DNA from: Marinagarivorans sp.
GTDB taxonomy: Bacteria > Pseudomonadota > Gammaproteobacteria > Pseudomonadales > Cellvibrionaceae
Direction: 5' to 3'
DNA length: 64,000 nucleotides
Assembly: GCA_028281865.1 (NCBI GenBank)
Contig: JANQJB010000017.1
Location: forward strand, 22,502-86,501
Position 1 is the first letter of the stretch. Every line of letters begins with the position of its first letter. A program made the position numbers and the translations under genes. Shown here in pieces: positions 1 through 64,000 of the stretch. The notes under the pieces were generated by a model. It saw only the letters and a list, made by a program, of their open reading frames with translations, was not told the origin of the DNA and made no database searches.

Positions 1-228
1 GAAAAAATCGATCAACTTTTTGTCAAGAAAGAGAATAGAGGGCAGGGCATAGCGAGAAAATTATGGGAAGAGTTTTGTAGAGTTAAGAGCGTCTCTGGTA
101 AAGAATATTGGGTCAGGTCCTCGACAATGGCTGTTCCTGTATACGAGAGCTTTGGCTTTCGGGTGGAGAAGTGCGATCAAATTTTAAATGGTATTAAATT
201 CACTCATTTGGTAAGGCGTGATTTGTAA
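1..228 (+). CDS. GNAT-family N-acetyltransferase, C-terminal fragment (cut by window edge)
   Basis: The reading frame is open from the first base and ends at a TAA at 226-228, giving the last 75 residues. Near the start the fragment has a basic glycine-containing stretch (VKKENRGQGIARKLWEEF), which is the acetyl-CoA pyrophosphate-binding motif A (R/Q-x-x-G-x-G/A) of GNAT enzymes. It ends with the usual VPVYESFGFRVEK motif B, where a Tyr and a 'GF' precede the last strands. The substrate cannot be told from this part. The N-terminal half lies outside the window. Confidence 0.75.
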   Translation, partial: EKIDQLFVKKENRGQGIARKLWEEFCRVKSVSGKEYWVRSSTMAVPVYESFGFRVEKCDQILNGIKFTHLVRRDL

Positions 229-463
229 GCTCGTAATCACTGTCCTGCATCAACGCAATTCAATCTACTATTACAATTTAGCTATTAGCGAACCTTGTGT
301 AATTAAAAGTATGGAATCTTAATCTAAAACAGGCATAATTGAGATTATTGCACTATTGCAGAGCAGTCTTTCATCCTGAGTTGTATTGAACTCAGCAATA
401 ATTAAATGGCATCGCTCTTTTTTTTGACAGTCTTACATTCGACAAATCTTGGAGAGTTAAATA

Positions 464-814
464 ATGATTTTTTGGAGAAAATTTATAATAGCAATTAGCA
501 TATCATTAACCAACCCGATTTATGCAGGAGGTCTCGTTAATGATGCTTATGTACTTGAAGTTGTCGCTAATATATCTGGTTGGGGTATTATCAAATTTGA
601 CAAGCCAACGGGTTTTGACTGCCCAAACGGTCATGATACGACATCTAGAGAGTCATTGGTGTTTGATTTAAATAAAGCTGGTGGACAAGCAGCTTATTCA
701 GCTGCTCTCACTGCAAAAGTAGCAAGAGTTAAGGTATCGGCAGCGGGAACTGGTGTTTGTGCATTAATGGGCGATATGGAAGACGGCGCTTATCTAAAGC
801 TAGAACAAATGTAA
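464..814 (+). CDS. Small secreted protein of unknown function
   Basis: A 116-residue protein begins at ATG 464, seven bases after a good ribosome-binding site (GGAGAG). Residues 1-21 form a signal peptide: basic start, hydrophobic core (IIAISISLTN), cleavage probably after IYA. The mature part is about 95 residues and has only two cysteines (near 53 and 99), which could form one disulfide in the periplasm or outside. The C-terminal half (AGGQAAYSAALTAK...GTGVCALMGDMEDGAYLKLE) recalls small exported proteins of marine bacteria with a beta-rich fold, but I cannot name a family. It stands alone, with no operon partner on either side. Confidence 0.6.
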   Translation: MIFWRKFIIAISISLTNPIYAGGLVNDAYVLEVVANISGWGIIKFDKPTGFDCPNGHDTTSRESLVFDLNKAGGQAAYSAALTAKVARVKVSAAGTGVCALMGDMEDGAYLKLEQM

Positions 815-902
815 AAAGCCGTTTAATTTTATGCTACCTGCGTCGCGCAAACTGTAGGAGCTTAGGTGAAAAGAAAGTACTAGACTGATAGAGAAATGTT
901 TT

Positions 903-1661
903 TTATTTTTTATTTTTAGCACTAAGAAACGCTTGCGCAATTTGACGAAATTCCTCTGTTTGCAGCGACTGCGCAAATATACTCAGTTCTTCCTCCATTG
1001 CTGACTGCAATGGTGCCTGTTGGGTCTTTTTAAGAAGCCGTTTGGTGTTGATCAGGGCTTTCAAAGGTTTATTTGTCAAACTATCCGAGACCTCTATTGC
1101 TTTGGCAAGCGGGTCATCACATATAGCATTGACTAAGCCTAGATCCTGGGCCTCGACGCTGTTGATGGCTTGCCCCAACATCAGCATTTCATTAGCTTTT
1201 GCACGCCCAATAAGTTGGGGCAAAAGTAAAGAGGCACCAAATTCTGGGCATAAAGCCAAATCTATAAATGGCAGTAAACAGTGTATTTGAGGGGAGGCGT
1301 AGACAAAATCGCAGTGCAATAGCAAAGTTGTACCAATGCCTACGGCAGTACCATGCACGGCTGCGATCAGGGGTTTTTCAAATGCTGCAACCGTTTGCAA
1401 GAATGCCCAAACTGCACTGGCAGTAGGGTCTTCGAAACTAGCCTCAAGAAAGTCATTAATATCGTTACCTGCAGAGAAACAGTCTCCCGTCCCGGCAAAT
1501 ATCACGCAAACAATTTCATCGTCCGTGCTCGCCTCGCGCAAGACCTTTGTAAGTGTTTCATACATTGTAAGGTTGATTGCATTTTTACACTCGGGACGAT
1601 TAAAAGTGAGCAGAATATGGCGCTTCTTGCGTTCTACGATCAGGTCTGAATTATTTGTCAT
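903..1661 (-). CDS. Enoyl-CoA hydratase/isomerase (crotonase) family protein
   Basis: This 252-residue crotonase-fold protein probably acts on a 3-enoyl- or 2-enoyl-CoA in beta-oxidation. Visible motifs are the oxyanion-hole strand (CFSAGNDINDF) and the second loop (AAVHGTAVGIGTTLLLHCDFVYAS). The active-site region reads LALCPEFGASLLLPQLIGRAKANEM; one Glu in the PE position with no second catalytic Glu is more like delta3,delta2-enoyl-CoA isomerases than hydratases. The frame stays open upstream to 1736, but starting at 1661 (MTNNSDLIVERKK) matches the family's length and N-terminus. It is monocistronic and apart from the fadBA operon at 13.3 kb. Confidence 0.8.
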   Translation of the reverse strand: MTNNSDLIVERKKRHILLTFNRPECKNAINLTMYETLTKVLREASTDDEIVCVIFAGTGDCFSAGNDINDFLEASFEDPTASAVWAFLQTVAAFEKPLIAAVHGTAVGIGTTLLLHCDFVYASPQIHCLLPFIDLALCPEFGASLLLPQLIGRAKANEMLMLGQAINSVEAQDLGLVNAICDDPLAKAIEVSDSLTNKPLKALINTKRLLKKTQQAPLQSAMEEELSIFAQSLQTEEFRQIAQAFLSAKNKK

Positions 1662-1845
1662 TTGTGCCCCATATGCCGACGACAATTGCAACACATTCAT
1701 GCTGCCATAATTGGTTGGCCTAAAAATATAACTCAAGGAATCTGGATTTACGATCGATAATGTTACTCAGCTTTCCTACCATTATGTAAGCGGCTGCTCC
1801 GGTAGCTACCCAATGGTAACTTGGGTAAATACAATCAATTAATCT

Positions 1846-1872
1846 GGATCCCGTGTCAAGCACGGGATGACG
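1846..1872. repeat. Short intergenic palindromic repeat unit (REP-like)
   Basis: The intergenic sequence contains ATCCCGTG-TCAAG-CACGGGAT (1848-1868), a perfect 8-bp stem with a 5-nt loop, flanked by CTGG and GACG. This arrangement ('ctggatcccg...cgggatgacg') is a pattern I recognise from small dispersed palindromes in many proteobacterial genomes. I see only one copy in this window, so calling it dispersed is inference. It lies downstream of the M16C peptidase stop (minus strand) and upstream of the crotonase gene. Confidence 0.5.
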
Positions 1873-1923
1873 ATGGTAGCAAACCTTTTTTTCTCCCTTC
1901 TTGATCGAATTAACTTAACCTGT

Positions 1924-4851
1924 TTAAAGCTCGAAGATCTCAAGACCGAGCGGCTCAACCTGAGCGCGGTTATTGGGGTTTGTTATCACCGCTGTGCTGG
2001 CATTCTCGACATTGAGATATTCATTTGCGACGCGTTTTAAATCTTCCGCTTTTGTCGCCAACACCCGGTTGCGAAAATTCTGTCTCATTTCGTGAGTGCG
2101 GCCGTTGAGCTCTGCATGAAACAGGCGTTTCGCTTTGCCAGAGGGTGAGTCAGGTTTATCGATTGAGCTGATCGTTCCAAGAATAGCTTCTTCCACCTTA
2201 CTCCATTCTATTGCGTTATTTTTTACCCATTCAATCGAAGCATCGAAGTCATCCAAGGTCTCGACCATGCGTGGGTCGCGGTATGAATAAAATCGAAAGG
2301 TTGCAGTATTGTTATCTTGCGAAGCACCGCCGCCGTAGGCACCGCCTTGCTCGCGAATCGCTCGATGTAGAAAATTATTGCGTAATACATGGCTAAGTAT
2401 TACCAGTGGAGCTGCATCTGGGTGCGCCATTGGGACGGTTTCGAATGCTTTTGCACAAAAGTTAACTTGTGAGTTACACAGCCAAGCTTGTTGGGTACGC
2501 GAGTTTATTTTTTCGGGGGAAAATTTTATTGGGCTAGACGATAATGCCGAGCGATCAAATACTTGCGCGAACTGTCGGATCTGCGATTCGTGTTGCTCTT
2601 TTTCGCTGATTAATAAAAGGCGCTTGGGCGCGTCGACGATCAGCTTATGTAACTTGCCTAAATTTGCGCAAAGTTCGTCCAAATTGGTGTTTTCGCTAAG
2701 ACCGTTGTCGAGGTTTTTAAGCGATTTAATACCACTCAAACCACTTAATTTGTGGGAAATATTGGCACTCGCACAGCGGCCGGATGCGGCGGCAATCATG
2801 GCTAAGGAATGCCCGTTACCCGTTACGCTCTGTTCCCTGCTTGCACGAATCTGAGCGACAAGCTCGCGAATACGGCTTGTTTCGTCAAAGCGAACATTAT
2901 TCAGAGTTTCGTACATTAAATCGGTAAGTGCCGCTTGGTTGCGATTTAGACATTTGCCCGAGACAATCAAAAAGGCGTTGATAGCGTGGACGTCTTCGGC
3001 TGTTCCGCGAATTGTTGTGTAGGCATTTAAACCACCTGAGATTGACGCCTGTAAGCGCTGAATTTCGAGGTAGTCTTTGTCGCCAACAGCGACTTCTGTC
3101 ATGCAGTTGTTAAATAGGGGTAAGAGGGGCAGTAAGTCCTCTGAAATTTCAGGTAGTTCGACAATGACTTGTTGGTAGGTCAAGCCGTTTGTGCCAGCGT
3201 CAAAAGTTGATAAAACAGTTTTTGATTTTGCGAGCGCCAAATTCTCGTGGACAGGGTCGTCTTCTCCTGGTGGAACATCTTCGATTGTGACACAGGGCAA
3301 AATCTCTGCATCATCAACCATCTCTTGGCGGGCTTTTAACGCAGTTGCCTGTTCGACAATTTCGTTTTTCTCCTGCTCGCTTAATTGGCCGTAAATCGTA
3401 TCGAGTTTTTTTCGTTCGGCCTTATCTCTGCGCTCACCCATTTCGGCATCAGGGGCCAACGTGAGTAGCACGCGGTGGGAGTTATCTAATAAATATTCTT
3501 GTACTAGGTTGGGCAAAAAATCTGTTTGCGTAATTTTTTCTCGCAGTTTGGTCAGCGCACTATCGATATCGAGTTGCTCAATGGGGTCGCCTCTATGTGT
3601 CGCAGCTGTTAATGCACTTAGAATAAGTTGCAGTCCATAAGGGTAGGAATCGCCGCCAATCTCTCTTTGTTGGAGTTCAAGTTGGTGCAGGGTAGCTTCC
3701 AGCTCTTCTTTAGGAACGCCGTTTTTTGCGACTTCTGATAGCGTATCGAGAATCAAAGATTCAATCGCGTCTGTGTTGGCCTTGTCGCAACCCTCTAAAC
3801 CGGTAACAAAAACGATTTCCTTTTGTGATGAGTCCACACCGCAAAGAGGAGAGGGTGCTTGGCCTAAATCGGTGACTTCAAGTGCGTGCATAAGTGGAGA
3901 CGCGCTGTGGTTAAGCAGCACACCGGACAAGAGGTGTGCCGCCAAAGTTTCTTCGAGGTTGGTGCTGCTGCCGAGCAGCCATCCCATCACCACATGCGAT
4001 TTTTTTTCCAGTACTTCGTTTTCCGGAACAGGATAATGTTCCTGCACACGAATAGGGGACATATAGCGCGCTTCGTCTGGCACTGTGATTGAGTGTTCGA
4101 GCTTCTCATAGGTATTGAGGGCTTGCTCTTCAAATTTGCGCTGCAAATCAATCGCAGGAATATCGCCGTAGGTCATAAATATGGCGTTGCTTGGATGGTA
4201 GTGCGTTTTATAAAAGGCCAGCAGTTCGTCGTAACTCAAATCCGGAATACACGAAGGCTCTCCGCCACTGTTGTAATGGTAGGTCGTCGCGGGAAATAAA
4301 TACTTGCTCAGCGTTTGCCAAAGCTGCGAATTAACTGAGCTCATTGCGCCCTTCATCTCGTTATAAACAACGCCCTTGTATTGCAGGGGTGAGTTGGGGT
4401 TATCGTGTTCGGCAAATTCCAATCGGTGGCCTTCTTGGGCAAAATCCAATGGGTCCAGGCGCGAGAAAAACACGGCGTCTAGATAGACATCGAGCAGGTT
4501 GTAGAAGTCTTTTCGGTTCACACTTGCAAATGGATAGGCCGTCCAGTCTGAGCTGGTGAATGCGTTCATAAAGGTGTTGAGTGAACGGCGGGTCATCATG
4601 AAAAACGGATCGCGCACCGGGTATTTTTTGCTTCCGCATAGAGCAGTGTGTTCCAGAATATGGGCAACGCCGGTAGAGTTTTCCGGCACAGTGCGAAGTG
4701 CGACAAGAAAAACATTTTCGGGGTTATCTGCACTTAGGTGAATATGCTGTGCGCCAGTCTTAGTATGAACGTACTCTTCAAGTGTTAGGTTGAGGGAATC
4801 AAGTTTTTCGGAACGCTGCAACTCAAATGCTGCGTGGTGTGGTGCAGACAT
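1924..4851 (-). CDS. M16C zinc metallopeptidase, presequence-protease (PreP/Cym1) type
   Basis: This 975-residue insulinase-family peptidase probably degrades short unstructured peptides inside a closed two-half chamber. The inverted zinc motif HxxEH is seen as HILEH at residues 64-68, and the distal zinc ligand Glu lies in VYNEMKGAMSS near residue 165. The length and the single chain carrying all four M16 domains joined by a hairpin linker (residues about 480-530, rich in Glu/Lys) are typical of subfamily M16C (mitochondrial PreP, bacterial homologues). No signal peptide is visible, so it is probably cytoplasmic. A conserved Arg/Tyr pair for substrate binding is expected near GGAYGGGASQDN. 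Monocistronic on the minus strand, with a 120-bp gap to the diguanylate cyclase gene. Confidence 0.9.
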   Translation of the reverse strand: MSAPHHAAFELQRSEKLDSLNLTLEEYVHTKTGAQHIHLSADNPENVFLVALRTVPENSTGVAHILEHTALCGSKKYPVRDPFFMMTRRSLNTFMNAFTSSDWTAYPFASVNRKDFYNLLDVYLDAVFFSRLDPLDFAQEGHRLEFAEHDNPNSPLQYKGVVYNEMKGAMSSVNSQLWQTLSKYLFPATTYHYNSGGEPSCIPDLSYDELLAFYKTHYHPSNAIFMTYGDIPAIDLQRKFEEQALNTYEKLEHSITVPDEARYMSPIRVQEHYPVPENEVLEKKSHVVMGWLLGSSTNLEETLAAHLLSGVLLNHSASPLMHALEVTDLGQAPSPLCGVDSSQKEIVFVTGLEGCDKANTDAIESLILDTLSEVAKNGVPKEELEATLHQLELQQREIGGDSYPYGLQLILSALTAATHRGDPIEQLDIDSALTKLREKITQTDFLPNLVQEYLLDNSHRVLLTLAPDAEMGERRDKAERKKLDTIYGQLSEQEKNEIVEQATALKARQEMVDDAEILPCVTIEDVPPGEDDPVHENLALAKSKTVLSTFDAGTNGLTYQQVIVELPEISEDLLPLLPLFNNCMTEVAVGDKDYLEIQRLQASISGGLNAYTTIRGTAEDVHAINAFLIVSGKCLNRNQAALTDLMYETLNNVRFDETSRIRELVAQIRASREQSVTGNGHSLAMIAAASGRCASANISHKLSGLSGIKSLKNLDNGLSENTNLDELCANLGKLHKLIVDAPKRLLLISEKEQHESQIRQFAQVFDRSALSSSPIKFSPEKINSRTQQAWLCNSQVNFCAKAFETVPMAHPDAAPLVILSHVLRNNFLHRAIREQGGAYGGGASQDNNTATFRFYSYRDPRMVETLDDFDASIEWVKNNAIEWSKVEEAILGTISSIDKPDSPSGKAKRLFHAELNGRTHEMRQNFRNRVLATKAEDLKRVANEYLNVENASTAVITNPNNRAQVEPLGLEIFEL

Positions 4852-4973
4852 AAATCGATCTCATTAAAGTTATAAAAGAAAGCGCGATAGAAACCGCAGG
4901 CTTAATTATAAGTCAGTTGGGCCAAATAACGGAAAACTGTTAGTAATGCTGTGTTTTTAGATGGAATGAGAGC

Positions 4974-5657
4974 TTAGACTGGAGCGTTCTCGGTATTGTT
5001 CAATCGGAGGTCCGGATGGCATACGCAGTTACGACCTCGAGACTTGGCTTGATAGAGATAAGCGTCTGCCTCTTTTAGCATTTGCTGCGAAGCGGCATCG
5101 ACTTTGTTAATTTTTTCGATCGCTACCTGGGTTGAAGCACTTATCCCAATGCTTGCCGACAACGCCAACGGTTCCTGCAATTCGTTGCAAACGAGCGGCG
5201 AATCAGCAATTGCCGACCTTATTCGCTCTGCCACTTGCAGGGCAATGGAAAGCGGTGTGGAGGGCAGGATAATCGCGAATTCCTCGCCGCCGAAGCGACA
5301 TGGAATATCGAGCTTGCGCACTGCAGAACGGATAGTCGATGCGATATGCAGTAAGGCTCGGTCTCCAATCAAATGTCCGTAGCGATCGTTCACGCGTTTG
5401 AATAGGTCAACATCTATAATCATCAGTGAAGTCGGCAAGCGCGTGCGGCGCGTGCGCTCAAGTTCGTAATTCAAAGACTTCAGCATTTGCCGACGATTGT
5501 GTAAGCCCGTCAACGAGTCAGTGTGGACTTGCTGGCTCAGCGCTTCAATTTCCCGATATAGTTTGTGGATTTCGCTATTGAGCTGATCTATTCGCTCAAA
5601 TTGAGGACAGTCAATTTCTCCCAAAGGGCAGGAAGTTGGGTTGGCGTTTTGGTCCAT
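4974..5657 (-). CDS. GGDEF-domain diguanylate cyclase
   Basis: This 227-residue protein should make cyclic-di-GMP from two GTP. A short N-terminal part (residues 1-45) contains two cysteines (SCPLGEIDCPQF) and a coiled coil; this may be a small sensory or dimerisation element. The GGDEF domain follows: DSLTGLHNRRQM, the metal/GTP segment IDVDLFKRVNDRYGHLIGD and an intact active site GGEEF (about 123-127). The product-inhibition site RxxD is present as RKLD, five residues before GGEEF, so feedback inhibition is expected. The frame extends two codons upstream to a TTG; I prefer the ATG at 5657. No transmembrane segment is seen. Confidence 0.88.
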   Translation of the reverse strand: MDQNANPTSCPLGEIDCPQFERIDQLNSEIHKLYREIEALSQQVHTDSLTGLHNRRQMLKSLNYELERTRRTRLPTSLMIIDVDLFKRVNDRYGHLIGDRALLHIASTIRSAVRKLDIPCRFGGEEFAIILPSTPLSIALQVAERIRSAIADSPLVCNELQEPLALSASIGISASTQVAIEKINKVDAASQQMLKEADAYLYQAKSRGRNCVCHPDLRLNNTENAPV

Positions 5658-5663
5658 ACACAA

Positions 5664-6339
5664 AGCATGATTGATTGGATGGGAGTGAATGCCTAGCGAT
5701 TTCAGCCTCGGACTACTCTGATTTGCACTAGGCTCGGTTTTGTCTGCGATTTAATCGGACGCGCGGATTATATCTCGCTTGTATGTTAAAAAAAGATGAA
5801 TTTGACGAAACGCTTTAATATTGTCACAAAAGATGTTGAAACAGGTATATATCTATACAATTTGGCGTGGATATAGTTCTAAGAGGCCTAATAAAGCCTG
5901 TTTTTATAAGAGATTTATAACAGCCTTATATATTAAGCGTACATTCGGCAAACTTGCTCACCAAAACACTTGCGCGCGGGCTCCTAGGTTTTAAAAACTG
6001 TCAGTCGGCTACCGTTATGAAAGACGCGATGTATAACCTGTGTAGCCAATTTTTTTACGACTTTATATTGGGTTGTGTCTGCTTCTTACAACACGATGCC
6101 TGGTAACGGGACGCCATTGACAGTCGTATTTTTTACCATCATATAAATAGCCATATCTTCAAAAGCGAGACGGTTACCAATTTAAAGCAGTTTTGCAAAA
6201 CTATAATCGCCAGTTACATCACCTGTTAAGCAGCCCGGTCCGGCAAGTGGATGATTATTAGCGAATACGTTTGGTAACTCATAATTAAAACTTTTACCGT
6301 AAAAAAATCTCAAATGGGAAATCAATAATTTTGGTAAAG
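5664..6339. other. Long intergenic region between diguanylate cyclase and speA
   Basis: About 675 bp with no convincing gene. It must hold the promoter of the diguanylate cyclase gene (minus strand). On the plus strand TTGACA (6117-6122) is followed 19 bp later by TATAAA (6142-6147), a sigma-70-like pair pointing at the 3' end of speA with no ORF below it. A weak hairpin followed by Ts (5884-5904) is too short to call a terminator. Confidence 0.4.
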
Positions 6340-8253
6340 TTAGCGCTCATAATAGGTGTAACCGCGCAAGCTGGCTGAAAATGCATTCATAACTTTTAAG
6401 CGGTCGGCGGCTGAGATACGTTTTTCGCGGACGGCCTGCTCTGCAATTTTGCGAAAACGATTTTGTAGTGTTTGAGGGTCGTATTCGACGTAGCTGAGCA
6501 CATTGCTGATTGAGTCGCCCTCTATTTCGTGAACGAATTCAAAACCGCCCTCAGTTAAATTAACACTCACGACGTTGGTATCACCGAAAAGGTTATGCAG
6601 GTCACCGAGAGTTTCTTGATAGGCACCGACTAAAAAAGCGCCGATATAATATTCTTCGTTATCTTTAAGTTGGTGCAGTGGGAGCATTTTGCGAGTATTA
6701 CGAATGTCGGTGAAACGGTCGATTTTTCCATCGCAATCACACGTAATGTCCGCAATAATTGCTTGGCGTTGAGGTTTTTCATTGAGCCGGTGTATCGGCA
6801 TTATAGGGAATATTTGATTAATCGCCCAAACATCAGGTAATGACTGAAAAACGCTAAAATTGCAGTAGTATATATCGGATAATTGTTCGCGCAGTTGTGT
6901 TACTTCTTCAAATTTTTGTGGTGAATCTTCAGCTATTTGTGAAATTTGCTGCATTATTTTCAAAAATAAATTTTCCGCTAGCGAGCGCGAGCGCAAATTG
7001 ACTTGGCCGCGCTTAAACAATTCCCGAATTTCGTCGCGATAGAAAAGTGCATCGTTATAGCACTCCTGTAAATTGCGAACATTTGCTGCGTTAACTAAGT
7101 CCTTTAAATTATGAATTAACGAGTGCTCATCATCTTCAATTTTTTCGGGTACATGGCTCGGCTCAAATGTCGCAACGTCTAGGACGTTAAAGATCAGTAC
7201 AGAGGAATAAGCTACAGTTGCTCTTCCTGATTCAGTAATAATAGTCGGATGCGGAATTTTCTGGGGGTCGAGGGTCGACATAATTACGTCGACAATATCA
7301 GTGCAGTATTCGTTTAAATTATAATTTCGGGAATGGATAAAATTGGTTTTTGATCCATCGTAATCTACTGCAAGCCCACCGCCTAAATCTAATAAACCCA
7401 TAGTTGCTCCCTCGCGCACAAGATCGACGTAGACTTGGCATGCTTCTACGACACCTGAGCGAATATCGCGAATATTGGGGATTTGCGATCCGAGGTGGTA
7501 GTGGAGCAACTGCAAGCAATCGAGCATAGATTCTGCACGTAATTTATCGACGACCGAAATAAGTTGCGCGATTGATAAGCCGAAAATACTGCGATCACCG
7601 CTTGTCGCGTTCCAGTGCCCCCCGACCATTGAGGCGAGCTTTACACGCACACCGATAATAGGCTTAATATCCAACTCGCGGCTGCGCTCGAGAATGATTG
7701 GTAATTCTGAAGGCGTTTCGATGACAAAAATAACACGGTAGCCCATTTTGCATGCGTGTAAGCCTAGGTCGATAAATTCCTCATCTTTATAGCCGTTGCA
7801 TACGATGTGTGCATCACGGGTGTTGAGGTGAGCAAGAGCAATAATTAACTCAGGTTTCGAGCCTGCTTCCAACCCGTGACCAAACTGTGCGCCAACGCGC
7901 GTTATTTCTTCGATAACGTGACATTGTTGGTTTACCTTAATTGGGAAAACCCCGCGATACTTGCCCCGGTAATCGTTTTCTTCTATCGCGCGCGCAAAAG
8001 CATTGTTGAGCCTGGAAATTTGCTCGGCCAAAATATTGTCAAAACGCACCAGGACCGGAGAATCGATGCCACGTTGTCGCACTTCTTCAACAATTTCTAA
8101 CAGTGAGCTGCTTGTCGTATTCGCGCCGATATTTGCCTGAACGGTGACATCGCCTTGGTCTGACACTGAAAAAAAGTCAGCGCCCCATTCGTTCACACCG
8201 TAAAGTTCGGCGGAGTGGCCAGCGGTCCAGGCATGCCGCACAATTTTGTTCAT
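6340..8253 (-). CDS. speA: Biosynthetic arginine decarboxylase
   Basis: This 637-residue PLP enzyme converts arginine to agmatine and CO2, the first step of the agmatine route to putrescine and spermidine. The PLP-binding lysine is in YRGVFPIKVNQQ (K106), followed by the alanine-racemase-like barrel with HYHLGSQIPN and GGGLAVDYDG (phosphate-binding glycines). The C-terminal beta domain carries the second active-site part (ITCDCDGKIDRF, with the substrate-contacting Cys/Asp). Length and N-terminus (the HAWTAGHSAELYGVNEWG block) match the SpeA family closely. It is transcribed alone on the minus strand; speB is not adjacent. Confidence 0.97.
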   Translation of the reverse strand: MNKIVRHAWTAGHSAELYGVNEWGADFFSVSDQGDVTVQANIGANTTSSSLLEIVEEVRQRGIDSPVLVRFDNILAEQISRLNNAFARAIEENDYRGKYRGVFPIKVNQQCHVIEEITRVGAQFGHGLEAGSKPELIIALAHLNTRDAHIVCNGYKDEEFIDLGLHACKMGYRVIFVIETPSELPIILERSRELDIKPIIGVRVKLASMVGGHWNATSGDRSIFGLSIAQLISVVDKLRAESMLDCLQLLHYHLGSQIPNIRDIRSGVVEACQVYVDLVREGATMGLLDLGGGLAVDYDGSKTNFIHSRNYNLNEYCTDIVDVIMSTLDPQKIPHPTIITESGRATVAYSSVLIFNVLDVATFEPSHVPEKIEDDEHSLIHNLKDLVNAANVRNLQECYNDALFYRDEIRELFKRGQVNLRSRSLAENLFLKIMQQISQIAEDSPQKFEEVTQLREQLSDIYYCNFSVFQSLPDVWAINQIFPIMPIHRLNEKPQRQAIIADITCDCDGKIDRFTDIRNTRKMLPLHQLKDNEEYYIGAFLVGAYQETLGDLHNLFGDTNVVSVNLTEGGFEFVHEIEGDSISNVLSYVEYDPQTLQNRFRKIAEQAVREKRISAADRLKVMNAFSASLRGYTYYER

Positions 8254-8479
8254 CGATCACGCTCCTAAAAATGCAAAACTGCGTGTGTGGCGCCAACAGC
8301 ACTCGACTTATCGGCCGAGCAGATTTTGGCGGCAATATCGCAGATTTAACCTGACTTTTCTAGCGTTATTTGGCGATAAAACTGAATTCAGCCGAACAGT
8401 TTTGATTTGCGAGATGTGGCTTAATCAGTCTATGGAATAGATTAATTAGGTCCGCTTCTTTGTGGAGTGGAAAACGAAC

Positions 8480-8513
8480 AAACCCCGGTTATGTTTCAAT
8501 ATAACCGGGGTTT
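8480..8513 (-). terminator. Rho-independent terminator after the HPF/RaiA gene
   Basis: A perfect 13-bp stem (AAACCCCGGTTAT, 8480-8492, pairing with 8501-8513) closes an 8-nt loop. It lies just downstream of the ribosome-hibernation gene on the minus strand and is followed there by a T-rich tract. The rest of 8254-8557 is the upstream region of speA, in which I see no further clear element. Confidence 0.8.
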
Positions 8514-8557
8514 GCAAATAGCTATGGCTTAATTTGAAATATTAACGGTTTGGATAT

Positions 8558-8875
8558 CTAGTGGCGAGTATCTTTGCGCTTATCAGATGTCTGTTTGAGC
8601 TTACGCTCTGCTGCGTTAAAAGCATCTCGAACTGCAATATGGACAGAAGCATCATCATGCGAGACTGTTACAGGGTTACCCTTAACGCCTAGTTCAATAG
8701 ACGCGCGGTAAAGTTTGCCTTTGTGTTTGTGATTGTGAGGGCTGTCGAGCACGACACGTGAATGCATGATTGCATCAGAGAAGCGGCAAAGTTTTTCAAA
8801 TTTTTTTCGAATGGTGTGGGTGAGGGCGGGAGAGGAATCTACATCTCGATAGACAACGTCTACATTTAAACTCAT
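8558..8875 (-). CDS. HPF/RaiA-family ribosome-associated (hibernation) protein
   Basis: The 105-residue protein has the short-form HPF/YfiA layout: N-terminal strand (LNVDVVYRDVDSSPALTHTIRKKFEKL), central strands (SRVVLDSPHNHKHKGKLYRASIELGV) and a C-terminal helix ending in lysines and arginines (DAFNAAERKLKQ). Such proteins sit in the 30S decoding channel and silence 70S or 100S ribosomes in stationary phase or stress. It lacks the long-form C-terminal dimerisation domain. It is not next to rpoN, the usual place for hpf, so it may be a second paralogue. A strong terminator follows; a GAGG-type RBS (AGGAGG-like CTCCT on the plus strand at 8883-8887) supports the start. Confidence 0.8.
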   Translation of the reverse strand: MSLNVDVVYRDVDSSPALTHTIRKKFEKLCRFSDAIMHSRVVLDSPHNHKHKGKLYRASIELGVKGNPVTVSHDDASVHIAVRDAFNAAERKLKQTSDKRKDTRH

Positions 8876-9428
8876 TGGCGAGCCTCCTAGTCATTTGCTT
8901 TAAATTAAAAGCATGAGCTTTTTAGTCAATGTTATTAGCTGCGACTTGGAATCGGCTTTTCGGGCAATATCCCTTGAGGGTCTGACTATATCGAGCGAAG
9001 TATAGTCATAATCCCGCAGAAAGAAAGTGAAGTGCACCGCAAAAGTTTACATCCAAAACCGCAATTTGCGCTTACACCCACAATTAACAAGTGTGGGCCT
9101 AAGCTAGTGGGTGGCTTTTCTGTCAGCAAAAACTTCATGCGTCAAAAAAAATTTACTTACTTTCTCGTTAGCTTGCTTTCCGATCTTACTAACATGATTC
9201 TTGTTCGCGGAAAAATCGCGCTAAGCAAATTTTCAAAAAAAACCATCCCTTGCTGAGTTGCTCGATTAAAAACAGCTCAACAGAAAACTTTTTGAGGGCC
9301 CTTACATCAATCATGGCGTCTTGCAGAAATATTACAAGTATTTTCTAAGAATAATCTTTTATTATTTAGTTCACTTATATGACTAACAAATATTGGAATG
9401 TTTTTGAGATTTTGTGGTTGGTCATCGG
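8876..9428. other. Intergenic region upstream of the HPF/RaiA gene
   Basis: About 550 bp without a supportable gene. It contains an inverted repeat GACTATA (8984-8990) / TATAGTC (9001-9007) with a 10-bp centre, about 110 bp upstream of the hibernation gene; this could be an operator or a hairpin. There is also a weaker hairpin CCCACA...TGTGGG near 9077-9099. A 74-codon frame at 9032-9256 has no RBS and unlikely composition, so I do not call it. Confidence 0.4.
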
Positions 9429-10457
9429 TTAATCGCGCTGAATATCGGAATACTTCTCAAGTTTTTGATCCACGCTAAAAAGTTTAGCTCTCAGCGTTGA
9501 ACGATACTTGTTAGGTGTGATAGCGAATTCACGCTTAAACAGAGAATTAAAATGGGCGACGTCGCTGTAGCCGATGCAAAATGCGATTTCGGTAATGCTT
9601 AAATTTGTTGTTTTGAGTAAATCGGCCGCCATAGCAACACGTTGAGTTTGAATATATTGCAGCGGCGTTTGGCCAGTAGCATCGCGAAATCGACGATTTA
9701 ACGTTCTCACGCTCATGCCGTGTTTAGCCGCGAGCTCCTCAACACTTATTGGGCGATCAAGACCCTCGTTTATCGTTGCTTGAACGCGCGCAATGGTTTC
9801 GTCTGCATGTATGCCCACTTGAGTGGTGGCAGATGCAGTGCGCAAATAATTTTGCCGAATTTCGTGAAAAAAGTGCCTCTCTACATGGTTGGCAATAGTG
9901 CGCCCAAACCAATTGCGGATGAATAACACGGTTAAGTCTGCCAGTGAATTGGTGCTGCCGGTGCAATAAATATTATCAGCGACTGTAATAAAATATTGCT
10001 GTTGTAAATTCACTTTGGGGTAGCGACGTGAGAACTGATTGAAGTAATGCCAATGCGTGGTTCCCGGTTTCCCATCGAGTAATCCGGCTTCCGCCAAAAA
10101 GCAGCAACCTGTTCCCACGCCCGCGATGGTGGTTTTAGCTCGATTCAATTTGGACAACCACTTAAACGCAGCGCTGTTAGATTTTAGGCGCGGTTGTGGA
10201 TTGCCCCAGAGAGCAGGAATGTATACGAGATCACATTGCTCGACTTCTTCAAGGGAGGCGTCGGGCGTAAGCGCAATTCCCGAGTGGGTGGTTATTGGTT
10301 TGCGATTTTTGGCAACGAGCTTAAAACTCATTTTTTCTTGATGCTTAATCCAATGATTGGCTCGAGCCATATTTTCGGCGGCTTTAAATTGCTCCAACGG
10401 AAGTGTGACGCTTGAAGCGAGCATCTTTTCACATATAAAAAAACAGATGGTTTTCAC
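9429..10457 (-). CDS. GlxA-type transcriptional regulator (DJ-1/PfpI domain + AraC HTH)
   Basis: This 342-residue protein has an N-terminal class-I glutamine-amidotransferase-like (DJ-1/PfpI) sensor domain (residues about 1-200) and a C-terminal AraC/XylS DNA-binding domain. The nucleophile-elbow region reads AGVGTGCCFLAEAGLLDG, so a cysteine is present at the usual place. The double HTH is seen in VEELAAKHGMSVRTLNRRFRDATGQTPLQYIQTQR and IAFCIGYSDVAHFNSLFKREFAITPNKYR. It starts with GTG at 10457. It is divergent from the FabY-type synthase at 10.6 kb and may act on that intergenic region, which is inference. The ligand is unknown. Confidence 0.88.
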   Translation of the reverse strand: MKTICFFICEKMLASSVTLPLEQFKAAENMARANHWIKHQEKMSFKLVAKNRKPITTHSGIALTPDASLEEVEQCDLVYIPALWGNPQPRLKSNSAAFKWLSKLNRAKTTIAGVGTGCCFLAEAGLLDGKPGTTHWHYFNQFSRRYPKVNLQQQYFITVADNIYCTGSTNSLADLTVLFIRNWFGRTIANHVERHFFHEIRQNYLRTASATTQVGIHADETIARVQATINEGLDRPISVEELAAKHGMSVRTLNRRFRDATGQTPLQYIQTQRVAMAADLLKTTNLSITEIAFCIGYSDVAHFNSLFKREFAITPNKYRSTLRAKLFSVDQKLEKYSDIQRD

Positions 10458-10619
10458 ACAATTGAACCCGGTCTAAATAGAATAAGTGGCGAATGGCTAA
10501 TTTGCCTATTTTGTTGTCCATTATGGCTATATTGATTTCAATCTACAACTCTAAACTAGTGAATGACTATTAAGAGTGATTTCAGCGGTTTGAAATCGCA
10601 TAACCCATTTTGGGCCGGA

Positions 10620-12497
10620 ATGCTTATGAATCGTTTGCCTGTTATCGTCAGTTGCGGTGGCTATAATGCCGCTGGACGCAGTTCTGGGAATCTTGCGTAT
10701 CGTCGCATGATTTATGAGTCGTTGTCCTCGAGCCAGCAGCGTCAGACGTTGACAGCGCTGGCGGGGTTGATGTCGATTGATGCAGAAGTAGGCAATGAGT
10801 CTTTGCAAGCTCGCGTGTTAGAGGGGACTTTGGTTCGTAAAATAGAGTCAGATGTTATTCCACCCCAGCTAATGAAATTTGGTCACAGGGTTCAGCTAAA
10901 CCAAGTTAGCGATGCTGTCACACCAATTTCGCTGCGACTTTCGGCTAAAGATGTTCCCAACCCCCTTCCGGCCGGCTGGCGTATCGCGCAAGACCTTGGG
11001 ACTAAAGTCGAAGTTGAAATAGTTTCAGGAGTGGATGCGCTTGTCGAAGTACCGCAGACGCTTCCTGTTCAATCAGCTGGTCAACTCCCGCAGGGCTTTA
11101 ACCCTGGTGCGCATTATCGCTCAATTCATCACCCTCGCGGACTGCAGCTTGCTGTTATGGGTGCGAGTGACGCAGTAAATTCGCTCGGAATTCAGTGGAA
11201 AGACATTGTTCGCCACGTTCGCCCAGATGAAATTGCCGTATACAGTAGTAGCGTGATGAGTCAGCTCGACGAAAATGGCTTTGGCGGGCTTATGTTGGGC
11301 CGAACGCGAGGAAGGCGTGTTAGTTCTAAACAGTTGCCGCTCGGGCTTAATACGATGCCGGCCGATTTTATTAATGCCTATGTGCTTGGCAGCGTAGGCG
11401 TTACTGGCGGCGTTACCGGCGCTTGCGCGACGTTCTTATATAATTTGCGCGCTGGTATTGAGGACATTAAATCGGGTCGTCGTCGTGTGGTGATGGTCGG
11501 CAGTAGTGAAGCCCCCATTGTTCCAGAGGTTATCGATGGCTACTCCGCCATGAGTGCACTGGCGACTGATGAAGATTTGCGCAAGCTGGATGGTACCTCT
11601 GACGTAGACTATCGCAGAGCGAGTCGCCCTTTTGGTGAAAACTGCGGTTTTACTTTGGCTGAATCTTCACAGTACGTTATTTTGATGGATGACACTCTAG
11701 CACTTGAGCTAGGTGCTCCCATTCTGGGCTCGGTTCCGGGTGTTTACGTCAATGCTGATGGTTATAAAAAGTCGATTTCTGCTCCTGGGCCCGGAAATTA
11801 TATAACCTTGGCCTCTGCTGTTGCCCAGGCGCGCGAGCTACTTGGTGATGGGGCCATTCAAACGCGCAGCTTTGTGCAGGCTCATGGTTCAAGTACACCG
11901 CACAATCGCGTATCTGAGTCACTAATTCTGGATAAAATTGCCGACGTTTTCGGAATTAAAGATTGGCCCGTTGCGGCAATTAAGTCTTATGTGGGGCATT
12001 CGCTCGGGCCGGCCAGTGGGGACCAATTGGGAGCCAGTCTGGGTACTTTTGAGCACGGTATACTGCCAGGTATTAAGACCATTTCTAGCGTCGCTAGCGA
12101 TGTCCACTCAAAGCGTTTATCCATTTCTAATCGTGATCAAGAGTTAGGTTGTGAGAACGCGTTGATTGCGTTTTTAAACTCAAAAGGCTTTGGCGGCAAT
12201 AATGCAACCGCAACTATACTTGCTCCATCCGTAACCCGTTCGATGTTGACTCAGCGCCATGGTCAAAAGGTTTGGCAACGCTACCACGAATTGCATGAGG
12301 GAGTGCAGACGGCGATAGGTGAGTACTATGCGAGCGCTGCAAGAGGTAAGCTCAACGCAATTTATCGTTTTGGTGAGGGCCTCATTGACGAAGAGGCTGT
12401 TGCGATTGATACTGATCAAGTGCAAATTCCAGGCTTCCCCAATGCACTTAAGTTAAAAGGTGGAGAGGGGTTTGAAGATTTGGTTTTGAAACGCTAG
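10620..12497 (+). CDS. fabY: Beta-ketoacyl-ACP synthase, FabY type
   Basis: A long thiolase-fold ketoacyl synthase of about 625 residues. The N-terminus (RLPVIVSCGGYNAAGRSS) and length resemble FabY of Pseudomonas aeruginosa, which condenses acetyl-CoA with malonyl-ACP to start fatty-acid synthesis in place of FabH. The Cys-His-His triad is visible: TGACATFLYN, AHGSSTPHNR and KSYVGHSLGPASGD. The frame opens at 10563 without an RBS; I choose 10620 because the conserved N-terminus begins there (10626 is also possible). It is followed 53 bp later by an XRE-cupin regulator. Assignment to FabY rather than another long KAS is from memory of the family. Confidence 0.82.
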   Translation: MLMNRLPVIVSCGGYNAAGRSSGNLAYRRMIYESLSSSQQRQTLTALAGLMSIDAEVGNESLQARVLEGTLVRKIESDVIPPQLMKFGHRVQLNQVSDAVTPISLRLSAKDVPNPLPAGWRIAQDLGTKVEVEIVSGVDALVEVPQTLPVQSAGQLPQGFNPGAHYRSIHHPRGLQLAVMGASDAVNSLGIQWKDIVRHVRPDEIAVYSSSVMSQLDENGFGGLMLGRTRGRRVSSKQLPLGLNTMPADFINAYVLGSVGVTGGVTGACATFLYNLRAGIEDIKSGRRRVVMVGSSEAPIVPEVIDGYSAMSALATDEDLRKLDGTSDVDYRRASRPFGENCGFTLAESSQYVILMDDTLALELGAPILGSVPGVYVNADGYKKSISAPGPGNYITLASAVAQARELLGDGAIQTRSFVQAHGSSTPHNRVSESLILDKIADVFGIKDWPVAAIKSYVGHSLGPASGDQLGASLGTFEHGILPGIKTISSVASDVHSKRLSISNRDQELGCENALIAFLNSKGFGGNNATATILAPSVTRSMLTQRHGQKVWQRYHELHEGVQTAIGEYYASAARGKLNAIYRFGEGLIDEEAVAIDTDQVQIPGFPNALKLKGGEGFEDLVLKR

Positions 12498-12550
12498 TTG
12501 ATTGATCTGGTTGCGCAACGACAAATTCTTAATCGGTCTTGAAGGGCCTT

Positions 12551-13171
12551 ATGGCAGTTGATCAGCCTTCTACTAAGGTTATTTCTGATGAATTAGCAGA
12601 CCTTGGCAATACTGCGTTCGACGTTGGTGCTCGACTGCGCGCATTGCGTTTGGCGTATGGCTTGTCTCAGCGCGAGGTCGCGCGCAAAGCGCAGATAACA
12701 AATGGTAGCCTTTCGCAGATTGAAAGCGGAAGTGTCAGCCCGTCGGTTGTCACGCTTGAGAAATTAGCGCGTGTATTTGAGCTTTCGTTACCCGAGTTTT
12801 TCGCAAATTCCCTGCAGCTTTCTCCCACCATTATTCTTGAAGAGCACTATCTAAAAACGCAGCTAGGTAGTCAAGATATTCGAGTTGCGCCCATCTGTGT
12901 GAATAAAAACCAATTTATATTTTTATTGCGTGAGCGGCTCGAACCCGGCGCGTGTATAGACTTTACTAATTCTCTATTGAAACTTGAAAACGTAGGCCCC
13001 ATCCAATTTATCACTGGGGTGATTGAGGCTGGTGAGGCGCAATTATCAACTGATCGAAAAGTTTATCACTTGCAAAAGGGGCATGGTTTTAACATGTTAA
13101 GTGTTAGAAAACCGGTGCTATCAAATCGCTCCGGCTCCCGCGTATTGGTGACAATAACTTTGTTTTGTTAA
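12551..13171 (+). CDS. XRE-family transcriptional regulator with C-terminal cupin domain
   Basis: This 206-residue regulator has an N-terminal Cro/CI HTH (LRALRLAYGLSQREVARKAQ, then NGSLSQIESGSVSPSVVTLEKLARVF) and a C-terminal small cupin barrel (about residues 115-205), the PuuR-like arrangement in which the cupin senses a small molecule. The ATG at 12551 follows GAAGGG at good spacing; the upstream TTG at 12539 is less likely. It lies between the FabY-type synthase and fadBA, so a role in lipid metabolism is plausible, but the sequence shows only a regulator. Its ligand and targets are unknown. Confidence 0.85.
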   Translation: MAVDQPSTKVISDELADLGNTAFDVGARLRALRLAYGLSQREVARKAQITNGSLSQIESGSVSPSVVTLEKLARVFELSLPEFFANSLQLSPTIILEEHYLKTQLGSQDIRVAPICVNKNQFIFLLRERLEPGACIDFTNSLLKLENVGPIQFITGVIEAGEAQLSTDRKVYHLQKGHGFNMLSVRKPVLSNRSGSRVLVTITLFC

Positions 13172-13324
13172 GTCTTGTTGAGTGTTCATAAGCGCCGTTG
13201 TTTTAATGAATACTTCTAGTCCCTGTTTTTATGGCAAAAATTGTTTCATACTTGCGCAAATGTTTGTTGGTAAGTCAGTCGTTTATTTTACAGCGGTCAA
13301 ATCCTATATGAGGAAACAAGCACG

Positions 13325-15499
13325 ATGAAATTTGATGGTCAAGCGATAAAGCTTCTTGAGCTTGAAGAGGGGCTTTGGGAGCTTAAATTCGATTTGCAAT
13401 ACGAGTCGGTTAATACCTTGGGGCAGCGTACGCTGTCTGATTTCGAGCAAATCTTATCGTTATTAGAGAGTACTGCGGGAATAAATGGTCTGCTGCTCAC
13501 CAGTGGAAAACCCGCTTTTATAGTAGGGGCTGACATTAGTGAGTTTCTTCCGCTTTTTTCGCAAGGGCCGGAAGAGACGGAAAAGTTAATCAAATACGTC
13601 TGCGTATTATTTAATCGCTTAGAAGACCTTCCATTTCCAAGCGTTGTTGCAATTAACGGGTATGCTTTAGGCGGTGGTCTTGAGCTATGTTTAAGTTGCG
13701 ATTACCGCATCATGTCAACCGATGCAAAAATAGGCCTGCCTGAGACAAAATTAGGAATTTTACCTGGCTGGGGAGGAACGGTTCGCTTACCCCGACTGGT
13801 CGGGGTCGATACCGCAATTGAGTGGATTGCCGGTGGCACCGAAAACAAAGGCGATGTTGCATTTAAAGCAGGCGTTGTCGACGCCGCAGTCTCGCCGGAA
13901 AAGTTGCGTGATGTCAGCCTTGCCACGTTAAAACGCTTAGTCAACGGTGAGCTTGATTACAAAGCCCGACGGGAGCAGAAAAAAGCTCCATTGCAGCATA
14001 ATGATATTGAGTCGCTAATGGCTTTTGAGTCGGCGAAAGCTTTCGTGGCGGGCAAGGCAGGCAAGCACTATCCCGCGCCAGTCAAATCAATAAAAACGAT
14101 GCAAGAAGCTGCAAAAATGTCTCGCGATGAGGCTTTGCTTGTTGAGAACGCCGCATTTGTAAAGCTTGCTGGGACCCCTGTGGCTCGCTCACTAGTTGGC
14201 TTATTTTTGAATGATCAGCTGGTATCAAAAACCGCGAAAAAACTGAGTGCAAGTGTCGAGTCGCCGGTTAAGCGCGCTGCGGTACTCGGCGCTGGCATTA
14301 TGGGGGGTGGCATCGCCTATCAATCTGCTTACAAAAATGTGCCGGTCAAAATGAAAGATATTGCTCAGGCCGGCATCGACATGGGTTTGAATGAAGCGAA
14401 AACGCTGTTAGCAAAGCAGGTAGAGCGGGGTCGTATCGATACAGGCACCATGGCTGACGTATTAAACCGGATTGAGCCGACCTTAAGTTATGACGGCTTT
14501 GAACAAACAGACCTAGTGGTAGAGGCTGTCGTTGAGAACGAAAAGGTCAAAAAAGCTGTACTTGCTGAGACAGAAACCAAAGTCCATTCCGGTACAGTAC
14601 TGTGTTCCAATACGTCGACAATTTCGATTACGCGTTTGGCCGAAGGTTTGCAGCGACCAGAAAACTTTTGCGGTATGCACTTTTTTAACCCTGTTCATCG
14701 CATGCCGTTGGTGGAAGTGATTCGTGGTGAGCACAGTTCAGATGCCGCAATTGCCAAAACGGTGGCCTATGCAACGGCCATTGGCAAGAAAGCAATTGTT
14801 GTGAACGATTGCCCCGGCTTTTTAGTCAACAGGGTTTTGTTCCCCTATTTCGCGGGCTTTACGATGCTGGTGCGAGATGGGGGTGATATCGCGACAATCG
14901 ACAAAGTGATGGAGCGCTGGGGCTTACCGATGGGGCCAGCTTACCTTCTCGATGTCGTCGGGATTGATACAGCTGAGCACGCAGGCAAGGTCATGGCGGA
15001 GGGCTTTCCGAGTCGTTTGAAATCTGAGTTCAAGACTTGTATCGAAATACTTTTCGAGGCTGGCCGCTACGGCCAGAAAAATGACAAAGGTTTCTACGAC
15101 CATGGCGTCGATAAGAAAGGCAAACCTACAAAAGTTCTCTCGCATGAGGCTCTTGAATTGTTCAAAGGTCATGTGCAAGAGCCCAAAGAATTTAGTGAAG
15201 AAGAGATTATCGCGCGCATGATGGTGCCGATGGCCACTGAAATGTCGCGATGTTTGGAAGAGGGTGTAGTAGCCTCGGTCGCGGAAGCCGATATGGCTTT
15301 AATTTACGGTGTTGGCTTCCCGCCGTTTCGCGGAGGAATTTTTCGTTGGTTGGACGAGATCGGTATGCAAGCCTTTCAGGAAATGGCTGACGCTCACAAA
15401 GCACTCGGTAAACTCTATGAATTAACCGAAAGCATGCAAGAAATCGCGCAAAGCGGTTCGACTTATTATCAAAGCGCCGATCAAAGTGCGGCTAAATAA
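13325..15499 (+). CDS. fadB: Fatty-acid oxidation complex alpha subunit (enoyl-CoA hydratase / 3-hydroxyacyl-CoA dehydrogenase)
   Basis: This 724-residue multifunctional beta-oxidation protein hydrates 2-enoyl-CoA and oxidises L-3-hydroxyacyl-CoA. The N-terminal crotonase domain has ALGGGLELCLSCDYRIM and the two catalytic glutamates (GLELC and GLPETKLGILPGWGG). The dehydrogenase part has the NAD fold AAVLGAGIMGGGIAYQSA and the catalytic His in GMHFFNPVHRMPLVEVIRG. The C-terminal helical HCDH domains have DVVGIDTAEH and YGVGFPPFRGG. Length matches FadB of pseudomonads (about 715). fadA follows after 19 bp, so the two form the fadBA operon making the alpha2beta2 complex. Confidence 0.97.
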   Translation: MKFDGQAIKLLELEEGLWELKFDLQYESVNTLGQRTLSDFEQILSLLESTAGINGLLLTSGKPAFIVGADISEFLPLFSQGPEETEKLIKYVCVLFNRLEDLPFPSVVAINGYALGGGLELCLSCDYRIMSTDAKIGLPETKLGILPGWGGTVRLPRLVGVDTAIEWIAGGTENKGDVAFKAGVVDAAVSPEKLRDVSLATLKRLVNGELDYKARREQKKAPLQHNDIESLMAFESAKAFVAGKAGKHYPAPVKSIKTMQEAAKMSRDEALLVENAAFVKLAGTPVARSLVGLFLNDQLVSKTAKKLSASVESPVKRAAVLGAGIMGGGIAYQSAYKNVPVKMKDIAQAGIDMGLNEAKTLLAKQVERGRIDTGTMADVLNRIEPTLSYDGFEQTDLVVEAVVENEKVKKAVLAETETKVHSGTVLCSNTSTISITRLAEGLQRPENFCGMHFFNPVHRMPLVEVIRGEHSSDAAIAKTVAYATAIGKKAIVVNDCPGFLVNRVLFPYFAGFTMLVRDGGDIATIDKVMERWGLPMGPAYLLDVVGIDTAEHAGKVMAEGFPSRLKSEFKTCIEILFEAGRYGQKNDKGFYDHGVDKKGKPTKVLSHEALELFKGHVQEPKEFSEEEIIARMMVPMATEMSRCLEEGVVASVAEADMALIYGVGFPPFRGGIFRWLDEIGMQAFQEMADAHKALGKLYELTESMQEIAQSGSTYYQSADQSAAK

Positions 15500-15506
15500 G
15501 AGCTGA

Positions 15507-16697
<1,191 letters not shown>

Positions 16698-16884
16698 TTT
16701 CGCTCCGACAGCCATATTCTTACGTAAGTTAACTGCGAAGGCCTCAGGTTAAATTGGCATTTTTTCAATTTGCAAAGCCGATGTTGCGGCCGTTCATTAG
16801 CTGTGGCACAATGCGCAGCCTTTCAATACTTTGTAAAGATTTTTCATAAAAATTTTGTTAAAAATCAAAGGTTTGAGAGGTTTT

Positions 16885-16902
16885 GCTGGATTGCAATCCA
16901 GC
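16885..16902. promoter_or_regulatory. 18-bp perfect palindrome upstream of tRNA-Leu
   Basis: GCTGGATTGCAATCCAGC is its own reverse complement over 18 bases and ends 17 bp before the mature 5' end of tRNA-Leu. It could be an operator near the tRNA promoter, or form a hairpin in a precursor transcript. I can see the symmetry but not its use. Confidence 0.4.
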
Positions 16903-16919
16903 GCTTAAGTTTTTGATAT

Positions 16920-17004
<85 letters not shown>

Positions 17005-17050
17005 CTTTTCTCACTCATTTCTAAACTGCAGTTATAACATGGGGCGCACC

Positions 17051-18409
17051 ATGCAGGTTTCACTCGAGACTCTTTCTGGCCTAGAACGTCGTCTAACCAT
17101 TGGTATTCCGGCAAATGTTGTCGATACGGAAGTTGAAAAGCGACTGCGAGAGGCCTCTAAAAACGTCCACATCAACGGATTTCGTAAGGGCAAGGTGCCA
17201 ATGAAAATCGTGAAGCAGCGATACGGGGCTGGGGTTCGTCAAGAAGTCTTGGGCGACACGATTAATCGTTCTTTTATGGAAGCGGTTCAGAAAGAGAGTA
17301 TTAAGCCTGCTGGCCAGCCAAGTATTGAGCCGAGAGAAATGGCACCTGGTCGAGATGTGGAGTTTGTAGCGACGTTTGAAGTCTATCCTGAATTTGAGCT
17401 CGTCGGCATTGACGGAATTGAAATTGAAAAGCTGACAGCTGAGATTGGTGAAGAAGACGTCGATAAAATGATCGATATTCTGCGCAAAAGCCAAGCTGAA
17501 TACACTAAAGTCGATCGCGCGGCTAGCGATGGCGATCGTGTAAATATCGATTATGTTGGCACCTTAGATGGCGAAGAGTTCGCAGGTGGAAAAGCCGAAG
17601 AGCAAAACCTAGTTCTTGGTTCGAAGTCTATGATCCCGGGTTTTGAGAGCGGAATTGAAGGCATGAGTGCAGGCGAAGAAAAAACTTTGCAGCTAAATTT
17701 TCCAGATGATTATCACGCGGAAGATCTAAAAGGGGCTGAAGTTGAATTTAAGATTACTTTGCACGAGGTTCAGGAGCAGACCTTACCCGATCTTGACGAG
17801 GCATTTTTCGCGAAATTTGGCGTTGAAGAGGGTGGTGAAGAGCGTTTTCGTGAAGATGTTAGAAAGAATATGGAAAATGAAAAATCGAAAGCGGAGACTA
17901 CACAAATTAAGACGCGGGTATTTGATGCACTGGTAGAAAAAAACCCTATTGAAATCCCGCGGGCGCTGGTCATAAATGAAATAGATACTCTGCGCCGTCA
18001 GCAATTGCAGCAATATGGGCAAATACCGGAAAACATTGATGTGCGCGCGATGTTGCCGGATGATATGTTTAGAAAAGACGCAGAACGCAGAACTTTACTC
18101 GGCCTGTTAGTTTCAGAGGTGATTAACCAGGAGAAACTAAAAGTCGACACTGCACGCGTGCGTGAAATGATCGAAAACATTGCTTCTACTTACGAAGATT
18201 CAGAAAGTGTGATCAATTATTACTATGGTAATCAGGAATTACTTAGTGGAATTGAAGCGGCCGTGCTCGAGGAGCAAGTCGTTGATTTGTTGAGTGAAAA
18301 GGCAAGCGTTACGGAAAAAGCGGTTACTTATCAAGAATTGATTAGCCAGCGCCCTGAAGATAAAGCGCAAACATCCTCTAAAGAAACCGAAGAGCCAAGT
18401 GAAGCGTAA
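17051..18409 (+). CDS. tig: Trigger factor (ribosome-associated chaperone and peptidyl-prolyl isomerase)
   Basis: This 452-residue protein binds nascent chains at the ribosome exit. It has three domains: the N-terminal ribosome-binding domain with the signature GFRKGKVPMKIVKQRYG (around residue 45), the FKBP-type PPIase (about 155-245: GDRVNIDYVGTLDGEEFAGG, LVLGSKSMIPGFESGIEG) and the C-terminal helical cradle. The frame begins at 17039 (MGRT) but MQVSLETLSGLERR is the family's N-terminus, and GGGG lies at suitable spacing before ATG 17051. It is the first gene of the tig-clpP-clpX-lon-hupB-ppiD block. Confidence 0.98.
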   Translation: MQVSLETLSGLERRLTIGIPANVVDTEVEKRLREASKNVHINGFRKGKVPMKIVKQRYGAGVRQEVLGDTINRSFMEAVQKESIKPAGQPSIEPREMAPGRDVEFVATFEVYPEFELVGIDGIEIEKLTAEIGEEDVDKMIDILRKSQAEYTKVDRAASDGDRVNIDYVGTLDGEEFAGGKAEEQNLVLGSKSMIPGFESGIEGMSAGEEKTLQLNFPDDYHAEDLKGAEVEFKITLHEVQEQTLPDLDEAFFAKFGVEEGGEERFREDVRKNMENEKSKAETTQIKTRVFDALVEKNPIEIPRALVINEIDTLRRQQLQQYGQIPENIDVRAMLPDDMFRKDAERRTLLGLLVSEVINQEKLKVDTARVREMIENIASTYEDSESVINYYYGNQELLSGIEAAVLEEQVVDLLSEKASVTEKAVTYQELISQRPEDKAQTSSKETEEPSEA

Positions 18410-18648
18410 AAGTATCTGATTTTCGGTTTTTTATTGATCTTAAGTCATTTTCCTGGGCGCAATAGCTGATTTAGCTGGCGGTCTTTACGCTGTTTTCGGT
18501 AGATGAATTTTCTTTAGCTGCAAAACTGGCATATCTACCAATCTCGGGTTAAGCTTTTCAAAGCCTATTCTAAAAAAGAATAAGATCAAATTAACACCGG
18601 TAATTAATCCCTAAAACCTTAGAAACTCAGCCAGGAAATCTCGGTAAT

Positions 18649-19305
18649 ATGTCAAAATTTAGCGCTTCTGATTTCATGAATAGTGATGTGCAAAACTATA
18701 TTTACCCCAATCCCCAGGTATTTGAACAAACTGCTAGAGGGGAACGCTTTTACGACATTTATTCGCGTTTATTAAAGGAGCGCGTAATCTTTCTAATTGG
18801 CCAAGTTGAAGATTACATGGCAAACCTTGTTGTGGCGCAATTATTGTTTTTAGAGGCCGATAACCCCGATAAGGACATACATCTTTATATTAATTCGCCA
18901 GGTGGTTCCGTTACTGCCGGAATGTCCATTTATGACACGATGCAGTTTATTAAACCGGATGTGAGTACTATTTGCATTGGGCAGGCTTGCAGCATGGGTG
19001 CTTTCCTATTGACAGCAGGAACCAGAGGCAAGCGCTATTGTTTGGCGAATGCAAGGACGATGATTCATCAACCCTCTGGAGGAGCGCAGGGGCAGGCAAG
19101 CGATATTCACATTCATGCTCAGGAAATCTTGAAGATACGCGAAAGGCTCAACGCGATAATGGCTGATAATACTGGCAAATCGGTTGAGCAAATCGCAATT
19201 GATACCGAACGTGATAACTTTATGAGTGCAGATGAGTCTAAAGAGTATGGGCTTATTGACGACGTTTTGGTTTCACGCGCCGCTTTAGAAGAAAAGTCGT
19301 CATAA
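18649..19305 (+). CDS. clpP: ATP-dependent Clp protease proteolytic subunit
   Basis: This 218-residue serine protease forms the tetradecameric ClpP barrel. The triad is S115 ([10 protein letters not shown]), H140 ([10 protein letters not shown]) and D189 (ERDNFMSA). The N-terminal about 15 residues are a propeptide removed by self-cleavage. It lies 239 bp after tig and 164 bp before its ATPase partner clpX. An own promoter in the gap is likely, but I could not assign one. Confidence 0.98.
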
Positions 19306-19469
19306 AACCAAGAATAAATGTGCTAGATGAGCTAAGTGGTGGTAATATCTAGTGTTTGCTCTCCGGCGGGTTTTGTGAATAAATTGTTCTAAGATCTCGC
19401 TTGCCTGCCGGCCTGGTATAAAACTATTGTAAAAGAGAGTGGTTAAAAAATGTTTGGCGGAGAGGTTTA

Positions 19470-20759
19470 ATGACCGACCACACTAGTGAAAGTGACGACA
19501 ACGGCAAACTCCTATATTGCTCCTTCTGCGGCAAGAGCCAGCATGAGGTTCGCAAGTTGATTGCTGGGCCATCGGTTTTTATTTGCGATGAATGTGTCGA
19601 TTTGTGTAATGACATTATCCGTGAGGAAATTCAGGACACAACGTCTGAGGGCGCCAGGGAAAAACTGCCAACGCCTGAAGAAATAGCAAATACCTTAGAT
19701 GATTACGTGATCGGCCAGAAGCGCGCTAAAAAAGTGCTTGCTGTTGCTGTATACAATCATTACAAACGTTTGCGTTACAGCGACAAGAAAAAGTCAAAAG
19801 ACGAAGTCGAGTTGGGTAAGAGCAATATCTTGCTAATCGGCCCCACCGGAAGCGGAAAAACTCTGTTAGCTGAGACCTTAGCGCGTTTGCTGAATGTTCC
19901 TTTTACTATTGCAGATGCGACTACGCTCACTGAAGCAGGATATGTGGGTGAAGACGTCGAAAATATCATTCAGAAACTGCTGCAAAAATGTGATTACGAT
20001 GTCGATAAAGCCCAGCAAGGTATTGTTTACATTGATGAAATTGACAAGATCTCACGAAAATCAGACAACCCGTCTATTACACGTGATGTCTCAGGTGAGG
20101 GTGTTCAACAAGCCTTGTTAAAGCTTATCGAAGGAACCATTGCCTCTGTTCCCCCTCAGGGAGGGCGCAAGCACCCACAGCAAGAGTTTTTACAGGTTGA
20201 TACATCCAATATCTTGTTTGTTTGCGGTGGTGCCTTTGCAGGCCTAGATAAAGTCATTCAAGACCGCTCCGAAAAAGGCGGTATTGGTTTTAGTGCGGCG
20301 GTGAAGAGTAAGAAAAGCGAAAGTAATCTCGGTGACACGCTTAAGGATGTAGAGACCGAGGATTTGGTGCGCTATGGCTTGATTCCTGAGTTTGTTGGGC
20401 GTTTGCCAGTTGTTGCCACGCTAGATGAGTTAGATAAGGACGCTTTGGTCTCGATCTTAAAAGAGCCTAAAAATTCGCTAGTTCGACAATATAAGAAGTT
20501 GTTTGAAATGGAAGGCTCAGAAGTAGATTTTCGTGACGACGCTTTAGCTGCTGTCGCGGCTAAGGCTTTAGAGCGTAAAACGGGTGCTCGTGGTCTGCGC
20601 TCGATTATGGAAAATGTCTTACTTGATACGATGTACAAACTTCCTTCTGAGAAAGAAGTCAGTAAAGTGGTAGTAGATGAGTCCGTGATACTTGGCGAGT
20701 CTGCTCCGTTACTTGTCTACGAAAAATCAGAATCTCCCAAGGCTGCACCAAAAGAGTAA
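19470..20759 (+). CDS. clpX: Clp protease ATP-binding subunit ClpX
   Basis: This 429-residue AAA+ unfoldase feeds proteins to ClpP. The N-terminal zinc-binding domain has the four cysteines CSFCGKS and CDECVDLC, which dimerises and binds adaptors such as SspB. The Walker A site is [16 protein letters not shown] and the Walker B site [10 protein letters not shown]. The pore loop GYVGEDVE and the ClpP-binding IGF-type loop ([10 protein letters not shown]) are present. A strong terminator follows, separating it from lon. Confidence 0.98.
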
Positions 20760-20772
20760 GGTGGTAGCAAAT

Positions 20773-20806
20773 AAAAAAGGGGCTGCGACTTTCGAGCCCC
20801 TTTTTT
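20773..20806 (+). terminator. Rho-independent terminator after clpX
   Basis: GGGGCT (20779-20784) pairs with AGCCCC (20795-20800), with an A-tract on the 5' side extending the stem and six Ts (20801-20806) on the 3' side. It lies 14 bp after the clpX stop. Its presence means lon is mainly read from its own promoter. Confidence 0.9.
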
Positions 20807-20835
20807 ACGTTTTGGCCTTATCAATTCCATGATGC

Positions 20836-20861
20836 CTTGAAAACGATAGGATTGTCCCAAT
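20836..20861 (+). promoter_or_regulatory. Sigma-32-like heat-shock promoter of lon
   Basis: CTTGAAA (20836-20842), a 13-bp spacer and CCCAAT (20856-20861) agree well with the sigma-32 consensus (CTTGAAA, 13-14 bp, CCCCAT). It lies 82 bp before the lon start and just after the clpX terminator. lon is a heat-shock gene in enterics, so the position is sensible. Confidence 0.65.
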
Positions 20862-20942
20862 TCAGTGTTTGAATGAAATACTCATTACTGTGTGCTAGCA
20901 AAGCGAGTGTGAAAATTTAATGATAATTTTGAGGGCTAAAAG

Positions 20943-23375
20943 ATGGAAATAGAAAAACGAGAATCTGAAGTTTCAACCTTACCTTTACTCCCTTTGCGTG
21001 ATGTTGTCGTTTATCCCCACATGGTAATTCCGCTGTTTGTCGGACGATCCAAATCGATTTCTGCCCTTGAGCAGGCGATGTCTGAGGATAAGCAAGTACT
21101 GTTGGTTGCGCAACGCCAGAGCGAGGTAGATGAGCCCAACCCAGAAGATCTTTATGAAGTTGGCACTGTTTCGCAAGTGTTGCAGTTACTTAAGCTCCCA
21201 GACGGCACTGTTAAAGTACTTGTTGAGGGACGCTCACGCGCAGCGATTAAAGCTTTTGATACGACGCGCGGATATTTTCAAGCGCACGTAGAAATATTTA
21301 ATAGCGTCGACGATAGTCCGCGGGAAACGGAGGCGTTGGCTAAGTCTCTTTTAAGTCGTTTTGATCAATATGTGAACCTTAGTAAAAAAGTTCCTGTTGA
21401 GGTTCTTACTTCATTAAATGGTATTGATGAGCCTGGGCGCTTAGCCGATACCGTTGCCGCGCATATGACTTTAGAGCTTGCGCAAAAACAGGAAATTCTT
21501 GAGCAAATTAATGTCGCCGAGCGACTTGAGTCTTTGGTTTCCCTAATGGACGCAGAGGCCGATTTATTTAATGTAGAAAAACGCATTCGCGGACGTGTGA
21601 AAAAGCAAATGGAAAAAAGCCAGCGCGAATACTATTTAAATGAACAGATGAAAGCTATTCAAAAAGAATTGGGTGAAATTGGAGATGAACCCAGTGAAAT
21701 GGAAGAGCTTGAACAAAAAATTGAAGCGGCGGGAATGCCGAGCGAAGCTGAAAAGAAAACACGTTCGGAACTTAACAAGTTAAAAATGATGTCGCCGATG
21801 TCGGCTGAGGCATCAGTGGTGCGCTCTTATATTGATTGGATGGTGAATGTTCCTTGGAAAAAAAGAAGTAAAGTCCGTCACGATCTGAAAAAGGCCGAAG
21901 AGATTTTGGAAGCAGATCACTATGGCTTAGAAGAGGTGAAAGAACGCATACTTGAATATTTGGCGGTACAAAAGCGTGTTAAAAAAGTAAAGGGCGCAGT
22001 GTTGTGCCTTGTCGGCCCTCCTGGGGTAGGTAAGACTTCTTTGGGTGAGTCAATTGCGCGGGCAACGAACCGTAAATTTGTGCGCATGGCCCTTGGGGGG
22101 GTGCGCGATGAAGCAGAGATTCGTGGGCACCGCCGCACTTACATAGGCTCTTTGCCAGGTAAACTTGTGCAAAAAATGGCGAAAGTGGGGGTGAAAAATC
22201 CATTATTTTTGCTTGATGAAATTGACAAAATGGGTATGGATCATCGCGGCGATCCGGCTTCTGCATTGCTTGAAGTTCTGGACCCGGAACAAAACTCGAC
22301 TTTCAATGACCATTATCTCGAAGTCGATTACGATCTTTCTGATGTCATGTTTGTGTGCACCTCAAATAGCATGAATATTCCAGGGCCTTTGTTGGATCGT
22401 CTCGAAGTAATTCGCATACCCGGTTACACGGAAGACGAAAAATTAAAAATTGCAATGCGTTATTTAATACCGAAGCAAATGTCGCATAACGGATTGAAAA
22501 AGGAAGAAATTGCCATATCTGAAAACTCTATACGAGATATTATTCGTTATTACACGCGTGAAGCGGGTGTGCGAGGTCTCGATAGAGAAATTGCCAAAGT
22601 ATGTCGCAAAGTTGTGACGCAGCATGTGAAGGGCAAAGATAATTTGAAAGCTGCAAGTAATAAAACCAAGATTGCGACCAAATCATTAGAGAATATTTTA
22701 GGCGTTAAGAAATTTGATTTCGGACGGGCTGAAGAAAAAAATCAGGTGGGTCAAGTTACAGGCCTTGCCTGGACGCAAGTAGGCGGTGAGCTTTTAACAA
22801 TTGAAGCTTCTGCGGTGAAAGGTAAGGGAAGAATGATAAAAACTGGGTCACTCGGTGATGTAATGCAGGAATCTATTCAGGCTGCGATTACCGTTGTGCG
22901 CTCTCGTTCGCAAGTTCTGGGAATACCACCGGATTACCACGAAAAACATGATTTACATATACATGTGCCCGAAGGTGCCACGCCGAAGGATGGGCCTTCA
23001 GCCGGTATTGCAATGTGTACTGCACTGGTATCGTGTTACACCGAAATTCCTGTGCGCGCAGACGTTGCGATGACAGGGGAAATCACACTTAGGGGTGAGG
23101 TACTTAAAATTGGGGGCTTAAAAGAAAAGCTTCTTGCCGCGCGTCGTGGTGGAATAAAAACTGTATTAATTCCGTCCGATAACGAACCGGATTTACGTGA
23201 AATTCCCGACAATATTACATCCGAACTTGAGATCTGCCCGGTAAAATGGATAGACGAGGTTTTGGAAATTGCTCTCCAAAATTCTCCAACGGCCTACACG
23301 GATGAAGAATATGAGGCCTTGGAGGCAAAAGCGTTTGAGCGACCTGTGGGTGAAAACCGGCCGAGCACCCACTGA
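20943..23375 (+). CDS. lon: ATP-dependent protease La (Lon)
   Basis: This 810-residue hexameric protease removes damaged and regulatory proteins. The N-terminal substrate-binding domain (LPLLPLRDVVVYPHMVIPLFVGR) is followed by a coiled-coil region, the AAA+ module with Walker A GPPGVGKTSLGESIAR and Walker B PLFLLDEIDKM, and the proteolytic domain with the Ser-Lys dyad (Ser in PKDGPSAGIAM, Lys in GGLKEKLLAARR). ATG 20943 has GAGGG upstream. Length (about 800) is standard for LonA. It is probably heat-shock controlled. Confidence 0.98.
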   Translation: MEIEKRESEVSTLPLLPLRDVVVYPHMVIPLFVGRSKSISALEQAMSEDKQVLLVAQRQSEVDEPNPEDLYEVGTVSQVLQLLKLPDGTVKVLVEGRSRAAIKAFDTTRGYFQAHVEIFNSVDDSPRETEALAKSLLSRFDQYVNLSKKVPVEVLTSLNGIDEPGRLADTVAAHMTLELAQKQEILEQINVAERLESLVSLMDAEADLFNVEKRIRGRVKKQMEKSQREYYLNEQMKAIQKELGEIGDEPSEMEELEQKIEAAGMPSEAEKKTRSELNKLKMMSPMSAEASVVRSYIDWMVNVPWKKRSKVRHDLKKAEEILEADHYGLEEVKERILEYLAVQKRVKKVKGAVLCLVGPPGVGKTSLGESIARATNRKFVRMALGGVRDEAEIRGHRRTYIGSLPGKLVQKMAKVGVKNPLFLLDEIDKMGMDHRGDPASALLEVLDPEQNSTFNDHYLEVDYDLSDVMFVCTSNSMNIPGPLLDRLEVIRIPGYTEDEKLKIAMRYLIPKQMSHNGLKKEEIAISENSIRDIIRYYTREAGVRGLDREIAKVCRKVVTQHVKGKDNLKAASNKTKIATKSLENILGVKKFDFGRAEEKNQVGQVTGLAWTQVGGELLTIEASAVKGKGRMIKTGSLGDVMQESIQAAITVVRSRSQVLGIPPDYHEKHDLHIHVPEGATPKDGPSAGIAMCTALVSCYTEIPVRADVAMTGEITLRGEVLKIGGLKEKLLAARRGGIKTVLIPSDNEPDLREIPDNITSELEICPVKWIDEVLEIALQNSPTAYTDEEYEALEAKAFERPVGENRPSTH

Positions 23376-23616
23376 TTTTTACCTATTTTTGATCAGAGTT
23401 TGATCATTCGCTGTAAACAATGGGTTTTATTCAACTCTGTCCTTGACCGACTAGTTTGCAATTGGTATAAATCGCAATCCGTTGTATTTAGGGAGTGCGC
23501 CAGTCTTGCTTAGCTTTCTGGGGCAGTTCGCAGCCGGTGGTTCAAGCTGTGAAAACTGGTGTACAACAGAGTACTTTTAGACAAAGAATTTTTTAAATAA
23601 TAAGAGGGTTTATATT

Positions 23617-23889
23617 GTGAATAAATCTGAGCTTATAGAAGCTATTGCCGCCTCGGCGGATATCTCCAAAGCGGCTGCGGGAAGAGCTCTTGATGCTGTT
23701 ACAGATTCCATTGCCAACGCCTTGAAAGAAGGAGATCAAGTCTCCCTGGTGGGGTTTGGAACTTTTGTTGTCAAAGAGAGAGCTGCGCGCACTGGCCGCA
23801 ACCCTCAAACTGGCCAGCCGATAGAAATTGCAGCAGCAAAAATCCCTTCATTTAAAGCCGGGAAAGCACTTAAAGACGCAGTAAACTGA
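23617..23889 (+). CDS. hupB: DNA-binding protein HU-beta
   Basis: This 90-residue nucleoid protein has the HU fold: N-terminal helices ([23 protein letters not shown]), GFGTF in the beta-saddle and the DNA-inserting arm [16 protein letters not shown] with the intercalating proline. It starts with GTG at 23617, after GAGGG. The position after lon and before ppiD is the usual one in gammaproteobacteria. Confidence 0.97.
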
Positions 23890-24179
23890 TTTTATTCACG
23901 AGTACAGACAGTTTCTTCTTAAACAGACTCTAAGTAAAATTTTAATTGATAGCAGCAACATATTTTTATAGTGCCGTAGATATTCGATAGACACTTTTTT
24001 AAAAATCGCCGTCAAGAAATAATAGAATCCGATTTAAGAGTGTTTTTGTTAAAGAAAAATTGACAGAAATATTTCGGCATATAGAGCAAAATAAATTATT
24101 GCTTGAGCTTGCCTTAGATACTGGGTATTAGCGAAAATCAAAAAAGATTTTTACCTTAGTTGTTGAAAACTTTGATACA
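23890..24179 (+). other. Intergenic region after hupB; possible small RNA or long 3' UTR
   Basis: The 290 bp between the hupB stop and the terminator at 24180-24209 contain no ORF. TTGACA (24060-24065) is followed by TATAGA (24080-24085) at a short 14-bp spacing. A small hairpin AAAATC/GATTTT with Ts lies at 24134-24152. A transcript starting near 24092 and ending at the strong terminator would be about 115 nt. A hupB mRNA with a long 3' end is the simpler explanation. Confidence 0.35.
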
Positions 24180-24209
24180 GAAAGGGCGCAGTTGTTGCGC
24201 CCTTTTTTT
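24180..24209 (+). terminator. Rho-independent terminator between hupB and ppiD
   Basis: GGGCGCA (24184-24190) pairs with TGCGCCC (24196-24202) around a 5-nt loop, followed by seven Ts (24203-24209). It lies 290 bp after hupB and about 117 bp before ppiD. Confidence 0.88.
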
Positions 24210-24325
24210 ACTTGTTATGTCGTGGAAACACTTCAGCATTTCGTAATTCATTGAGAATATAATGTATTGCTGTCCCAGCGTATTGAGGTGCTGGGTATTA
24301 ATTGAGGCATTTTTAGGAGTCATCA

Positions 24326-26203
24326 ATGCTACAAAGTATACGCGAAAGCTTAAAAGGACCTGTGGCCTACATCGTCATTGCCGTTATCGTGGGGTCAATG
24401 GTTTTATTTGGTGTTGAGTCACTTTTCATCAATTCGGCTGTAGGAACAAATGTTGGGAAGGTTAATGGCGAGGATGTGAGCGAGGTCGAGCTCTATCGTG
24501 CGATGACTATTCAAAAAATTAACATGCAACAACAGTTTCAGTTAAGCCCCGACGACGAGCGCCTGCAAGATGAAAACCTCCGAGAACCGACACTGCAATC
24601 AGTCATGCAGCGCAAGGCTATACTGCAGGTTGCCCGCCAAGGCGGAATGGCGGCCGATTCTGCCACCGTAAAGCAGGATCTTATCGAGGCTTTTACACGC
24701 GATGGCGAGCTTGATCGTGAATCGATGAATGATTACATGCGAAGATTTGCTTATACGCCCGCTACCTTTACGCAAGCTGAGTCGGATAATTATATTTTGC
24801 GCCAGCTCGTAAATGGATTGTCATCTTCGTCATTTATCACGCAGAAGGACTTGGAATTATACGCTTCTATGGCGGGACAAAAGCGCTCATTCTATAGTCT
24901 TACGCTTCCTAAGGCTGATGTAGAAAAAGAAATTCAAGTCACTGACGACGATGTCAAACTTCACTTTGAGGAAAACCCTGATCGGTATATGGAAGAGGAG
25001 AAAGTTAGTGTCGAATATATTGAAATTTCGACCGACCGCTATCTAAGTAGTCAGACTGTTCCGGAAGATGACATTCTCACCGAATATGAACGACAAACGG
25101 CGGAGTTCGAGAGCTCTACAGAATATGAAATTGCTCATATACTGATAGAAGATAAAGAGAGTGAAGCAGAAAAAACGCGCATTATTTCTGAATTAAAAAC
25201 GAAGCTTGCAGACGGTGATGATTTTGCCCAATTAGCAAAAGAATATTCCGATGACCTCGGATCAAAAAATGTGGGCGGAAGTCTCGGTACTATGAACGAA
25301 GATGTGTTACCAGAGGAGCTTGTGGACGCGGTTAAACTTCTCTCAGAAAATGAGGTTTCGGGACCAGTAAACACGGACGCGGGAACACATTTTGTAAAAC
25401 TTGTTTCAAAGAAAGAGGTATTGCCACCAACTTTTGAGGAGCGAAAAGAAGCGATTGCTGCAGTACTTAAGGAGTCAGCGGCGGCGGAGGAGTTTTTAAA
25501 AAATAAAGACTTATTAGATGAGCTAACGTTCGGTGCCGAAAACCTTGAAGATGCGGCTCGTACACTCGGTGTAGAGATCCAAACATCCGAGCTTTTCTCA
25601 CGTGCTGGTGGAACTGGAATAACAGCAAACGAAGCAGTCTACACGGCGGCTTTTGGCAAGGAAGTTAAAGAGGACAAAGTGATTAGTCCGGTTTTGGATT
25701 TACCTAATGATAAAGCTGTTGTCATACGCCTCAAGGAGCATCAGCCCGAGCGCATAAAAGCATTTGATACCGTTAAGGAAGGTATTAAAACTCAACTTAG
25801 GAATCAGCAAATAAATGATATGCTTACGGCGAAGGCGGACTTATTAATAGGCTTTTTAAATGCAGGTGGTGATGCTGAAGCTCTCGCTGAAGGGCATAAG
25901 GCAAAATTTGAGAGCCATGAAGCGCTAGAGCGTACGTCTGTTAAAGCAAACCGCTTGATTGTGAACAAAGCGTTTACGATGCCACGTCCAAGCGATGAGG
26001 TGACTACCGTGTTTGATTTTGTTGAGCTTCCTAATGGCGATTTGTCAGTTGTCGGCTTGACTAAGGTAATCGAAGGACAAAAAGATTCTTTGGAAGATGC
26101 TCAGTTAAACGCTATGCAAGCGCAACTCAAACAACAATTAGGTGCTGAAGAATATTCCGCATTTGAGAAATCGATCATCAGCAAAGCGAAATTCACTAAT
26201 TGA
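24326..26203 (+). CDS. ppiD: Peptidyl-prolyl cis-trans isomerase D, periplasmic folding chaperone
   Basis: This 625-residue protein is anchored in the inner membrane by one N-terminal helix (residues about 12-35, VAYIVIAVIVGSMVLFGVESLF) with a large periplasmic part. It has a SurA-like N-terminal chaperone region (about 40-200), a parvulin domain (about 265-355: EYEIAHILIEDK, AKEYSDDLGSKNVGGSLGTM) and a C-terminal chaperone region. It helps secreted proteins fold as they leave SecYEG. Its stop overlaps the convergent murI gene by eight bases. Confidence 0.95.
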   Translation: MLQSIRESLKGPVAYIVIAVIVGSMVLFGVESLFINSAVGTNVGKVNGEDVSEVELYRAMTIQKINMQQQFQLSPDDERLQDENLREPTLQSVMQRKAILQVARQGGMAADSATVKQDLIEAFTRDGELDRESMNDYMRRFAYTPATFTQAESDNYILRQLVNGLSSSSFITQKDLELYASMAGQKRSFYSLTLPKADVEKEIQVTDDDVKLHFEENPDRYMEEEKVSVEYIEISTDRYLSSQTVPEDDILTEYERQTAEFESSTEYEIAHILIEDKESEAEKTRIISELKTKLADGDDFAQLAKEYSDDLGSKNVGGSLGTMNEDVLPEELVDAVKLLSENEVSGPVNTDAGTHFVKLVSKKEVLPPTFEERKEAIAAVLKESAAAEEFLKNKDLLDELTFGAENLEDAARTLGVEIQTSELFSRAGGTGITANEAVYTAAFGKEVKEDKVISPVLDLPNDKAVVIRLKEHQPERIKAFDTVKEGIKTQLRNQQINDMLTAKADLLIGFLNAGGDAEALAEGHKAKFESHEALERTSVKANRLIVNKAFTMPRPSDEVTTVFDFVELPNGDLSVVGLTKVIEGQKDSLEDAQLNAMQAQLKQQLGAEEYSAFEKSIISKAKFTN

Positions 26204-27008
26204 AATTGACTGCTAATGTACTAATTTCTATTTTAGTACTTAAATAGCTTTCAATTTGTGTTTTACTTGCTGATGTTAAGTTTTGCTGTTTAGTGAAGTA
26301 TAAGGTAACACCAGCGTAGGGCGCTGTTTCTTTCTGCTCGAAATTAGCGCTTGTTTCTGTCAATAATTGCTTTACGCGTCTTGCAATGGCTTCACCGGAA
26401 TCAATCAATGTGATTCTCGGCGTAATCATTTCCGAAATTTCTTCTTTTAATAACGGAAAATGGGTGCAAGCAAGTACGATTTTGTCGGGCAATTCGTCTT
26501 CAAACAACGCCAACAATTCTTTTAGTTCTGTCAATAGCAAGGGTTTATCTACGCTACAGTTTTTTATTTTTTCTTCTGCGATTTCAACAAGTTTACTGCT
26601 TCCATAGGTTTCCACCTGGCAGTCATTTGCAAATTCATTTATCAGCTTAGTAAGGTATGCACTTGCGCTGGTGACGGGGGTAGCTAATATTCCAATACGT
26701 TTATTTTCTGATTGAAGTGCGGCTGGCTTGATTGCAGGCACGACACCCACAAACGTACATTGGAACTGCTGCCTAAGTTGGTTAAGGCACACTGTGCTTG
26801 CTGTATTGCAGGCGATGACAACTATCTCGGGCTTTATGGTTTTGATTGCTACGCGAATAACGGACTCGACACGGTCTATTAGTTCGTGGCTTTGTTTGAA
26901 TCCGTAGGGAAAAGCATGGTTGTCAGCAACAAAAAAAGCGTTTACTTTGGGTAGGCGATATAATATTTCTTTTAAAACTGTTAAGCCGCCAAAGCCAGAA
27001 TCAAACAC
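26196..27008 (-). CDS. murI: Glutamate racemase
   Basis: The enzyme makes D-glutamate for peptidoglycan. The two catalytic cysteines lie in VIACNTAST and ACTHFPLL, and the N-terminal FDSGFGGLTVL motif is present. The only canonical start after the upstream in-frame stop is the GTG at 27008, which would begin at MFDSGFGG and lose the first beta strand. The frame reads further upstream as NSSPTILVFDSG, exactly as in other MurI proteins, but contains only ATT and ATA codons as possible starts (ATT at 27032 gives 278 residues). It overlaps the stop of the beta-barrel gene and is probably translated by coupling. The gene is the last of the TetR-controlled operon. Confidence 0.9.
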   Translation of the reverse strand: MFDSGFGGLTVLKEILYRLPKVNAFFVADNHAFPYGFKQSHELIDRVESVIRVAIKTIKPEIVVIACNTASTVCLNQLRQQFQCTFVGVVPAIKPAALQSENKRIGILATPVTSASAYLTKLINEFANDCQVETYGSSKLVEIAEEKIKNCSVDKPLLLTELKELLALFEDELPDKIVLACTHFPLLKEEISEMITPRITLIDSGEAIARRVKQLLTETSANFEQKETAPYAGVTLYFTKQQNLTSASKTQIESYLSTKIEISTLAVNFN

Positions 27009-27027
27009 TAATATTGTAGGTGAACTG

Positions 27028-28275
27028 TTAATAATAGTATTCCAATGTCAACGAAAAATAGTCGGCATTCTCAATAAACGTCAATGGGTCCTCGATTGCT
27101 TTGCTTTCAAATAAACGTGCATCGACGATTACTTTAAACCGATCGCCCAGACGACGACTCGCTTCGATAAATGCTAGATGGCTGCCATCGTAATCCAAAT
27201 CATGGGCGTAGCCCAACAATAATTCTGTATTCTGTACGTCGTTGGGCGTAAAACGCGCGCCTATAAAGACATCATTTTGTAAGCTCGACTCGGTTGCTCT
27301 AGCTCGGTTATCGTAGTTATATTCAACCAAAAAACCAAGGTCTGTCGGACCATCGTTAATGGCATAAAAAGTATATTCAAACCCTACCGTAACAGCGCTG
27401 AATGCTTCCAGGCTATCTTCTCGATAGATGCTTTCGAGTTTTAGCAACCAAGCTTCGATTGTTGCTTGAACGCTAATGCCAGTTTGGCTGATTTGGTCGT
27501 AAAAAGGCAGAAGAATAGCTTCGCCATTTACGTCTACTGTAGGAATCGCTTTGGGTTCGCGATTGGTCCCCTCAAAATAAGATAGCCCAATATCAAAATA
27601 GCTAATGAACTGATTGTAATATAGGGCGACATCAACATGTTTTTCTTCAGCTCCCGATTCAAAACGCGAGTCGTCGTTTGTAAAAGCAATAGGTCCAGCA
27701 AGCGGGTTTTCCTGGCCCGGAAACAGGCGTTCGCGGAAATACGGCAAAACGAAAAAATCTAAATTGCCCCAGCTTTGTGCAGTGGTTATTTTTAGCATTG
27801 GTTGCCCAAGCTTTTGTTCTCCATCTGCGGATTCGACAAGATCAGTTTGATTGATAATATCAATAAGGTGATTTGATTCCGTTACACCCCAAAATACTTT
27901 TCCTACGCCAGCTGAAAATTCCCAATTACCGCTTGTCCTCGTTATTAGAAACTCACGTATATCTGCGTGAGTGCGCTCATCATCGTTATCGTCGTAGCGA
28001 GCGAAAAGTCGCATTGCAAGTTCAGTGCTGCCTGCTTTTGACGACCAATACCATTGCGGTTCACTGGCAAAAGATGGTACGTAAGTATCGTCTGACGTAA
28101 AGTATCGATTTTCAAACGTGAAATTGCCTTGTTGATCCCAGTCGGCATGCAATGATGAAGAAAATAGCCATATGATCGCTAGTGTGAGATAAGCAGACCA
28201 TCTGGAAAGAAATAGTTTGAACAAACATCTCAATGTAAAAATGAATGATGGATAAAAACGATTGGAAGCTTGCAT
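27028..28275 (-). CDS. Outer-membrane beta-barrel protein (porin-like), operon partner of MMPL transporter
   Basis: This 415-residue protein has a long N-terminal signal region (hydrophobic LTLAIIWLFSSS, cleavage after LHA near residue 45). The mature part is rich in alternating aromatic/polar strands (GNWEFSAGVGKVFWGV, VDVALYYNQFISYFDIGLSYFEG) and ends SLTLEYYY, an aromatic C-terminus typical of BAM substrates. I count enough strands for a barrel of perhaps 16-18, but this is an estimate. Similar barrels accompany MMPL/LolA-like genes in other gammaproteobacteria, so it may be the outer-membrane part of that export system (inference). Its stop overlaps the likely murI start. Confidence 0.65.
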   Translation of the reverse strand: MQASNRFYPSFIFTLRCLFKLFLSRWSAYLTLAIIWLFSSSLHADWDQQGNFTFENRYFTSDDTYVPSFASEPQWYWSSKAGSTELAMRLFARYDDNDDERTHADIREFLITRTSGNWEFSAGVGKVFWGVTESNHLIDIINQTDLVESADGEQKLGQPMLKITTAQSWGNLDFFVLPYFRERLFPGQENPLAGPIAFTNDDSRFESGAEEKHVDVALYYNQFISYFDIGLSYFEGTNREPKAIPTVDVNGEAILLPFYDQISQTGISVQATIEAWLLKLESIYREDSLEAFSAVTVGFEYTFYAINDGPTDLGFLVEYNYDNRARATESSLQNDVFIGARFTPNDVQNTELLLGYAHDLDYDGSHLAFIEASRRLGDRFKVIVDARLFESKAIEDPLTFIENADYFSLTLEYYY

Positions 28276-28358
28276 AGCAATATACTCGCACAGCGATGGA
28301 ATTTAATAACCCTTGTTATCAATGTGAATAAAGTTGTGAAGGTGTTTAACGCTAACAC

Positions 28359-28970
28359 TTACGCGCGAAGGCTTTCAATGTAATCGCAAAGTGTACTAAT
28401 AAGGTCGTGTAGAACTTCTCTAGATTGCAGGCACTTAACAGTACCAAGTATGCCTTCGTGGGCGCTTATAATGAACATCGTTATTTTATCGCAGTCAATG
28501 TCGGCTTTCACCATACCTTTTTTTTGTCCAGTTTTTAACGAAGTAGAAACGCTTTCGTGCCATGATTCATAAATTTTACTGAGGCGTTCTTTAAAACCTT
28601 CGTCGAGCCCACTCATTTCTTGTGCTAAATTATTTAGCGGACAACCTTGTATTATTTCCTCGTCAGTAATATTTTCGCACATTTCTTTTAATATAAAACA
28701 AATTGCATCAATAGGATCTTCGAATTGACGCATACGCGATTCTATTTGCTCTTTAGAGTGTTCGTATAAAATCTCATCTATTATCGCGTATGCTAGTGCA
28801 ATTTTGTTAGGAAAGTGGTGATATAGGGCTCCTTTAGCGAGCCCTGTAGCTTTTAGAACAGCTTCAATTCGCATGCCTTGATAGCCATTCTGATACATCT
28901 CAGAAAAACCCGCGAGTAAAATCTTATCACGGTTAGAAGCGCTCGGATATTGATCAACTATATATTGCAT
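28359..28970 (-). CDS. TetR/AcrR-family transcriptional repressor
   Basis: This 203-residue regulator has the N-terminal TetR HTH (RDKILLAGFSEMYQNGYQGMRIEAVLKATGLAKGALYHHFPNK, about residues 18-58) and a helical ligand domain. The ligand is unknown. It lies within the MMPL/LolA-like/beta-barrel operon, 34 bp after the LolA-like gene, so it would regulate its own synthesis through the palindromes found in the operon promoter at 32334-32381 (inference). Ligands of such repressors are often lipophilic cargoes of the transporter they control. Confidence 0.88.
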   Translation of the reverse strand: MQYIVDQYPSASNRDKILLAGFSEMYQNGYQGMRIEAVLKATGLAKGALYHHFPNKIALAYAIIDEILYEHSKEQIESRMRQFEDPIDAICFILKEMCENITDEEIIQGCPLNNLAQEMSGLDEGFKERLSKIYESWHESVSTSLKTGQKKGMVKADIDCDKITMFIISAHEGILGTVKCLQSREVLHDLISTLCDYIESLRA

Positions 28971-29004
28971 AGTGCGTCTATAATTCTAAGCTTGTAGGGC
29001 CGTA

Positions 29005-29799
29005 TTACCGCGCTCTTTTTAACGCATTTTGAGTAAAATCTTTTTCAGATAAACCAGAATTAAACACATAATTTTTCCAAAGCAATTGAGTTGATTTGCC
29101 TGTTTGATGATTGACCACCTCGAAACTGTCAGCACGCCAAAATTTATCCAGGTATTTCTGATAGCCTGAGAAACGCAAAGTTTTTAATAAATCACCTTTG
29201 CGATCATAAAAGTCGGTTTTCTCAGGCCGATATTCGTTTTTATGAATCCAAGCTTCTTGGTGTGTATATCCAGAGTGTTTATACTGAGGGTAGAACTTTA
29301 CGACATAACACGGTTCACCGTCCAATTCCTCTTCACGCAAAAACTCGTATTTAAATTTTTCAATTTCAAAAGAAGCCATATCTTCAAAAGCAATTTCGCT
29401 CCCTAGAAAGGGGCCTGATTTGTTGCTCGAGGAAATTCGCTTAACGCGTTTTAACGCGGGCAGAAAAAGCCATTGCTGGTCCGGCTTAAGAGCATGTGAA
29501 AAAGATAGAAATGCTGTGCCTTTTACGTCGCGTGGTTCATGGAAAACGGACAGAGATTTGTCGCCGTCACCCTCAATTTCCAGCGTTTTAATTTCTAATG
29601 AACGTTCGCTGACAGCGCCCTTGCGATTTTTGAGATACATACTAATTGAGGAGGATACATCGCCCCAACCTCGATCGCGTTTCTCCATTTCAATGGCAAT
29701 TTCTAAGCCTTTTTGCTCAGCTGTTTTATTAGCAAACACATCAGCAACTGATAGGTTTAAAAAAAGTATTAGCGCGCACGCTTTATAAAAAATATTCAT
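29005..29799 (-). CDS. Outer-membrane lipoprotein-sorting (LolA-like) periplasmic protein
   Basis: This 264-residue protein starts at ATG 29799, seven bases after GGAG, with a signal peptide (ALILFLNLSVADVFA). The mature domain reads RGWGDVSSSISMYL..., DQQWLFLPALKRVKRISSSNKSGPFLGSEIAFEDM and ends in the QEAWIHKNEYRPEKTDFYDRKG..LKTLRFSGYQ block. This is the LolA_like family (PF17131 type), half-barrels with a hydrophobic groove thought to carry a lipid or lipid-like substrate. It follows the MMPL gene by 16 bp, so they probably work together across the periplasm. The frame opens upstream to 29889 inside the MMPL gene, but that start is not supported. Confidence 0.82.
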   Translation of the reverse strand: MNIFYKACALILFLNLSVADVFANKTAEQKGLEIAIEMEKRDRGWGDVSSSISMYLKNRKGAVSERSLEIKTLEIEGDGDKSLSVFHEPRDVKGTAFLSFSHALKPDQQWLFLPALKRVKRISSSNKSGPFLGSEIAFEDMASFEIEKFKYEFLREEELDGEPCYVVKFYPQYKHSGYTHQEAWIHKNEYRPEKTDFYDRKGDLLKTLRFSGYQKYLDKFWRADSFEVVNHQTGKSTQLLWKNYVFNSGLSEKDFTQNALKRAR

Positions 29800-29815
29800 T
29801 AACATACTCCTAAAT

Positions 29816-32152
29816 TTAAACAGTGCTTTGTGCGTTTTCGTTAAGTGAAGAAGCGACTGCGGCTTTTTCCTTACTACTCCCTTTGTCAAATAACATCAAC
29901 AGTGGCGGCAATAAAAGGAAGTCGACAATTAACGCTGTAGCGAGTGTGATAGCAGTAACGAGACCCATATCGGCATTCATCTTAAAGGTCGAAAAGGTAA
30001 GCACACAAAAACCAATCACTAACACAGTCGTCGTAATAAGCAAAGCATTACCGACATGGGTAAATGCGTAGCGAATAGCATCGGGTGCGTCGTAACCTTT
30101 TTCCCGGCGTGCGCGCAAATACTTACTGAGGAAATGCACCGAGTCATCGACAACGATACCTAATGTCATTCCAGCAACAATGGCCACTGACATTCCGACC
30201 ATGCCATCGATTAATGCCCAAATTCCAAATGCAATCCCGGCAGGAACGAGATTTGGAATCAAGCTCAAAAGTCCGATTTTGGTGGAACGCAACGCGACTA
30301 TTAATATCATTGAAATTAATATAAGTGCCATAGTTGCACCGAAAGTCAAACTCTGTGCATTGCGAACACCGGTATGCGCAAATATTACGTTTGCACTGCT
30401 AACAACAATATTTAACTCTGGAGTATTCTTCTCAGACCATTCAAGAATGGATTTTTCAAAATCAAGAACATCTTTGGTGCTAACATTTTTAGTGCTTAGC
30501 GTAATACGTGTCGCCGACTTATTGACATCGATTTGATTGTTCAAATCCAGTCCATAGGGCAAAGAAAATTCATATAGCAATAGGTATTGCGCTGCTAATT
30601 CTTGAGAATCCGGCAACTTATACCACGCAGGATCATCCCCGTGCATATTTTTATTCAGCTGCTTAAATGTATCATTTAAGGTGAACACATGAATGGTTTT
30701 GTCGTAGGTATATAAATGCTCTACAAAACGCTCGACCGCTTCTAGGTAAGCTGGATTAGTAATACCGCTTTCCTCGCCACTCTCAACTGAAAACTCTATC
30801 GTATAGGGGCCGACCAGTTCTTCAGCGGCGTATTCTGTATCTACGCGAAACTGTACACTGGGGTCAAAATATTTTACAAACTCATCATTAATTTGGTTTT
30901 TGGGTACTTGTGAAATTAGGATGGCGCTTACAGCCAGCATGGCAATTAACAAAATACGGTGCTTGCTGATGACAAAATCTGCAAACGCTCCAAGGTAAGA
31001 TCGCTTGCTACTAATCTTGAACCCAACGTTATAAGGAAGTGCTATTACTGCAGCGGGCAAGAAAGTGATGGTCAGTAAAAACGCCACCATCACACCAAAT
31101 GCAACCATATTGCCGAGGTGATTAAGCGGAGGCACTTCGGAAAAATTCATGCTCAAAAAACCGAGTGCAGTTGTCGCCGACGTAATAAATAAAGGCATTA
31201 AATTCACGCGTAAGCTCTCGCGCATAGCATCTATTTTGTTTTTGCCATTTTGGTGTAATTCCACCAGATAAGTACTTAATAAGTGCACGGCGTCAGCAAC
31301 GGCCATGGTCAAAATAATGGTTGGCGCAGAAATTGTGACCGGCTCCAAACGAATATTCATCCAGCCCGCAGCACCCATCGCTGCGGCAGCTGAAAGCATA
31401 AAAAGCACTACAGACAAAATCGTTAAGCTGATACTGCGCAACAATACACCGAGCGTAACGATCACCACCAGAAACATTAGCGGTGTTAGCGTTGAGGCAT
31501 CTGCCTGACCGGCCTCGTTAAAGGCATTGTTCATCATTACAATACCGGTCAAATGAACATCTAAATTGGCGTCTCTATCTTTTAACTCCGTTACAACACC
31601 GCGGATAAAGTGAGCAATTTCAGGTGTTTCGCTAAGCGACTTACCGGGTAGCTGCACGGTAATGTTTATTCCTGTTATGGAGCCGTCAGCATTAATAAGT
31701 CGGTTTTTTAACGCCGGTTCCGCCAGCGCAATTGCTTTAATTTCATCGAGTTCTGCCGGGCTTAAATCGGCGCTTTGCACGAGATCTGCAACTTCGATAT
31801 CGTCGCCAAAAGCTTTGGTGTGTTGAAAATTTGTAATGGAGTCAATGCGAATAGAATAGGGCGTTTGTGTAACTTCCTCTGTTAGCCAGAGCAGTGAATC
31901 GAGAGTTTTGTTGGTAAAAACATTGCCGTCTTTTGCGGTTACGATGATGAGTACGTTGTCTGATTTTGTATAGGTATCTTGCAGGTTTTCAAAAGCGAGA
32001 AGCTGTGGGTTATCTTCCGAAAAAAAATCGCGATAATCTGTGCTAAGAGCAAGATTTTTAGCTCCGTAAGCAATTGCGAAAACAGAAAGAAATGCTAATA
32101 AAATAACTTGCCAGCGGTATTTAAGACTAAATTCAGTGAGTTGCGGGCCCAT
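29816..32152 (-). CDS. MMPL/RND-family transporter
   Basis: This 778-residue inner-membrane protein has the RND layout: one N-terminal helix, a large periplasmic loop (about 40-205), five helices (about 210-370), a sixth helix (about 395), a second periplasmic loop (about 420-620) and five more helices. Conserved Asp/His in the membrane part (TMAVADAVHLLSTY and TLGIVVDDSVHFLSKY) are the proton-relay type residues of the MMPL/HpnN subgroup, which moves lipids or hydrophobic molecules. It is first in its operon and downstream of a promoter with TetR operators. No AcrA-type adaptor is present; the LolA-like protein next to it may take that role. Confidence 0.88.
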   Translation of the reverse strand: MGPQLTEFSLKYRWQVILLAFLSVFAIAYGAKNLALSTDYRDFFSEDNPQLLAFENLQDTYTKSDNVLIIVTAKDGNVFTNKTLDSLLWLTEEVTQTPYSIRIDSITNFQHTKAFGDDIEVADLVQSADLSPAELDEIKAIALAEPALKNRLINADGSITGINITVQLPGKSLSETPEIAHFIRGVVTELKDRDANLDVHLTGIVMMNNAFNEAGQADASTLTPLMFLVVIVTLGVLLRSISLTILSVVLFMLSAAAAMGAAGWMNIRLEPVTISAPTIILTMAVADAVHLLSTYLVELHQNGKNKIDAMRESLRVNLMPLFITSATTALGFLSMNFSEVPPLNHLGNMVAFGVMVAFLLTITFLPAAVIALPYNVGFKISSKRSYLGAFADFVISKHRILLIAMLAVSAILISQVPKNQINDEFVKYFDPSVQFRVDTEYAAEELVGPYTIEFSVESGEESGITNPAYLEAVERFVEHLYTYDKTIHVFTLNDTFKQLNKNMHGDDPAWYKLPDSQELAAQYLLLYEFSLPYGLDLNNQIDVNKSATRITLSTKNVSTKDVLDFEKSILEWSEKNTPELNIVVSSANVIFAHTGVRNAQSLTFGATMALILISMILIVALRSTKIGLLSLIPNLVPAGIAFGIWALIDGMVGMSVAIVAGMTLGIVVDDSVHFLSKYLRARREKGYDAPDAIRYAFTHVGNALLITTTVLVIGFCVLTFSTFKMNADMGLVTAITLATALIVDFLLLPPLLMLFDKGSSKEKAAVASSLNENAQSTV

Positions 32153-32333
32153 AAAAAACTCCGTTAGCGCGAACGCTATAAGTTGTGTTGTTAACGTAAA
32201 TCACTTGTTTCTGGTTTATTGTGTTTGAACCGAGCGTTTTGGCGCAGAGGGATTGCGCGCTCGAAAAAAATTGACCCGTAGCCTTATGAATTAACCGCTT
32301 GATGGATTTCGCGAAAGATCAGAAATCTAAGCG

Positions 32334-32384
32334 ACAGACCGGTTGGTCGGCTGGTATTTAACAACAGACCAACTGGTCTGTCAA
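32334..32384 (-). promoter_or_regulatory. Sigma-70 promoter with two TetR-type operators, upstream of MMPL operon
   Basis: On the minus strand TTGACA (32379-32384) and TAAATA (32355-32360) are separated by 18 bp. The palindrome ACAGACCA-AC-TGGTCTGT (32364-32381, perfect 8-bp half-sites) fills the spacer and touches the -35. A second, imperfect copy ACAGACCG-GT-TGGTCGGC (32334-32351) covers the expected start of transcription. The centres are exactly 30 bp apart, so both face the same side of the helix. This is the expected layout for repression by the TetR protein of the operon. Confidence 0.75.
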
Positions 32385-32515
32385 TAGAAATTTGCAAACA
32401 TAGTGATTAGCAAACTTAATAACAAAATCTAGAAAATAGTGTTTCGAGGATGCTTAATTAGGCCAGATAAGACGGAGAGACCTCTTAAAGACTCGCGGGC
32501 GGTTTGTTGGGTTCT

Positions 32516-33277
32516 CTAGTTGGGTATGAGAGAGCCCAACATGCGACGAATACCGCTTGGAGGTTTTGCAATCAAAATTACGGATATATTGTCACGTCCA
32601 CCGCGGCTTAACGCAGCTTGAATTAACTCTTGAGCGGTTTCGCTGATCTCTTTACCTTTTGCGAGAATATTGCAAATGCTTTGGTTGTCCACTGCGTCAG
32701 TTAAACCGTCACTGCAAAGCAAAATTAAGTCATTGCGCTGCCATTCTCTGTCGATCAGGTCGACTCTTACTTGGTCTATATCAACCGACCCGAGACATTG
32801 GGTAATAATATTTTTTTCGGGGTGTGTCAGCATTTCCTCTCGCGATATTGCACCCGACTCATACAGCATTTGAACATAAGAATGGTCAACCGTGAGCTGC
32901 GTGAAAAGAGGGCCTTCCTCATCGTCAGACCAAAGATATGCGCGGCTGTCGCCGACCCAGGCGATTTGATAACTGTTGGAAGAAGATTTTAATGCAACGA
33001 CAGTGGAACCCATTCCAAAGTGCCCAATGCCGGACTCTGCCGCATCTAAGATAGCCTTGTGCGCACTTTGTATCGCTATTGAAAGAGGTTTTCCTTGGTT
33101 GACGTTTTCGGCAATGGTTTTCCCGGCAATTTCACTGGCCACTTCCCCGGAGGCGTGTCCACCCATACCATCTGCGACTATCCATAGATTATCGCCGGGC
33201 TTGCTTACTATTGTATCTTCGTTATTTTCTCGCTTAAGGCCAATATTGGTTGTTGCGTAAAAATAAGGTAGTGGCAT
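32516..33277 (-). CDS. PP2C-family protein serine/threonine phosphatase (Stp1/PppA type)
   Basis: This 253-residue metal-dependent phosphatase has all the PP2C motifs: RENNEDTIV, LWIVADGMGGHASGEVAS, GSTVVAL, IAWVGDSRAYLW, LLCSDGLTD and GGRDNISVILI. The metal-binding aspartates in DGMGGH, DGLTD and RDN are present. It probably removes phosphate from Ser/Thr of proteins with FHA partners. It is divergent from the FHA-domain gene (164 bp apart). In type VI secretion clusters such pairs act with a kinase (PpkA), but none is present in this window. Confidence 0.92.
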   Translation of the reverse strand: MPLPYFYATTNIGLKRENNEDTIVSKPGDNLWIVADGMGGHASGEVASEIAGKTIAENVNQGKPLSIAIQSAHKAILDAAESGIGHFGMGSTVVALKSSSNSYQIAWVGDSRAYLWSDDEEGPLFTQLTVDHSYVQMLYESGAISREEMLTHPEKNIITQCLGSVDIDQVRVDLIDREWQRNDLILLCSDGLTDAVDNQSICNILAKGKEISETAQELIQAALSRGGRDNISVILIAKPPSGIRRMLGSLIPN

Positions 33278-33440
33278 TGGGAGCCTTATTCTAAATTCTC
33301 GTTACGTTTCAGACTAAACTAATTTTAAACTATTGTCTCCATAGTCGTTCAATTATGTGATGTCTCTGGTGGTATAAAGTCGGGTTTGGTATAAAGATGT
33401 TTGCTGACACCATAAGTACAAATATTGGGGAAAATAAGCA

Positions 33441-34313
33441 ATGCTGCAAATTCGATACAGCAATTCATCTAAACCGCCGATTTGGCTGGTCGCACCGAGG
33501 TACACAATCGGGACAGATAGCGAATGTGATTGCATCGTTAGCGGTGACGGAATAGCGTCAGTTCATGCGGAATTGATTGTTGATGACGAGAAACTGACAG
33601 TATCGAAATTAGAGCCCGCTTATGCTTTGTCTATCAACGGCGTATCACTGGTCGATCAAAGTGCCGAATTGAAGCACGGAGATAGCTTAACCATCGGTGG
33701 AGCGGAGCTGGAGATCTTTGATCCTAAACTTCTGCGAAACGACAGTGACTGGTTTAGCTCTGAGGAGGAGAATCACATTGAATGGAGCTTGCAAGCTTTA
33801 AACTCCGCCCTGGGCAATAGGCGCTTTCCCGTCGAGGGGCAAGTGTTACTTGGGCGCTCCAAGGACTGTGACATCTCGCTAGCTGTCTCCCACCTGTCGC
33901 GCAAGCACGCGCGTTTAAGCGTCTCTCCAAAAGGCTTGTTGGTAGAGGATTTACAATCGTCGAACGGTACTTTCGTCAATGGCAAGCGGGTACAGCAGGC
34001 CTATTTAAAGCCAGGTGATGAGTTGGGCTTCGATAATCTTAAGTTCCGTATTGTTTGTTCCGAAGACGATGAGGAGAAGACTTCTGTTCGTCCAGTTGTC
34101 AACGAAGCCGATATCAAAAACACGATGGCAAAGTCGCAAAAAAAATCATTTAGCCAACGTAAAAATGCATCGGTTGTTAAACCCCAGCTTCCGCGCTCCG
34201 TTCGCAACACGGCAAGAGGAGAATCGCGTAATTCGAACCCGGTTCAGTTGGTAATAGGGGTTGCGTTTATGTTGGTTGCCGCAGCTGGGCTGGTTTGGTT
34301 TTTTCTTTTGTAA
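33441..34313 (+). CDS. Tandem FHA-domain protein with C-terminal membrane anchor
   Basis: This 290-residue protein has two forkhead-associated domains and a C-terminal membrane helix (VIGVAFMLVAAAGLVWFFLL). The second FHA (about residues 125-215) is canonical: LLGRSKDCDISL, SRKHARL and SSNGTFVNGKRV, and should bind phosphothreonine. The first (about 15-95) has GTDSECDC and SVHAEL but lacks the phosphate-binding Arg after Gly, so it may be structural only. A basic linker follows. The tail anchor places it on the cytoplasmic face of the inner membrane. The divergent PP2C gene suggests a phospho-dependent switch. Confidence 0.88.
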   Translation: MLQIRYSNSSKPPIWLVAPRYTIGTDSECDCIVSGDGIASVHAELIVDDEKLTVSKLEPAYALSINGVSLVDQSAELKHGDSLTIGGAELEIFDPKLLRNDSDWFSSEEENHIEWSLQALNSALGNRRFPVEGQVLLGRSKDCDISLAVSHLSRKHARLSVSPKGLLVEDLQSSNGTFVNGKRVQQAYLKPGDELGFDNLKFRIVCSEDDEEKTSVRPVVNEADIKNTMAKSQKKSFSQRKNASVVKPQLPRSVRNTARGESRNSNPVQLVIGVAFMLVAAAGLVWFFLL

Positions 34314-34456
34314 GCGTTTTCAAGCACGAGACTCTTTCTGTGATTTTGATGTAAATTTCGCTGCTAATGCCATTTCTGTCTGATTATTAATTCAAGTTTT
34401 TTAACATTCTGCCGATAGCCCTGTTAGCGATAAAGTCAGTCTTTTAGGGTTTTACT

Positions 34457-35650
34457 GTGGAAAATTTATCGAGCCTTGCTTCGCTTGGTTTGCAATATAC
34501 AAACTATGTGCGTTCGCAGCCTCACTCTGACGAGAAGGCGGTTAATGAAGAGAGCCTTGATGTCCGTGCGCTTCAGTCAATGCATGTGCAGAACGATCAA
34601 GGTGTCAGCGTATCACTTTCGACTCGGTATGAAGTGCGTGCAAGCAAAGCCGAGCTCTATCAGGATGTGGCAGGAAATCAAAACGCTAACCCCTACGCCA
34701 ACACCATTTTAAACGCGATCGCTAACCAATTGGCGGTAGATGCGGCAGAGGGTGCTAGCCAAGAGGAGCTGCAGTCGCGTTTTGAAGCTGGCTTGGAAGG
34801 GTTTATAAAGGGCTTTAACGAAGCTAAAGAGCAGCTCGATGCCATCGGGGCGCTTGACGCTAGTGTCGGTGATGCGATTGGGGATACTCACAGCAAGGTG
34901 CTAAGTGGCTTGCAAGAGCTTGCCCAAAAATATGGCCTATCCAGTGAGTCGCTAGAGGAACATCGTAAAGAGCGGAGTGAAAACGCGGTTGCAGCAAGTG
35001 CTCCAAAAGATTCGTTCTCAGGAGCGTTTGATTCATTTTCTCAGTCGCTTACACAGTTGCGCGAGTTTAGCTTTTCACTGCGCACGCGCGACGGTGATAC
35101 CGTTGAAATACAAGTTGCCGCAGGTCAGCGAACTCAAGCCGCTTTATCGCAAGGCGACAAAGGTTCTTCTGTTCAAGCCTCAAATACCACGCAAAATGGT
35201 TTTGCTTTTTCCGTTGACGGCGAGCTAGACGCTGATGAAATGGGCGCGATTAATGATTTACTTAATCAAATAGGCAATATTTCGGACGAGTTTTTTAACG
35301 GCGATGTTTACCAAGCTTTTGATATGGCATTGGAACTAGGATATAACACTGAGGAAATCGCCGGGTTCGCGCTACATTTGAGCAAAACCGAGATTCAAGA
35401 GGCGAGTTCAACTTATACGCGTCCTCTGTCAACACCTGATGCTTCCGGAAACAGCTCAAGTCTCGGACGTTTGGCGCCATTAGCCAGCATGGTCGATTTG
35501 CTTGAACAGGCGAAAGAGACTTCATCCAAATTTGATCGCGATCTATCGCTTATTGAAGATCTTGCAGAGCAATTTGGTCGGTCTCAGTATGCCGATCATG
35601 CTCATAGCGACAAATTAAGACCTTTCCTTCATCGTTTACTGCAAGCCTAG
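34457..35650 (+). CDS. DUF5610-like conserved protein of unknown function
   Basis: This 397-residue acidic soluble protein starts with GTG at 34457. It has no signal peptide or membrane segment. Residues about 60-165 (KAELYQDVAG..NPYANTILNAIANQLAVDAAEGASQEELQSRFEAGLEGFIKGFNEAKEQLDAIG) resemble the DUF5610 domain as I remember it; the rest is helical and low in complexity, with Ser/Gln-rich stretches. Family members are found in gammaproteobacteria but no function is known to me. It lies between the FHA gene and a small glutaredoxin-like gene with no shared operon evidence. Confidence 0.6.
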   Translation: MENLSSLASLGLQYTNYVRSQPHSDEKAVNEESLDVRALQSMHVQNDQGVSVSLSTRYEVRASKAELYQDVAGNQNANPYANTILNAIANQLAVDAAEGASQEELQSRFEAGLEGFIKGFNEAKEQLDAIGALDASVGDAIGDTHSKVLSGLQELAQKYGLSSESLEEHRKERSENAVAASAPKDSFSGAFDSFSQSLTQLREFSFSLRTRDGDTVEIQVAAGQRTQAALSQGDKGSSVQASNTTQNGFAFSVDGELDADEMGAINDLLNQIGNISDEFFNGDVYQAFDMALELGYNTEEIAGFALHLSKTEIQEASSTYTRPLSTPDASGNSSSLGRLAPLASMVDLLEQAKETSSKFDRDLSLIEDLAEQFGRSQYADHAHSDKLRPFLHRLLQA

Positions 35651-35727
35651 TCATTGGCTTTTAAGCCTATATTGAATTGCCATAGTGTGCGTTGCTTGCT
35701 AGCATCACGCGCTTTTCGGCGACTTCT

Positions 35728-35964
35728 ATGTCCTCTTTCGTGCTTTATTCGACGCTTGGGTGCCATCTGTGTGAATTGGCGGAAAGCCTGCTAAAGCAAT
35801 CGACGCTTTCTGATTGGCGTCTTGTTGATATCAGCGACTCTGAAGCGCTTGTCGAACTCTACGGCGTTCGCATTCCTGTATTAAAAAATACAGCTAACGA
35901 AAAAGAACTGGGCTGGCCATTCGATCTTGCCGATTTAGAAAAATGGCTTGCTACGTCGGCTTAA
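35728..35964 (+). CDS. Small glutaredoxin-like (DUF836) thiol protein
   Basis: This 78-residue thioredoxin-fold protein begins SSFVLYSTLGCHLCELAESLL, with a CxxC redox motif at the start of helix 1. The cis-proline strand (VRIPVLKN) and a C-terminal helix (DLADLEKWL) complete the short glutaredoxin-like fold. The frame extends upstream to a TTG at 35692, but the ATG at 35728 fits the family better. The function is probably disulfide exchange or a redox partner; the substrate is unknown. It lies 54 bp upstream of the Rieske/CMAH-like gene and may be cotranscribed with it. Confidence 0.8.
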   Translation: MSSFVLYSTLGCHLCELAESLLKQSTLSDWRLVDISDSEALVELYGVRIPVLKNTANEKELGWPFDLADLEKWLATSA

Positions 35965-36018
35965 ATAAAACGTCGACTTAAACGATAGACAAAATTAAAG
36001 ATAGCTTCTCGTCACGAT

Positions 36019-37872
36019 ATGAACGAATTTATCGAATTATGCGCGTTAGACCAAATTGTTACGGGCGCACAAAAGCTTGTTAAAGGTGGAACAGCTTATG
36101 TTGTTGTAAAAGAGGGCGATGACGTTAGCGTATTTTCCGCTATTTGTCCCCATCAAGGAGGGATAGTCGATACATGCGATGGTGAAATTGTTTGTCCGTT
36201 GCATGGTTGGCGATTTGCACACGATGGTACCGCGTTAAATGTAAAAAATGCCAGTTTATTTCCTGTTTCATCGTATTTAAAAGATGGCAAAGTATTTGTT
36301 GGGAAAGCCTCGCAAAGGATCAATAACTATCTAAGCAGTACGAGTTCGCTAAAAAATATATCGGTGGAATTGTTGTCTCATGCATGTGCAATTGTCGATT
36401 TTAACGGCTACCGAGTATTGTTTGACCCGTGGTTGGACGGCCCTTCGTTTAATGGAGCTTGGATACACTATCCGCCCAACAAAATTGATGTGAACTCCTT
36501 GGATTTCGATGCAGTTATTTTTACGCACGAACATTCAGACCACTTTCATGAGAATACATTTAAGCAATTCCGTCGCGACATCAAAATTTTTATACCGGAT
36601 TTCCCTAATCAGCGCATGCAGAAAGTGCTAAACGCGTGGCAGTTCTCTAATGTTAATGTTGTTTCATTTGGCGAACAATGTGTCTTGCAAGAAAATCTTC
36701 GGCTTACATTTTATCAGCCTACTGGGCTGTGGAATGATGCGATTTTGCTGCTCAACTCGTGTTATGGAAACGTTTTAAATATCAACGATGCGGGTTTGAA
36801 CCATGATATTGCGAGTTTATTGCCAAAAATTGATATTTTGTTTTGCCAATTTAACGCAGGAGCCTCTGGTTTCCCCGCGACGTGGTCGAATTTTGATGAG
36901 GAATACAAAACAGACTTTTACGTGAATGCCAATAAAAATAAAATGACCTTGCTGGACCAGGCGGCGAAATTGTATAAAACACAAGTCCTTATTCCGTTCG
37001 CATCTTTTTTTTATTTATGGCATGAAACGCACACTCAGTATGCAAGGCTCTTATCCTTTAACGAACCGAGCTCTATTCGCGAGGCTTTATCGTGTGACCA
37101 ATATGAAGTGTTGGATTTACTTCCGGGCGACCGATGGAGTGGGACTGAGGGAAACATCACGCGCAAACGCACGGAGACAGCGGCACAAAAACTCTACCAG
37201 CCAAATACGATGCTGGCCTACGCGGATTCTGTTAGAAGAAAGCAGACCTACAAGCAATTTTTATTTGATGACTTAAACCCCAGCGACGAGGAAGTTATTC
37301 GCTACTTCTTATCGTTTAATCAGGTGCCTGCCATCGTCAACTGTGAGAATTTTTCTTTTTTATTTGAGCTTGTCGACCCATCATATGAAGTCGAGCGGCG
37401 CTTTCTCATTATTTTTCGCGACTCCCAACTGACGATTGAAAAGATTGATAAAAAAGTCAATGCAGAACTGGAAATGATGATACCAAGAGGGCTGGCTTAT
37501 CGCCTAGTTAAATACAATGAATCTTGGGACGAAATCACGATTGGTTATTGGTGCCGTTTTTCACGCAATCCCGATGTTTATCATCAAGGTTTCTGGCGTC
37601 TGATTCAGGCGGCTTATTTTGCTGAGGGCTTTAGAGAAAACCTGAATGAAAATGAGCTATCCGCTTACTCACTCGCTAAGCTGTTAAATGACTATCCAAA
37701 CGTGGGGCCCGTGCTTGCACGCTATGGCATGTATTGCAGTTACTGTGAGAAACGAGAATCGGAAACATTAGGTCAGGCGATAGAATATCATGGCTTAAGC
37801 TCATTGCTTCGCAAAGCGTTACACGCCGATATCGCGGCAGTAATGACGCGCGAGCAGGAATTTCATAATTAA
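36019..37872 (+). CDS. Rieske [2Fe-2S] / metallo-beta-lactamase-fold protein, CMP-Neu5Ac hydroxylase (CMAH)-like
   Basis: This 617-residue protein has an N-terminal Rieske domain with ligands C43, H45, C59 and H62 (CPHQGG and CPLHGW), then a metallo-beta-lactamase fold with HxHxDH at 170-175 (THEHSDHFH). Blocks SHACAIVDFNGYRVLFDPWLDGP, NAGASGFPATWSNF, PFASFF and WDEITIGYWCRFSRNPDVYH match the animal CMP-N-acetylneuraminate hydroxylase in order and spacing. After these, residues about 555-617 add a CxxC module (C573, C576: YCSYCEKRESETLGQAIEYHGL) resembling the small iron/disulfide domain of the ScdA/RIC N-terminus. It is probably an iron oxygenase-like enzyme; the substrate is unproven and no sialic-acid genes are nearby. 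Confidence 0.85.
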   Translation: MNEFIELCALDQIVTGAQKLVKGGTAYVVVKEGDDVSVFSAICPHQGGIVDTCDGEIVCPLHGWRFAHDGTALNVKNASLFPVSSYLKDGKVFVGKASQRINNYLSSTSSLKNISVELLSHACAIVDFNGYRVLFDPWLDGPSFNGAWIHYPPNKIDVNSLDFDAVIFTHEHSDHFHENTFKQFRRDIKIFIPDFPNQRMQKVLNAWQFSNVNVVSFGEQCVLQENLRLTFYQPTGLWNDAILLLNSCYGNVLNINDAGLNHDIASLLPKIDILFCQFNAGASGFPATWSNFDEEYKTDFYVNANKNKMTLLDQAAKLYKTQVLIPFASFFYLWHETHTQYARLLSFNEPSSIREALSCDQYEVLDLLPGDRWSGTEGNITRKRTETAAQKLYQPNTMLAYADSVRRKQTYKQFLFDDLNPSDEEVIRYFLSFNQVPAIVNCENFSFLFELVDPSYEVERRFLIIFRDSQLTIEKIDKKVNAELEMMIPRGLAYRLVKYNESWDEITIGYWCRFSRNPDVYHQGFWRLIQAAYFAEGFRENLNENELSAYSLAKLLNDYPNVGPVLARYGMYCSYCEKRESETLGQAIEYHGLSSLLRKALHADIAAVMTREQEFHN

Positions 37873-37904
37873 TAAATTACGCCTGTGAAGAGGGAGGAGG
37901 GGCT

Positions 37905-38489
37905 TTAGAACAATTCTATTTCGTCGTTATCAGAATTGGAATCTTTGTAATTGCCATTTTCGAAGTGGTGGCGATAAACTTCTAGCGCTTCTTTAACACT
38001 GCGTCCGCGCATAATGTGCTCAAACATAATGCGCTCCGCTTCCATTGTATAACTTTCCTTAATCTCATTTTGAATTTTACGCCATTCACCTACGTTATTG
38101 ATTCGTTTATTATTCTCCATAACCAACGAAACTTTTTCCAAGCTTTGTGAGACGTGATCAAGGCGTTGGCAAACGCGATCATAGAATTGAAATGCGTGAA
38201 TGGAGGCGCTGATATTTTCGTTCATTTCTGCTGCAGTATCAGAAATATCTGTTTTAAAATGCTGCAGTTCCTCGGGTCTTGTGAGCTTTTGCACTTGCTC
38301 ACTAACATCGGTGGTATGGCTTGCTAATTCGGTAAATGATTTTGTCAGCGTGTTTACTGATTCGTTGCTGTCTGACATTGTTGTTTCAATTTGGCAGACA
38401 GCCAAGTATAGCATGTTAATTGTTTCCCTTACGTGTGACCAGTCATCGTCGTGAATCAGATTTTGAGAATCGCCTTGTGCTGGTTTCAT
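37905..38489 (-). CDS. CheZ-like helical protein, possible CheY-P phosphatase
   Basis: This 194-residue protein is almost all helical. Residues about 40-95 are a coiled-coil-like stretch of chemoreceptor-type heptads, and residues 100-125 read FQFYDRVCQRLDHVSQSLEKV, containing D104-x-x-x-Q108. DxxxQ is the catalytic pair of CheZ (D143/Q147 in E. coli, in a comparable FQDLTGQ context). The C-terminus (SNSDNDEIELF) is an acidic stretch ending in hydrophobic residues after a linker, similar in design to the CheY-binding tail of CheZ. No chemotaxis genes are near. Assignment is by motif and not by overall alignment. Confidence 0.5.
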   Translation of the reverse strand: MKPAQGDSQNLIHDDDWSHVRETINMLYLAVCQIETTMSDSNESVNTLTKSFTELASHTTDVSEQVQKLTRPEELQHFKTDISDTAAEMNENISASIHAFQFYDRVCQRLDHVSQSLEKVSLVMENNKRINNVGEWRKIQNEIKESYTMEAERIMFEHIMRGRSVKEALEVYRHHFENGNYKDSNSDNDEIELF

Positions 38490-38562
38490 GCGTAATCCTT
38501 CGAGCTAGCTAGCAAATTTGTATTCTTGTAGTTGGGTCAGTTAACACTAATTTAAGAATAGC

Positions 38563-40632
38563 CTACAAGCGTGCTTTTGCTTCCTGTTCCGTAACTAAAT
38601 TTTTTGTAATTCCAAGGCGATACCCGTAAATAACTGAATAAGCCAGAACATTTTGTACATAATGTCGCGTTTCTCGAAATGGGATCGTTTCAATCCACAC
38701 GTCGAAGGGCACAGCCTGAGAATTGTCGCTCAGCCAACGTTTAACACGATGTGGACCCGCGTTGTACGCAGCGGCAGCGAGGATGCGATTACCGTTATAT
38801 TTGCCGAGCAATTCGCTCAAGTATTGGCTTCCTATGCGCATATTGTTCTCGGCTTTAAATAAATCTTGTTTACGAAATTTTACCCCAGATTTTTGTGCTG
38901 TTTGACGTGCAGTGCTGGGTAATAACTGCATAAGGCCAAGCGCGCCAGCAGAAGATCGAGCCCCCTCATCAAATGCACTTTCTTGCCTGGCGATTGCGTA
39001 TATAAGAGTCGGGTCGAGCTGAGTATCTTTTGCGACGCGATTTACTTCTTCTTTATAGGCAAGAGGAAAACGCACGCTTAACTGGTTCCAAAGGTTTCCT
39101 GTGATCATCGCTTGAATACCTCCATTGTACCAGCCCCATTGTTTAGCCAGTTGGCCGGCGATGATTAACTCATCAGTGCTAAAGTCCTTCGACGTATGCA
39201 GCCATTCTGCTTTTGCTTCCACGGTGCTGCCCATTAGCCATAACTCATAGGCGCGTTTCATACCGCCTATACTGGCCACATAGTCCAGTTGTAATTGCGA
39301 AACGGCATGAGACGCATCTTCCAGTGAGTACGAGGTGCCGAGCCTATCGGCTGCTAAAAAGCCGTAAAAGCTACGGTTCTGAGCCAACTCGTTATAACTT
39401 TTTTTAATGCTGGTAGGGTCTTGAGCCAAACGCAGCTCCGCCAACGCGCGCGTACGCCAATAAACCCAGCGATCACGTTGCTGTTCTTTTTCTGGCAGTA
39501 GGTCGATGCCGCTGATCACGCGAATCCAGTCGAGCTCGCTCAAGCCATCGCGGATAATCTCTTCGACCACCTTGGTATCGCGTAACGAGTGCGAATAACT
39601 CAACAGTCGTTGAGCATCTTCTCCGTAACCGTTGCGGGTTAAGTGACGAACGATGTGAATTTTGATGTCGCGCTGAGTGTATTCGGGGAACAGCTGTTGG
39701 GCCTCGTAAAGCTCCCAGTGTCTCATTGCCCTCTGCGGATCTTTGCGGGCTAATTTACGGATTCCATAAATAATAATGTCTTGAATTTCGGTGCGTTGTT
39801 CGCGAAATAAATCCGCTTTAGTAATCAGGTGAGGCCGTCGATCAACCTGGCGAAACAAATCGACATAGCGAAGATTTTCGTCGTTCATGGAGCGGGCGAT
39901 GTAGCCGGCTAAACTGCGCCGACTCGCACTCATCGCTTTGTTAAAGCGGCTCCATAATACCTCTTGAGTTAAGCCACCTTTGTTCTTCCAAAGCTTAAAT
40001 AACGCGTCACATGCGTCCGGCTGTGAACGTCCGACGTTCCATAATTCAGCGGTCTGTTCAAGTATTGCCTCGTTACCCGATATGTATTGCGCATATGTGC
40101 GTAGACAACGCATTCGCGTATTGCTGTATTCGCTGTTGTCGATGGCAACGAAATCGTCCCAACGTTTGCGACTGGCGAAAAATATTAACGCGTTATATCG
40201 CAGGCGCGAAGACAAAAAAGTATCCGGGTATTCGTTAAAAAAACTATCCAGCTTTTTTAGTGTGACTTTGGCTAAGTTCGAACGAATTTCCGCGTAGTCG
40301 AGATATTGCTTAAGAGGGTAGTCTTGCAGGTGTTGGTAGTGCTTAGCGTAGTCACTTGAATTATTTTTTGTAAGTGCTTCTTTTGCTCGTTGATAGTGAA
40401 AACGTTGACTTTCCAGTTTTAACGCTTCGGTTGATTTGGCAAAAACTGTTTCATTGGGCGCCGTTGCCAGTGGTTGCGCAAACGCAGCGATGGGCAAGAG
40501 CGAAATGAAGAACGCAATACTCAGGGTAGTAAAAAAACTTAGATTAAAAAAATAGGACGCAGATGGACACCCCGTTCGAAAATGAATAACGGGAGCAGCG
40601 ATTTTATGTAAGTGTCGCTCTACCAAAAACAT
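38563..40632 (-). CDS. slt: Soluble lytic murein transglycosylase (Slt70 type)
   Basis: This 689-residue periplasmic enzyme cleaves the glycan backbone between MurNAc and GlcNAc to give 1,6-anhydro ends. An N-terminal signal region (SIAFFISLLPIAAFA, cleavage near residue 52) precedes the large superhelical U domain (about 55-520), and the C-terminal SLT domain has the catalytic glutamate in IARQESAFDEGARSSAGALGLMQLLPSTA and the motif AAAYNAGPHRVKRWL. Order slt-uup (divergent) agrees with pseudomonads. It would produce the anhydro-muropeptides that NagZ, also in this window, later processes. Confidence 0.95.
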   Translation of the reverse strand: MFLVERHLHKIAAPVIHFRTGCPSASYFFNLSFFTTLSIAFFISLLPIAAFAQPLATAPNETVFAKSTEALKLESQRFHYQRAKEALTKNNSSDYAKHYQHLQDYPLKQYLDYAEIRSNLAKVTLKKLDSFFNEYPDTFLSSRLRYNALIFFASRKRWDDFVAIDNSEYSNTRMRCLRTYAQYISGNEAILEQTAELWNVGRSQPDACDALFKLWKNKGGLTQEVLWSRFNKAMSASRRSLAGYIARSMNDENLRYVDLFRQVDRRPHLITKADLFREQRTEIQDIIIYGIRKLARKDPQRAMRHWELYEAQQLFPEYTQRDIKIHIVRHLTRNGYGEDAQRLLSYSHSLRDTKVVEEIIRDGLSELDWIRVISGIDLLPEKEQQRDRWVYWRTRALAELRLAQDPTSIKKSYNELAQNRSFYGFLAADRLGTSYSLEDASHAVSQLQLDYVASIGGMKRAYELWLMGSTVEAKAEWLHTSKDFSTDELIIAGQLAKQWGWYNGGIQAMITGNLWNQLSVRFPLAYKEEVNRVAKDTQLDPTLIYAIARQESAFDEGARSSAGALGLMQLLPSTARQTAQKSGVKFRKQDLFKAENNMRIGSQYLSELLGKYNGNRILAAAAYNAGPHRVKRWLSDNSQAVPFDVWIETIPFRETRHYVQNVLAYSVIYGYRLGITKNLVTEQEAKARL

Positions 40633-40749
40633 AACATCTAAATGGAGAATCTATACATTTAACTGTAGCATGTCGCAGCGAGAAATGGGTGTATTTATTG
40701 CGCCTGCTCCATTCGAGTGTCTTATAAAAAATCAGTTCCGAGTTATTTT

Positions 40750-42684
40750 ATGCTATTAAAAGTCGAAGCGCTGCATTTAAGTTATGGTCCGCAAGTACTT
40801 GCTGATGGTGTCGGATTCGGGCTTAATTCGAGTGATCGGATGTGTTTGGTCGGTCGTAATGGTGCAGGGAAATCGACATTGCTGAAGGCTATCGCAGGCC
40901 AAATTGAGCCGGAAGCCGGCCATATAAAAACAAATAATCAAAGCACTGTTGCGTACTTGTCGCAAGATTTGCCTGCCAGAGACGATGTGAATGTGTTTGA
41001 TTTTGTTGCCGGTGGCTTAGATGCCCTTGGCAAGGATCTGACAACATATCGCAAATTGTCGTGCGAAAATGACCCAGACTTACTGGCTCAATTAGCCGAA
41101 GTTCAAGCAAAAATAGAGGCGCAGGATGGCTGGAATTATCAAAATCGTATAGAACAAACGCTGTCGCGCTTGCAATTAACCGGTGAGCAAAACTTGGCGA
41201 GCTTGTCTGGCGGTATGCGGCGCCGCGTTGCGCTGGCAAGAGCCTTAGTCGTCGATCCGGAAATTTTGTTGCTGGATGAGCCGACAAACCATCTCGATAT
41301 TGAGAGCATTGAGTGGTTGGAGCAGGAGCTTATGCGGTTCTCAGGTGCGCTGATATTTATCACCCACGACCGCGCTTTTTTGGAGTCTGTGGCCACAAAA
41401 ATTGCTGAGCTCGATCGTGGAGCACTTTCCGTTTGGGATGGTCATTACCCGAGTTTTTTAGAGCATAAAGCTAAACGCTTAGCGGACGAAGAGCGTCACA
41501 ATGCCGAGTTTGACAAAGTATTGGCAAAGGAGGAGCAGTGGATCCGCCAGGGGATAAAGGCGCGTCGTACACGTAATGAAGGACGCGTGCGCGCACTGAA
41601 AAAAATGCGGCAAGAGCGCATGGCTCGCCGTGAGCGTGACGGTCGGGCGAAATTTGAATTCGGCGGTACAAATATGTCTGGAAAGCTCGTCGCCGAACTC
41701 AAAAATGTTTCATTTGCATGGAGTGATAATGAACCTGTTATCAAAAACTTTTCATGTACGGTTTTACGCGGCGACAAAATTGGTTTGATTGGCCCGAACG
41801 GCATAGGTAAAACAACCTTTTTGAAATTGCTATTAGGGCAGCTTAAGGCCACTCAGGGTTCGATAAAGCTAGGCACAAAACTGGAGATCGCCTTTTTTGA
41901 TCAAATGCGCGACCAGCTTAAGCAGGAGGCTAGCGCTATGGATAATGTAGCCGAAGGGCGTGAGTTTATTGATATCAATGGTAAATCACGTCACGCCCTA
42001 AGTTATTTGGCTGACTTTCTCTTTTCCGCCGAACGCGCTCGTTTGCCTGTTCGCGCTCTTTCTGGAGGTGAACGAAATCGCGTATTGCTCGCGCGTTTGT
42101 TTAGCCAGCCCGCAAATTTGTTGGTGTTGGATGAGCCAACCAATGACCTGGATATGGAAACACTCGAATTGCTTGAAGCGAAGTTAGTGGATTTTAGTGG
42201 GACTGTGTTACTTGTCAGTCATGATCGCAAGTTTCTCGACAATGTTGTCACCAGCACAATTGGCTTCGAAGGGTTCGGTATATTAAACGAATATGTCGGC
42301 GGTTTTGATGATTGGCAAAGGCAGGGCGGTAAGTGGTTTAGCCGAGACGAAGCTCGTCAGCTTAAAGGTCATGCTAAAAACAGCTCTGTAGGTCTGGAAC
42401 AGACTTGTGATACGAAAAACGGCGGAGAAACCCAGCAGGGCAAAGTGAAGCAGCGCAAGCTGAGCTATAAACTGCAAATTGAGCTCGACGAGCTGCCAGC
42501 GAAAATAGAGCGCTCGGAGCAACAGCTTGAGGAACTGCAAGCTCAAGCTAATTCCCCCGAGTTTTACCAAAATGCTCCGGATTTGGTGCGAGAAACTTTG
42601 ACAGAGCTGGACCGGCGTGCGGTCGAATTGCAGCAGTTCTACGAACGCTGGGACGAGCTTGAATCTATGCAAGAGGCTAAATGA
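40750..42684 (+). CDS. uup: ABC-F family ATPase Uup
   Basis: This 644-residue soluble ABC-F protein has two ATPase domains: Walker A GRNGAGKSTLLKA and GPNGIGKTTFLKL; signature LSGGMRRRVALAR and LSGGERNRVLLAR; Walker B LLLDEPTNHLD and LVLDEPTNDLD. A C-terminal coiled coil (KLSYKLQIELDELPAKIERSEQQLEELQ) is the DNA/ribosome-contacting tail special to Uup. Uup limits precise excision of transposons and acts at the ribosome. The frame opens at a GTG (40717), but the family N-terminus (MLLKVEALHLSYG) begins at ATG 40750. Its stop overlaps the next gene by 4 bases (ATGA), showing translational coupling. Confidence 0.94.
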   Translation: MLLKVEALHLSYGPQVLADGVGFGLNSSDRMCLVGRNGAGKSTLLKAIAGQIEPEAGHIKTNNQSTVAYLSQDLPARDDVNVFDFVAGGLDALGKDLTTYRKLSCENDPDLLAQLAEVQAKIEAQDGWNYQNRIEQTLSRLQLTGEQNLASLSGGMRRRVALARALVVDPEILLLDEPTNHLDIESIEWLEQELMRFSGALIFITHDRAFLESVATKIAELDRGALSVWDGHYPSFLEHKAKRLADEERHNAEFDKVLAKEEQWIRQGIKARRTRNEGRVRALKKMRQERMARRERDGRAKFEFGGTNMSGKLVAELKNVSFAWSDNEPVIKNFSCTVLRGDKIGLIGPNGIGKTTFLKLLLGQLKATQGSIKLGTKLEIAFFDQMRDQLKQEASAMDNVAEGREFIDINGKSRHALSYLADFLFSAERARLPVRALSGGERNRVLLARLFSQPANLLVLDEPTNDLDMETLELLEAKLVDFSGTVLLVSHDRKFLDNVVTSTIGFEGFGILNEYVGGFDDWQRQGGKWFSRDEARQLKGHAKNSSVGLEQTCDTKNGGETQQGKVKQRKLSYKLQIELDELPAKIERSEQQLEELQAQANSPEFYQNAPDLVRETLTELDRRAVELQQFYERWDELESMQEAK

Positions 42685-43208
42685 TGTCATTTACAGCTGT
42701 GGCAATGATCGTTTTAGCTTTGATGCTCTGTTTGGGGCCTGTAATGATAATGGCTCCGAATAAAAGCCAGCGCCAATTGGCGCAGCTTAGAAGCCGTGCT
42801 CACGAATTGGGTTTGCGTATAAGGTCAGCCTCTGTAAAACGTGACAAATCAGATAAAGGAACGCTAATTACCGTCTACGAGCGGCCCTGGGATGTAAAAA
42901 TAGCAGATAATGCCGCATTGCAAAGCAGATGGTGTTTGGTTAGGCGAGCTTTTGAACATGAACTGCATTTTCATGCTGCTTGGGATTGGGACAGTGAGCA
43001 AAAGGCCCCACGCACATTACATGCCGAATTGAAGTCTTTTGTTCAGAAGCTGCCTGATTCAGTTGTCGCTGTCGAACAAAACGGGGCAGGTTTTGGCGTC
43101 TACTGGAACGAGCGAGGTGGTGTCTCACAACTTTGCGAACTTGCAGATTTACTGCACGAGGCTGCCGCCAATATCAGCGCATCGCTTCAGTATGAAAAGC
43201 AAAGCTAG
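42681..43208 (+). CDS. Conserved protein with one N-terminal membrane helix, coupled to uup
   Basis: This 175-residue protein overlaps the uup stop by ATGA, so its translation is coupled to uup. Residues 3-26 (SFTAVAMIVLALMLCLGPVMIM) form a membrane anchor, followed by a basic helix (RQLAQLRSRAHELGLRIR) and a soluble domain of about 130 residues. I do not recognise a family by motif; in pseudomonads a small membrane protein also follows uup, as I recall. The function is unknown. The converging neighbour at 43249 is also membrane-anchored. Confidence 0.75.
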   Translation: MMSFTAVAMIVLALMLCLGPVMIMAPNKSQRQLAQLRSRAHELGLRIRSASVKRDKSDKGTLITVYERPWDVKIADNAALQSRWCLVRRAFEHELHFHAAWDWDSEQKAPRTLHAELKSFVQKLPDSVVAVEQNGAGFGVYWNERGGVSQLCELADLLHEAAANISASLQYEKQS

Positions 43209-43248
43209 TGAGGGCGATCGCGGGAGTTTGGTATCCAGCGGTCACGGC

Positions 43249-44031
43249 TTAAGGGCCGAGGAGCAGGTCATTTAAGTCGTCTCCCGAAGCATTATTCTCC
43301 GGCTTTCGGTGAGGGTCATTTTTCGGATTCAAGTGTGTTTCCGGCATTAGAGAGACTGAAAGTGAACGGCGGTTGTTAGCTAATAAGTCCGAAATTTCAC
43401 GTATCATCTCGTCTCGCCGAGGGTCGTGGGAGTTACTTGACGAGAGAAATTGTTGCGCGCGTTTGTAATAATTTTGAGCTTTAATAATTTGCCCTTGGTC
43501 CATTGCAATATGTCCTTGGCCAATATGGGATATAACATCGACCATAAGAATTGCCCAAGTAATGTCCAAAACGTGTCGTTCTGCCTCCTCAGTGCTACAG
43601 CGGCCTTGACCACTTTGCTTGCGCACTACATGGCCTAAATCTTCGAGGAAACGCTTGTGGCGGGCTATCGCTGCATCGCTCGAGAGCGCGCGGTTTAATG
43701 GAAGGTTGCGGCTTGAATTGCGAAAATTCTCGGCCATTTCCTTCGCATTTTGCATAATAGGCTCGATGTAATTTATATTCGAGTCTAACCTTTGGATCAC
43801 GGCACAAATATCTTGAATTTCGCAATATAAGTAGCGAATCGTGCTAAGGTTTTCCAGCAGAGGTTCAACTGCTGATGCAATTTCCTCGAGCTCCAAGATT
43901 CGGCGGCGATGGTTATGAATTCGGCTAGCGATGACTCGGCGGCGAGTTTGTTGATGGTTCACAAAGCTTACAACAACCAATGATAAAACTGCGAGAGCAA
44001 CAAAAAGAATGATTAAGCTGCTTGAATTCAT
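43249..44031 (-). CDS. Membrane-anchored helical protein of unknown function
   Basis: This 260-residue protein has one N-terminal membrane helix (residues 5-25, LIILFVALAVLSLVVVSFV) and a long cytoplasmic helical region. Basic residues (NHQQTRRRVIASRIHNHRRRILELEE) follow the helix on the inside. The middle (SHIGQGHIAMDQGQIIKAQNYYKRAQQFL, about 185-215) has the Gly/Ala/Tyr pattern of a tetratricopeptide-like helical pair. I recognise no catalytic motif. It is convergent with the uup-coupled gene and divergent from topA. Confidence 0.75.
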   Translation of the reverse strand: MNSSSLIILFVALAVLSLVVVSFVNHQQTRRRVIASRIHNHRRRILELEEIASAVEPLLENLSTIRYLYCEIQDICAVIQRLDSNINYIEPIMQNAKEMAENFRNSSRNLPLNRALSSDAAIARHKRFLEDLGHVVRKQSGQGRCSTEEAERHVLDITWAILMVDVISHIGQGHIAMDQGQIIKAQNYYKRAQQFLSSSNSHDPRRDEMIREISDLLANNRRSLSVSLMPETHLNPKNDPHRKPENNASGDDLNDLLLGP

Positions 44032-44298
44032 TTTTGATTCGTCAATATATTCAGTCAGTTGTGCCTTAGTGCAAAAATTGTCGAGAGTTTTTGGTTAAAA
44101 AAAGAACACCTGCGCTTATAAAAAGTTTAGCTCAAGGATGTCAAAATTGATGAAGTTTTTTATTTTGTAAAACTTAAGCGATATAATCTCTTATCAATAT
44201 AAAAAACATAGTGTTAAAGGTGTTATTTAAAGTAAATTATAATACTGATAAACACGGTAATAGTCAGGTGGTCAGCGACACAGTGACATGTAATAAGC

Positions 44299-44329
44299 TT
44301 GACCTTAGAAGATTTCGGTCTTATATAAT
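44299..44329 (+). promoter_or_regulatory. Likely sigma-70 promoter of topA
   Basis: TTGACC (44299-44304) and a perfect TATAAT (44324-44329) are separated by 19 bp, 41 bp before the topA ATG. A second TATAAT lies at 44238-44243 without a good -35 box. The rest of 44032-44298 is AT-rich and shows no other feature. Confidence 0.6.
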
Positions 44330-44370
44330 CGCCTGAAATGTAAAACAGAAAACAAAACCAGTAAGTCGAT

Positions 44371-47025
44371 ATGGGAAAATCATTAGTAATTGTGGAATCG
44401 CCTGCTAAGGCTAAGACAATTAACAAGTATTTGGGTAAGAACTACGTGGTTAAGTCCAGCGTGGGGCACATTCGTGATTTGCCCACGAGTGGATCAAACG
44501 CGCCCGTTGACCCTAAAGCGCGCGCTGCACAGGCAGCGCTTACGCGCAAAATGTCAAAGGAGGAAAAAGAGGTTTACAAAGCGCGCAAAGCCAAGGAGCA
44601 ATTGATTCGCCGTATGGGGATCGACCCGGACGATGGGTGGAAGGCTCACTATGAAATACTTCCAGGAAAAGAAAAGGTCGTTACGGAACTGCAAAAACTC
44701 GCTGAGGATGCTGAAACTATTTATCTCGCGACGGACCTCGATAGAGAAGGGGAAGCCATCGCTTGGCATCTGCGTGAAGCAATCGGAGGCGAAAACGAGC
44801 GCTATCGGCGTGTCGTATTCAACGAGATAACCAAAAGTGCAATTACTGAAGCATTTAAGTCTCCCGGAATGCTCGATATCAATCGTGTAAATGCCCAGCA
44901 AGCGCGGCGTTTTCTCGACCGTGTTGTGGGTTATATGCTGTCGCCATTACTGTGGCAGAAAGTTGCTCGTGGCCTATCTGCTGGGCGTGTACAGTCCGTA
45001 GCGGTCAAATTGATAGCCGAACGCGAGCGAGAAATCCGCGCGTTTATTCCGCAAGAGTTCTGGACCCTGCATGCGCACTTGGATTCTGCCCAGCAAGACC
45101 GCTTGGTCATGGAGGTCAAGAAGTACAAAGGCGAAGCTTTCTCGCCGGTTTCAGAAGCAGAAACTCAGGTAGCAGTCGAGGCATTAAAGTCGGCTGAATA
45201 TGAAGTCGTGGCGCGCGACGACAAACCAACCCAGTCGAAGCCCTCGGCCCCGTTTATCACATCGACGCTTCAGCAGGCCGCCAGCACCCGAATGAGTTTT
45301 GGCGTTAAGAAGACCATGATGATGGCGCAGAAGCTTTACGAAGCGGGTTATATCACCTACATGCGGACAGATTCGACTAATTTGAGCGCCGAAGCGATTG
45401 ATACTTGTCGCTCTTACATTGAGGATAACTACGGCAAACGATACTTGCCAAACAAACCAAATTTATATTCCAACAAAGAAGGCGCCCAGGAAGCCCACGA
45501 GGCGATTAGACCCTCGGATGTGAGTCGTTTACCCACTCAGCTGACGGGAATGGACCGCGATGCTGAGCGGCTTTACACGTTGATATGGCAGCAATTTGTC
45601 GCTTGCCAGATGACTCCTGCACAGTACACCAGCACGAGCATCGCAGTAAATGCTGCGAACTATCAATTGCGGGCCAAGGGTCGCGTCGTTACTTTTGACG
45701 GTTATTTGAAAGTGATGCCGGCTATTGCAAAAAAAGACGAAGATAAGACCCTTCCTGACATTAAGGTAGGTGACAAACTAGACCTCAATAAGCTCGATCC
45801 GAAGCAACACTTCACTAAGCCGCCTGCGCGATACTCTGAAGCGAGTTTGGTAAAAGAGTTGGAAAAGCGTGGCATAGGTCGACCCTCTACCTATGCATCG
45901 ATTATTTCTACAATTCAAGATCGCGGTTACGTGCACCTCGATAATCGTCGTTTTCATGCAGACAAAATGGGTGACATAGTTACGGATAGGCTCAGTGAGA
46001 GCTTTGAAGATCTTATGGATTATAGTTTTACTGCAAATATGGAGGCGTCGCTCGATCAAGTCGCTGAGGGCGATCGCAATTGGCAAGATTTGCTCGATGA
46101 ATTTTATCTTGATTTCTCCAATAAGTTGACGAAGGCGCAAGGTGAAGAATTTGGTATGCGTGCCAATTCGCCCACAGAAACGGACGTTCCCTGTTCGACG
46201 TGTGGCAGAAATATGCAAGTTCGCAATGGGAGCACCGGTGTGTTTTTGGGCTGCTCTGGGTACGCATTGCCGCCAAAAGAGCGTTGCAAAACTACGATGA
46301 ATTTAGTCTCCGGCGATGAGGCTATTAACGTTGAAGATGCCGAGGAAGCGGAAACGCTGCTTTTGCGTCACAAACGTCGTTGTCCCATATGTAACAGTGC
46401 GATGGATGCTTATCTGATTGATGAGTCGCGTAAAATACATATTTGCGGCAACAACCCGGATTGTCCCGGTTACGAGCTCGAAACCGGTGTTTTTAAAATC
46501 AAAGGCTACGAGGGGCCGGTAATTCAGTGCGACAAATGCGATAGCGAGATGCAACTCAAAAATGGCCGCTTTGGAAAGTATTTTGGTTGTATGAACGAAG
46601 AGTGCAAAAACACGCGTAAATTACTGAAAAATGGAGAGGTCGCTCCCCCCAAAATGGATCCCGTTGATATGCCTGAGCTTAGTTGTGAGAAAGTGGATGA
46701 TCATTATGTGCTGCGGGATGGTGCTTCCGGCTTATTTTTGGCTGCAAGCCAATTCCCGAAAAACCGAGAGACGCGTGCGCCATTAATCGACGAGCTGTTG
46801 CCTCACAAAAATGAGATCGACCCCAAATACAGCTTTTTGTTTTCTGCTCCTGGAAAAGACACTTCGGGTATTCCAACAGTTGTGCGTTATAGCAGAAAAA
46901 CCAAGGAGCAGTATGTTCAGTCCGAGGTTGACGGCAAACCAACAGGATGGAGAGCTTTTTATCAAGATGGAAAATGGGTTGTAAGTGAATCGAAGACAAG
47001 CAAAAAGAAGAAAGCGGCTAATTAA
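44371..47025 (+). CDS. topA: DNA topoisomerase I (type IA)
   Basis: This 884-residue enzyme relaxes negative supercoils through a 5'-phosphotyrosine bond. The Toprim domain ([34 protein letters not shown]) is followed by the clamp with the catalytic tyrosine in [17 protein letters not shown] and the RPS(T/D) segment [14 protein letters not shown]. The C-terminus has three tetracysteine zinc ribbons ([41 protein letters not shown]) and a Lys-rich tail (SKKKKAAN). Length is close to E. coli TopA (865). Its place before the DUF-type genes, sulA and lexA is conserved in pseudomonads. Confidence 0.98.
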
Positions 47026-47110
47026 ACAGTGGGTGCAAGTGGTTTTGCATCCAACTGCTTTAGTGCGCATTAGGTTGAGTGCCTAAGCACCGCAGCTATG
47101 GGCGTGAGTT

Positions 47111-47686
47111 ATGGGTGACTCTGCAGCAAATGATCTTAACTCTCTTCGCAGACTCGTCGATCAGCAGTTGGCGTTTTCTAAACTTCAAGCACAAAAGCTT
47201 GCGAACTCCAACGATACATTTGAAAAGCGCGCTTTTGCGCAAGCTTGCTTGCTCCAAACCAGAATTGCGATTCATGCGTATTTGCGCGAGCTTTCTTTAG
47301 ATAGTGTGCCGGATAAAGGGGGCAGGGTCGAATCGACTTGGATGATATTTAATCGTAACCTAACTGATAAAACGTCAGCCAATCATAATTCAGGCCTGCA
47401 AGAATTGGCCGATCTTGAGAAAGAGGAGGAGGGCTGGCTCCAGAAATTGGAGCTAGCGATTTGCCACACGGAAGGTTTTGAGGCTCAGTTGTCGTTGCCA
47501 AGCGGATTTAAAAGTCAGTTGTTTCATTCGCCATCGGCGGGAAGTGAAAGCCAACCCGGTGGAATTATTGCTGTGAGCACTGGCGGTGTTTCTTTGGCAG
47601 AAATTCATACCATGGATTTATTAAAATTGATAAATCGACTGGTCTCAGTTATTCAGAGGCAACGAGACTCCGCTATTGAATATTAG
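47111..47686 (+). CDS. Conserved protein downstream of topA (DUF6586-like)
   Basis: A 191-residue soluble protein with a helical N-terminal half (DLNSLRRLVDQQLAFSKLQAQKLANSNDTFEKRAFAQACLLQTRIAIHAYLREL). In pseudomonads a protein of about this size and helical type also follows topA and is listed as DUF6586, as I remember. No signal peptide, membrane segment or catalytic motif is seen. A GTGG-type start region precedes ATG 47111. The function is unknown. Confidence 0.7.
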   Translation: MGDSAANDLNSLRRLVDQQLAFSKLQAQKLANSNDTFEKRAFAQACLLQTRIAIHAYLRELSLDSVPDKGGRVESTWMIFNRNLTDKTSANHNSGLQELADLEKEEEGWLQKLELAICHTEGFEAQLSLPSGFKSQLFHSPSAGSESQPGGIIAVSTGGVSLAEIHTMDLLKLINRLVSVIQRQRDSAIEY

Positions 47687-47824
47687 CTGAGTAAAAACTG
47701 ATCGTATTGTGTTAATACTGTTCATGTGGCCGTTGCAAAATAAAATTTAAACGCATATTTGGCACGAAACATTGGCAACTGTGTTAGAGTGATGCGTATT
47801 CTGATCCGCAGCAAGAGTAGCACT

Positions 47825-48076
47825 ATGTCGTTTGACGAATCATCCCTATACGAAATTATTGAACTGAAGAATGGTGACGTTGCTTTGGCAAAAGATGGCA
47901 AAGAGTCGGAGCCGCTGGTTTCTATTTGTTTCTCACAAGAAGCGAAAAACTACCTTGAAAACTCTAAACTTTCAGTTGCAAAAGCGATGATAGAAGCGGG
48001 TTTAGAGGCTGCTTTTGGCCTTGAAGATGATGATTTTGAGGATATAGAACGCTCAGCGGTGGAAATACTTCATTAA
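47825..48076 (+). CDS. Small conserved acidic protein of unknown function
   Basis: An 83-residue protein, MSFDESSLYEIIELKNGDVALAKDG..., strongly acidic towards the C-terminus (GLEDDDFEDIE). The frame opens at 47759, but the part before ATG 47825 is basic and unlike the rest, so the shorter start is preferred. Pseudomonads have a small protein with a similar N-terminus between topA and sulA. Function unknown. Confidence 0.7.
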   Translation: MSFDESSLYEIIELKNGDVALAKDGKESEPLVSICFSQEAKNYLENSKLSVAKAMIEAGLEAAFGLEDDDFEDIERSAVEILH

Positions 48077-48267
48077 GATAAGAGGTTTGGATGACTCTGA
48101 TATAAACATTATCCGAACATAACAAACACTAAGCTGCAAGTAAGCCTCAATAACAAACGCTGAAGATAAATTACAAAATAAAAACTTCGTAGAATATCTT
48201 TCCATATACCTTTTAAACGACAACGGATTTCTTAAGGTAAATATAATATCTTTCAATGGTAGTTTTA

Positions 48268-48687
48268 TTATGTGCTCGCCCGGACGGTAATCGATTGTGC
48301 ATTACCGCAGCGTGCTGCATTTTCTAGCTGCTTGGTCTGAGATTTAGTGAGTTTTCCTGGGTTTCCGATGACCGTATGGCTTTTTCCATTAGCGAGCGCA
48401 GTTTTTAAGTAGTCAAACACAAAAGACTTATTCTTCACGTAGATAATACGAATTTTCTTTTTATTGCAGCCAAAGCGCGCCAGAAGTTTTCCAGAAACAC
48501 GAGATTTGCTTACAATTGTTAGCCAGCGATTATCAAGGTTTTGGCTTAAATAAACTATTGTAGGCAACAAAAGCATCAGCGATTGCTCTGAACGCGGTAC
48601 GATAATTTCAGTGCTTCCAACGTGCTCAGGTGTATCGGATTGCACATCTGAATACAGCCAGTTTGTATCTGCAAATGCTGTGCTCAT
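48268..48687 (-). CDS. sulA: SulA-like SOS cell-division inhibitor
   Basis: This 139-residue protein has the SulA core: RWLTIVSKSRVSGKLLARFG, KKIRIIYVKNKSFVFDYLKTAL and GKSHTVIGNPGKLTKSQTKQLENAARCGNAQSITVR. It resembles the RecA-like fold by which SulA binds FtsZ and blocks Z-ring assembly while DNA is damaged. It lies 125 bp downstream of lexA on the same strand; I see no SOS box just before it, so it should be induced with lexA from the box upstream of lexA. Confidence 0.85.
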   Translation of the reverse strand: MSTAFADTNWLYSDVQSDTPEHVGSTEIIVPRSEQSLMLLLPTIVYLSQNLDNRWLTIVSKSRVSGKLLARFGCNKKKIRIIYVKNKSFVFDYLKTALANGKSHTVIGNPGKLTKSQTKQLENAARCGNAQSITVRAST

Positions 48688-48812
48688 AATTACTACCTCT
48701 ATCGACTATTTAATTTTCGGCTCAATTTGCCACTTGTATCGTTTTAACTTGTTTCAAAGTCTTGTTATTGCCAATTTAAATCCACTTGTTTGCTTCCATT
48801 ACCTATTCACAT

Positions 48813-49412
48813 TTATCGTCTTATAACACCAACGCTAAGGCCTTCGATCTGAAAATTTCGGTCCCTCAAGTCAACCTCTATCACATCAAAATCAGGATTT
48901 TCAGGCCACAATTGTACAGTCGCACGGTTACCCTCCCTTCGAAATCGCTTAACCGTCACCTCATCTTCAATGCGAGCGATAACAATATCGTTATTCCGTG
49001 CTTGATTAGTTCGGTGCACTGCGAGTAAGTCGCCATCAAGTATTCCTATATCTTTCATGCTCATACCGTTAACGCGTAGGAGATAATCGGCAGCGGGGTG
49101 GAAAAAGTTTTCAGGCAGCGGAATAAACTCCTCGATATTTTCTTCAGCGAGAATCGGGTTTCCCGCGGCGACGCGTCCAACAAGTGGAATACCTCGTTGG
49201 TGCTCAGGCAGCCTTATTCCCCGGGAGGCTCCTTCAATCACTTCTATGGCGCCTTTTTTTGCTAGGGCTTTAATATGTTCTTCCGCAGCATTGACGCTTT
49301 TAAAACCTAAAATATCAGCTATTTCAGCTCGGGTTGGTGGAAACCCTGTTTCATCGATTTGTGTTTTAATTAAATCGAGAATTTGCTGTTGGCGTGCAGT
49401 CAGTTTATTCAT
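48813..49412 (-). CDS. lexA: LexA repressor of the SOS regulon
   Basis: This 199-residue repressor has the N-terminal winged HTH ([34 protein letters not shown]) and the S24 self-cleavage domain. The cleavage bond is A83-G84 (VAAGNPI), the nucleophile is S118 (VNGMSMKD) and the base K155 (VTVKRFRR). RecA filaments on single-stranded DNA stimulate the cut. sulA follows on the same strand. An SOS box lies upstream at 49591-49606. Confidence 0.98.
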
Positions 49413-49527
49413 AAATGTAAACCCAAATCTTTGTTAAGCGTGGCTGACATAAATCTAAGTACTTACTATCAAAAATCAAACAATGGTATCAAAATCAAAC
49501 ACCAGCTTTAGAGTTGAACACTATTTT

Positions 49528-49584
49528 CAGATTCAAAAGTTAGCCTCAAATTCAAAAGCCAATCTCAGATTTAAACGCTAGTGT
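49528..49584. repeat. Three imperfect 19-bp tandem repeats upstream of lexA
   Basis: Units at 49528-49546, 49547-49565 and 49566-49584 share the pattern CA(G/A)ATT(C/T)AAAAG followed by a diverged part. They lie between the lexA start and the SOS box, in the region common to divergent lexA and psrA. Similarity between units is moderate and the function unknown. Confidence 0.45.
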
Positions 49585-49590
49585 GATGGT

Positions 49591-49625
49591 CTGATTATTT
49601 ATACAGTATATGTGATTATATACAG
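49591..49625 (-). promoter_or_regulatory. SOS (LexA) box, with a second imperfect box
   Basis: CTGATTATTTATACAG (49591-49606) fits the CTG-N10-CAG LexA consensus perfectly in both directions. A second element at 49610-49625 (ATGTGATTATATACAG) has one intact half and one changed half. They lie 179 bp before lexA and 173-192 bp before psrA, in the shared divergent region of 49413-49797. lexA is the likelier target because it represses itself in most bacteria. Confidence 0.75.
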
Positions 49626-49797
49626 TTATTTGTCTTGTGCAAGTGCCGTTTTCAACCTTTGGCGCTAAATCTTTTGTGTTAACTAGCTTGTTAAAAGGAG
49701 AAATAACCGCTTATCGGTCTTGCGCTGTTTTGGAGCGTTATGCTTGACATCACAATTTTGTATCCGTATCTTCTCGATTCTTGATTGGGGGCAGCGT

Positions 49798-50448
49798 ATG
49801 GCACAAAGTGATACGGTTGATCGCATTCTTCACGCGGCGACTGTTTTATTTGCTGAAAGAGGCTTTGCAGAAACATCTTTACGTACGATAACAAGCATGG
49901 CCGACGTTAATTTAGCGGCGGTTAATTATCATTTCGGCACTAAAAAAGCGTTAATTCAGGCAGTATTTGTTCGATATATAAAGCCTTTATGCGCCGAGTT
50001 AGACAAACGTTTAGATGAATATGAGAAGGAAAAAACGAAGGGTCAAAAGCCTTCCACAGAAGCGTTGCTCGAAATACTGTTTGAAGCTCATCAAAGTACT
50101 GTCTTGCATCTCAATGATAAGTCTCAACGATTAGTACGTTTAATTAGCTTGGCGTACACGCAGTCTCAAGAGCATTTACGTCAAAATTTATCAGGCTCTT
50201 ATGGCGATACTTATCGCCGCTATACAGATCTACTGAAATCCGCTTTACCGCATTTAAACCCTGTTCAATTTTATTGGCGACTAAACTTTTTATTGGGGTC
50301 TGCAATTTTTACCTTGTCGAGTTTTGATTCAATTAGCGCGATTCTCTCGGCAGATTTTGAAATTGATATGGAAATATCCGAAGCGACCCAGCTAATGATC
50401 CCCGCTCTCAGCGGTATGCTAAATGCTCCTAACAATTTAGAGTGTTAA
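49798..50448 (+). CDS. psrA: TetR-family regulator PsrA
   Basis: This 216-residue repressor begins MAQSDTVDRILHAATVLFAERGFAETSLRTITSMADVNLAAVNYHFGTKKALIQAVF, nearly identical in pattern to PsrA of Pseudomonas. PsrA senses long-chain fatty acyl-CoA, represses beta-oxidation genes such as fadBA and activates rpoS in P. aeruginosa. The HTH is within the first 50 residues; the rest is ligand domain. The frame opens at 49720, but ATG 49798 is the family start with GGGG before it. It is divergent from lexA as in Pseudomonas. Confidence 0.93.
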   Translation: MAQSDTVDRILHAATVLFAERGFAETSLRTITSMADVNLAAVNYHFGTKKALIQAVFVRYIKPLCAELDKRLDEYEKEKTKGQKPSTEALLEILFEAHQSTVLHLNDKSQRLVRLISLAYTQSQEHLRQNLSGSYGDTYRRYTDLLKSALPHLNPVQFYWRLNFLLGSAIFTLSSFDSISAILSADFEIDMEISEATQLMIPALSGMLNAPNNLEC

Positions 50449-50484
50449 GTAGAGTCTTCTTCTTCCTTTTTTTACATTCGACGT

Positions 50485-50745
50485 TAATTTTCTTGCAAAA
50501 GAAAATTAACCCTGTCGTCTGTGAAAATGGTGTTTTTTGCCTAGGGCAAGGCGACTATTAAGCTGGAGTGGGTGTAGGCATTTAGGACAACGAAGAAGCG
50601 CGTTGCCGCGTTTAGGTATAGCGGTGCTCTGCGCCACGGCTGTAGAAAGTAGCGGTAGGGCGAGGCCAAGAGTCAGGGCCGACGAATCCTAAGCCAACGA
50701 AGCCTCGGGCGAAAAAGACTTTTTTCGCGGACCACTGTTCAACGT
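50485..50745. repeat. GC-richer structured noncoding block between psrA and nagZ
   Basis: Of the 510-bp gap, 50485-50745 is clearly different from its AT-rich surroundings. It begins with a perfect 11-bp hairpin TTAATTTTCTT-GCAA-AAGAAAATTAA (50485-50510), which may end psrA, and finishes with another hairpin-forming stretch GCGAAAAAG/CTTTTTTCGC near 50710-50740. In between are short self-complementary parts (GCCTAGGGC, GCGCCACGGC). There is no ORF of any size. A repeat element of the REP/BIME kind or a relic is possible. Confidence 0.4.
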
Positions 50746-50958
50746 ATTTCGCCAAAATTTAATAGTATGCTTGGGCAAAGCTCGAACTTGCTTTAATTCC
50801 AATGTTTACTGCATTTTGGTGTTTTGCCGGACTATAATATTGATGCTTGGGTATTCAATTACTAGTGATCGTCGCTAGCGATTGCTGATTAGAACCGATA
50901 TTTCTGTAAAATTAATCTTATCTTTAATTATTCGTTAGCTTTCTGTTGAGACTTCAAT

Positions 50959-51978
50959 TTGTTGGGTAGTATCTTTGTTGATCTGGTTGGTGTAGAGCTC
51001 GACTCAGTAGAGCGGGATGTTTTGCAGCATCCGCAGGTTGCGGGTATTGTATTGTTTGCCCGGAACTTTCTTGACAGTAGCCAGCTAGCTGACTTAATTC
51101 GCTGTATCCGCGAAGCTAACCCCTATTTGATTGTCGCAGTCGATCAGGAAGGTGGTCGTGTGCAGCGTTTTAAAGAAGGTTTTACTCGTATTCCTCCTAT
51201 GGGTAGCTTAGGCGCTGCCTATCGTCGAAAATTACGTGTGACGGAAACACTTGCCAGCAACCTAGGGTGGGTAATGGCGAGCGAATTGCGCTCTCATGGG
51301 GTCAATTTGAGCTTCGCACCGGTGCTCGACTTGGATATCGATAAAAGCGACGTGATCGGTGATCGCTCTTTCGATGATGACCCTAAGGCTACTTGTTTAC
51401 TGGCAAGTGCATTTATTTCCGGAATGAATGCAGCCGGGATGCCGGCGACGGGCAAACACTTTCCTGGGCACGGCGCAATCAAAGCCGATACCCATATTGA
51501 AATTGCCCAAGATTTCCGCTCATTTGACGAAATTGAAAGCCGCGATTTGGTTCCGTTCACGAAGCTTGCCAATCAACTTGGCGCAATTATGCCTGCTCAT
51601 GTGATTTTTCCTGAAGTCGACCCACAACCGGTCGGTTATTCTCCCTTTTGGATTGGCCAGGTACTGAGGGAAAGGTTGGGGTTTCAAGGCTGCGTTGTCA
51701 GTGACGATTTGGGTATGAGCGCAGCGGCTGTTGCTGGCTCGATGTCGGATCGCGCTTTTGCTGCTATCGACGCAGGTTGCGACACAGTATTGATTTGTAA
51801 TAACTTTGAACAGGCTGTTCAGACATTGGAGCGATTCGAAACTAAAAACCACTGCGCATCTGAGAAGTGGCTTAAATTTGCCAAGAGCTCTGCGATAAAA
51901 CAAGCGTGGAAAAAAGATGAACTGAAAAAGAGTCCGCGCTGGGTTTCGACCCAAAAAATGTTGGAAGATTTGTTTTGA
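50959..51978 (+). CDS. nagZ: Beta-N-acetylhexosaminidase (NagZ), peptidoglycan recycling
   Basis: This 339-residue GH3 enzyme removes GlcNAc from anhydro-muropeptides in the cytoplasm; its product can induce ampC-type beta-lactamases. The motif KHFPGHGAIKADTHIE carries the His-Asp dyad that acts as acid/base, and VVSDDLGMSAA carries the aspartate nucleophile. VDQEGGRVQRFKEGFTRIP binds the substrate. The frame has no ATG or GTG at the family start; TTG at 50959 (or 50962) is the likely start. It is followed 16 bp later by an MscS gene. Confidence 0.95.
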   Translation: MLGSIFVDLVGVELDSVERDVLQHPQVAGIVLFARNFLDSSQLADLIRCIREANPYLIVAVDQEGGRVQRFKEGFTRIPPMGSLGAAYRRKLRVTETLASNLGWVMASELRSHGVNLSFAPVLDLDIDKSDVIGDRSFDDDPKATCLLASAFISGMNAAGMPATGKHFPGHGAIKADTHIEIAQDFRSFDEIESRDLVPFTKLANQLGAIMPAHVIFPEVDPQPVGYSPFWIGQVLRERLGFQGCVVSDDLGMSAAAVAGSMSDRAFAAIDAGCDTVLICNNFEQAVQTLERFETKNHCASEKWLKFAKSSAIKQAWKKDELKKSPRWVSTQKMLEDLF

Positions 51979-51994
51979 TTTGGAGAAATAAACA

Positions 51995-53137
51995 ATGAAT
52001 AGTTCAATTGCGTCTTGGTTTTCGGATTTCGTCCACACAGATTACCTTTGGGTAGTTGAAGTATTTTTCGTCGTATTTTTCACAACATTTTTAAGTTTTA
52101 TTTGCTCACGTTTTTTGGGCAAGCTGAGAAAGCGTGCGCGAGGTACAAAAAATGTCTGGGACGACGCCTTATTTGAATCAATATATGCGCCCAGTCGATA
52201 CATCATCTGGCTAGTGGGCTTTTCTTACGCTGCAGAGATAGCAGGCTCCCAAGCACAAGTTTCCATTTTTGATGCTATCCCCGCTATCCGGCGAGTTGGC
52301 ACAATTGCTATTTTTAGCTGGTTTTTGGTTAACATGATCGGGCGGGCTGAGCGCAACTTAATGAATCCTGATTATGCGCGCGACCCTTTAGATCCTACGA
52401 CAGCAAGTGCAGTGGGCAAGCTGTTGCGGGTTTCGGTAGTGATTACCGCCGCGTTAGTGGCATTGCAATCGATGGGATATAGTATTTCCGGTGTTCTTGC
52501 TTTTGGCGGTATTGGCGGTATCGCGGTTGGTTTTGCTGCAAAAGATTTGCTGGCAAATTTTTTTGGTGGGTTAATGATATACCTAGATCGCCCTTTTAAA
52601 GTAGGCGACTGGATTCGTTCTCCAGACAAGGAAATTGAGGGAACTGTCGAGCATATAGGTTGGCGCCAGACGTGTATTCGGACTTTTGATAAACGTCCCC
52701 TTTATGTACCAAATGCTACCTTTACACAAATATCAGTCGAGAACCCATCGCGCATGACAAATCGTCGTATCTACGAAACGATTGGTTTGCGCTACGACGA
52801 TATTGCAAAAATGTCCGTTATCGTTGCCGATGTTGATAAAATGTTAAAAAACCACGAGGCAATTGATCAAACGCAGACGATAATTGTAAATTTCAATACC
52901 TTCGCTTCTTCTTCAGTCGATTTTTTTGTTTACACTTATACTAAAACTAAAAACTGGATTGAATTTCATAAAATTAAACAAGATGTATTGTTAAAAATTG
53001 TCGACATTGTCGAACAACACGGAGCCGAGATGGCGTTTCCGACTTCAACAATACATGTTCCGAATCACTTAGAAATTTTGGATAAATCTGATGCTCCACA
53101 CACAAGTGATGAAACCAGCCCAAATGGAGATCACTAA
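51995..53137 (+). CDS. MscS-family mechanosensitive channel
   Basis: This 380-residue protein has about four N-terminal membrane helices and the pore-lining helix TM3 (GVLAFGGIGGIAVGFAAKDLLANFFGGLMIYLDRPFKVGDWIR), with the Gly/Ala pattern of MscS, followed by the beta and alpha/beta cytoplasmic domains (ISVENPSRMTNRRIYETIGLRY...). Extra helices make it more like YnaI/YbdG than MscS itself. It opens on membrane tension to let solutes out during osmotic down-shock. A GGAG RBS lies before ATG 51995. Its end overlaps the start of the phosphoribosyltransferase gene. Confidence 0.92.
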   Translation: MNSSIASWFSDFVHTDYLWVVEVFFVVFFTTFLSFICSRFLGKLRKRARGTKNVWDDALFESIYAPSRYIIWLVGFSYAAEIAGSQAQVSIFDAIPAIRRVGTIAIFSWFLVNMIGRAERNLMNPDYARDPLDPTTASAVGKLLRVSVVITAALVALQSMGYSISGVLAFGGIGGIAVGFAAKDLLANFFGGLMIYLDRPFKVGDWIRSPDKEIEGTVEHIGWRQTCIRTFDKRPLYVPNATFTQISVENPSRMTNRRIYETIGLRYDDIAKMSVIVADVDKMLKNHEAIDQTQTIIVNFNTFASSSVDFFVYTYTKTKNWIEFHKIKQDVLLKIVDIVEQHGAEMAFPTSTIHVPNHLEILDKSDAPHTSDETSPNGDH

Positions 53138-53675
53138 TATCGATTCCTTGTCCAGTGATGCAGACTGTTTGTATAACTTCGACCAGGCAATGGCGGCGAT
53201 AGACGCGATGGCACGTGAGATAAATATCAATTACGGCTATACGAAGATAACCGCATTGAGTGTGATGAAGGGTGGAGCTGTTATAACGGGTCAACTTTTG
53301 CCGTTGCTCAAAATGCCGCTAGAATTGGACTTTATTCATGTTTCTCGTTACCGCGATCAGTTGACCGGCAGTGACTCTTTGAACTGGTATGTTGAGCCAA
53401 AACAAGATCTTACTGGGCATCACGTGCTAGTGATCGACGATATTTTTGATGAGGGAAAAACGTTGGTTGAATTAGTAAAGGAACTAAAACAGCGTGGTGT
53501 CGCTACAGTTAAAAGCGCTGTCCTTGCTAATAAAATTCACGATCGCAAAACGGATCAATATACGCCAGATTTTATAGCGCTTACACTGCCAGATCGTTAC
53601 GTGTTTGGGCTGGGTATGGACCGCAAGGGCTTGCTGCGAAATGCACCTGGCATTTACGCGTTAAAAGGCGAGTGA
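53091..53675 (+). CDS. hpt: Hypoxanthine-guanine phosphoribosyltransferase
   Basis: This enzyme of up to 194 residues joins hypoxanthine or guanine to PRPP. The PRPP-binding signature is VLVIDDIFDEGKTL, and the base-binding and flexible parts are visible (LSVMKGGAVITGQLL, LPDRYVFGLGMDRKGLLRN). It overlaps the MscS stop (53135-53137). Three starts are possible (53091, 53109 and 53124), none with a strong RBS, so the true length is 183-194. Next to the phosphorylase gene mtnP it would complete salvage of the hypoxanthine that mtnP releases. Confidence 0.88.
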   Translation: MLHTQVMKPAQMEITNIDSLSSDADCLYNFDQAMAAIDAMAREININYGYTKITALSVMKGGAVITGQLLPLLKMPLELDFIHVSRYRDQLTGSDSLNWYVEPKQDLTGHHVLVIDDIFDEGKTLVELVKELKQRGVATVKSAVLANKIHDRKTDQYTPDFIALTLPDRYVFGLGMDRKGLLRNAPGIYALKGE

Positions 53676-53804
53676 CAGCGAACAAGTTGGTAGCTGATTG
53701 CTAATCGATGCGAAAGCGCATACAAGATACTTTCAATACTCTTTCTCTTGTACTGTGAGTTTTTAAAGGCGAAATTTTAGATAGTACGTTCAATAAAGGT
53801 TGGG

Positions 53805-53853
53805 GTTGTTGTACATAGTAGAGTTGTTACATGCAGTAGAAGAGTTGTTACAT
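53805..53853. repeat. Three direct repeats upstream of mtnP
   Basis: GTTGTTGTACAT (53805-53816) and two copies of GTTGTTACAT (53823-53832 and 53844-53853) are repeated at about 18-21 bp steps, i.e. on one face of the helix. They lie 30-78 bp before the mtnP start and could bind a regulator. No regulator gene is adjacent. Confidence 0.4.
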
Positions 53854-53882
53854 ATAGAGTTATATAGAGAAATCACTAAGAT

Positions 53883-54638
53883 ATGACCGAAACGTCTATA
53901 CAGCCACAGGTCGCTATTATCGGCGGCTCAGGCTTCTACGAATTTCCAGAGTTGAAAAATCAGCACGAAACTCAAGTTAAAACGCCGTTTGGTGATGTGT
54001 TTGGCGTGGTGACAGGCCAATTAAATGGCGTTGACTCCGCTTTTTTACTACGGCATGGCGCCGGCCACCGACTTCCGCCACATAAAGTAAACTATCGAGC
54101 CAACATTTGGGCGCTGCATTCGCTCGGCGTTAAAAAAATTTTTGCTATTAACGCTGTTGGAGGGATTAGTGGAGAAGCGCGACCGGGTAGTATTGTGCTT
54201 CCCGATCAAATTGTCGACTACACGTATTGCAGAGAGCACACATTCGCCGATTTGCTCAGCGATGATATTAACCATATTGATTTTACTTACCCTTTTTGTC
54301 AGAGGTTACGCGAATTATTGGCAACTAGCCTGGCAGATAGTGAGGTAGATTGGGTGGCTAAAGGTACCTACGCGTGTATGCAAGGACCGCGGCTCGAAAC
54401 ATCCGCTGAGATAGATCGCCTAGAGAGAGACGGTTGCTCTGTCGTAGGCATGACAGCCATGCCTGAAGCGGCCCTCGCGCGCGAACTGCGGCTTGATTAT
54501 GCTTCATTGTGTATCGTGGCTAATTGGGCTGCGGGCCGTTCAAGCGATTTAATCAGCATACAAGATATTCACGCGATCTTAGAAAAATCGGCTGCGTCAG
54601 TGCGTAAGGTTTTGCTCGAAGTTGTAAAAAGTGTTTAA
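53883..54638 (+). CDS. mtnP: S-methyl-5'-thioinosine / methylthioadenosine phosphorylase
   Basis: This 251-residue purine-nucleoside-phosphorylase family (trimeric type) enzyme splits the methylthio nucleoside with phosphate. The N-terminus IIGGSGFYEFP, phosphate-binding FLLRHGAGHRLPPHKVNYRANIWALHSLGV and GTYACMQGPRLETSAEI, and the substrate loop VGMTAMPEAALARELRL are present. The C-terminal part reads IVANWAAGRSS; this residue pattern in the base pocket, as I recall, is typical of the methylthioinosine phosphorylase (MTIP) of pseudomonads rather than MTAP. The gene follows hpt. Confidence 0.88.
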   Translation: MTETSIQPQVAIIGGSGFYEFPELKNQHETQVKTPFGDVFGVVTGQLNGVDSAFLLRHGAGHRLPPHKVNYRANIWALHSLGVKKIFAINAVGGISGEARPGSIVLPDQIVDYTYCREHTFADLLSDDINHIDFTYPFCQRLRELLATSLADSEVDWVAKGTYACMQGPRLETSAEIDRLERDGCSVVGMTAMPEAALARELRLDYASLCIVANWAAGRSSDLISIQDIHAILEKSAASVRKVLLEVVKSV

Positions 54639-54738
54639 ACACCCTTCATAGTTTATACTGATTAATCGCGCTAGCATTGGGATATCAGGTCAGCAATACT
54701 AGTTCATCAAAGGCGTGGCGTATTGCTAGCTAGCACTA

Positions 54739-54744
54739 TATAAT
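54739..54744 (+). promoter_or_regulatory. Promoter -10 box of thrS
   Basis: A perfect TATAAT lies 101 bp before the thrS start. No good -35 box is seen at 17 bp upstream. Transcription would begin near 54751, giving a leader of about 94 nt containing both hairpins of the operator below. Confidence 0.5.
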
Positions 54745-54758
54745 CCCCGCCTCTTCAG

Positions 54759-54823
54759 GATAAGTCGCGACTTATCTTGCAAAAAATCTCTGTTGTTTTC
54801 ACGTGGCCTTTGGTAGGGGCCAC
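54759..54823 (+). promoter_or_regulatory. thrS leader operator with tRNA-Thr anticodon mimic
   Basis: The leader has two hairpins. The first is GATAAGT-CGCG-ACTTATC (54759-54776), a perfect 7-bp stem. The second is GTGGCC (54803-54808) paired with GGCCAC (54818-54823); a T-G pair inside leaves the 7-nt loop TTGGTAG, which has U33, anticodon GGU and A37 of tRNA-Thr. It ends 21 nt before the start codon, with the SD (GAAGGAAG) after it. The order hairpin, single-stranded linker, hairpin, SD is that of the E. coli thrS operator, to which ThrRS binds to block its own translation. Confidence 0.75.
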
Positions 54824-54844
54824 CACTGATATGAAGGAAGTGTT

Positions 54845-56755
54845 ATGCCTATTATTACTCTCCCCGATGGTTCGAAACGAGAATTTGATAAACCTGTAAC
54901 TGTTTTAGAAGTTGCCCAAGATATTGGCCCCGGTTTGGCGAAAGCAACTATTGCCGGGCGTGTAAACGGTCAGCGCGTCGATGCCAGTGACCTCATTTCT
55001 GAAGATGCGGATTTAACGATCTTTACTGCTAAGGATGAAGATGGCATTGAAATTATTCGCCATTCGTGTGCGCATTTAATTGGGCATGCCGTTAAGCAAC
55101 TTTGGCCCGAAGCGAAAATGGCCATTGGTCCCACAATCGAAAATGGCTTTTATTACGATATCGACATGGAGCACAAGCTGACAGATGAGGATCTCGAAAC
55201 GCTGGAAAAGCGAATGCTTGAGCTGGCCAAGACGAATTACCCTGTAATTAAGAAAAAGGTGAGCTGGCAAGAAGCGCGCGATACTTTCGAAGCGCGCGGT
55301 GAAACCTACAAAATGGAGATATTGGATCGCGATGTTGCTAAAGATGATCGGCCAGGTTTATATCATCATGAAGAATACGTCGATATGTGTCGTGGTCCTC
55401 ATGTGCCGCATATGGGCTTTTGCCACCATTTCAAATTGACTCGAGTCTCCGGAGCATATTGGCGCGGTAGTTCGGACAATAAGATGTTACAGCGAATCTA
55501 TGGTACGGCTTTCGCTGATAAAAAAGCGTTGAAGGAGCACCTGCGCTTCATCGAAGAAGCAGCTAAGCGCGACCACCGTAAAATTGGTAAACAATTAAAT
55601 TTTTTCCACCTGCAAGAAGAAGCGCCCGGTATGGTTTTCTGGCACCCACGTGGTTGGGCAATCTACGGCGAGCTTGAGCGATACATGCGTGAGATTATGC
55701 GCGTCAATGGCTACATGGAAATAAAAACGCCGCAAGTTGTCGATCGTACTTTGTGGGAAAAATCCGGTCACTGGGATAAATTTCGTGAAAACATGTTCAC
55801 GGTAAAGTCTGAAGACCGAGATTTTGCCGTCAAGCCGATGAACTGCCCGGGCCATGTGCAAATATTCAATCAGGGTTTGAAAAGTTACCGCGACTTGCCA
55901 CTACGCTTAGCTGAATTTGGCTTCTGCCACCGCAATGAAGCCTCGGGCTCTCTGCAAGGGTTAATGCGTGTCAGGGGGTTTGTGCAAGATGATGGCCATA
56001 TTTTTTGTACTGAAGAAATGATTCAAGATGAAGTCTCACAATTTACCGATTTACTCTACAAGGTATACAGAGATTTTGGCTTTGAAGATATTATTTTGCG
56101 TTTATCGACTCGGCCCGAACAACGTGTCGGTAGCGACGAAATTTGGGACAAGGCTGAAAAAGCGCTAGCTGATGCTCTAGATGCTAAGCAGCTCGAATGG
56201 GAAGAGTTGCCGGGTGAGGGCGCATTCTACGGGCCTAAAATTGAGTTTTCGTTGCGCGATTGCATTGGTCGCGTATGGCAATGTGGCACGATGCAGGTCG
56301 ATTTCTCGATGCCGGGACGGCTTGATGCGCAATATGTCGCCGAAGATGGCTCGCGCCAAGTACCCGTTATGTTACACCGGGCTATACTAGGTTCGTTCGA
56401 GCGCTTTATCGGGATTTTGATTGAACATTATGAAGGTGCTTTTCCCTGTTGGTTGGCGCCGGAACAAGCTGTAGTTCTCACAATCACTGAGCGGCACAAC
56501 GCTTACGCGCGAAAAATCGAGAAATTGCTTAAAAATAAGGGGCTTAGAGCCTATTCTGACTTGAGAAATGAAAAGATCGGCTTTAAAATCCGCGAGCACA
56601 CAATTCAGAAGGTTCCTTTTTTGTTTGTAGTTGGGGACCAAGAAGAAAAAGACGGCACTGTCGCGGTGCGAGCGCGGGGAGGAGAGGACTTAGGTGCTAT
56701 GCCTCTTGGTGACGCAGTAGGACTGATCGAAAAAGCCATCGAAGAAAAGCGTTAA
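54845..56755 (+). CDS. thrS: Threonyl-tRNA synthetase
   Basis: This 636-residue class-II synthetase charges tRNA-Thr. It has an N-terminal TGS domain (residues 1-62), an editing domain that removes Ser-tRNA ([18 protein letters not shown]), the catalytic core with zinc ligands (Cys in [10 protein letters not shown], His in the DDGHIF and [13 protein letters not shown] segments), and a C-terminal anticodon-binding domain ([20 protein letters not shown]...). SD GAAGGAAG is well placed. It heads the thrS-infC-rpmI-rplT operon. A leader operator suggests feedback by its own product. Confidence 0.98.
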
Positions 56756-56853
56756 TCTCAATAACGGTGCCCGCTCCAGTTAATACTGACGGGGTAGGCT
56801 CTTTCAGTTTTAAAGCGCAGTGTAATTATTAAATTAACAATCGGAGAGATGCT

Positions 56854-57399
56854 ATTAACAATAAAAACAACGGCAAAGGTCGTTCAGGTAAACCTGCAAT
56901 TAATGATACGATCGAAGCGAAAGAAGTTCGTCTGATCGCGTCGGATGGGCAACAAGTGGGGATTGTTCCGCTCGAAGAAGCGTTGGAAAAAGCGCAGTCG
57001 GAATCGCTTGATTTGGTCGCCATTGCAGGAGATGCAGACCCGGTGGTTTGCAAAATAATGGATTATGGTAAACATCTTTTCGATTTAAAAAAACAAAAAG
57101 CTGCAGCGCGCAAAAAGCAAAAGCAGCAGCATGTTAAAGAAATGAAGTTTCGCCCTGGTACTGAAGATGGAGATTACCAAGTGAAACTGCGCAATTTGAA
57201 ACGCTTCCTTGAAGCCGGTGACAAAGCCAAGGTAACTCTGCGTTACCGCGGGCGCGAAATGGCTCATCAGGAGTTAGGGATGGAAATGATGCAGCGCATT
57301 GCCGCTGATTTGGAAGAGTTGGGTGTGGTTGAACAGCATGCAAAGATGGAAGGGCGTCAGCTGACTATGGTAATTGCACCACAGAAAAAAAAGAAATAA
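56854..57399 (+). CDS. infC: Translation initiation factor IF-3
   Basis: The 181-residue factor starts at an ATT codon (56854-56856), five bases after GGAGAG; the first ATG in frame is internal (56956). ATT is the well-known start of infC in E. coli, where IF-3 rejects its own non-standard start and so limits its synthesis. The protein has the N-domain ([29 protein letters not shown]), the linker helix ([25 protein letters not shown]) and the C-domain ([35 protein letters not shown]). It lies 98 bp after thrS, as in most bacteria. Confidence 0.96.
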
Positions 57400-57749
57400 C
57401 GCGAACGCTGATGGCAGTAGATCTGCGCTCGCCAGAATTCAAGATGCCAAGTAAACACTGTTTGCCTGACATTTTGAAAAGCAACCTAACTGTTTAATGC
57501 CCTGTTTGTTTAAATGTGGAGCATTTAAGTGCTAGTCGTTAAAGTCTGCGCTAGCGCGAGGATAGGTTGTTAATACAAGAAGAGCCCGGGCTATTCCTTT
57601 AGCTGCCTCGAGGTTCTTTAAACGTAAAACACTCTTGTACCGACTATAGAAAGTGCAGCTAGGGTTAACTGCCAGTCAATTGCTGGTAAAAAAGCACCGA
57701 GTTTTTACCCGCTATCTATTATTGGTATTAGTTATTTCGGAGAATTGTT
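57400..57749 (+). promoter_or_regulatory. infC-rpmI intergenic leader with hairpin (possible L20 operator)
   Basis: The 350-bp gap is long for this operon. The hairpin GGTAAAAA (57685-57692) / TTTTTACC (57702-57709), with a 9-nt loop, lies 40-65 nt before the rpmI start. AGCCCGGGCT (57588-57597) is a further palindrome. In E. coli L20 represses rpmI-rplT by binding RNA in this interval; the exact fold here is unproved. Confidence 0.45.
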
Positions 57750-57944
57750 ATGCCAAAAGCTAAAGTACACAGCGGCGCTGCAAAGCGCTTCAAAAAGACG
57801 GGAGCCGGTTATAAGCACAAACGTGCTTTTAAAAGCCACATTCTTACTAAAATGACGACAAAACGTAAGCGTCAGCTGCGCGGCACGAGCATCATGAATG
57901 ATGCAGACAAACCGCTTGTTGACCGTATGTTGCGCGCGAAGTAA
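57750..57944 (+). CDS. rpmI: 50S ribosomal protein L35
   Basis: This 64-residue, very basic protein has the L35 signature: [19 protein letters not shown] and [20 protein letters not shown]. It is 12 bp before rplT. TTTCGGAGAA before the ATG is a good RBS. Confidence 0.98.
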
Positions 57945-57956
57945 GGGGAAGTAGAA

Positions 57957-58316
57957 ATGGCTCGTGTAAAACGTGGAGTACAGGCGCGTCGTCGTCACAA
58001 GAAAATCCTAAAGGCGGCGAAAGGCTATTATGGAGCCCGCTCGCGCGTGTTTCGGGTAGCCAAGCAGGCGGTAATCAAAGCTGGGCAATATGCTTATCGC
58101 GATCGACGTGTAAAAAAGCGTAATTTTCGTGCGCTTTGGATAACCCGCATCAATGCTCAATCTCGTTCAGAGGGTTTGAGTTACAGTCGCTTGATAGCTG
58201 GCTTAAAAAAGGCCGATGTGATGCTTGATCGTCGGGTATTGGCTGACATAGCTGTCCACGACAAGGTAGCTTTCGCTGCTATTGTTGCCAAAGCTAAAGA
58301 GGCGTTGGTCGCCTAA
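57957..58316 (+). CDS. rplT: 50S ribosomal protein L20
   Basis: This 119-residue protein has the L20 pattern: [38 protein letters not shown], then [24 protein letters not shown]. It is needed for early 50S assembly and probably represses its own operon. A strong terminator follows. Confidence 0.98.
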
Positions 58317-58341
58317 ATTAAGCGTTGTTATATTTGATTTT

Positions 58342-58378
58342 AAAAGGGGGAGAAGCTAGGCTACTCCCCCTTTTTTTT
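58342..58378 (+). terminator. Rho-independent terminator after rplT
   Basis: GGGGGAG (58346-58352) pairs with CTCCCCC (58364-58370), followed by eight Ts (58371-58378) and preceded by As. It separates the ribosomal genes from pheS, which may still receive some read-through. Confidence 0.9.
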
Positions 58379-58430
58379 GAGTTTTTTGTGCAAGAATTAG
58401 CTAAAATGAAGCTAGTTTTTAATCGAGTAG

Positions 58431-59483
<1,053 letters not shown>

Positions 59484-59495
59484 GGCGTAATATTC

Positions 59496-60827
59496 ATGAG
59501 AGTATCAATTTTTGGAACAGGTTATGTTGGCTTGGTGACTGGCTCATGTCTTTCCTATTCGGGGCACGACGTATTATGTGTCGATGTAGACGAAGCAAAA
59601 GTCCAACGCTTGCGCCAAGGTGAAATTCCGATTTACGAGCCGGGATTGGAGAACATTGTAAGAGAGAGCACTGCTCAAGACCGCTTGCGTTTTACCACAG
59701 ATGCAAAAGAAGCGGTCGACCATGCAGAAATTATATTTATTGCTGTTGGTACACCGCCAGATGAAGATGGTGCGGCGGACTTACGTTACGTGCTGCAGGT
59801 GGCTGAGTCGGTCGGAACCTACATTCAGGACTATCGCCTCGTTATTAATAAGTCGACTGTGCCTGTCGGAAGTGCGGATAAGGTGCGTGATAAAATCGCG
59901 CAGACTTTAAAGGCTCGCGGCGCTGAAATTTCTTACGACGTAGCGTCGAATCCAGAATTTTTGAAAGAGGGTGCAGCGGTTAATGACTTTCAGAAGCCCG
60001 ACCGTATTGTCGTAGGCACCGACTCGGCAAAAGTTGAAGAATTAATGCGTGAACTTTACGCACCGTTTAACCGCAACCACGATAAATTGATGTTTATGGA
60101 TGTGCGCTCAGCGGAGTTAACTAAGTACGCCGCTAATGCGATGCTAGCAACGAAAATCAGTTTTATGAATGAAATGTCGCGCATCGCAGAATCGCTTGGC
60201 GCAGATGTCGAATTAGTTCGCCGCGGAATTGGTTCGGATCCGCGTATCGGCTACCAATTTATTTATCCCGGCTGCGGTTACGGTGGATCGTGTTTTCCAA
60301 AAGATGTGAAAGCACTGGTGCGGACTGCTGACGAAATTGGTGTTGAAGCTGCTATTTTGAAATCCGTCGAGGAAGTCAACGATACACAAAAAGAAGTACT
60401 GATCAAAAAAGTCGAACAGCATTTTGGCGATGTGAATGGAAAAACATTTGCCTTGTGGGGGCTTGCGTTTAAACCCAATACTGATGATATGCGTGAGGCG
60501 CCAAGCCGCGTGCTAATGGAAGCGCTTTGGTCAAAAGGTGCAAAATTTCAAGCTTTTGATCCAGAAGCTAAAGAAGAAGTCGAGCGTATTTATGGTACTC
60601 GCGAAGATTTGAAATTAGTTGATGCACCGTACGAAGCTTTACAGGGTGCAGATGCCTTGGTCGTTTGCACTGAGTGGACTGTGTTCCGTTCGCCCGATTG
60701 GGACAAGGTTAAATCGCTGCTTTCTGAAGCCGTAATTTTTGATGGGCGCAATTTGTATGATCCCGCAGTTCTCTCGAAGCGTGGAATTTCATACTACAGC
60801 ATCGGGCGTAAACCCCTACTCAATTAA
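59496..60827 (+). CDS. ugd: UDP-glucose 6-dehydrogenase
   Basis: This 443-residue enzyme oxidises UDP-glucose twice with NAD to UDP-glucuronate for exopolysaccharide or lipid A modification. The NAD-binding start ([25 protein letters not shown]), VGTPPDEDG and the catalytic cysteine C266 in [18 protein letters not shown] are present. [12 protein letters not shown] is the C-terminal UDP-binding segment. It starts 12 bp after pheS and ends 60 bp before pheT, so it is placed inside the pheST transcription unit. That position is unusual, since pheS and pheT are normally contiguous. Confidence 0.96.
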
Positions 60828-60887
60828 CAATGATGCCAATTAAAAAAAATATTAATGTTTTGGATCGGATGAAACAAAAATAGCTAT

Positions 60888-63278
60888 ATGAAATTAAGTG
60901 AAGCATGGTTAAGGGAATGGGTTAATCCCGCAATTGATTTAGACGAATTGGTCGCAAAAGTGACCATGGCAGGCTTAGAGGTTGACGCCGTTGAACCTGT
61001 GGCTGGCGATTTTTCACACGTTGTTGTTGGTGAAATAGTTTCTATTGAGCAACACCCCGACGCCGATAAACTCCGGGTTTGCCAGGTTCGCGGAGCCCCT
61101 GAGGGCAAACGGCAAGTTGTTTGTGGTGCGCCCAATGCACGTGTTGGAATTAAAGTTCCTTTTGCGCTTGTCGGTGCCAAACTCCCGGGTGGTTTAGAAA
61201 TAAAACAAGCAAAATTACGCGGTGTCGAATCCTCTGGCATGCTCTGCGGCCAAGATGAATTGCATGCAGGTGATGACAAATCGGGATTGTGGGAACTTCC
61301 TCTAGATGCGCCTGTTGGGCAAGATTTACGCGATTTTCTCAAGCTTGGTGATCATGTTATCGAAATTGATTTGACCCCCAACCGCAGCGACTGTTTGAGT
61401 ATCGCAGGAATTGCGCGTGAAGTGGCTGTTTTGACTGATTCGTCTTTATCGATTCCTGATATTAATTCTTCACCGCCGGCACATGACGAAAAAATCGATG
61501 TGATACTAGATGCTGGTGAAGCTTGCCCCCGCTATGTTGGGCGTGTCATCAATAACGTTGATGTCTCAAAAACCACTCCATTGTGGATGCAGGAAAAACT
61601 GCGCCGCTGTGGGGTGCGTCCAATTGACCCGGTGGTAGATGTGACGAACTATGTGCTGCTGGAACTTGGTCAACCGATGCATGCATTTGATAAAGCCAAA
61701 CTAAACGGTAACATTTGTGTTCGCTTCGCGCAGAGTCATGAAAAACTGTTACTGTTGAATGATCAGGAAGTTGAATTGAATGACAACACCTTAGTTATTG
61801 CTGATGAGGCTGGTCCGGTAGCGATGGCAGGAATAATGGGTGGCGCTCAATCGGCAGTATCTGGCGACACCAAAGATATATTTTTAGAAGCGGCTTTTTT
61901 CTCGCCCGTTGCGATCGCAGGTAAAGCGCGTTCCTACGGTCTACATACGGATTCTTCTCATCGTTTTGAGCGTGGCGTCGATTATAATCTGCCGCAAAAA
62001 GCTATTGAGCGTGCCTCGGAATTATTGCTGGAAATTGTTGGTGGCGACCTAGGTCCGGTTTCTGAGGTGGTAATACCTGAGGCTCTGCCCAGCATTAAAA
62101 AAGTAACATTGAAAAAGTCGCGCCTAAATTCTATTTTAGGTTTTGAATTCGATGCATCATTAATCGAATCAATTTTGACTCGATTGGGCTTAAATTTAAT
62201 TTCGAGTAACGACTCCGAGTGGGTTTTCGATGTCCCTTCGTATCGCTTTGACATTGCTATTGATGCAGATTTGATAGAAGAGATTGCGCGCATTTATGGC
62301 TACGACCGCTTGCCGACAAATATTTCAAAAAGTGCGATAGATTTATCCGTTCAAAGCGAAAATAAGCTAGTCAAAACTTCGCTTGTTAGACATTTAACAT
62401 CACGCGGCTTTAATGAAGTTATTGTCTACAGTTTTATTGATCCTGATTGGCATCAACTTTTTTATGGTGACGAACCCGCGGTTGTCCTGAAAAACCCAAT
62501 CAGCCGCGAGCTTGGCACTATGCGTCGTTCAATTGTACCGGGTTTAGTGCACACGCTAAAAACGAACCTGAACCGACAGAATGATCGCATTAGAATATTT
62601 GAAACTGGGCTGACATTTTCTCCCTCGGCGAATGCGGGTTACTTGCAACAGAAATCTATTGCCGCGCTGATATACGGTCCTCAATGTTCGCAAAATTGGT
62701 GCGAAACAAAATCGGAAATTGATTTCTATGATTTAAAAGGGGAAGTTGAGGCGTTATTTGAATTAACCGGTAACGCGGCTCAATTTAAATTTGTTAAACC
62801 CAGTAGGCCACCGGCTTTTTTGCACCCTGGACAAACAGCAGAAATTAAATTGGCGGATGAAAATCTAGGTTATTTGGGAGCTTTGCACCCGCTTTTAGTG
62901 AAAAAGCTGAGCTTAACCAAAATACCTTTCGTTTTTGAAATGCAATTGGATAAGCTACTTCGAGCGACAAAGGCTCCCTTATACACTCCTATTTCGAAGT
63001 TTCCCTCTGTGACACGCGATTTAGCTATTTTGATTGATAGAGAAATAGAGTTCGCAGAGGTCGAGCAAGTGGTGCGAGACGCTTCTGGTCAAAATCTTAA
63101 GTCCGTTGCAGTTTTTGACCAATATATGGGGCAGGGGATTCCCGACTCGAAAAAAAGCGTTGCTTTTAACTTGACGTTTCAAGATAACTCGCGCACGCTT
63201 AACGATGACGAAATCCTCGAAGCGATGAACGCCATCATTTCCAGGCTTGAACAGCAATTCGAAGCAAAATTGAGGTAA
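60888..63278 (+). CDS. pheT: Phenylalanyl-tRNA synthetase beta subunit
   Basis: This 796-residue subunit pairs with PheS in an alpha2beta2 enzyme. Domains in order are the EMAP-like tRNA-binding domain (about 40-150, HPDADKLRVCQVRG), B3/B4 editing domain (about 210-385, VTNYVLLELGQPMHAFD), B5 (about 405-475), the catalytic-like core (about 485-690) and the C-terminal FDX-ACB anticodon-binding domain (about 705-796, SKFPSVTRDLAILIDREIEFAEVE). ihfA starts seven bases after its stop codon. Confidence 0.97.
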   Translation: MKLSEAWLREWVNPAIDLDELVAKVTMAGLEVDAVEPVAGDFSHVVVGEIVSIEQHPDADKLRVCQVRGAPEGKRQVVCGAPNARVGIKVPFALVGAKLPGGLEIKQAKLRGVESSGMLCGQDELHAGDDKSGLWELPLDAPVGQDLRDFLKLGDHVIEIDLTPNRSDCLSIAGIAREVAVLTDSSLSIPDINSSPPAHDEKIDVILDAGEACPRYVGRVINNVDVSKTTPLWMQEKLRRCGVRPIDPVVDVTNYVLLELGQPMHAFDKAKLNGNICVRFAQSHEKLLLLNDQEVELNDNTLVIADEAGPVAMAGIMGGAQSAVSGDTKDIFLEAAFFSPVAIAGKARSYGLHTDSSHRFERGVDYNLPQKAIERASELLLEIVGGDLGPVSEVVIPEALPSIKKVTLKKSRLNSILGFEFDASLIESILTRLGLNLISSNDSEWVFDVPSYRFDIAIDADLIEEIARIYGYDRLPTNISKSAIDLSVQSENKLVKTSLVRHLTSRGFNEVIVYSFIDPDWHQLFYGDEPAVVLKNPISRELGTMRRSIVPGLVHTLKTNLNRQNDRIRIFETGLTFSPSANAGYLQQKSIAALIYGPQCSQNWCETKSEIDFYDLKGEVEALFELTGNAAQFKFVKPSRPPAFLHPGQTAEIKLADENLGYLGALHPLLVKKLSLTKIPFVFEMQLDKLLRATKAPLYTPISKFPSVTRDLAILIDREIEFAEVEQVVRDASGQNLKSVAVFDQYMGQGIPDSKKSVAFNLTFQDNSRTLNDDEILEAMNAIISRLEQQFEAKLR

Positions 63279-63284
63279 TCAGTT

Positions 63285-63605
63285 TTGGACCAAAATGATT
63301 CAGATTCAATAACGAAAGCAGATTTGTCTGAAAAATTACATGTTGATTTGGGCTTTAGTAAGCGAGAAGCTCGTGATTTGGTCGAGGGAATGTTCTCGGA
63401 AATTAGCGAGGCCTTGGTTGCCAATGAGCCGGTAAAACTCTCGGGTTTCGGTAATTTTGATTTGCGCGATAAGGCTGAGCGCCCTGGAAGGAATCCGAAA
63501 ACAGGTGAGGAAATCCCGATTTCTGCGCGGCGTGTTGTGACATTTAAGCCTGGTCAGAAACTGCGTGCGCGAGTAGAGGCCTATGCAGGATCGAGAAAGG
63601 AATAG
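63285..63605 (+). CDS. ihfA: Integration host factor subunit alpha
   Basis: This 106-residue DNA-bending protein has the IHF/HU fold with [27 protein letters not shown], the DNA-minor-groove arm with the intercalating proline, and [18 protein letters not shown] ending [19 protein letters not shown]. The start is TTG at 63285, nine bases after GAGG; it adds a short acidic N-terminus to the usual LTKADLSE. The order pheT-ihfA is conserved. The merR gene overlaps its end by 23 bases. Confidence 0.95.
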
Positions 63606-63960
63606 AGATTTTTGGGAAGTACCCGAGCGGCGCTATTTCACGATTGGAGAAGTAGCAAAAATCTGCGATTTGAAGCCTCACGTGTTGCGTTACTGGGAGC
63701 AGGAATTCACTCAATTGCGCCCGGAAAAGAAAAAAGGTAATCGGCGCCGCTATAATCAAAAAGACTTGGCTTTGGTAAAGCATATCAAGGAGCTCCTGCA
63801 CGATAAGGAGTTTACGATTTCTGGAGCAAAACAACAGCTATCAACATCCGGTTTGCCAAAGGGTTCGCAAGCACAATCGAGCGAAAAGACCGAAGATAAG
63901 AGCCTACTAATTCATTCTATAATCAATGACTTAGAAGATGTTCTAGAGATCTTAGATTAA
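63583..63960 (+). CDS. MerR-family transcriptional regulator
   Basis: This 125-residue protein starts at ATG 63583, inside the end of ihfA (23-base overlap, GAGG RBS within ihfA). The MerR winged HTH is clear: [55 protein letters not shown]. It lacks the metal-binding cysteines of MerR and the effector domain is very short; it ends at 63960. A short MerR protein follows ihfA in most gammaproteobacteria, but its target is unknown. Confidence 0.92.
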
Positions 63961-64000
63961 ACAACAAAGCGCTTGCAATCGAACCCCGAATCAGTAAGAT

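Follow-up and report, generated by a model that had tools for sequence, protein, structure and literature searches.

Apparently a single-mimic variant of the thrS operator, outside the enterics, in the leader of a Marinagarivorans threonyl-tRNA synthetase gene

The best-known case of a bacterial aminoacyl-tRNA synthetase that represses its own synthesis through tRNA mimicry was worked out in Escherichia coli, and the question arises whether thrS in the stretch of Marinagarivorans sp. DNA analysed here (64,000 nucleotides, hereafter the window) is preceded by an operator of the same kind. Excerpts of the work on the E. coli operator (PMC3858243, PMC11088916, PMC9976931, PMC7373986, PMC6542539, PMC3936740) describe a threonyl-tRNA synthetase (ThrRS) that binds two anticodon-like hairpins of its own leader, domains 2 and 4 (PMC11088916, PMC9976931). 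According to the same excerpts, bound ThrRS, whose N-terminal part runs into the ribosome, excludes the 30S subunit, and the enzyme is competed for by tRNA-Thr (PMC11088916, PMC9976931, PMC3858243, PMC7373986); repression requires this N-terminal part, and a G and a U of the loop are threonine identity elements (PMC7373986, in part). Our survey of titles and abstract openings found no paper that surveys this operator outside E. coli, the work on a Bacillus or T-box thrS leader dealing with a different RNA; this is a weak negative as most subscription papers lay outside its scope.

A sequence-only reading of the window had placed a mimic of the tRNA-Thr anticodon arm at 54803-54823, with a T-G pair closing the loop TTGGTAG, and this hairpin was confirmed in the sequence. 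Its stem joins 54803-54809 (GTGGCCT) to 54817-54823 (GGGCCAC) through six Watson-Crick pairs and the T-G pair, and the loop presents U33, GGU at positions 34-36 and A37 (Table 1), which gives a core of 21 nt with a 7-bp stem and a 7-nt loop. Further pairs (54799-54801 with 54827-54829) enclose this core across a 1x3 internal loop formed by 54802 opposite 54824-54826. The 35-nt hairpin stretch folds with a z-score of -2.55, and the entire 116-nt leader, at -0.31, is of ordinary stability. The anticodon loop of the genome's own tRNA-Thr(GGT), found among 29 tRNA matches that are probably an incomplete list, reads TTGGTAA, and the stems of tRNA and leader are not alike. In the minimum-energy fold of the window leader, two extra pairs form inside the loop and leave a GGU triloop; since these pairs find no support across 92 leaders (65.2% of cells paired as compared to a shuffled mean of 69.5), what is conserved is the 7-nt loop in its open form, although the prediction for the window half closes it. 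Modification of A37 in the loop was also considered; a review raises modification of thrS mRNA only as a question (PMC8394870).

Table 1. Features of the thrS leader and gene in the window (positions of the window).
Feature	Position	Strand	Basis or remark
Predicted -10 box TATAAT of the thrS promoter, followed by GC-rich stretch CCCCGCCT	54739..54744	+	related leaders
Perfect 18-bp palindrome GATAAGTCGCGACTTATC, CGCG loop	54759..54776	+	near predicted mRNA 5' end; folding
A/U-rich linker, for the most part unpaired by prediction; candidate equivalent of domain 3 in E. coli	54781..54798	+	unpaired probability
Putative operator core, domain 2 type	54799..54829	+	fold, covariation, model match 54795-54834
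Anticodon-like loop UUGGUAG, positions 32-38, GGU at 34-36	54810..54816	+	6/7 letters of own tRNA-Thr(GGT) loop
Shine-Dalgarno-like AAGGAAG, outside hairpin	54834..54840	+	sequence
thrS, threonyl-tRNA synthetase, 636 aa	54845..56755	+	ATG at 54845

The leaders available for comparison came from the window's genome and those of 37 relatives (38 in all), from 80 named loci and from E. coli K-12. The element stands 5' of thrS in 36 of the 38 genomes and in 78 of the 80 named loci; sorted by kinship labels, it is present in 24/25 members of the window's family and in 12/13 of the remaining set from its order. Two relatives (L013 and L254) and one named locus (L061) have no element before thrS, which implies that it can be lost, and at a further locus (L043) the leader is cut by the contig end. 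To define the conserved letters we rely on the 91 distinct elements for which CCACTG, the 3' word, was the only search criterion; of 110 loci, the three that lack this word (L013, L061 and L043) had been left out, and repeats had been merged. In a larger set of 223 elements the G-U at 35-36 is universal by construction, as that search demanded it. All 91 have a gapless 21-nt core and all 91 keep G35-U36, and base 34 is G in 47, C in 24, A in 13 and T in 7 of them. It had been suggested to look in related leaders for compensatory changes in both stems and for a conserved GGU or CGU loop, and the core stem does show such changes: over 92 rows including E. coli, 96.7% of cells are paired as compared to 84.2 in shuffled alignments, two-sided changes number 101 cells versus 26.5, and pairing falls to 31-48% when the partners are slid out of register. 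The number of pairs that change on both sides, 6/10, was also reached in 50 of 500 shuffles. Of the triplet in the loop, G35-U36 only is kept, base 34 being any of the four. The core hairpin is real, beyond chance.

The freedom of base 34, which in the 36 relatives is G 18, C 11 and A 7 times, also leaves the idea that GGU is a special identity replacing the enteric loop without support, since GGU against CGU then marks no change of identity. The constancy of the two letters behind it does fit recognition by ThrRS, because G and U of the loop are the threonine identity elements named in the excerpted source (PMC7373986), and the covarying stem with G35-U36 kept in homologous leaders upholds the view of the hairpin as an anticodon-arm mimic of a thrS operator. 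The letters kept are thus G35, U36, the CAC of the internal loop and CCACTG, the letter that is free is base 34.

The fourth stem pair (column pair 12-26) is mostly G-U (51/92) and non-standard in 10/92 rows, where A mostly stands opposite C; such an A-C opposition would resemble G-U in shape and is possibly a selected wobble.

How this element relates to that of E. coli was addressed with a covariance model built from 42 leaders, those of E. coli and others which, to judge by record names and taxonomy, lie outside the window's order. On the window this held-out model reports the element at 43.2 bits (E 6e-10), the next best match having E 1, and on the window's own 5.9-Mb genome the element is the sole match reported at E<=10 with 150 of 1067 loose first-pass candidates scored. 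Of 41 loci of relatives it hits 35, and with L028 and L252 hit twice the matches number 37. The six loci without a match are L013, L254, L253, which carries a degenerate element, and L256-L258. Common descent with the E. coli domain 2 hairpin is what this model, E. coli included, and the covariation indicate.

The last three of these loci are second, diverged thrS copies in three relatives, 54-57% identical to the window ThrRS and without the element; they would escape the feedback.

In E. coli, according to an excerpt of PMC3936740, this hairpin lies between the two halves of a ribosome site, a split with which the ribosome copes, and one could therefore imagine that the core has been kept for ribosome loading or for mRNA stability rather than for ThrRS binding, all the more so since CCACTG and the CAC internal loop are conserved as strongly as the loop itself. 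We regard this as quite improbable, as reading by ThrRS should leave just such a pattern, with G35-U36 constant and base 34 free (PMC7373986, in part), and both the report of the element before thrS only in the own genome and its absence from the three second thrS copies speak against it.

The sequence-only reading had further proposed a second perfect hairpin which, with a single-stranded linker, would complete the layout of the E. coli operator. The palindrome is indeed perfect and its stretch folds with a z-score of -3.80, but its loop is CGCG, which is not anticodon-like, so that it does not complete that layout. A stable hairpin at roughly the place that domain 4 takes in E. coli, with an A/U-rich linker between it and the core, nevertheless invites the reading of a two-site operator, in which the palindrome or an undetected second mimic plays domain 4 and both ThrRS subunits are engaged; should transcription begin further upstream than predicted, a second mimic may lie there. 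Our hairpin finder detected no convincing NGU-loop hairpin in the 120 nt before the core; the best NGU[AG] candidate there has a 4-bp stem and stands 5' of the predicted -10 box. Upstream NGU[A/G]-loop hairpins are common elsewhere, being found in 45 of 200 leaders outside the relatives' set (shuffled 3.1, maximum 5; four control triplets, 3 to 9), by a finder so strict that domain 4 of E. coli itself escapes it, the loop of that fold having 8 nt and containing UGU. Only 2 of the 36 relatives (L016 and L028) pass the same finder, as compared to 0.35 after shuffling (maximum 2) and 0 to 2 for the control triplets, two of the four of which give the same count. From 45/200 against 2/36 we conclude that a second mimic, frequent in other leaders, cannot be told from background among the window's relatives. 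The palindrome as domain 4 was thus rejected for its CGCG loop without NGU and for a count in relatives at the level of the controls, and a two-site operator at this locus seems unlikely to us. In the preferred reading, which has one mimic, the palindrome would have no role beyond that of a 5' cap or spacer next to the open linker.

The transcript start would, from the position of the predicted -10 box, fall near 54752, just 5' of the palindrome. Boxes resembling -10 elements lie 8-60 nt from the element in 20/48 related leaders as compared to 3-11 in 15 shuffles, and the exact TATAAT occurs in 8 of 48 as compared to 0-4; a consensus promoter scan reported no matching promoter pair at 54739-54744. 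In some leaders (L011, L034, L019 and L012) the predicted box stands only 15-27 nt 5' of the element, too close for a second hairpin to fit in between. Behind the predicted boxes, in the window (54739-54751 for box and stretch together) as in related leaders, there is often a GC-rich stretch, e.g. CCGC, as in promoters under stringent control.

A perfect 18-bp palindrome just 3' of a predicted transcript start could also work at the DNA level, as the operator of a transcription factor, and be no part of the RNA at all. This, too, appears to be a minor candidate: the palindrome folds well as RNA, and a regulon was rejected because the genome holds one exact copy and five sites with three mismatches, as compared to three for the reversed control pattern.

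Downstream of the palindrome, the linker has a mean unpaired probability of 0.60 in the window, and over 236 leaders the corresponding region reaches 0.54 versus 0.42 further upstream, with the higher value in 178/236. Words resembling a Shine-Dalgarno sequence stand between element and start codon in 185/236 leaders. The open linker fits the split ribosome site of E. coli, which by the excerpted account needs a single-stranded region of 24 nt; G(-32) there, the equivalent of G35 in the window, is the site of the published mutation BS4-9 (PMC3936740). The distance to the start codon, claimed to match that of E. coli, does so exactly, as U36 has position -31 relative to the ATG in E. coli and in the window alike, and -27 to -31 is the commonest range over all leaders. 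Position, the 21-nt core with its 7-bp stem and 7-nt loop containing G35-U36, the 1x3 internal loop, CCACTG and an A/U-rich linker upstream are shared with the E. coli thrS operator. The two differ in the loop (UUCGUGU there, UUGGUAG in the window), in the second hairpin, an anticodon mimic in E. coli as far as the excerpts describe it (PMC11088916, PMC9976931), and in the predicted leader, which is shorter in the window.

Other systems offer looser parallels. In the yeast AspRS mRNA and other eukaryotic anticodon-mimic mRNAs, the messenger likewise resembles the anticodon arm of the tRNA that the encoded synthetase charges; these cases concern another synthetase, another domain of life and another mode of control, and are analogous, not related. 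In other bacteria, T-boxes sense the state of a tRNA before synthetase genes. A T-box of this kind, for which literature on the thrS leader of Firmicutes exists, or a transcription attenuator would likewise couple the window's thrS to tRNA; T-box leaders bind tRNA directly, however, whereas the window mRNA imitates it, and as there is neither a terminator-like site within 54500-54900 nor an Rfam 15 match up to E 1 within 54640-54860, we give this explanation hardly any credence. Membership of the window leader in a known Rfam family was rejected likewise, no covariance model having matched.

From our point of view, the best reading is that the window apparently carries a single-mimic variant of the known operator, outside the enterics, and we consider it likely that 54799-54829 is a hairpin of the domain 2 type which would bind free ThrRS and block access of the ribosome with one mimic only. 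One mimic would appear to be enough in the window's lineage, given that the hairpin upstream of the core lacks a loop of the anticodon type. By analogy with E. coli, ThrRS in excess over its tRNA would grip the core loop with its anticodon-binding domain, the N-terminal part of the bound enzyme would collide with the 30S subunit so that translation of thrS drops, and abundant tRNA-Thr would compete ThrRS off the leader. In its length the encoded protein is consistent with such a course of events. It aligns along residues 1-632 of E. coli ThrRS (1qf6) at 65% identity, is of full length in the window and has the N-terminal part. Against the reading, only 46/98 residues of the anticodon domain are identical to E. 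coli, and of six residues taken to be anticodon contacts two are exchanged (N to G at 502 and R to K at 589), the other four being kept. Judged by ThrRS, the closest relatives with a name belong to the Cellvibrionaceae and their kin, e.g. Marinagarivorans algicola with 82%.

Many other gammaproteobacteria, too, have the operator core 5' of thrS. Rfam 15 is without a match even on E. coli's own thrS leader. A covariance model was made for the element, and under strict filters, which render all counts lower bounds, it matches, at E<=0.001, at least 109/369 genomes of a class sample (260 without a match) and at least 157/244 of an order sample, and, at E<=0.01, at least 53/299 of a phylum sample. 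The position relative to thrS was checked for all 109 class matches and for part of the phylum and order matches. Among the former, 108 precede thrS, including the window itself (L112) and L198, the loop of which has one extra base, and one (L207) is not 5' of thrS. A spread beyond the class was rejected, as the three phylum matches in question (L228, L247 and L248) all sit within open reading frames, none of them 5' of thrS.

As a broader reading, to which we give about an even chance, the element would represent an ancient RNA family of the gammaproteobacteria that Rfam does not list, with an irreducible core that is one mimic and in which only G35-U36 is read. The two-mimic form of E. coli would then be one of several elaborations, next to upstream NGU hairpins and tandem cores, and the ThrRS dimer of the window's lineage would repress by way of a single mimic on each mRNA and might bind two messengers at a time. 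With forms that have one mimic, two mimics or tandem cores, nature offers a direct test of whether symmetrical binding by the ThrRS dimer is needed.

Tandem copies of the core stand before thrS in L167, L252 and L028 (genome G031). Six genomes of one family (f8), that of L028 among them, have two matches each, and one listed genome of this family has none; the listed pairs of this family are spaced by about 70-75 nt, and those of L167 and L252 lie much closer together. On the other side of the gene, the frames 3' of thrS look, by eye, like infC, rplT, pheS and pheT. The infC-like frame at 56854-57399 apparently opens with ATT (AUU) after GGAGAGATGCT, with the start in the list of open reading frames being GTG at 56956; an AUU start is known from E. 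coli infC.
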